Below, in pieces: positions 1 to 22,092 of a stretch of 22,092 nt of DNA. Source of the stretch: a virus. The stretch is taken from the IMG/VR virus record IMGVR_UViG_3300037264_002692, positions 1 through 22,092 of that record. The stretch is one strand, 5' to 3'. The notes under the pieces are model-generated. The model was not told where the DNA came from. It worked only from the letters and a program-made list of their open reading frames with translations, and searched no databases. The position numbers were made by a program, and so were the translations under genes. Every line of letters starts with the position of its first letter. The first letter of the stretch is position 1.

Positions 1-19
1 CTCCACTTTCAGATGGAAC

Positions 20-91
20 AGGCGGGGGCGGGACTTGAACCCGCGACCTTCGGCGTATGAGGCCGACGCGCTACCACTGCGCCACCCCGCT
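20..91 (-). tRNA. tRNA with CAT anticodon (Met or lysidine-type Ile)
   Basis: Read on the minus strand, this folds into a complete 72-base cloverleaf. It has a D-stem GCGC/GCGC with loop AGTGGTA, an anticodon stem TCGGC/GCCGA with loop CTCATAC (anticodon CAT), a five-base variable loop AGGTC and a T-arm GCGGG-TTCAAGT-CCCGC. The acceptor has six G-C/C-G pairs plus an A1-C72 mismatch. The anticodon stem lacks the three G-C pairs of initiator tRNA, so an elongator Met or an Ile(CAU) tRNA is likelier, although a mismatch at 1-72 is an initiator-like trait. CCA is not encoded; the 3' flank reads TGTTCCA. A TAGACT hexamer ends six bases upstream of base 1. It is the only confident minus-strand gene in the window. 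Confidence 0.9.
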
Positions 92-96
92 GGGGG

Positions 97-110
97 CAGT
101 CTACACCCGT
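97..110 (-). promoter_or_regulatory. Candidate -10 promoter element for the tRNA
   Basis: The minus strand carries ACGGGTGTAGACTG, with the hexamer TAGACT at 103-98, six bases before tRNA base 1 at 91. The same 14 bases occur on the plus strand at 537-550, before another gene. No good -35 box is visible at 17-18 bases. The promoter role is inferred from position and from recurrence of the motif. Confidence 0.45.
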
Positions 111-244
111 TGGCCGGCGGGGCGGTCGTTGAGGGTGTCGAGCCGGGCGGTCAGGAGCCGGACGGATTCTTCCAGCGTGGTGACGCGGGCGGTCAGGTCG
201 GGGGCGGTCGCATTGACGGGCGGTGGGGGTTTGCGTGGGGGCAT
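101..244 (-). CDS. Possible small coiled-coil protein (47 aa)
   Basis: A short minus-strand reading frame begins at ATG 244-242 and stops at 103-101, next to the tRNA on the same strand. The product starts MPPRKPPPP and then has a helix with heptad-spaced hydrophobics (residues about 17-41, around LEESVRLLTARLDTL), which suggests a short coiled coil. No good Shine-Dalgarno site lies close to the ATG. A TATACT hexamer at 259-254 would start transcription within about three bases of the ATG, so the message could be leaderless. The function is not recognised. The frame continues upstream through the whole next gene on the other strand, which is common in GC-rich DNA, so this may be a chance ORF. 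Confidence 0.33.
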   Translation of the reverse strand: MPPRKPPPPVNATAPDLTARVTTLEESVRLLTARLDTLNDRPAGQRV

Positions 245-253
245 GATGGGGCC

Positions 254-276
254 AGTATAGCTCCGGATGCTACACT
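254..276. promoter_or_regulatory. Back-to-back -10 elements (divergent promoters)
   Basis: The minus strand has TATACT at 259-254 and the plus strand has TGC-TACACT at 268-276, an extended -10 form. Each ends nine bases before an ATG (244 on minus, 286 on plus). Neither has a convincing -35 hexamer. Near-leaderless transcripts in both directions are inferred. Confidence 0.4.
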
Positions 277-285
277 TTGGGGGTG

Positions 286-537
286 ATGAACGTCCTGGTG
301 ACGTGCGGGGTGTGCGGGTTGGTCGAGCCGGCGGCGGGCACCGGGGCGGGACTGGCCTGCCCGCGGTGCGGGTCCCGGGCGGTCGAAACGGTGGAACTGC
401 CGGCGCGGCCGGTCTGGGTTGACGATCGGGCGGCGCGGACATGGCGGGGATGGCGGCTGGATCCGCGGGTGGACGTGGTCGGTTCGATTCGGACGGGCGT
501 GGGCGGGCTGCATTGGCCCATGACATGCGCGGTCTGA
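286..537 (+). CDS. Small zinc-ribbon protein (83 aa), function unknown
   Basis: The product has two CxxC knuckles, Cys7/Cys10 (CGVCG) and Cys25/Cys28 (CPRCG), the spacing of a small zinc ribbon. The remainder (residues 36-83) is rich in Trp, Arg and Val, with WVDDRAARTWRGWRLDP in the middle. The ATG at 286 was chosen because it follows a TGC-TACACT -10 element by nine bases. An in-frame TTG at 277 lies too close to that element to be used. GGGGG at 279-283 is the only possible ribosome site and is poorly spaced. Zinc ribbons of this kind are common in phage accessory proteins, as nucleic-acid or protein docking modules. No specific role can be given. Confidence 0.55.
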   Translation: MNVLVTCGVCGLVEPAAGTGAGLACPRCGSRAVETVELPARPVWVDDRAARTWRGWRLDPRVDVVGSIRTGVGGLHWPMTCAV

Positions 538-549
538 CGGGTGTAGACT
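520..549 (+). promoter_or_regulatory. Candidate promoter ATGACA-18-TAGACT
   Basis: ATGACA at 520-525 and TAGACT at 544-549 are 18 bases apart, a sigma70-like arrangement. It overlaps the 3' end of the previous gene and precedes the strong GGAGGAG ribosome site at 560-566. The -10 lies in the 14-base block that is repeated in reverse beside the tRNA. Confidence 0.5.
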
Positions 550-574
550 GACGGCCAACGGAGGAGTGTCCTGT

Positions 575-931
575 ATGCGCCGACTCGATCTCATGCCCTA
601 CCACGTGCTGCTGACCCGTCCCGATCCCGACCGACCCACGGTGCTGACGAAGGTCGAGACCCCCTTTGACGTGCCCGGGTCGCTCGTGGGCGTCCTGTTC
701 GGCAAAGGGGCCGACGGCCGCGAACTGCTGCGGCGGGACGCGATTGCCAAGAAAATCGAATCCGGCGGGCGGACGGTGCTGCTCGAGGAACAGGAATATC
801 AGACGCTCCTGCAGGCGTTTCGCGGGTGGGAGACGTTTGGCCGGCATGACGTCGAACTGATCCGGCGCGTCGAGGAGGCCGAGACGGTCACGGTCGCGGA
901 CATCCCGGGGAAGAAACGGCACCGGGGATGA
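575..931 (+). CDS. Hypothetical protein (118 aa)
   Basis: This is a soluble, charged protein starting MRRLDLMPYH. The ATG at 575 has GGAGGAG at 560-566, eight bases upstream, which favours it over the in-frame GTG at 566. The middle (residues about 20-75) looks like alternating short strands and helices (TKVETPFDVPGSLVGVLFG, then GRELLRRDAIAKK). The C-terminus ends in a basic tail KKRHRG. No family is recognised. Its stop overlaps the next start (ATGA at 928-931), so the two are probably translated together. It heads a group of small genes that leads into the tail fibre gene. Confidence 0.7.
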   Translation: MRRLDLMPYHVLLTRPDPDRPTVLTKVETPFDVPGSLVGVLFGKGADGRELLRRDAIAKKIESGGRTVLLEEQEYQTLLQAFRGWETFGRHDVELIRRVEEAETVTVADIPGKKRHRG

Positions 932-1179
932 GCGACCTCACGGTCATGTTGCCGCAGATGGGGACCGGCAATCGCCGGCCGGCCCGGGTCTTCACCGACG
1001 GGAAATTGCGGTGGGAGTTCGAGGCGCGGTCGGGCGCGTTGCAGGCGATGGGGGGGTTGTCGGAACCGACGACGGCCGCGCTGACGCCCCTGTTTTTCTT
1101 CCGGCAATCGGGGACGCGCTGGCAGGCGTGCGCGCTGTTTCCGTCGGGCGCGACCCAGATTTTGGCGACGGAGCCCTGA
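928..1179 (+). CDS. Hypothetical protein (83 aa)
   Basis: This small protein starts MSDLTVMLPQMG and has no signal peptide or membrane segment. It contains short beta-like stretches (ARVFTDGKLRWEF, LFFFRQSGTRWQACALF) of the kind seen in small phage structural domains. It overlaps the upstream gene by four bases (ATGA), and its stop overlaps the following ATG (TGATG), which places it firmly in a translationally coupled cluster. No family is recognised. The GC-rich reading frame with no frame conflict and the tight junctions on both sides support it as real. Confidence 0.65.
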   Translation: MSDLTVMLPQMGTGNRRPARVFTDGKLRWEFEARSGALQAMGGLSEPTTAALTPLFFFRQSGTRWQACALFPSGATQILATEP

Positions 1180-1394
1180 TGCCCGCGTCTCCCTGGCGGG
1201 CCGAATGTCCGACCTGTCACACCAGTTACACGTTTGGCCGGATCGGGATCAGCGAAGGCCGGGCGGCGGCCCAGCACACGACGGTCGGCTGCGTGGTGTG
1301 CGGCACGGCGTTTGACTGCGACGTGACCCCGACGCGCCCGTGGTCCCGGCTGTGGATGCGGGACGTCCAGATCACGACCACCCCTCGCCCATAG
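1179..1394 (+). CDS. Small zinc-ribbon protein (71 aa), function unknown
   Basis: Two CxxC pairs, Cys10/Cys13 (CPTC) and Cys38/Cys41 (CVVC), separated by 24 residues, match a zinc ribbon. A hydrophilic tail (residues 50-71) follows. The start at 1179 is fixed by overlap with the upstream stop (TGATG at 1177-1181). A longer in-frame extension back to 1011 would overlap the previous gene fully and was rejected. The stop at 1392-1394 lies inside the AGGAG ribosome site of the tail fibre gene, so fibre translation may be coupled to it. It is the second zinc ribbon in this small-gene group and may be an accessory factor; this is inference from position only. Confidence 0.65.
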   Translation: MPASPWRAECPTCHTSYTFGRIGISEGRAAAQHTTVGCVVCGTAFDCDVTPTRPWSRLWMRDVQITTTPRP

Positions 1395-1403
1395 GAGCGT
1401 CTC

Positions 1404-3770
1404 ATGCCACTGCGGATGTGGGGGCATTACATCATCCAAGACACGTTGCCCGCCGAAGATCCCGTGATCCTCGGGACGCTCTGGTACGACGATATCACCC
1501 AACTCCTGAAAGTCTGCACGGCCGTGTCGCCGTATGCGTTTACGTCGCTGGCTGGCGGCGGTGGGCCGCCTGGCACCGTCACGTCGGTGGGGATCACCGT
1601 GCCGACGCTCTTGAGCGTGAGTGGGACGCCGGTCACGACGAGCGGCACGTTCGCCGTCGTGTGGGCGGGCGTCGTCAACCGCGTCCCGTTCTTCTCGGCG
1701 GCGGCAACGTTGGCCACGTCGGCGAGTCTCGAATTCAACGGGGCGCGCCTCACTGTGACGACCGCGGTGCTCGGCAAGGCGCAGTACCGGGCCGCGTGGG
1801 ACGCGATCAACTACACCGAGCTCAAGGTGGACAGCGTCGGCGTGATGACGTTCACGGCCCAAGGCACCGCCCCGGCGTTTGTGTTCAATGAAGTCGTCAG
1901 TCTGGCGGCGGCCACGGCGGCGCACGGGGCGGTGCCCTACTCGACGGCCACCATCTTGGCCTACACGGCTGTCGGGGTGAGCGGGCAAGTCCTGACCTCG
2001 CAAGGGGCCGCCGCGCCGATCTGGACGACGCCCACGACCGGGACCGTCACGTCGGTAGCCATGACGGTCCCGACGGGGCTGTCGGTCAGCGGATCCCCCA
2101 TCACGACCTCGGGCACGCTCGCGGTCACGCTGACGGCCGGGTACATGATTCCAGGAGGGGGGAGTGCGGGGCAAGTACTACAGTCGGCTGGGGCGTCAGC
2201 GCCGACCTTCTCCACGGCGACCTATCCGGCGACGGCGACCGGCACGGGCACAATTCTCCGCGCGGATGGCACGAACTGGGTGGCGACGACCGCCACCTAT
2301 CCGACCACGATCACCGTCAATCAGGTGTTGTACGCCACGGCGACGAATGTCATTGGCAGCCATGCGAATCTCACCTTTGACAGCGCGATCCTGACGGTGA
2401 AGGCCACGGTGGCGATCGACACGTCGGCGGCGGCGGTTGCGCCGCTGACCATCAAATCGAACGCGACGACCGACGGCTACACCATCACCAACTCCGGCTT
2501 CGTTTGGAAGAACGCGGCCGGGGCCGAGATGTGGCGGATCATGGGGAGCGATCCGAATCCGGGCGCGAACAACTATGGGAATCTGTTGTGGGGGTATCTC
2601 GCGGGCGCGAACATCAGCGCGAGTGGAACCGCGACGAACAATCTCGCGCAGGGTTGGAGTGCGCTCGCATCGGCGGTGACTGGCGTTACAGGAGTCTTCG
2701 CGCAAGGCTTCACCGCGCTCTTTTCCATGACGAGCGGCAGCGCCGATGTCGTGATCGGCAGTGAGGCCGCCTATGCCGCGACGGTGAACGTCAACAACAA
2801 CGTCGTCGTTGGCGACAAAGGCGCGACATCCGCGACGGGATTGTCAGGGAACGCTCTGGTTGGCGCGAGCGCCCTCCGCTACGCGACGGCCGTCTATGAC
2901 ACCGTGGCGATTGGCAATGAAGCGGCCCGGAACGTCGTTGGCGGCGGCCAGAATACCGGCACGACGCTGAACGGCGTCTATGTCGGGATTGCGACCAAGG
3001 CCGCGACGGCGGGGCGGACGAATGAGATTGTGATCGGCCACGCGGCTGAAGGCGCCGGGGACAATACGGCGACGTGGGGCAACACGTCGATCACGAATCA
3101 CTATTTCTCCGGAGCGATTAGTGCCGGGAGTCTAACGCTGACGACCCCGCTGGCGCTCGCCTCGGGCGGCACGGCCGCCAATCTGACGGCGGCCCACGGC
3201 GCGGTTGCCTACTCCACGGCCGCTGCGTTGGCCCTCACGGCGGTCGGCAATAGCGGTGAGTTACTGACCTCGGCCGGCGCCGGCGCGCCGACATGGAGTA
3301 CCAAGAAACTCGCCGGGCTGGTCTTCCCGCTCTCGACGAACTACGTCAGCGGCACGGGGACAGCCGGCGTGGACAACACCGCTCAGACGGTCAAGACCAT
3401 TGCCATGGCCGCGAACACGTTGACGCAAGTTGGGGACCGGCTCCGGATTCGGGTGTTCTGGCGGCCGGACACCGGCACGGCCATCGTCGGCACGCTGAAG
3501 GTCAACGCCGTCACGGTCAGTCTTTCGACCTCCAGCACGGCGGCGGCCGAACTCGTGAATGAGGCGTGGCTCGAATACATCGATGCAACGCACGCCAACA
3601 TCATCGCCTACAGCGCGTCGTTGATTGACACGACGACCAGCGCGGTCAATGTCGCGTCGTTCGCGTGGGGGAGTTCGCAGGACATCATCTTCACGCAGAC
3701 TCAGATTTCCAATAACAAGATCGTCGTCTATTCCATCGTCGTGGACATCTTCCCGAAGGGGGTCGCGTAG
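1404..3770 (+). CDS. Modular tail fibre / receptor-binding virion protein (788 aa)
   Basis: The sequence is low-complexity and rich in Thr, Ala, Gly, Val and Ser, as in phage fibres. It holds two copies of a module GTVTSV..TVP..LSVSG.P.TTSGT (residues 57-85 and 213-241), a motif widely seen in phage fibres and adhesins. It also has two copies of AAHGAV.YSTA...L..TAVG.SG..LTS.GA.AP.W (172-207 and 597-632). Residues 440-550 show repeated VIG/VVG/VAIG/IVIG steps followed by A-rich turns, resembling the beta-roll of YadA-type trimeric adhesins. The C-terminal part (637-788) is less repetitive and may be a folded binding domain. AGGAG at 1393-1397 sits six bases before the ATG. Placement ahead of the terminase genes is unusual. 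Receptor binding is inferred; the precise position in the virion is unknown. Confidence 0.8.
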   Translation: MPLRMWGHYIIQDTLPAEDPVILGTLWYDDITQLLKVCTAVSPYAFTSLAGGGGPPGTVTSVGITVPTLLSVSGTPVTTSGTFAVVWAGVVNRVPFFSAAATLATSASLEFNGARLTVTTAVLGKAQYRAAWDAINYTELKVDSVGVMTFTAQGTAPAFVFNEVVSLAAATAAHGAVPYSTATILAYTAVGVSGQVLTSQGAAAPIWTTPTTGTVTSVAMTVPTGLSVSGSPITTSGTLAVTLTAGYMIPGGGSAGQVLQSAGASAPTFSTATYPATATGTGTILRADGTNWVATTATYPTTITVNQVLYATATNVIGSHANLTFDSAILTVKATVAIDTSAAAVAPLTIKSNATTDGYTITNSGFVWKNAAGAEMWRIMGSDPNPGANNYGNLLWGYLAGANISASGTATNNLAQGWSALASAVTGVTGVFAQGFTALFSMTSGSADVVIGSEAAYAATVNVNNNVVVGDKGATSATGLSGNALVGASALRYATAVYDTVAIGNEAARNVVGGGQNTGTTLNGVYVGIATKAATAGRTNEIVIGHAAEGAGDNTATWGNTSITNHYFSGAISAGSLTLTTPLALASGGTAANLTAAHGAVAYSTAAALALTAVGNSGELLTSAGAGAPTWSTKKLAGLVFPLSTNYVSGTGTAGVDNTAQTVKTIAMAANTLTQVGDRLRIRVFWRPDTGTAIVGTLKVNAVTVSLSTSSTAAAELVNEAWLEYIDATHANIIAYSASLIDTTTSAVNVASFAWGSSQDIIFTQTQISNNKIVVYSIVVDIFPKGVA
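1572..2126 (+). repeat. Two GTVTSV-type coding repeats in the tail fibre gene
   Basis: Copies lie at 1572-1658 and 2040-2126. Both encode GTVTSV, then TVP, LSVSG, a P-[VI]-TTSGT turn and a V-rich end. DNA identity is visible in the ACCGTCACGTCGGT block shared by the two copies. A separate pair encoding AAHGAV modules lies at 1917-2024 and 3192-3299. Confidence 0.75.
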
Positions 3771-3949
3771 CCGGATCCGGCTCGCCGGCCGAAAAGTGCG
3801 GTAGACTGCGGTTCGGTGGGGCTGGCGCCCCGCGGGAACTCCCGCCCTTCCTCCGGGGGGCGTGGAATTCCGGCCCTGTCGGGCTCCGATGGGCCGGGAT
3901 GGGCCTCCCAGCGAGTGCCGCCCTGCCCCTGTCTGTTCTGTGGAGGCCG
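3771..3949 (+). promoter_or_regulatory. Structured leader upstream of the small terminase gene
   Basis: This 179-base gap has no plausible gene. It holds the -10-like TAGACT at 3802-3807 without a clear -35, then hairpins GGGGC-TGGC-GCCCC (3818-3831), GCGGG-AACT-CCCGC (3832-3845) and CCGGCCC/GGGCCGG (3870-3876 with 3891-3897). A GGAGG ribosome site at 3942-3946 ends it. It could be a promoter with a structured 5' leader, or could include a packaging recognition site, since pac and cos signals often lie near the small terminase gene. The sequence does not decide between them. Confidence 0.4.
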
Positions 3950-4648
3950 ATGCCCCGTATTGGCGGGAAACCGAAAGCGACCCCGGCCGTGCCGCTCACC
4001 ACGGCCCTGCTGGGCGACCCGGCCGTTCCGGTTAACCCGTTCGCCCCGGCCGACCCACTGGCGGCCGCTCGCGCCGCCTCCAAAGAGTCCACGCTTGACA
4101 GCCTGCAGAGAGCCAAACGGCGCATCCGGAACCCGACCGGCCGGATCCGCCGGGCGAAGTTTCTCACCGAAGTCGAAGTGTTGCGGATGCAGGGCTTCAA
4201 GCCGCAGGACACCGCCGAGATTCTCGGCTGCTCGTTTCAACAGGTCAGTCTCGCCTTGCGCCAAGTCCGCGAGAACGCGGGCATCATCGACCAACTGGAC
4301 CGCATCGACAAAATCGCCATTCCGCTGGCGGTCGACAACGCCATTGTCGGGATTCTGAACGGCGATAAGGAATACTCGCTGCGCGCGCTCGATGGCCGGG
4401 GCATCTTCCGGACGCACAAGTCGATTGAGTCCCAAGTGACGAAAACGGTCCTCGAGATGCGGGTGTCGATCACGATGCCGGACCACCTGGTCGGCCGGGA
4501 CCTGCCGGTCCCACGGGCCGGGTCGATTGTCGGGGCGCCGGTCACGATCGATGCCGAACTCGTCCCGGAGCGGGCCGCCCTGCCCGCGCCCCGCCTCGTC
4601 CCGACGATGGCGGGCGGGGCCGTCGTGGGTGTGCCGGACCTGACATGA
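3950..4648 (+). CDS. terS: Probable terminase small subunit (232 aa)
   Basis: In tailed phages the small terminase recognises phage DNA and loads the large subunit. Here residues 1-66 are a Pro/Ala-rich and then basic leader. Residues about 70-108 form a helix-turn-helix-like segment (FLTEVEVLRMQGFKPQDTAE followed by ILGCSFQQVSLALRQVRE). Residues 113-160 look like the helical assembly region seen in this family, with AVDNAIVGILNGDKEYSLRA and a GIF.THKS turn. The tail after 175 is Pro/Ala-rich. The ATG at 3950 has GGAGG three bases before it, and in-frame extension upstream to 3899 lacks a ribosome site. The stop overlaps the next start (ATGA). The position shortly before the large terminase supports the call; the fold assignment is from pattern only. 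Confidence 0.72.
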   Translation: MPRIGGKPKATPAVPLTTALLGDPAVPVNPFAPADPLAAARAASKESTLDSLQRAKRRIRNPTGRIRRAKFLTEVEVLRMQGFKPQDTAEILGCSFQQVSLALRQVRENAGIIDQLDRIDKIAIPLAVDNAIVGILNGDKEYSLRALDGRGIFRTHKSIESQVTKTVLEMRVSITMPDHLVGRDLPVPRAGSIVGAPVTIDAELVPERAALPAPRLVPTMAGGAVVGVPDLT

Positions 4649-4986
4649 GGGCCTTGGTGATCATGGCGGCGTGGGCGGGGCTCATCTGGGGCGTGCTCTG
4701 GCTAATCGAACGGGACCGCATCGCCCGATCCGACCGGGCCAACGGCGGCTGGTGGCATTCAGGCGATCGACGGCGTCAACGGTGGTCTATTTGGAGGCAA
4801 ACTGACATGAGACAATGTAAACCGAACGAGCGAGGCACGAAAGAGGATCAGCAGATCGTTGAGGCGGTGGCTGAAGCCATCATCACAGTGTTGCAAGGGC
4901 CAGAGGGGCTGAAGAAGCATCGCGCGCGGCGCGACAAGGCGCAGGCGGAACACAAGGCCAAGCAGGGAGGCCCCCATGTCGTATGA
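4645..4986 (+). CDS. Small membrane-anchored protein (113 aa) with an internal start
   Basis: The N-terminus has one hydrophobic segment (residues about 4-22, MAAWAGLIWGVLWLI region) followed by basic residues, as in a single-pass membrane protein. The C-terminal half (55-113) is charged and helical, ending with Lys/Arg/Gln-rich sequence. The ATG at 4645 overlaps the terS stop. An in-frame ATG at 4807 has a better ribosome site (GGAGG at 4793-4797, nine bases away) and would give a 59-residue soluble form that lacks the membrane segment. Both products may exist. Possible roles include a spanin- or holin-like lysis factor, but nothing specific supports that. No family is recognised. Confidence 0.55.
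   Translation: MRALVIMAAWAGLIWGVLWLIERDRIARSDRANGGWWHSGDRRRQRWSIWRQTDMRQCKPNERGTKEDQQIVEAVAEAIITVLQGPEGLKKHRARRDKAQAEHKAKQGGPHVV
4793..4809 (+). promoter_or_regulatory. Internal ribosome site and start codon
   Basis: GGAGG at 4793-4797 precedes ATG 4807 by nine bases, inside the frame of the 113-residue membrane protein. It is stronger than any site at that gene's first ATG, so the true gene may be the 59-residue product or both forms may be made. Confidence 0.45.
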
Positions 4987-5302
4987 CGATGGATCGGTGA
5001 TTGTCTACGCCGAAGGCGGCCGGTTCGTCTGGGCGGGGGGGACGATCGTCTGGGAGGCGGCCGGAGCCACCGGCACGGCGCCTATGGCCGCGGCCCCAGC
5101 GGCGGCGCTGTACGCTCTGTGTATCTTCTTCGTGGACATGGCGTGGCTGGCGGCGTCCGGCTGCGGCGCCGGGGCGGTGGGCGGCGCCCTCGCCTCCGTC
5201 GGGTGGGCCGTGTTGACCGGCAACTACATCGTCGTCTCTGGGGACCTGATTTTCTTGGCCGAGTGCGTGATCGCTGGCGGCATGTATCCCCTGCCGGACT
5301 GA
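4976..5302 (+). CDS. Hypothetical membrane protein (108 aa)
   Basis: After a polar N-terminus (residues 1-35) the protein has hydrophobic stretches at about 37-58 (AALYALCIFFVDMAWLAASG), 61-82 (Gly/Ala-rich, ending LTGNYIVV) and 87-101 (LIFLAECVIAGG). This fits two or three membrane spans. Small size and several spans are compatible with a holin, but the location inside the packaging cluster and lack of an adjacent endolysin make that a guess. GGGAGG at 4966-4971 precedes the ATG well. It overlaps the upstream gene by 11 bases. No family is recognised. Confidence 0.6.
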   Translation: MSYDDGSVIVYAEGGRFVWAGGTIVWEAAGATGTAPMAAAPAAALYALCIFFVDMAWLAASGCGAGAVGGALASVGWAVLTGNYIVVSGDLIFLAECVIAGGMYPLPD

Positions 5303-5308
5303 CCGCGA

Positions 5309-5512
5309 ATGAGTCGCCCATTTGTCAGCGAGGCCCAGCGCGAGAAGTGGCAGCAATTGCTCGACGAAGGCCGGGTCACGCAGGCTCAATACGACGAACG
5401 CGACACCCTGACGGGCGACACGGCACTCCCGCCCCGTGCCGCCCCACGGGTCCGCACCGTCGGGCCGTCCCGGTCGGCCGACGCCGCCAAACTCGGCGAT
5501 CAGCGGTACTGA
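5309..5512 (+). CDS. Small SHOCT-like protein (67 aa)
   Basis: The first half (residues 3-34) reads as a short helical hairpin, EKWQQLLDEGRVTQAQYDE, which resembles the SHOCT (short C-terminal) motif LxxLxxxGxITxxEFxxxK that occurs in many bacterial and phage proteins as a small oligomer-forming element. The second half is a Pro/Arg/Ala-rich tail. There is no clear ribosome site before ATG 5309, which lies six bases after the upstream stop, so coupled translation is likely. It sits directly before the large terminase. The biological role is unknown. Confidence 0.55.
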   Translation: MSRPFVSEAQREKWQQLLDEGRVTQAQYDERDTLTGDTALPPRAAPRVRTVGPSRSADAAKLGDQRY

Positions 5513-5515
5513 CCC

Positions 5516-7075
5516 GTGGCCCGCACCCGCCTGACCAGTCCGCAGCCGCTCGTTGAACTCAAGTACAACCCCTACCAAATCTCATTTCTCAACGCCCGAC
5601 GGCTACGGGTCTGTCCCGGCCTCTGCGTGGCCCCCGACGGGACCCGCCTCCAATGGTCGATGCTCGAGTCGCTGGTCTGTCCCGGCTGCCAGAAGACCGG
5701 CATCCGGCCGTTCCGGCGGTTCTACTTGCGGGCTGGGCGCCGGGGTGGCAAGTCGAGAATCGGCGCGCTGTCGGCCATTGAAGAATCCACCGTCCCGTAC
5801 TCGATGGGCTGGTGTTGCGCGCCGAGTTTCCCCGAGCTCGAGGATTATGTCATCCCGGCGTTCTTCTCCCAACTGCCCCAGGAGTGGTTTGACCATCCCC
5901 TGACCGAATGGTCGGAAGATCGGCTCACCCTGGTCCTGCCGAACCGGGCGCAAGTCGCGTTTCGGTCGCTGGACGACCCCAACCGCGGCGCCGGGCCCGG
6001 TCTGGACTGGGCCTGGATCGACGAAGGCCGGAAAATCCAGAAACTCGCCTGGCTGTTGCTCCGGCCGGCCCTGACGGAACGTAAAGGCATCGCGTGGGTG
6101 ACGTCGTCGCCCGACTGGGGCGAGGACTGGTGTCACACCGAGTTCTTTCAGCCCGCGATCGACGGTCGGCCCGGCTACTGGGCGACCGAATACAAGACGG
6201 TCGACAATCCGATCATCGATCCGGCCGAAGTCGAGTCGGCCCGGCTTTCGATGCCGCCCGAACTGTTCCGCCGGGAGTACGAAGCGAGCCTCGAGTACCC
6301 CACGGGGACGATTTACGGCACCCTCATCGACAAATGCGAGGCCGACGACGACCGGATCCGCCAGTGGCTCCCCGAATGGCCCCGGATCGACCCGACCCGG
6401 CCGTCCATTGCCGCGATGGACCCCGGCACCGACCACCCGTTCGCCGCGGTACTGATCGTGGTCACGCCGAACGGGCTGGTGGTCGTCAAAGAGTACGAAG
6501 AACGCAACCGGGTGTATGTCGAACACGCGGCGGCCCTGAAAGTGCTCGTCGCGCCGATGACGCCCCGGTGGGCGATTGACAAAACGCAGGCGCAGGCCGC
6601 GATCGAGATGGCCGCGCACGGGATCTACGCGCAGGGCGCTGAATATGACGTCGACGGCGGGATCCAGCGGGTGTACTCGTGGATGGCGCTCGGCCAACTC
6701 CGGATTGCCCGGTCCACCTGCCCGTTGCTGATCAAACGGCTCCGGCATTACCGCTGGGCCGAGATCGCCGAGACGAAAAAGGGGCTCGGCAAACCGGCGC
6801 CGTTCAAGAAAGACGATGACTTGCCGGATGCGCTCCGGTATTGCGTCATGCTGTGGCCGGAACTGCCCCGCGACGGCCCGGCGCTCGATGATCCGTCGAA
6901 ACGGAACCTGGCGCTCCTGACGCTGCAGGCCCGACTCGAAATCGAGCGGAATCAGTCGCGCGATCCCGATCCGACCGAGGAAGGGATGGTCCGCGTGACC
7001 GATGACTTCACCGAATCTTGGCACGGCGATCTGCAGCCCATCGTTGACAGTGCCTACGCCGAGTTCTATCGTTAG
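5516..7075 (+). CDS. terL: Terminase large subunit, ATPase-nuclease (519 aa)
   Basis: The DNA packaging motor acts at the portal vertex. The ATPase half has Walker A AGRRGGKS (residues 73-80), Walker B DWAWIDE (164-170, catalytic Glu170) and a TSSP coupling motif (196-199). The nuclease half has an RNase H-like fold signature: Asp302 in AAMDPGTD, Asp355 in RWAIDKTQ, and DDDLPDALRY (433-441), where the last acidic residues complete the metal site. Length is normal for the family. An unusual element is an N-terminal cysteine cluster, Cys33/Cys37 and Cys55/Cys58 (CPGC), likely zinc-binding and placed before Walker A. The start is GTG at 5516, three bases after the upstream stop; no ATG lies nearby in frame. 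No clear ribosome site is visible, so coupling is likely. Confidence 0.95.
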   Translation: MARTRLTSPQPLVELKYNPYQISFLNARRLRVCPGLCVAPDGTRLQWSMLESLVCPGCQKTGIRPFRRFYLRAGRRGGKSRIGALSAIEESTVPYSMGWCCAPSFPELEDYVIPAFFSQLPQEWFDHPLTEWSEDRLTLVLPNRAQVAFRSLDDPNRGAGPGLDWAWIDEGRKIQKLAWLLLRPALTERKGIAWVTSSPDWGEDWCHTEFFQPAIDGRPGYWATEYKTVDNPIIDPAEVESARLSMPPELFRREYEASLEYPTGTIYGTLIDKCEADDDRIRQWLPEWPRIDPTRPSIAAMDPGTDHPFAAVLIVVTPNGLVVVKEYEERNRVYVEHAAALKVLVAPMTPRWAIDKTQAQAAIEMAAHGIYAQGAEYDVDGGIQRVYSWMALGQLRIARSTCPLLIKRLRHYRWAEIAETKKGLGKPAPFKKDDDLPDALRYCVMLWPELPRDGPALDDPSKRNLALLTLQARLEIERNQSRDPDPTEEGMVRVTDDFTESWHGDLQPIVDSAYAEFYR

Positions 7076-7109
7076 ACCCGACACACGCCCATTCCCCGGA
7101 GGAGTTCAC

Positions 7110-7373
7110 ATGCCCTTTACCCCGTCTGACCCGATCCCGACCAAACGCACACGGAACCGCTCGACCGCCGGCAGTTCCCGGACCATCCCGCTCCGCAGCG
7201 GCGGGTCGCTCACCCTCGCCGGCACGTTCAACTTTCTCGATATGTCCGACGACGACCGCACGCTCATCATCGACCTCGCCTCGCTGATGACAAGGTACGA
7301 GAAATCATCGGCCGCCAAGACCGTCGCCGCAGGGGCAGGTTCAGCCAAGCCGTTGATGCCGCCGGTGAACTGA
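7110..7373 (+). CDS. Hypothetical protein (87 aa)
   Basis: A strong GGAGGAG at 7098-7104 sits five bases before ATG 7110, so this start is preferred over longer in-frame versions that run into the terminase gene. The N-terminus (1-35) is Pro/Arg/Ser/Thr-rich and probably unfolded. Residues 34-67 (LTLAGTFNFLDMSDDDR, then IIDLASLMTRYEKS) may form a helical pair. The tail is Ala/Gly-rich. It sits between terminase and portal and may be a minor head or packaging factor. No family is recognised. Confidence 0.65.
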   Translation: MPFTPSDPIPTKRTRNRSTAGSSRTIPLRSGGSLTLAGTFNFLDMSDDDRTLIIDLASLMTRYEKSSAAKTVAAGAGSAKPLMPPVN

Positions 7374-7374
7374 C

Positions 7375-7791
7375 GTGTTCGGCTACCGATTGCTGCGCGA
7401 GTCCGACTACGACCGTCTGCTCGATGACCTCGGTCTGGCCCGTCTCGAGGCGGATACCGCCAAGTCCGCGCAGATCGACGCGCTGATAGCCTTGGCCGAC
7501 GCCAAAGCGAACGCGCAGTCCCGCGCGACGGCGGTCGACCATCTGACGATGTCGCTCAACACGGTCAACCTCGAACTCGGGCAACTCCGCAGTAAGATCA
7601 CGGGCCTCCCGACGATTGTCCCGCAGATCGGCAAAGGCAACCCGCTCTCGGCCGAAGGGATCGGCGCCGGGGCCGACTTGTTCGAAGATGTCGGGGACGC
7701 GCGGGCCAAGGACTTGGCCGACCGCGGCCTCCTGCACGATATTCCGGCGTTTCCCAGCGCCGCCGCCCTGTCCGGAGCCGTGCAGGAGTAA
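7375..7791 (+). CDS. Hypothetical coiled-coil protein (138 aa)
   Basis: The start is GTG at 7375, two bases after the upstream stop; the frame has no earlier ATG. Residues about 8-80 are helical, with heptad-like Leu/Ile/Ala spacing (DYDRLLDDLGLARLEADTAK region and VDHLTMSLNTVNLELGQLRS region), suggesting a coiled coil. The remainder is Gly/Pro/Ala-rich. Its end carries the AGGAG that serves as ribosome site for the portal gene. The location directly before the portal suggests a head assembly accessory role. That is inference; no family is recognised. Confidence 0.6.
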   Translation: MFGYRLLRESDYDRLLDDLGLARLEADTAKSAQIDALIALADAKANAQSRATAVDHLTMSLNTVNLELGQLRSKITGLPTIVPQIGKGNPLSAEGIGAGADLFEDVGDARAKDLADRGLLHDIPAFPSAAALSGAVQE

Positions 7792-7797
7792 CCGCCC

Positions 7798-10206
7798 ATG
7801 CTGCCGACCGATCCGTCGTCCCCGTTCCCCGGCGCGCCCGATCTGGCCGGCATTCTGGCCAGCCGGGGCCTGATGGCCCAGAGCCGGCCGAAACCGCCCC
7901 GCCCGGTCCCGGGCCGCCCCGACGGTCAGCCGTCCGGCGACGAGCTCTACGCGCTGCTCGAGGCCGGCGACCCGAAAGGCGATACCCGCGTCCGCAAGCT
8001 CTACAGTGATACCCGCATCGCGTCGGTGGAAGGGCGCGACCAGGTCGAAAAGAGCATGTGGAAGAAATTGCTCTACATCAACGGCCGCCAGTGGATTTAC
8101 GACTCGGGCCGGAACGGGTGGCAGGACAAGCGGATGGCCCGGTGGATTCCCCGTCCCGTGACGAACATCTGTGCCGAAACGGTGTCGTCCATTCGGGCGA
8201 TGTTGTCCGGCATTGACCCGTCGGCCCGGATTCGGCCGATTGGGTCTGACCCGAAGAACGTCATCACCGCCCAACTGTTCGACGACCTCGAACCGGCCCT
8301 CAACGAAGAACACCGGATGCCGAATCGGTGGTTCGAGGCCGACTTCTGGGCGCCGGCGCTCGGCTGCTGCTGGCTGCACCCGATCTGGGACCGTGACGAT
8401 CCGACCCACCAGACGTTTGTCCAGGCCAAACAGTGCGGCGAGTGCGGCCTGCAACTCCACCCGCTCGATCTCGAGGAAGACGACTTCGCCGGCTGTCCGC
8501 ACTGCGGCGCCCCGACCGAAACCTTCGTCGACGCGACCGATCCGCAGGGCGAACCCGTCGGCCAGCTCGACGCGCTCGGATCGGGCCGGACGCAGGTCGT
8601 GTCCCCGCTCGAACTCCTGTTCCCGACGTACTTCCAACGCTGGGAAGACGTCGATCGCCTGATCTTGCTACGGTGGCGGCCGGACTCGTACTACGAAGGG
8701 CGTCCGTACTTCGCGGACATCAAATTCTCGACCAGCACGTTGGAATCGTCACTCGAAATGTACCGATCGCTCGCGTTGATGAACGATCTGACGACCGCGC
8801 CGTTCATGGGCGGCGCGGCGGCCCAAACGCGCACCAAAGGCACGATCGAAGCGGAACTCTGGATCAAGCCGGGTCCCGAATACCCGCAGGGGCTCTGGGC
8901 GCGGCTGTTGGGCAGTACCGCCGGATCGGCGCTCATCGTACGCGACGAGGAACGCGGCGTGTTTCCCGGCCCGCTCCCGTACGAATCCAAACAGGGCAAA
9001 AAACTCTGGCCGTGGGTCTACTACCCGTACGAGGAAGTCGGCGGCCGGATTTATCCGAAAAGCTGCCTCGATTCGATCCTCTCGAAGCAGGATGCCATCA
9101 ATCAGAACGATTCGATGGTCATGCTGATCATGCAGCGGATGGCCAACCCGGTCTGGCTCGAGCCCAAGGGGGCCGAGGTCCAACGGTTCACGGGCGAGCC
9201 TGGTCAGATCGTCCGCTACCAGATCGTCGCGGGCACGCAGGCCAAGCCGGAACGGATCGACGGCATGACGCCCGGCCAAGCCTTCTTCACGCTGCGCGAA
9301 CAGCACTTCGCTGATGCGGAGCGGCTGGCCGGCACGCAGGACGTGTTGAAAGGATCGGCGCCGGGCGGGATCGAAGCGTTCTCGGCGCTGAACCTGCTGG
9401 TCGAACGGAGCCAGTCGCGGTTTACCAGTCTGTTCAAGGCGCGCGGCCGGGCGTACCGGGATTGGCTCGACGTGGCGGTCGAACTCGAACGCAGCTACGG
9501 CCCGGACACCCGTCTGCGGTCCATCGCGGGACCCAATAACACCTGGACGTTCAAGCTGTTCCAAAACGCTGATTTGCAAGGCGCGGTCCAAGTCATCATC
9601 GAAGACGGCTCCACGACGCCGAAAACGGCGCTCGGCAAACGGGCGATGCTGCAGGAAGCCAAGGGGATGGGGTTCATCAATCCGGAAGACCCCGACACGG
9701 CCTATGCCGCGCTCGAACTCCTGGGCGGAACGTCACTCGCGCCGGGATTGAACGTCCACACCAAGGCCGCCCAAGTCGAACAAGACCTGTACGTGACGTG
9801 GGTCCAACAGCGGCGGCCAGGGCCGAGTCCGCTGGTCGTGCAGGCGTGGCAGAGTCACACGATCCACGTCCAACAGCTTGACCTCTGGGCGAATACGGAC
9901 GTGATCCGCGATCTGGTCACGCGGGACCCGATCGCGCAGCAGGAACTCACGCTTCACCGGGTCGAACATCTGGTCGCGCAGGCGAACCCGTTCGGGCTGC
10001 CGCTGCCGGTCCAAGGCGCGCCGATGCCGACCAACCCCAACGCGCCCGGCGGCCCGCTGGGGCCGGGGGCGGCTCCGGGTGAGCCCGGCGCGGCCCCGGT
10101 CGTTGGGGCCGACCGTGCGGCGATGAATTCCGATCAGGAGTCTGGCGCGGTCGATACGCTGCCCGGACTGGCCCCAGGGGGCGGCAATATGGCGCCGCCG
10201 GCCTGA
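7798..10206 (+). CDS. Portal protein (802 aa) with an inserted zinc ribbon
   Basis: The portal forms the dodecameric ring at one capsid vertex through which DNA is packaged and ejected. The call rests on size (P22-type portals are about 700 or more residues), position after the large terminase and before scaffold and coat, and typical content. That content includes the early helix-strand region (SMWKKLLYINGRQW), PRPVTNIC..TVSSIRAML, the central YPYEEVGGRIYPKS..DSILSKQDAINQNDS helix region, and a Pro/Gly-rich tail from about 735. An odd feature is a CxxC-CxxC zinc ribbon, Cys213/Cys216 and Cys233/Cys236, inserted near the middle of the N-terminal half. AGGAG at 7784-7788 precedes the ATG by nine bases. 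Fold-level identity is inferred but consistent. Confidence 0.9.
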   Translation: MLPTDPSSPFPGAPDLAGILASRGLMAQSRPKPPRPVPGRPDGQPSGDELYALLEAGDPKGDTRVRKLYSDTRIASVEGRDQVEKSMWKKLLYINGRQWIYDSGRNGWQDKRMARWIPRPVTNICAETVSSIRAMLSGIDPSARIRPIGSDPKNVITAQLFDDLEPALNEEHRMPNRWFEADFWAPALGCCWLHPIWDRDDPTHQTFVQAKQCGECGLQLHPLDLEEDDFAGCPHCGAPTETFVDATDPQGEPVGQLDALGSGRTQVVSPLELLFPTYFQRWEDVDRLILLRWRPDSYYEGRPYFADIKFSTSTLESSLEMYRSLALMNDLTTAPFMGGAAAQTRTKGTIEAELWIKPGPEYPQGLWARLLGSTAGSALIVRDEERGVFPGPLPYESKQGKKLWPWVYYPYEEVGGRIYPKSCLDSILSKQDAINQNDSMVMLIMQRMANPVWLEPKGAEVQRFTGEPGQIVRYQIVAGTQAKPERIDGMTPGQAFFTLREQHFADAERLAGTQDVLKGSAPGGIEAFSALNLLVERSQSRFTSLFKARGRAYRDWLDVAVELERSYGPDTRLRSIAGPNNTWTFKLFQNADLQGAVQVIIEDGSTTPKTALGKRAMLQEAKGMGFINPEDPDTAYAALELLGGTSLAPGLNVHTKAAQVEQDLYVTWVQQRRPGPSPLVVQAWQSHTIHVQQLDLWANTDVIRDLVTRDPIAQQELTLHRVEHLVAQANPFGLPLPVQGAPMPTNPNAPGGPLGPGAAPGEPGAAPVVGADRAAMNSDQESGAVDTLPGLAPGGGNMAPPA

Positions 10207-10478
10207 CCCGGATCTGCAGCGGAGGCGTTCCCGCGGCCCGCGCCCGTCATGGCGCGGCCACTCTCACCCTCGACGCAGCGAGGCCAGACGCCAAGCCTGC
10301 GATGGCGATCCGACGCGCCACGAGCCCCCAGCGGCCCCCACCCGGCCGTGAATGATGGGCGGTCGTCGGGCTGTTCTGGTGTCAAGTTCTTGACACCACC
10401 TGTCATTTCGGTGACACTTCCCGTCAGTCACAACCCACACGCGGAACCTGACCGCGATACCAAGGGAAGGTCACGACC
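10207..10478 (+). promoter_or_regulatory. Intergenic region between portal and scaffold, with hairpin and promoter
   Basis: No convincing gene is present. A 9-bp hairpin with one bulged C (10235-10259, loop CGTCAT) lies shortly after the portal stop. It has no U-rich tail, so it is at best a weak terminator. Positions 10377-10430 hold an operator array and promoter described separately. The scaffold ribosome site GGGAAGG ends nine bases before its ATG. Confidence 0.6.
10377..10418 (+). promoter_or_regulatory. Promoter TTGACA-17-GACACT covered by two palindromic operators
   Basis: TTGACA at 10390-10395 and GACACT at 10413-10418 are 17 bases apart, an ideal sigma70 spacing. The palindrome TGTCA-N6-TGACA occurs at 10380-10395 and again at 10401-10416, exactly 21 bases apart. 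The first extends to a perfect 10-bp inverted repeat (TGGTGTCAAG, TT, CTTGACACCA). One copy covers the -35 and the other the -10. A third half-site, CGTCA, falls at 10422, also 21 bases on. A dimeric regulator binding twice on one helix face is inferred. It would drive the scaffold and coat genes. Confidence 0.68.
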
Positions 10479-11360
10479 ATGCACCGAACACCCCGCACAC
10501 GATTCTGTAAGCTGTTTCAGGTCCCCGATGGGACCGGCGCTGGCGGTCCTGCCGGCGGATCCGCTTCACCTCCTGCCGCTCCTCCTGCGGCGCTCGCGCC
10601 TGGCTCGGCTCCGGCCGGTCCCGCGTCGGGCGTCCCCGGATCGGGCGCAGGCCCCGGTGCGGGCGGCGCTGCCCCGGCCGCGACTCCAGAGTTCAAGTTT
10701 GCCGAAGACCGCTCGAAGTGGATCCCCCCGTACCGGCTCGATGAGGAACGACAAGAGCGCGAACGTCTGTCGCGCGAGTACGATCGCCTCAATCAGAAGG
10801 TCCGGGCGCTCATGGGGGTCGAAGAACCGGCCGATCCCCGCCGGACGGAAATCCGGAATGCCATCCTGCAAGTCTTTCCCGAACTGCAGTCCGTCGTGAG
10901 CGGCGAATTACAGGGCGGGGTCCGCGGTGCGGCCCAGGCCGAACAGGCGTACTGGGGCCGTCATGCGTCGACGATGACGCAAAACGCCGTGGACGCGCTG
11001 GCCAAAGAACTCGGCCAGGACGCCAAGGCGATGGGGCCACAGGCACGGTCCCGGATGGCGGCCGAATTGCAGCGGTTCATTGCGTCCGACCGCACCGGCG
11101 AGCGCAACGACCGCTACGAGCAGGGGGATCCAACCCTCATCGACGAATTGATTGCGGACTTGCGCGGGTTTTACGTCGAACCCGTGCGACGGTCAGCTGG
11201 GGTCCAGGGCGCCTCTGCGGCAGAGCGCGTCCGACGGCTCCCCTCGACCGGGCCCAGCGGAGGCATCCCGCCCACGCCGGCCGCCGACAAACCCAAGGGC
11301 AAGGCCCTACACGAAGCCGCGCGCCAGGACTTCTTGGCCCGGATCGCGTCCGGTCAGTAG
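10479..11360 (+). CDS. Probable capsid scaffolding protein (293 aa)
   Basis: Scaffold guides coat assembly and then leaves the procapsid. The gene lies between portal and coat, its usual place. Residues 18-70 are a Gly/Ala/Pro-rich flexible stretch. Residues 85-112 are a charged helix, probably coiled coil (DEERQERERLSREYDRLNQK). Residues 120-235 are mostly helical with many Gln, Ala and Glu. The end is basic (KPKGKALHEAARQDFLARIA, 271-290), like the coat-binding helical tail of P22-type scaffolds. GGGAAGG precedes ATG 10479 by nine bases. The low-complexity content and position support the call; no catalytic motif is expected. Expression probably starts at the promoter about 55 bases upstream. 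Confidence 0.72.
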   Translation: MHRTPRTRFCKLFQVPDGTGAGGPAGGSASPPAAPPAALAPGSAPAGPASGVPGSGAGPGAGGAAPAATPEFKFAEDRSKWIPPYRLDEERQERERLSREYDRLNQKVRALMGVEEPADPRRTEIRNAILQVFPELQSVVSGELQGGVRGAAQAEQAYWGRHASTMTQNAVDALAKELGQDAKAMGPQARSRMAAELQRFIASDRTGERNDRYEQGDPTLIDELIADLRGFYVEPVRRSAGVQGASAAERVRRLPSTGPSGGIPPTPAADKPKGKALHEAARQDFLARIASGQ

Positions 11361-11386
11361 CCCGACACGACGCAGGAGATTTTCCC

Positions 11387-12841
11387 ATGTCCGATCGACT
11401 CGCTCGCACACTCCAGCATCCCTACGCGGTGCTGATCCAGATCATCACCCTCGCGGTCCTCGCGTACCTCCTCACGGACAACCCGGCCATGGCAGGCTTT
11501 CTTGTGCTGGGGAACGTCGGGGCCACGTCGGCCGCCATCGACGGGATGCTCAAGGACGACTATGAGGATTACGTCGGCGACGGCGTCAACAAACTGAACC
11601 CCCTGTCCGACATCATCGAAGACAAGGACACCGACAAGGACTTCGGCGGCCGGCGCTTCATGTACCCGGTGGAGGTCGAACCCAACAAGTCGCCGATGTT
11701 CACGACCGAGTACGGCCTGTTTGCGGAGGCCGGCGTGACGCAGCACTTGCAGGTCAGCGGCACCGTCAAAAAGATGATGGGCCGCGTCCTGATGACCCCG
11801 GAAGCGATGCTCGACACGGCCAACAAGAAAGGCGCGTGGGAAGACGTGATGACCACGCAGTTTGACGGCCTGATCACCCGCATCGCCCGCCGCGCCGAGA
11901 TTGCGCTCAACCTCGACGGCCGCGGCGTGCTCTGCCGGATCAACGACGCCACGCCGTCCGGCGCGACGTTGTGCGGGGTCGATAGCCCCGGCGGCATCAC
12001 CGGCGCGACGTTTGGCTCCCGCTACGTCGAGAAGGGCATCTACGTCGGCGCGATCAACCCGGCCACCGGCGCCCTCCGCACCGGCATCCGAAAGGTCGTG
12101 TCGCTGGCCACCGACGGCACCGGGATCACGTTCGACTCGGCGCCCGATGCGTCGTGGGCCGACAACGACTACCTGGTCAAGGCCGCGAACAGCACCGTGA
12201 CCGACCCGCTCGACACCGAGTACGAAGGCGCCTACTGGGGCCTGCTCGCGCTGGTCGATGACGGCACGTACCGGACCGACTACTTCGGGGTCGACCGGAC
12301 GCTCTACGACTACGAGAACAGCTACGTCAACGCGAGCACCGGCGCCTTGTCGATCGACACGTTGCAGATGATCGCCGACGTGACCGATCAACGGATGGGC
12401 GGCGAAACCGACCTGATGCTCGCGCACCACTCGATCCGCCGGCTCTACATCAAACTCACCCAGGCCGACCGCCGGTACTCGGGCGAGAACCTACAGAAGC
12501 CGGACGCGGGGACCGTGGCGTTCAAGTCGCCGTCCAAGGGCGACATCACGATGGGCGAAGTGCCGATCCGGGTCGTGCGGGACTTCCCGTACGGGATCCT
12601 GATGGGGCTCGACACGTCCCGCATGAAGCTGATCCGGTACGTCTCGGAAAAGGGCAAGTGGGTCAACGACCTGGACGGCCGGATTCTGGTCCGGGCCGGG
12701 TTCGGCGCGACCGCCCGAGACGCGGCCGAGGCCTGGTATCGGCAGCGGTACCAGTACCACATGAAGACGCCCTCGGTCTGCTGGCGTGCGGACGGGATCA
12801 CCGGCGCGTCGATCGTGGTGGTTCGCCCGATCGGCGGCTAG
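11387..12841 (+). CDS. Major capsid protein (484 aa), HK97-fold type, with a hydrophobic N-terminus
   Basis: It follows the scaffold gene and has the look of a large coat protein: a conserved-looking N-terminal arm after residue 45, a DKDFGGRRFMYPVEVE strand (83-98), a repetitive beta-rich middle with insertions (residues about 185-280), and an end with SVCWRADGITGASIVV. The start at ATG 11387 has AGGAG eight bases upstream. Residues 12-29 (PYAVLIQIITLAVLAYLL) form a membrane-like segment not expected in a coat protein. An in-frame ATG at 11489 (MAGFLVLGN) would remove it but has no ribosome site. The first 34 residues may be cleaved or be a leader. A strong terminator follows. Confidence 0.85.
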   Translation: MSDRLARTLQHPYAVLIQIITLAVLAYLLTDNPAMAGFLVLGNVGATSAAIDGMLKDDYEDYVGDGVNKLNPLSDIIEDKDTDKDFGGRRFMYPVEVEPNKSPMFTTEYGLFAEAGVTQHLQVSGTVKKMMGRVLMTPEAMLDTANKKGAWEDVMTTQFDGLITRIARRAEIALNLDGRGVLCRINDATPSGATLCGVDSPGGITGATFGSRYVEKGIYVGAINPATGALRTGIRKVVSLATDGTGITFDSAPDASWADNDYLVKAANSTVTDPLDTEYEGAYWGLLALVDDGTYRTDYFGVDRTLYDYENSYVNASTGALSIDTLQMIADVTDQRMGGETDLMLAHHSIRRLYIKLTQADRRYSGENLQKPDAGTVAFKSPSKGDITMGEVPIRVVRDFPYGILMGLDTSRMKLIRYVSEKGKWVNDLDGRILVRAGFGATARDAAEAWYRQRYQYHMKTPSVCWRADGITGASIVVVRPIGG

Positions 12842-12916
12842 GTCCGCCTTGACAGTGTTACACTGACGGGGCGGTCGGGACTCCCGGCCGCCCCGTTTCT
12901 TTTCGGAGGAGAAGTT
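12842..12916 (+). promoter_or_regulatory. Extended -10 element and palindrome after the coat gene
   Basis: TGT-TACACT at 12856-12864 is an extended -10 form, lying within a palindrome CAGTGT-T-ACACTG (12853-12865). A start about seven bases on would fall at 12871, inside the 5' arm of the terminator stem (12868-12879). No -35 is at the right distance; the TTGACA at 12849 is only four bases from the -10 and cannot serve it. The GGAGGAG ribosome site of the next gene follows at 12905-12911. Confidence 0.45.
12868..12903 (+). terminator. Strong intrinsic terminator after the coat gene
   Basis: A 12-bp stem (GGGGCGGTCGGG at 12868-12879 with CCCGGCCGCCCC at 12883-12894, one T-G wobble) closes a three-base loop ACT and runs directly into GTTTCTTTT (12895-12903). 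This is a textbook Rho-independent terminator. It ends the scaffold-coat transcript and leaves downstream genes to read-through or to their own promoter. Confidence 0.85.
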
Positions 12917-13333
12917 ATGGCCACTGGCGAAGCCTGCACCCTGATCAACCGGACGTCGGGCATTCTGAGTGTCACGATGAACGGCCGGTCGATCAATCTG
13001 AAACCCGGCAAGAACCTGGGCACGACCGACTGGATCCGGTTTGCCAAGCAACAGCATCCCCGGATGGGGACGTTTGACCCGTCGGGGCTCGACGGGGACT
13101 ACCTGATCGCGGTGGAAGGGTACGACCCGCCGGAGCGGTGTACGATGATTGCGCCCGGCGAGGAACACAAAGGGCTCGGGATTGAGAAGTTCGATCGGCA
13201 GCATCCCGAGTTCGACCAGACGGCCGCCACGGCGGTGGTGCAGGCGACCGGGATTCAGCCGCCCAAGCGGCGCGTCCAGAGCGAGATGTCCCCGCTCCCG
13301 CACGACGTTCTCGTCTCGTCCGCCCTCGACTGA
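12917..13333 (+). CDS. Hypothetical virion-region protein (138 aa)
   Basis: GGAGGAG at 12905-12911 precedes ATG 12917 by five bases, immediately after the coat terminator. Residues 8-40 look like a small beta domain (LINRTSGILSVTMNGRSINL, then KPGKNLGTTDWIRF). Residues 60-110 contain several Pro/Gly turns and charged segments, and the tail is polar. Position after the coat gene suggests a decoration, head-completion or connector role, but no family is recognised. It is expected to be read from the extended -10 element upstream or by terminator read-through. Confidence 0.65.
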   Translation: MATGEACTLINRTSGILSVTMNGRSINLKPGKNLGTTDWIRFAKQQHPRMGTFDPSGLDGDYLIAVEGYDPPERCTMIAPGEEHKGLGIEKFDRQHPEFDQTAATAVVQATGIQPPKRRVQSEMSPLPHDVLVSSALD

Positions 13334-13338
13334 CGGCG

Positions 13339-13515
13339 ATGAATCCCAACCCGATGCCCTTGTCGGGCCGGTCGATGTTGCCGAGACGTGTTGGTGAGGT
13401 CGTTCGGCGACTCGGTACCGTGCGTCGGAAGTATCCGAAGTCCAACAAGCACATCCGACGACGCGCACAGGCGGCGATCAATAGCGCCGCGCATCGGAAC
13501 AACGGTCGGAACTGA
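13339..13515 (+). CDS. Small basic protein (58 aa)
   Basis: This short frame begins at ATG 13339, five bases after the upstream stop, and ends six bases before the next start, so it fills the gap tightly. The product is very rich in Arg, Lys and Asn (RRVGEVVRRLGTVRRKYPKS, then KHIRRRAQAAI) and should bind nucleic acid or an acidic surface. No ribosome site better than weak GGCG is visible. The composition resembles short basic phage proteins that bind DNA or the capsid interior. That is inference; no family is recognised. Its existence rests mainly on the snug fit. Confidence 0.5.
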   Translation: MNPNPMPLSGRSMLPRRVGEVVRRLGTVRRKYPKSNKHIRRRAQAAINSAAHRNNGRN

Positions 13516-13520
13516 CCCGT

Positions 13521-14114
13521 ATGCCCAGCATCTACCTCGCGTCGGTGCCCAATCGGTTCAGCCTGGCCGTCCCGAGTGCGGCGTGGCTCCAACCGATTGC
13601 CGACTACGATCCGGACCTCCGGATCTTCCCGTCCCAGACGCAGCCCTGCTACCGGCTGATGCGCGTGGCCCGGTACTCCGGCGGGATGTCGGCCAAGACG
13701 TTTCTGCACATTCCCGGCATTCACCCCGATACGAAGGTCGCGCTCGAGCAGCGGCTCGTCGCCGTCACGACGATTCCGCCGATGGCGCTGCAGGCGCCAC
13801 CCGAGAACATCGTCCGCCAACTCCAAGGCCGGGACCAGTGGGCCATCGGGGGCGGGCAGGACGGGACCGCGGCCGACCGCGTGGCCGACCGGCTCGACCA
13901 GCGGGACGCCCAGAACGCCGCCGCCCTGCGCCAAGAGGTTCGAGACGACGGCCTACCGATTCACCAGGCCGCCCGTATTTCACTTTTGTATCGGACTGGT
14001 GCTAGAGTCTCACTTGTTCGTCCGCCGCAGTGGGCACGGCCCGCAGCGGACACTTCCCCGTCTGGGAGCCCCCCGCCCGCCGGAGCGCCGGCCCCGGGGT
14101 TCACCCCTCCCTGA
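13521..14114 (+). CDS. Hypothetical virion-region protein (197 aa)
   Basis: ATG 13521 lies five bases after the previous stop without a clear ribosome site. Residues 1-95 look folded, with beta-like and helical parts (SAAWLQPIADYDPDLRIF, then SAKTFLHIPGIHPDTKVALE). Residues 105-150 are charged and helical (ADRVADRLDQRDAQNAAALR). From about residue 153 codon use changes to rare types (TTG, TAT, AGA, TCA, CTT) and the last 30 residues are Pro/Ala-rich, as if the reading frame runs over a promoter-like stretch. No family is recognised. It may be a head-completion or minor capsid protein, by position only. Confidence 0.6.
   Translation: MPSIYLASVPNRFSLAVPSAAWLQPIADYDPDLRIFPSQTQPCYRLMRVARYSGGMSAKTFLHIPGIHPDTKVALEQRLVAVTTIPPMALQAPPENIVRQLQGRDQWAIGGGQDGTAADRVADRLDQRDAQNAAALRQEVRDDGLPIHQAARISLLYRTGARVSLVRPPQWARPAADTSPSGSPPPAGAPAPGFTPP
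14000..14008 (+). promoter_or_regulatory. Extended -10-like element TGC-TAGAGT
   Basis: The bases form an extended -10 within the 3' end of the 197-residue gene, in the most AT-rich and codon-poor part of the region. It would start transcription about 120 bases before the ATG at 14133. No good -35 is seen. Confidence 0.35.
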
Positions 14115-14132
14115 CGCTTTGGAGGATTGACC

Positions 14133-14588
14133 ATGGCCATCAGCACGCAAGACATCGTCCGCGCCAAGCGGCGATTTTTCAACGCGCCCACCCTGACCGC
14201 TCCGAACTCCCAACTGGCCGTCGCGTTCTTCTCCTGGCTCGCGCAGCAGGGCGGGACGCCGGATCTGCAAGTCGTCGAATTCGGCCCGCTCAGTTCGAGT
14301 GAAGTCGTGATCGCCGACGCCGCCTGCAAAATCTACGCGATCGTCCAGAAATGTCCCACGGCCACGGCCACGTACACGAAGGGGACGGACAACGCGACGA
14401 CCGCGAGTGACGCGGCCTCGGAGTACCGGCAGAAGATCGAAGGCATCAACCGATCGATGGCCGCGTTCTATCCGACCGGCTTCCCGATGGCCAACGGGTT
14501 CACCATGCAGGGCACCACGACCGCGGACGGCGGGACCGGGTCCTCGACCAACGGCGCCTCGGGCGTCGTGCTGCTCGGCGCGCCGTAA
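14133..14588 (+). CDS. Hypothetical virion protein (151 aa)
   Basis: GGAGGA at 14121-14126 lies six bases before ATG 14133, which is preferred to an in-frame TTG at 14127 that overlaps the ribosome site. The protein is Ala/Thr/Gly/Ser-rich. Residues 3-36 may be helical (AKRRFFNAPTLTAPNSQLAV ending FSWLAQQGG). The C-terminal part (about 70-151) has threonine-rich, small-residue sequence typical of phage structural proteins. No family is recognised. It sits between capsid genes and the beta-helix protein and is followed by a hairpin-rich gap, which suggests it can be regulated separately from what follows. Confidence 0.62.
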   Translation: MAISTQDIVRAKRRFFNAPTLTAPNSQLAVAFFSWLAQQGGTPDLQVVEFGPLSSSEVVIADAACKIYAIVQKCPTATATYTKGTDNATTASDAASEYRQKIEGINRSMAAFYPTGFPMANGFTMQGTTTADGGTGSSTNGASGVVLLGAP

Positions 14589-14599
14589 GCGTCAGACTA

Positions 14600-14636
14600 G
14601 GACCGGGGATCAGCCGTTCCAGCGGCCCCCCGGTCC
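14600..14636 (+). terminator. Hairpin downstream of the 151-residue gene, possible weak terminator
   Basis: GGACCGGGG (14600-14608) pairs perfectly with CCCCGGTCC (14628-14636), with a smaller nested GCCG/CGGC stem inside. The tail TCACCCCTTCT is pyrimidine-rich but poor in consecutive T, so termination may be partial. Confidence 0.4.
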
Positions 14637-14652
14637 TCACCCCTTCTGGACC

Positions 14653-14708
14653 GTGGCGCCTTCGTGCTTACGCCACGCGCGCGACTCAACCGATGTAGCA
14701 CGAAGGAG
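14653..14708 (+). promoter_or_regulatory. Pseudoknot-capable element hiding the ribosome site of the beta-helix gene
   Basis: GTGGCG (14653-14658) pairs with CGCCAC (14671-14676). The loop between them contains CCTTCGTGCT (14659-14668), a perfect 10-base complement of AGCACGAAGG (14697-14706), which carries most of the Shine-Dalgarno AAGGAG (14703-14708) of the gene at 14717. The two helices together have H-type pseudoknot connectivity, or they may act as alternatives. Translational control is inferred. Confidence 0.55.
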
Positions 14709-14716
14709 CATTCCTC

Positions 14717-15703
14717 ATGGCCGTTCAAGGCATTCAGCAGTTTGACACTACCGCAGAAATCCCCGAATTCGTCGGCGCCGCCGGGATCGGCCTCGTGGGC
14801 GGGAGCATGTGGGCCAAAACACCGGACGGGGGCCTGATCAATCTCGGTCCCGTCAATGTGGGCACCGTCTATTTCGTGGACGTCAACACGGGCGACGACG
14901 ACAACAACGGCCTCAGTTACGACGCCCCGTTCCTCACGATGGCCTACGCGATGACGGTCATTGTGAGTGGCGACACAATCCGGTTCCGCGGCAAGCTCCG
15001 GGAACAGGTCACGACCCCGGTCCAAGTGTTCGATGTGACCGTCTACGGCGACGGCACTCGGCCGCGCCACGCGGACAGTACGCCCGATGGCGGACAGGAC
15101 GCGACGAACACCTGGACGACCCCGGCCTCCCCCACGGCCTTGACCCCGCTGGTCAAAGTCCTGCAACAGGGCTGGCGGTTCTTCAATATCCTGTTCGCCG
15201 GGCCCACAGATGCGGCCAGCATCTTGCTGTTCCGCGACGGCGGGGCGGGTGATGCCGAACGAGACGCCAGCCACGCCGAGATTGCCGGCTGCCGATTCGC
15301 GTCGGGCCAGGACGGCATCGAACAGAGCGGCGGCTGCTACAACGTGAGCATCCACGACAACGACTTCGACGACCTCACGGGTTACTGCATCAAACACACG
15401 ACCGGCGCCGGGATCGGCGTGACGTATCGGTGGAAGATCCTCCGCAACCGATTCAGCAAGTGCGCGAACTGGATCGGCGTGTGGGGCGGCAACTCGAACG
15501 AGATCAACGACAACTTCATCAGCCAGATCACGACGGCGCTGATCGATCTGAGCAGCGGCACCGGGTTCAATCAGATCCTCCGCAACTCGTTCAATATCGC
15601 GGCGGCCGACTTCGACCCGGCGGGTGGGGTGACGGGCAAGGCGGGCGATGTGTGGAGCAACTACCTGACCGACACCATCGAAACGGGTCTGCCGGCGAAC
15701 TAA
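14717..15703 (+). CDS. Right-handed beta-helix virion protein, tailspike-like (328 aa)
   Basis: Residues 1-45 could be a virion-anchor segment. Residues 51-80 match the entry motif common in pectate-lyase-type helices (VYFVDVNTGDDDNNGLSY followed by AP and FLTMAYAM). Later coils repeat the pattern of short strand, N/D turn, F or I: about 187-196, 207-218, 236-248, 259-270 and 284-293 (for example YNVSIHDNDFDD and ILRNRFSK). Such proteins bind or cut host surface polysaccharide in many phages. No catalytic acid pair can be assigned, and the protein is shorter than full P22-like tailspikes, so it may only bind. The ATG at 14717 follows AAGGAG by eight bases. That site is buried in the predicted RNA structure. 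Confidence 0.72.
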   Translation: MAVQGIQQFDTTAEIPEFVGAAGIGLVGGSMWAKTPDGGLINLGPVNVGTVYFVDVNTGDDDNNGLSYDAPFLTMAYAMTVIVSGDTIRFRGKLREQVTTPVQVFDVTVYGDGTRPRHADSTPDGGQDATNTWTTPASPTALTPLVKVLQQGWRFFNILFAGPTDAASILLFRDGGAGDAERDASHAEIAGCRFASGQDGIEQSGGCYNVSIHDNDFDDLTGYCIKHTTGAGIGVTYRWKILRNRFSKCANWIGVWGGNSNEINDNFISQITTALIDLSSGTGFNQILRNSFNIAAADFDPAGGVTGKAGDVWSNYLTDTIETGLPAN

Positions 15704-15720
15704 CACGTCCCGGATCGGGC

Positions 15721-15756
15721 GCGGCACGGCACTGGCTGGGACCGGGGCGGTGCCGC
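15721..15756 (+). other. Hairpin between the beta-helix gene and the next gene
   Basis: GCGGCAC (15721-15727) pairs with GTGCCGC (15750-15756) over a 22-base loop, in the 83-base gap before ATG 15787. No U-tract follows. It may be an mRNA stability element or weak terminator; function is not established. Confidence 0.35.
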
Positions 15757-15786
15757 TCCCACCGGGGCCTGTGAGAGGATCCTCCC

Positions 15787-16209
15787 ATGCCGAACCTCCA
15801 ACAAGACACCGCCGAACGGCTCCTCTACCGGGACATGTCGGTCACGAAAGTGATCGCCACGTCCGATGACCACTCCTCGAGTCTCCTCCGACTGATTACC
15901 TGCCTCGCGGGATTCTCGATCTTCATTCAGAAGGTCACGTTTTCGATCACGGTGGAGAACGCCTCGGAAATCACGGTCGAATCGACGGACTCGACCCCGG
16001 TCAAATACGCCGAACTGCAAACACCCACCACCGAAGGCGCCACCACGTACGACTTTGGCCAAGTCGGGGTCCAGGTCACGGAAGACAAACATCTGAACTT
16101 CCGCAACTCGGCCGCCGGGATGGCGCTCATCGTGTACGTGCAGGCGTACATGAAGCCGACCGCCACGCTGGTGGCCAAAGCCGTGGGTGTCACGGGTCAA
16201 ACGCTGTAG
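15787..16209 (+). CDS. Hypothetical virion protein (140 aa)
   Basis: The ATG at 15787 follows GAGAGGA (15773-15779) by seven bases. Residues 5-35 are polar. Residues 36-110 look beta-rich (LITCLAGFSIFIQKVTFSIT, then several Thr/Glu/Val strands), and the end is hydrophobic with VYVQAYMK and Thr-rich sequence. There is no signal peptide or catalytic motif. It sits directly before the adaptor gene, a place where podoviruses often encode a small head-completion or decoration protein. This is positional inference; the family is not recognised. Confidence 0.6.
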   Translation: MPNLQQDTAERLLYRDMSVTKVIATSDDHSSSLLRLITCLAGFSIFIQKVTFSITVENASEITVESTDSTPVKYAELQTPTTEGATTYDFGQVGVQVTEDKHLNFRNSAAGMALIVYVQAYMKPTATLVAKAVGVTGQTL

Positions 16210-16218
16210 GGCCGTCCG

Positions 16219-16947
16219 ATGGCGACGACCCTCCAAGTCCTGATCGACCAGGCCCGGCTCACGCTCCTCGAAACGACGGCTAGTTTCTGGACGGATGCGG
16301 AACTGTTGGGCCACGGCAACAAGGCGATCAAGGACCTCTGGAAAGGGGTCATCGACCTGTTCCATGACCACTTCGCCACGATCGACATCACGACCATGTC
16401 GATCGCGGCCGACACCGCGACGATCAGTGGGGTCCCGGCCGACCTGTTCCGGGTGCTGATGATTCAGCCGCGCACACTCGGGTCCTCGAGTGCGAATCCG
16501 GGCCTCATCTTCAAACCGCGCACGCTCACGCATCCGGACTTCGTGCAGGCCAGCGCGTTTCGGTCGGTCACGCCGCGCGACACGGTCATCTACTACGCGG
16601 TCGTGAATGCGGGCGCGCCGGTGGCGGCCCCGGCGATTCGGATCGCCCCGAAGCTCTCGGCAGCCGTGCTGCTCGAAGTCCAGTACGTGCCGGTCCTGGC
16701 CGACCTGGCCGTGGGGGGCAACAATCCGATCCCGGGCGAATCTGACAAGGCGGTCATTGCCTACATCATCGCGTTCGCTCGGGCGAAGGAACGGGAAGAC
16801 CGGGCGCCGGACCCGGAACACCTGTCGATTTACGCCACCGAAAAACGCAATCTGATGACGGTCCTGACGCCCCGCTCGGACCAAGAACCCGACATGGTGC
16901 AAGGGATGTGGGAACCGGATGCCTCACTGGCGAATCCGGGGTACTAG
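16219..16947 (+). CDS. Head-to-tail adaptor protein (242 aa), gp4-like
   Basis: Adaptors of this type bind under the portal and connect it to the tail nozzle. The N-terminus has the familiar helical start of the family: LQVLIDQARLTLLETTASFW, then TDAELLGHGNKAIKDLW, matching the pattern Lxxx(A)RxxLxxxxxxxWxDAELLxxxNxAxxDL. A second helical part near 180-210 (SDKAVIAYIIAFARAKERED) closes the domain, with beta sequence between (PADLFRVLMIQPRTL). Length is usual. ATG 16219 is nine bases after the upstream stop without a clear ribosome site, so coupling is likely. The following genes are nozzle-like, which fits the assembly order. Confidence 0.74.
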   Translation: MATTLQVLIDQARLTLLETTASFWTDAELLGHGNKAIKDLWKGVIDLFHDHFATIDITTMSIAADTATISGVPADLFRVLMIQPRTLGSSSANPGLIFKPRTLTHPDFVQASAFRSVTPRDTVIYYAVVNAGAPVAAPAIRIAPKLSAAVLLEVQYVPVLADLAVGGNNPIPGESDKAVIAYIIAFARAKEREDRAPDPEHLSIYATEKRNLMTVLTPRSDQEPDMVQGMWEPDASLANPGY

Positions 16948-16950
16948 CCG

Positions 16951-18300
16951 ATGGCGAAGGACCGCCCCGATTACCTCATCGGCGACAAGGGGGTCAATCT
17001 CGTGGCCTCGCCGCTCCACACGCCGGACGGCGGGTTACTGGCCGCGCAGAACGTCGAATTCATCCGCGACTTCGGCATTGGCGGCATCGGGAGCCGGGGC
17101 GGCCTCGCCAAGCTGAACACGAACGCATTGGCCGGTGCGGTGCGCGCGCTGGCGAATATCCCACTGGCGCTGCCGGGCGACACGACCTTGATGGTGCCGT
17201 GTGACACGGGCGAGACGGAAACGTGGAAGACCTCCGTCGACGGGGCGGCGTACACGGATCTGTTGGCGGCCGTCATTGCCCGGATGGCGTCGATGGACAA
17301 GTACCCGGCGACGGTCACGCGGGCGATGCTCCCCCCCACGCAGCGCATTGTGTCGTTTGGCGGCAACCTGTATTTCCCCGGCGACAACTACGTCATCACC
17401 GATACCGTGTCGCCGTACGTGGGCAACACCGCCGCGGTGCTCGATATGTTCAACGGGGCGGCGTCGTTCGAACAATTCCGAGTGCCGGCTGGGCCGAGTG
17501 CGGTTGGGCCGTGCCGGTGGATTACCGACCTCTGGGTGAACAATGGGGTCATTTACGTGGCGGTGTTCGACTTCGGCGGCGTGGCGCCCGATCACAAGGG
17601 CCGCGTGCTCGCGTACAACCCGAACAGCGGGGCGCTCACGCAGATCGGGAAGCATCCGTGGGGCAACGGCACGGCAGAACTCCGGAGCGGTTTCCCGTTC
17701 TGCCTGACGTCCTATCTGGGCCAACTCTGGGCGGGCGGCTACGGGGTCACGGCGGCCGGCACGCTGGGGAACATCTACCGCATCCTGCCGGGGGTCGATG
17801 TGGACTGGACGCTCGACAAAACGGCGGTGGCGAGTTCGGGCTACTTTACGAGCCTGTGTGAGTACAACGGGAATCTGTACGCGGCCTCGACGGCCAACGA
17901 CGTGGCGTTTGCCGCGCGGGTGGAAAAGCGCACCGCGGCGGGGGTCTGGTCGACGTCGTTCACCGGCCCCGATACCAACACGTCGTATTGTTGCAGCCTG
18001 ATCGTCTTCAACAGTCTCTTGTTCGCGGCGTACTTCAAAGACACCGTTCGCGTGCTGGTGAAGGTCTTTGACGGGACCACATGGACGACCGACAAGGACG
18101 TCGGGGTCGATTTTGCGAATCTGAGCGCCGTCCCTGGGGCGCCGTTCATCTTTGAGAGTGCGTTGTACTGGCCGTTCACGGCCCTGACGTCGGCCGCGCA
18201 GACTGGGTTCATCCTCAAGCGGACCACCGGCGGGACATGGACAAAAGTGCTCGACACGGTGAGCCTGCGAGGCGCGCTGGGTACCTACGTGGACGACTAA
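16951..18300 (+). CDS. Nozzle-type beta-propeller tail protein, N-terminal half or first subunit (449 aa)
   Basis: The N-terminus carries the marks of P22 gp10/T7 gp12-type proteins: DKGVNLVASPLHTPDGGL followed by AAQNVEF and a GIGGIGSRGGLAKLN turn. The rest reads as repeated beta-propeller blades (for example NGVIYVAVFDFGG, SYLGQLWAGGYG, EYNGNLYAAST, ESALYWPF), each with a small-residue turn and an aromatic strand. There are no catalytic motifs. ATG 16951 is three bases after the adaptor stop. It is followed after four bases by another gene of the same kind in a different frame, so this may be one component of a two-part nozzle or a split gene. Confidence 0.7.
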   Translation: MAKDRPDYLIGDKGVNLVASPLHTPDGGLLAAQNVEFIRDFGIGGIGSRGGLAKLNTNALAGAVRALANIPLALPGDTTLMVPCDTGETETWKTSVDGAAYTDLLAAVIARMASMDKYPATVTRAMLPPTQRIVSFGGNLYFPGDNYVITDTVSPYVGNTAAVLDMFNGAASFEQFRVPAGPSAVGPCRWITDLWVNNGVIYVAVFDFGGVAPDHKGRVLAYNPNSGALTQIGKHPWGNGTAELRSGFPFCLTSYLGQLWAGGYGVTAAGTLGNIYRILPGVDVDWTLDKTAVASSGYFTSLCEYNGNLYAASTANDVAFAARVEKRTAAGVWSTSFTGPDTNTSYCCSLIVFNSLLFAAYFKDTVRVLVKVFDGTTWTTDKDVGVDFANLSAVPGAPFIFESALYWPFTALTSAAQTGFILKRTTGGTWTKVLDTVSLRGALGTYVDD

Positions 18301-18304
18301 CCCC

Positions 18305-19933
18305 ATGTTTTATCTGGCCCAAGCGGGATCGTCGCTGCAACGGGTGGACCCCGATGGCACCGTCACGACCCTGACGCTGCCGTCGGGCGTCACGATCGAC
18401 GCGACCATCAACGGCATCTTTGCCGTCCTGGGGAGCGTCATCATCTTTGCCAAGGCGTCCTCGATCAATCTCCTGATCGACCCGACCGACTTTTCGGTGT
18501 CGGCGCTCGGGATTGGCCAGCCGGTCAGTGCGCCGACGTTGGCGGCCGGCAGCGGCACGGGCTTGACGGGCACCTACCAGGCCAAGGTCGCGTACGCGAC
18601 GAAGAACGCCGCCGGCGTTATTGTCAATCTGTCGCCGCTGTCGCAGGCGTCGGCCGAAGTGGACGTGACAAATCAAAACATCGTCTACAGCGCGATCCCG
18701 ATTTCCCTCGATGCGGCGGTGAACTGCCGCGTGCTGTTCCGCACTGCGGCGTCGGGCACGGTCTATTTCAAATTCCTCGAGGTCGATGACAACGTCTCGA
18801 CGACCGTCACGGATGCGACCTCAGACGCCGCCTTGTCGCTCCTGCCGGCCTCGACCGCCATCGGCAATCCGCCCGGCACGGTCCCCGGGACCGCCATGCG
18901 GCTGCTGACTGAATGGAAAGGCCGGTTGTGGGGCGTGTCGGACACGTTGGGCGAGCGGGACGATGCCCGGTTTACCGAAATTGGCGTCTTCTACGAGTGG
19001 GACCCGTTCAATTCGATCCCCGCGAATCCGAAGGGCGAGGACGAGTTCGGGATCGTCGCCTTTGTGCGCCGTCGGGACGACCTGGGCGTGTTGAAACGCG
19101 CGCGGGTGATGAAAATTATCGGGGACAACCCGGACAACTTCGAAATGTTGATCCTGGCCGAGAATGTCGGGTGCATCGCGCCTGAATCGGTCGTGGTCAT
19201 CCGAAACAAAGCGTACTGGTTGGGCCACGACGGGATCTACCGCTGGGACGACGACGGGATCGTCTGTCTCTCGCGCGCGAGTGTGGACCCGTGGTTCACG
19301 ACGGACACCTACTTCAACCGGAACCGCTTCGAGTTCGCGTTCGGCGGGTGGAACCCGGTCACAAACGCCTACGAACTTAACCTCGCCAACGTGGGCGACT
19401 CGACCGAGAACCGCTGGATCGCGTTTCACATCGACGCCAACGGCGGGCAAGGTGAATGGCTCGGCCCGCACAAGACGGCCGCGTTCACCCCGACGGCCCG
19501 GGGGGTCCTGAAAACGGACGAGGGGATCAATCTGCCGGCGATTGGCGCGTCGGATGGGTACATCTACCTGCAGAATCAGACGACGCCCAGTGACGTGTCG
19601 GGCGCGGCCGTGACGAGTGCGATTGACGGCACGCTGCAAGTCAAATGGCACTCGGAAGGCGCGCCCGATGTGGTGCATTTCTGGGGCCGATTGTCGGTGT
19701 TGTCCCGCGTGGAATCGGCCGGCACGACCTTGACGGTCACGCCGACCGTCGGGCGGCTGAACGGGTCGGCCGGGGCGGCGCTGACGTACGATTTGACGCT
19801 CGGCCGGCAGATTGGGCGGCGGTTGGGGGTTGGGCCGCTCTGTAGCCTGGTCTTCCGGCAGAACACGGCCGGCAAGCGGTTCCTGCTGTTTGGGTACGAG
19901 ATTACGCCGGTCTTTGAAGTGGGGCGCCGATGA
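18305..19933 (+). CDS. Nozzle-type beta-propeller tail protein, second component (542 aa)
   Basis: Residues 1-70 look like propeller blades. Residues 75-165 resemble an Ig/Fn3-like insertion common in this family (LTGTYQAKVAYATKNAAGVI start). The typical nozzle signature comes at about 196-330: LTEWKGRLWGVSD, FVRRRDDLGVLKRARVMKII, ENVGCIAPESVVVIRNKAYW, and LGHDGIYRWDDDG. The remainder (331-542) is beta-rich. In P22- and T7-type phages such proteins form the tail nozzle through which DNA leaves. The ATG at 18305 comes four bases after the previous stop, in the +1 frame relative to it, with no ribosome site. The last bases overlap the next gene (ATGA). Confidence 0.75.
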   Translation: MFYLAQAGSSLQRVDPDGTVTTLTLPSGVTIDATINGIFAVLGSVIIFAKASSINLLIDPTDFSVSALGIGQPVSAPTLAAGSGTGLTGTYQAKVAYATKNAAGVIVNLSPLSQASAEVDVTNQNIVYSAIPISLDAAVNCRVLFRTAASGTVYFKFLEVDDNVSTTVTDATSDAALSLLPASTAIGNPPGTVPGTAMRLLTEWKGRLWGVSDTLGERDDARFTEIGVFYEWDPFNSIPANPKGEDEFGIVAFVRRRDDLGVLKRARVMKIIGDNPDNFEMLILAENVGCIAPESVVVIRNKAYWLGHDGIYRWDDDGIVCLSRASVDPWFTTDTYFNRNRFEFAFGGWNPVTNAYELNLANVGDSTENRWIAFHIDANGGQGEWLGPHKTAAFTPTARGVLKTDEGINLPAIGASDGYIYLQNQTTPSDVSGAAVTSAIDGTLQVKWHSEGAPDVVHFWGRLSVLSRVESAGTTLTVTPTVGRLNGSAGAALTYDLTLGRQIGRRLGVGPLCSLVFRQNTAGKRFLLFGYEITPVFEVGRR

Positions 19934-20754
19934 GCCGGATCTTGATGCCCTACTACGTCCCTCGGGAGTGGAGTCCCGCGGCGGCCGAGAAGATCCAACT
20001 GAACTTCGAGCGCCTGTTTCAAGCCGTCGCGGAGGCCGCGCCCACGACGGTGGTCACTGAAACGACGGTCGTCGAAGAAGTCACGCCCCCCCCGATCAAT
20101 GCCGAGTCGACGACGTGGGAACTGTACTGCGCCGGCATAGGGGTCGCCTCGGTGGGCCTCCTTGTCGCCGCGACCCAAGGCATTAACACGGTGCGGGCCT
20201 CGCCGCCGTTTGCTGATGGTCCCTATAGTGACAGCCCCACGGTGGCGCTCAATGGCACGGGGTTTTTCAGCGGAGCGCCGACCTCAACCGTTGTCGCACA
20301 AGACCTCATCTGGGACTTTGACGTGTCCTTCGTGATGCGCACCGATGCGGCAGCGGCCACGTCAGACCGGCGGTACTTGATCGGCATGTGTCAGAACAAT
20401 CTCAACACGGATACGCCTGCCGAGGCGGGCTGCTGGTTCCGGTACGCCAAGCATCCGGCGCCCAGTGCGATCAATGACGGCGGGTGGGTCGCGCTCTGTC
20501 ACGATGGCACGACGCTCTCGTCCCCGTCGGCCGTGATTGCCCCGATCGCCAATTCGACCCGCTATCTGCTCCGAATCCGTAAAGTCGCCAATCAGGCGTT
20601 CTTTTCGATCAATGGGGGGCCCGAGACGGTCGTGAATAGTAACGTCCCGGTGACGACCCGTGTCGGGGTCTGCGGGAAGCTTCGGATCACGCAACTGGAC
20701 GCGACCAACACTAACCTCTATTTTTCACGGGCGTGGTGCGTGTACGGGTCGTAG
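19930..20754 (+). CDS. Tail fibre-like protein with a lectin-like C-terminal domain (274 aa)
   Basis: Residues 1-50 form a short N-terminal part (SRILMPYYVPREWSPAAAEK, then a helix IQLNFERLFQAVAEA) followed by a Thr/Val linker and Pro-rich stretch (41-56). Residues 60-274 look like a beta-sandwich: WDFDVSFVMRTDAA, GCWFRYAK, GWVALCHDGTT, TRYLLRIRKVANQAFFSING and LRITQLDATNTNLYFSRAWC. This pattern resembles concanavalin-like carbohydrate-binding domains of phage fibres. The gene directly follows the nozzle genes and shares four bases with the last one. Receptor or capsule binding is inferred; the helix plus sandwich design suits a short trimeric fibre. Confidence 0.6.
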   Translation: MSRILMPYYVPREWSPAAAEKIQLNFERLFQAVAEAAPTTVVTETTVVEEVTPPPINAESTTWELYCAGIGVASVGLLVAATQGINTVRASPPFADGPYSDSPTVALNGTGFFSGAPTSTVVAQDLIWDFDVSFVMRTDAAAATSDRRYLIGMCQNNLNTDTPAEAGCWFRYAKHPAPSAINDGGWVALCHDGTTLSSPSAVIAPIANSTRYLLRIRKVANQAFFSINGGPETVVNSNVPVTTRVGVCGKLRITQLDATNTNLYFSRAWCVYGS

Positions 20755-20768
20755 ATCCCGATTGGGGT

Positions 20769-20774
20769 TACACT
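20769..20774 (+). promoter_or_regulatory. Possible -10 element TACACT
   Basis: TACACT sits 25 bases before the start codon at 20800, in the 45-base gap after the fibre gene, followed by GGAGG at 20788-20792. No -35 hexamer is seen. The hexamer matches the -10 candidates at 271 and 12859. Confidence 0.32.
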
Positions 20775-20799
20775 TTCAGTCGTTGTAGGAGGTTCTGTC

Positions 20800-21576
20800 A
20801 TGCCAGGTCTACCCGCCTATGGTGCAGGAGCGACCCCGCCGCCGCGGCCGGGGTATCAATACGTCCCAGGCCGGGGCTACGTGGCGCTCGCCACGATTCA
20901 GGCCGAACAGCGGGCGTTGGAACTGCAGCGCCAGACCGACGCCGACCGCATTCGCCAGCAGCAGATCGACGACGCGGCCCGCAACACCGAACAGGACAGG
21001 TACAGCTACGAGCAGCGCATCCGGGAGCGAGACGCCGACCGTGCCAGGATGGACGCCGAACGGCGGTTTCAACTGGGCCGCCGGGACATCTTCGGCGCCA
21101 TCAACAGCCTCGACGGCGGATCGGGCGGTGGGGGCGGTGGGGGCGGGGCCATCGGGGGCGGGTCTGGCGCTGGGGGCGGAACGGGCGGGAGCCCGGGCGT
21201 CCCGCCAGCGGGCGGCGGGGGTATTCCGGCCGTCTCGGATGCCGACCGGGCGTTCTACACGCGGGCCAAAGAGAACACCGGCCAAACCCTCAGCGCGGCG
21301 CAGCGGGGGCTGTCCGAACAGATGCAGCAGCGCGGGATTACGGGCAGCGGGATTGAAGCGCGGGGCCTGACGGAACTGTTTGAAGCGGGCCAGGGCGACT
21401 TGGCCGAAACGGATCGGCAACTGGCCGAAGGCGGGGCCGACCGGGCGTACCAGTCATCGGAAGCGGCGCTGGGCCGGATCTGGCAGGGCGGCGAGAATGC
21501 CGCCGACCGACAGGCGGGCGTGGCCGGCAATCGGCTGAATGCGCTCTTGGCACTCTACGGAATGTTGAGGTATTGA
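20800..21576 (+). CDS. Coiled-coil protein with glycine linker, possible ejection/internal virion protein (258 aa)
   Basis: Residues 1-28 are Pro/Gly/Tyr-rich. Residues 31-98 form a long Gln/Arg/Asp/Ala-rich helix, probably coiled coil. Residues 104-142 are a glycine linker. Residues 145-258 form a second helical domain with RGITGSG (178-184) followed by GIEARGLTELFEAGQGDLAE and a tail ending NALLALYGMLRY. The RG-x-x-GSG motif followed by long helix recurs in predicted ejection and tail-end proteins of podoviruses, so an injected protein is the best guess. GGAGG at 20788-20792 precedes ATG 20800 by seven bases. The linker DNA is G-rich. Confidence in function is low; the gene itself is clear. 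Confidence 0.65.
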   Translation: MPGLPAYGAGATPPPRPGYQYVPGRGYVALATIQAEQRALELQRQTDADRIRQQQIDDAARNTEQDRYSYEQRIRERDADRARMDAERRFQLGRRDIFGAINSLDGGSGGGGGGGGAIGGGSGAGGGTGGSPGVPPAGGGGIPAVSDADRAFYTRAKENTGQTLSAAQRGLSEQMQQRGITGSGIEARGLTELFEAGQGDLAETDRQLAEGGADRAYQSSEAALGRIWQGGENAADRQAGVAGNRLNALLALYGMLRY

Positions 21577-21577
21577 T

Positions 21578-22092
21578 ATGCCGACGCTCCCCAACGGGGA
21601 CTGGGTCCCGATCGATCATCCGCTCTGGATCGCCTTTCAACAGAATCACCCGGATTTGGGCGATGGCCGGTGGACGCCGCCGGGGCCTGGCGAGAGCGCC
21701 GCGTTGATTGGCGGGTCGCACGGGCCGGACCTCGGCGGGGGGTCGGCGTGGGACGCGGGCCGGTGGCAGCCGCCCGGCGCGGGCGAGAGCGCCGCGCTGG
21801 GCCGCAGGCCCACGGAACCGCCGCCATTTCAGACTCCCCAGCCGATTCAGTCGGACGGCGGCAGCGCGGCGTTTCCCGGTATGCCTGGGGCGTGGGACGC
21901 TGGGCGGTGGCAACCGCCCGCGGCGGGCGGCAGCCAACCATTCAAGCGGGCACCGTCCCAACAGATGCTCGGCCAACTGGCGGGCGGTGCGGGCGGGTCG
22001 TCGGGCGGGAGCGGATTCATCGCCCGGCCGACGAACGTCCTGCCCACGACTATGACGGTCCCGGGCCAGCGGAACCTGCCGGCCTCGTCGAA
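21578..22092 (+). CDS. Proline- and glycine-rich repeat protein, 3' end outside window (171+ aa)
   Basis: The reading frame opens at ATG 21578, one base after the upstream stop, and stays open to the window edge, so it is truncated here by the window and not by mutation. A GAGG at 21567-21570 may act as ribosome site. The visible part contains three imperfect repeats: GRWTPPGPGESAAL (residues 30-43), AWDAGRWQPPGAGESAAL (57-74) and AWDAGRWQPPAAGGS (105-119). Between and after them lies Pro/Gln/Gly/Ser sequence, ending in a Gly/Ser-rich stretch (137-147). No folded domain is visible yet. Its place after a coiled-coil protein suggests the N-terminal flexible part of a large internal or ejection protein. 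That is inference. Confidence 0.68.
   Translation, partial: MPTLPNGDWVPIDHPLWIAFQQNHPDLGDGRWTPPGPGESAALIGGSHGPDLGGGSAWDAGRWQPPGAGESAALGRRPTEPPPFQTPQPIQSDGGSAAFPGMPGAWDAGRWQPPAAGGSQPFKRAPSQQMLGQLAGGAGGSSGGSGFIARPTNVLPTTMTVPGQRNLPASS
21665..21934 (+). repeat. Three GRW-x-PP coding repeats
   Basis: Blocks encoding GRWTPPGPGESAAL, AWDAGRWQPPGAGESAAL and AWDAGRWQPPAAGGS lie within the last, partial gene. The first two share GGCGAGAGCGCCGCG at the DNA level; the second and third share the AWDAGRWQPP core. Confidence 0.75.

Follow-up and report, generated by a model that had tools for sequence, protein, structure and literature searches.

What controls the scaffold and capsid genes of the phage represented by a 22,092-base viral contig? 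On the + strand of this contig (the window, analyzed over its full length), genes for the large terminase (5516–7075), a P22-type portal protein (7798–10206; phrog_156, P22-portal-like), a putative scaffold protein of 293 amino acids (10479–11360), and the major capsid protein (11387–12841; phrog_14242) follow one another in this order. In the 272-base gap between the portal and scaffold genes, the first-pass annotation had described a double palindrome, which it read as a plausible binding site of a dedicated regulator of capsid expression. Judged from its sequence, the interval from 10377 to 10481 is the control region of the scaffold and capsid genes of a podovirus-like phage. It probably consists of a sigma70-type promoter and a conserved RNA pseudoknot leader ahead of the scaffold gene.

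The putative scaffold gene has no Pfam or PHROG match of its own; it is named for its position between the portal and major capsid genes and for its relationship to the open reading frame (ORF) found at the same place in relatives. A search of 84,980 genomes yielded no homologues of the portal protein, and the contig was therefore not assigned to a host. The contig also carries a tRNA-Met gene at its very end (20–91, − strand) and a long ORF of 788 amino acids (1404–3770), possibly encoding a tail-fiber-like protein, in which an internal repeat of ∼112 nt recurs at a spacing of 1272 nt with 74% identity.

Promoter and palindromes in the portal–scaffold gap

The TTGACA-17-GACACT promoter that had been proposed for the scaffold and coat genes is supported by comparison with other phages. 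Its −35 element TTGACA (10390–10395) and −10 element GACACT (10413–10418) lie on the + strand with a 17-base spacer between them, and transcription would start near 10425. Approximately 18 related contigs were found by their portal and capsid proteins, and 10 distinct phages were compared. Nine of these 10 distinct relatives keep the promoter as TTGAC[A/T/G]-17/18-xAxxxT, located 78–107 nt upstream of the ATG of the scaffold gene; the shuffle probability is 0.2%–2.5% for each. The −10 sequence is GACACT in the window, L002, L004, and L023, and CACACT, CATCCT, CATTCT, TAATCT, or GACCAT in the others. In 263 kb of sequence from relatives, TTGACA-N17/18-NANNCT was counted 10 times, compared with 1.1 times in shuffled sequences.

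A TTGACA-like −35 element, a −10 element with A at position 2 and T at position 6, and a spacer of 16–18 bases are what is expected of sigma70-type bacterial and phage promoters, and all of them are present here. In contrast to such promoters, the −10 sequence GACACT is far from TATAAT, and palindromes surround the hexamers in the window phage only. A generic consensus scan missed the promoter because GACACT matches only three of six positions. A divergent promoter on the minus strand was rejected, as it has no −10 element.

The palindromes themselves are readily confirmed. TGTCA-N6-TGACA occurs twice, 21 bases apart, as TGTCAAGTTCTTGACA (10380–10395) and TGTCATTTCGGTGACA (10401–10416), and these are the only exact matches in the window. 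Pairs of N6 palindromes with identical arms located 16–40 bases apart were found once in the window and never in 100 dinucleotide shuffles; chance arising from base composition does not account for the double palindrome. Palindrome 1 is longer than first stated, being a perfect inverted repeat with 10-bp arms (TGGTGTCAAG-TT-CTTGACACCA) that spans 10377–10398 (shuffle P 0.002). The right arms coincide with the promoter hexamers: that of palindrome 1 is the TTGACA, and that of palindrome 2 overlaps the −10 element (TGACACT, 10412). The 21-base step of the palindromes therefore follows from hexamers separated by a 17-base spacer, which leaves only the left arms to be explained. The third half-site noted earlier, CGTCA, is indeed present at 10422–10426, but it stands alone, with no second arm to match it, and relatives do not retain it. 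The palindromes either surround the hexamers by chance or arose recently in this lineage.

The annotation had named a lack of conservation of the motif in related phages as evidence against its own proposal. The double palindrome was indeed found not to be conserved, though the promoter is kept. The first left arm occurs in the window only and is missing in L002 (GGTCGCTTTCTTGACA) and L004 (CGGCATTTTCTTGACT). Palindrome 2 is present with one mismatch in L002 (CGTCA..TGACA) and L004 (TGTCA..CGACA), and is missing in L023, L024, L025, L028, L029, and L038. A CTGTCA in the L004 spacer, at the same place as that of the window, is the only sign of constraint on the palindrome.

It is possible, but rather unlikely, that palindrome 1 is simply a terminator hairpin for the portal transcript that overlaps the −35 element by chance, with palindrome 2 being incidental. 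The 10-bp perfect inverted repeat was flagged as terminator-like (one found vs. 0.1 expected), and strong hairpins are present between the portal stop codon and the promoter in L004 (then ATTTTCTT; z −4.8) and L038 (z −3.0). However, the window hairpin has no proper T run (its tail is CCTGTCATTT), and no significant hairpin was found at the same place in L023, L024, L025, L028, and L029. The inverted repeat reaches significance only in the window and L038, and the hairpin energy only in these two and L004; the cause in all three may be a terminator that precedes the promoter. The L004 hairpin (GCCGTACTGTCAGAAATCTGACGTACGGC, followed by ATTTTCTT), located at 6061–6095 of that contig between the portal stop codon and the scaffold promoter, is likely to be a terminator directly upstream of the promoter.

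A more doubtful explanation is that a dimeric phage or host protein binds both palindromes on one face of the DNA and acts on the scaffold promoter as a repressor or activator. Base composition does not predict a pair of exact palindromes in phase, L004 keeps the spacer CTGTCA and yet branches outside closer relatives that lack it, and double sites of this form turn up in 18 viral contigs, frequently within longer arrays with a 21-base step. The operator of a dimeric repressor would be expected to conserve both half-sites across relatives sharing the regulator, which is not the case here: beyond the restriction of the first left arm to the window, six relatives carry neither palindrome and nevertheless keep the promoter. 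Moreover, no regulator gene was identified, and the arrays found elsewhere lie beside unrelated genes. Because relatives keep the promoter but not the palindromes, the existence of a dedicated DNA-binding repressor or activator of capsid expression, as first suggested, seems improbable, although a repressor specific to this lineage may exist.

The exact double palindrome is present in the 18 viral contigs and in 15 bacterial or archaeal contigs, often within 21-base arrays. These 15 are the only exact matches in the 84,980 genomes; they are scattered, have no taxonomic focus, and form no regulon. The neighbors of such arrays, which include genes for a terminase small subunit, an AAA ATPase, and a plasmid RepA, among others, are unrelated. 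The double sites elsewhere suggest no common binding protein, nor do they account for the pair in the window. Among unrelated phages, tandem TGTCA-N6-TGACA arrays with 21-base steps and two to six copies were observed in L006, L010, L011, L013, L014, L015, L018, L022, and others, and in the low-GC phages L006 and L015 the large ORF nearest to the array is a terminase small-subunit gene. Similar 21-base palindrome arrays occur in the bacterial contigs L069, L070, L077, and L079, beside a plasmid RepA gene in L077 and beside a SocA-like antitoxin gene in L070.

The annotation had also raised an iteron-like replication site. An iteron origin has at least three direct repeats near an initiator gene; the window has only two copies at a single place on the contig, with no array and no replication gene nearby, the neighbors being the portal and scaffold/capsid genes. 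Pho-box and ECF41-type readings (TGTCA-N16-CGTC) were rejected, as the CGTC is not kept in relatives. A literature search for TGTCA-N6-TGACA operators found nothing relevant.

A hairpin and predicted pseudoknot in the scaffold leader

Between the promoter and the scaffold ATG, the + strand carries a small element (10440–10470) that begins with a hairpin, P1 (10440–10456). In the window, P1 is made of CGCGG (10440–10444) and CCGCG (10452–10456), which enclose the loop AACCTGA (10445–10451). Every relative has a short hairpin in the interval between promoter and start codon, with stems such as GCTGG/CCAGC in L038, CGTGG/CCACG in L004, and CGAGG/CCTCG in L034. In a test with 10 sequences, all five base pairs were kept in 10 of 10, and three of the pairs had changed on both sides. 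In an alignment of 44 distinct sequences, 220 of 220 cells were paired, with 11 double-sided changes distributed over four of the five pairs, and none of 500 shuffles was as good; this larger alignment was fitted to the structure, which favors pairing, whereas the 10-sequence test was not. The stem P1 is therefore supported by covariation.

P1 is followed in the window by an A-rich linker (loop L3, ATACCAA, 10457–10463), which appears as a conserved tail in alignments, and by GGGAAGG (10464–10470) in the scaffold ribosome-binding region. The G residues at 10464 and 10465 can pair with C10447 and C10448 of the hairpin loop, forming a predicted second helix, P2. Across phages, changes in the loop are matched by changes in the tail: AACC is found with GGG, AACU with AGG, ACAC with GUGU, CCAC with GUGG, and AAUC with GAUU. 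A 3-bp match between loop and tail is present for 92% of distinct loops, compared with 64% when tails are permuted, and none of 1000 permutations reached so high a value. The pair between the fourth loop base and the first tail base (l4–t1) is Watson–Crick in 48 of 53 elements (C-G 26, U-A 20, G-C 2; permuted mean 23.7, maximum 34), and the l3–t2 pair is Watson–Crick in 47 of 53 (P 0.0005). P2 thus has covariation support at two base pairs, and the 53 elements give no such support to P2 pairs beyond these. Three exceptions (L104, L081, and L096) pair loop and tail in a register shifted by one.

The fold can be described as a 5-bp stem with a loop of 6–7 nt, in which bases three and four pair with the two bases that follow CAA in a CAA-RGG tail. 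Stem and tail are joined by an A-rich linker (AUAACAA), and the very short P2 extends into the AAGGG or AAAGGU ribosome-binding region. The covariation between loop and tail indicates that the leader is an H-type pseudoknot predicted to touch or overlap the Shine–Dalgarno region. In the window, the P2 bases GG (10464–10465) lie just upstream of the likeliest Shine–Dalgarno core, AAGG (10467–10470), and occlusion would therefore be partial. In AAAGGU leaders, P2 falls inside the Shine–Dalgarno sequence itself. From these comparisons, the conserved feature of the site is the predicted downstream RNA fold, not the DNA palindromes.

Some variation in the architecture of the element was observed. 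An extra hairpin or spacer lies between P1 and the ACAAAGG tail in L143, L160, L173, L138, and L159, with loop and tail kept; in L143 and L160 this is an additional hairpin in the linker, and the tail that is kept ends in ACAAAGGU. In addition, L187, L183, L180, and L176 carry a weaker second copy of the element within ∼130 nt.

We consider it very unlikely that the leader element works as DNA (e.g., as a recombination or packaging site) and not as RNA. Symmetric DNA sites would likewise retain complementarity between their arms, but the tail of this element is asymmetric and covaries with the loop. Furthermore, the element is always located on the coding strand, 30–43 nt before the start codon, and is present essentially once per genome.

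Occurrence of the element among phages

A covariance model (R1) was constructed from 10 leaders found by protein homology, and an unbiased set of 80 capsid loci was gathered by protein similarity alone. At E ≤ 0.01, R1 detected the hairpin and tail (ATACCAAGGG) in 44 of the 80 loci, 30–43 nt ahead of the scaffold gene. Six of these matches are records used to build R1, and the counts do not represent independent events, as the 80 loci include near-duplicates. The other 36 loci gave no R1 match at this threshold; some carry diverged forms, and others may be without the element. With a refined model, 69 of 73 matches are located 700–1500 nt upstream of the capsid match. In most loci, a scaffold ORF of ∼265–330 amino acids opens 30–43 nt after the start of the hairpin. 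Non-phage and array-bearing control loci gave no match at E < 0.03.

R1 also finds the element in ctLwi270, a named but distant phage, immediately upstream of the ORF that precedes the capsid gene, and a DNA pattern scan located it before scaffold-position ORFs in ∼15 further phages. In L096, the element is upstream of a recognized scaffold gene (phrog_194; Pfam Phage_scaffold PF06810, E 5e-36). The capsid genes beside the element belong to phrog_14242, 267, 212, and 371, and the tailed phages that bear it represent at least four major-capsid families, with capsid identity down to ∼25%.

No Rfam 15 model matched the window at E ≤ 1 or the element in seven relatives at E ≤ 2, and a literature search on scaffold-leader RNA elements found nothing relevant. 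The pseudoknot model gave two matches in a scan of 149 genomes from a single phylum and 150 from a single family. Both were treated as chance: only one could be placed, and it is not followed by a scaffold gene, and neither of the contig pieces matched the phage proteins. Among named phages with related capsids or scaffolds, no covariance-model match of weight was found in Paenibacillus Tripp, Streptomyces Rowa, Gordonia Nyceirae, Arthrobacter Adat, Microbacterium Shocker, Mesorhizobium Cp1R7A-A1, Microcystis Mwe-JY26, P22, Fusobacterium FNU_1P, Brevibacillus Abouo, ct2os315, and D6E. Look-alike pseudoknots (e.g., CCGG-ACGCAA-CCGG-GATACAAA-GCGT) were seen just before the scaffold gene in cultured phages, namely the Brevibacillus phages Abouo (L212), Jimmer1 (L215), and Davies (L218) and Paenibacillus phage Tripp (L105). 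They were found by a loose descriptor with a chance rate of 5% per window and are not called by the covariance model, and are only a lead.

Proposed role of the leader and comparison with known systems

The TTGACA-17-GACACT promoter would transcribe a leader carrying the H-type pseudoknot, which in turn would set the frequency of ribosome initiation on the scaffold gene. In its simplest form, a ligand would stabilize the fold and hide the ribosome-binding site. If the scaffold protein were this ligand, then scaffold output would be tied to head assembly. Palindrome 1 may in addition weakly terminate the portal transcript. We slightly favor translational control of scaffold synthesis as the effect of the pseudoknot. 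The best candidate for the ligand is the scaffold protein itself, although this is a tentative choice; it is the most economical one, as the element accompanies scaffold genes from phage to phage. The fold may instead respond to a host factor or a metabolite, or it may simply stabilize the mRNA.

The scaffold protein of phage P22, encoded by gene 8, is said to regulate its own synthesis post-transcriptionally. P22 shares the gene order portal–scaffold–coat, and the same logic would be expected there, but P22 has neither a match to the leader element nor a comparable leader gap. The nearest annotated phage, Podoviridae sp. ctLwi270 (MW202554.1), has a capsid protein 37% identical to that of the window and carries the hairpin and tail before its pre-capsid ORF. 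In contrast to the window, its 68-base gap has no palindromes and no TTGACA promoter.

A precedent for such control is the pseudoknot in the gene 32 leader of phages T4 and T2, which is used for translational autoregulation by gp32 and is maybe the only viral pseudoknot used in this way (PMC3014915). It lies 67 nt upstream of the start codon and nucleates cooperative binding of gp32 (PMC3014915). Both are H-type pseudoknots in phage mRNA leaders, whereas the scaffold-leader pseudoknot is 30–43 nt from the start codon, touches the Shine–Dalgarno region, and precedes scaffold genes.

The least probable reading, that the leader is a small-metabolite riboswitch related to preQ1-I, draws on a topology shared with the tiny H-type pseudoknot of type III (5-bp P1, short loop, A-rich L3, and P2 pairing with an AAGG-like Shine–Dalgarno sequence; PMC11625349), but the bases that give preQ1-I its specificity, a cytosine immediately before the P1 3′ strand and, in types I and III, UU after the 5′ strand (PMC11625349), are found in only 5 of 53 and 0 of 53 elements, respectively, no Rfam preQ1 model matches, and the element is found only before scaffold genes and not upstream of queuosine genes.

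Leader pseudoknots are already known; the present family and its link with scaffold genes are absent from Rfam 15 and the searched literature, but may be described elsewhere. We tentatively suggest that the element represents a widespread, previously undescribed family of ∼30-nt H-type pseudoknots through which free scaffold protein could limit its own translation, matching supply to assembly. It has long been asked how phages match the amount of scaffold protein to capsid assembly. A compact, covarying pseudoknot that precedes scaffold genes in phages whose capsids differ greatly would offer a concrete, testable RNA control point for this process, and would also provide a ready-made model for searching phage genomes.
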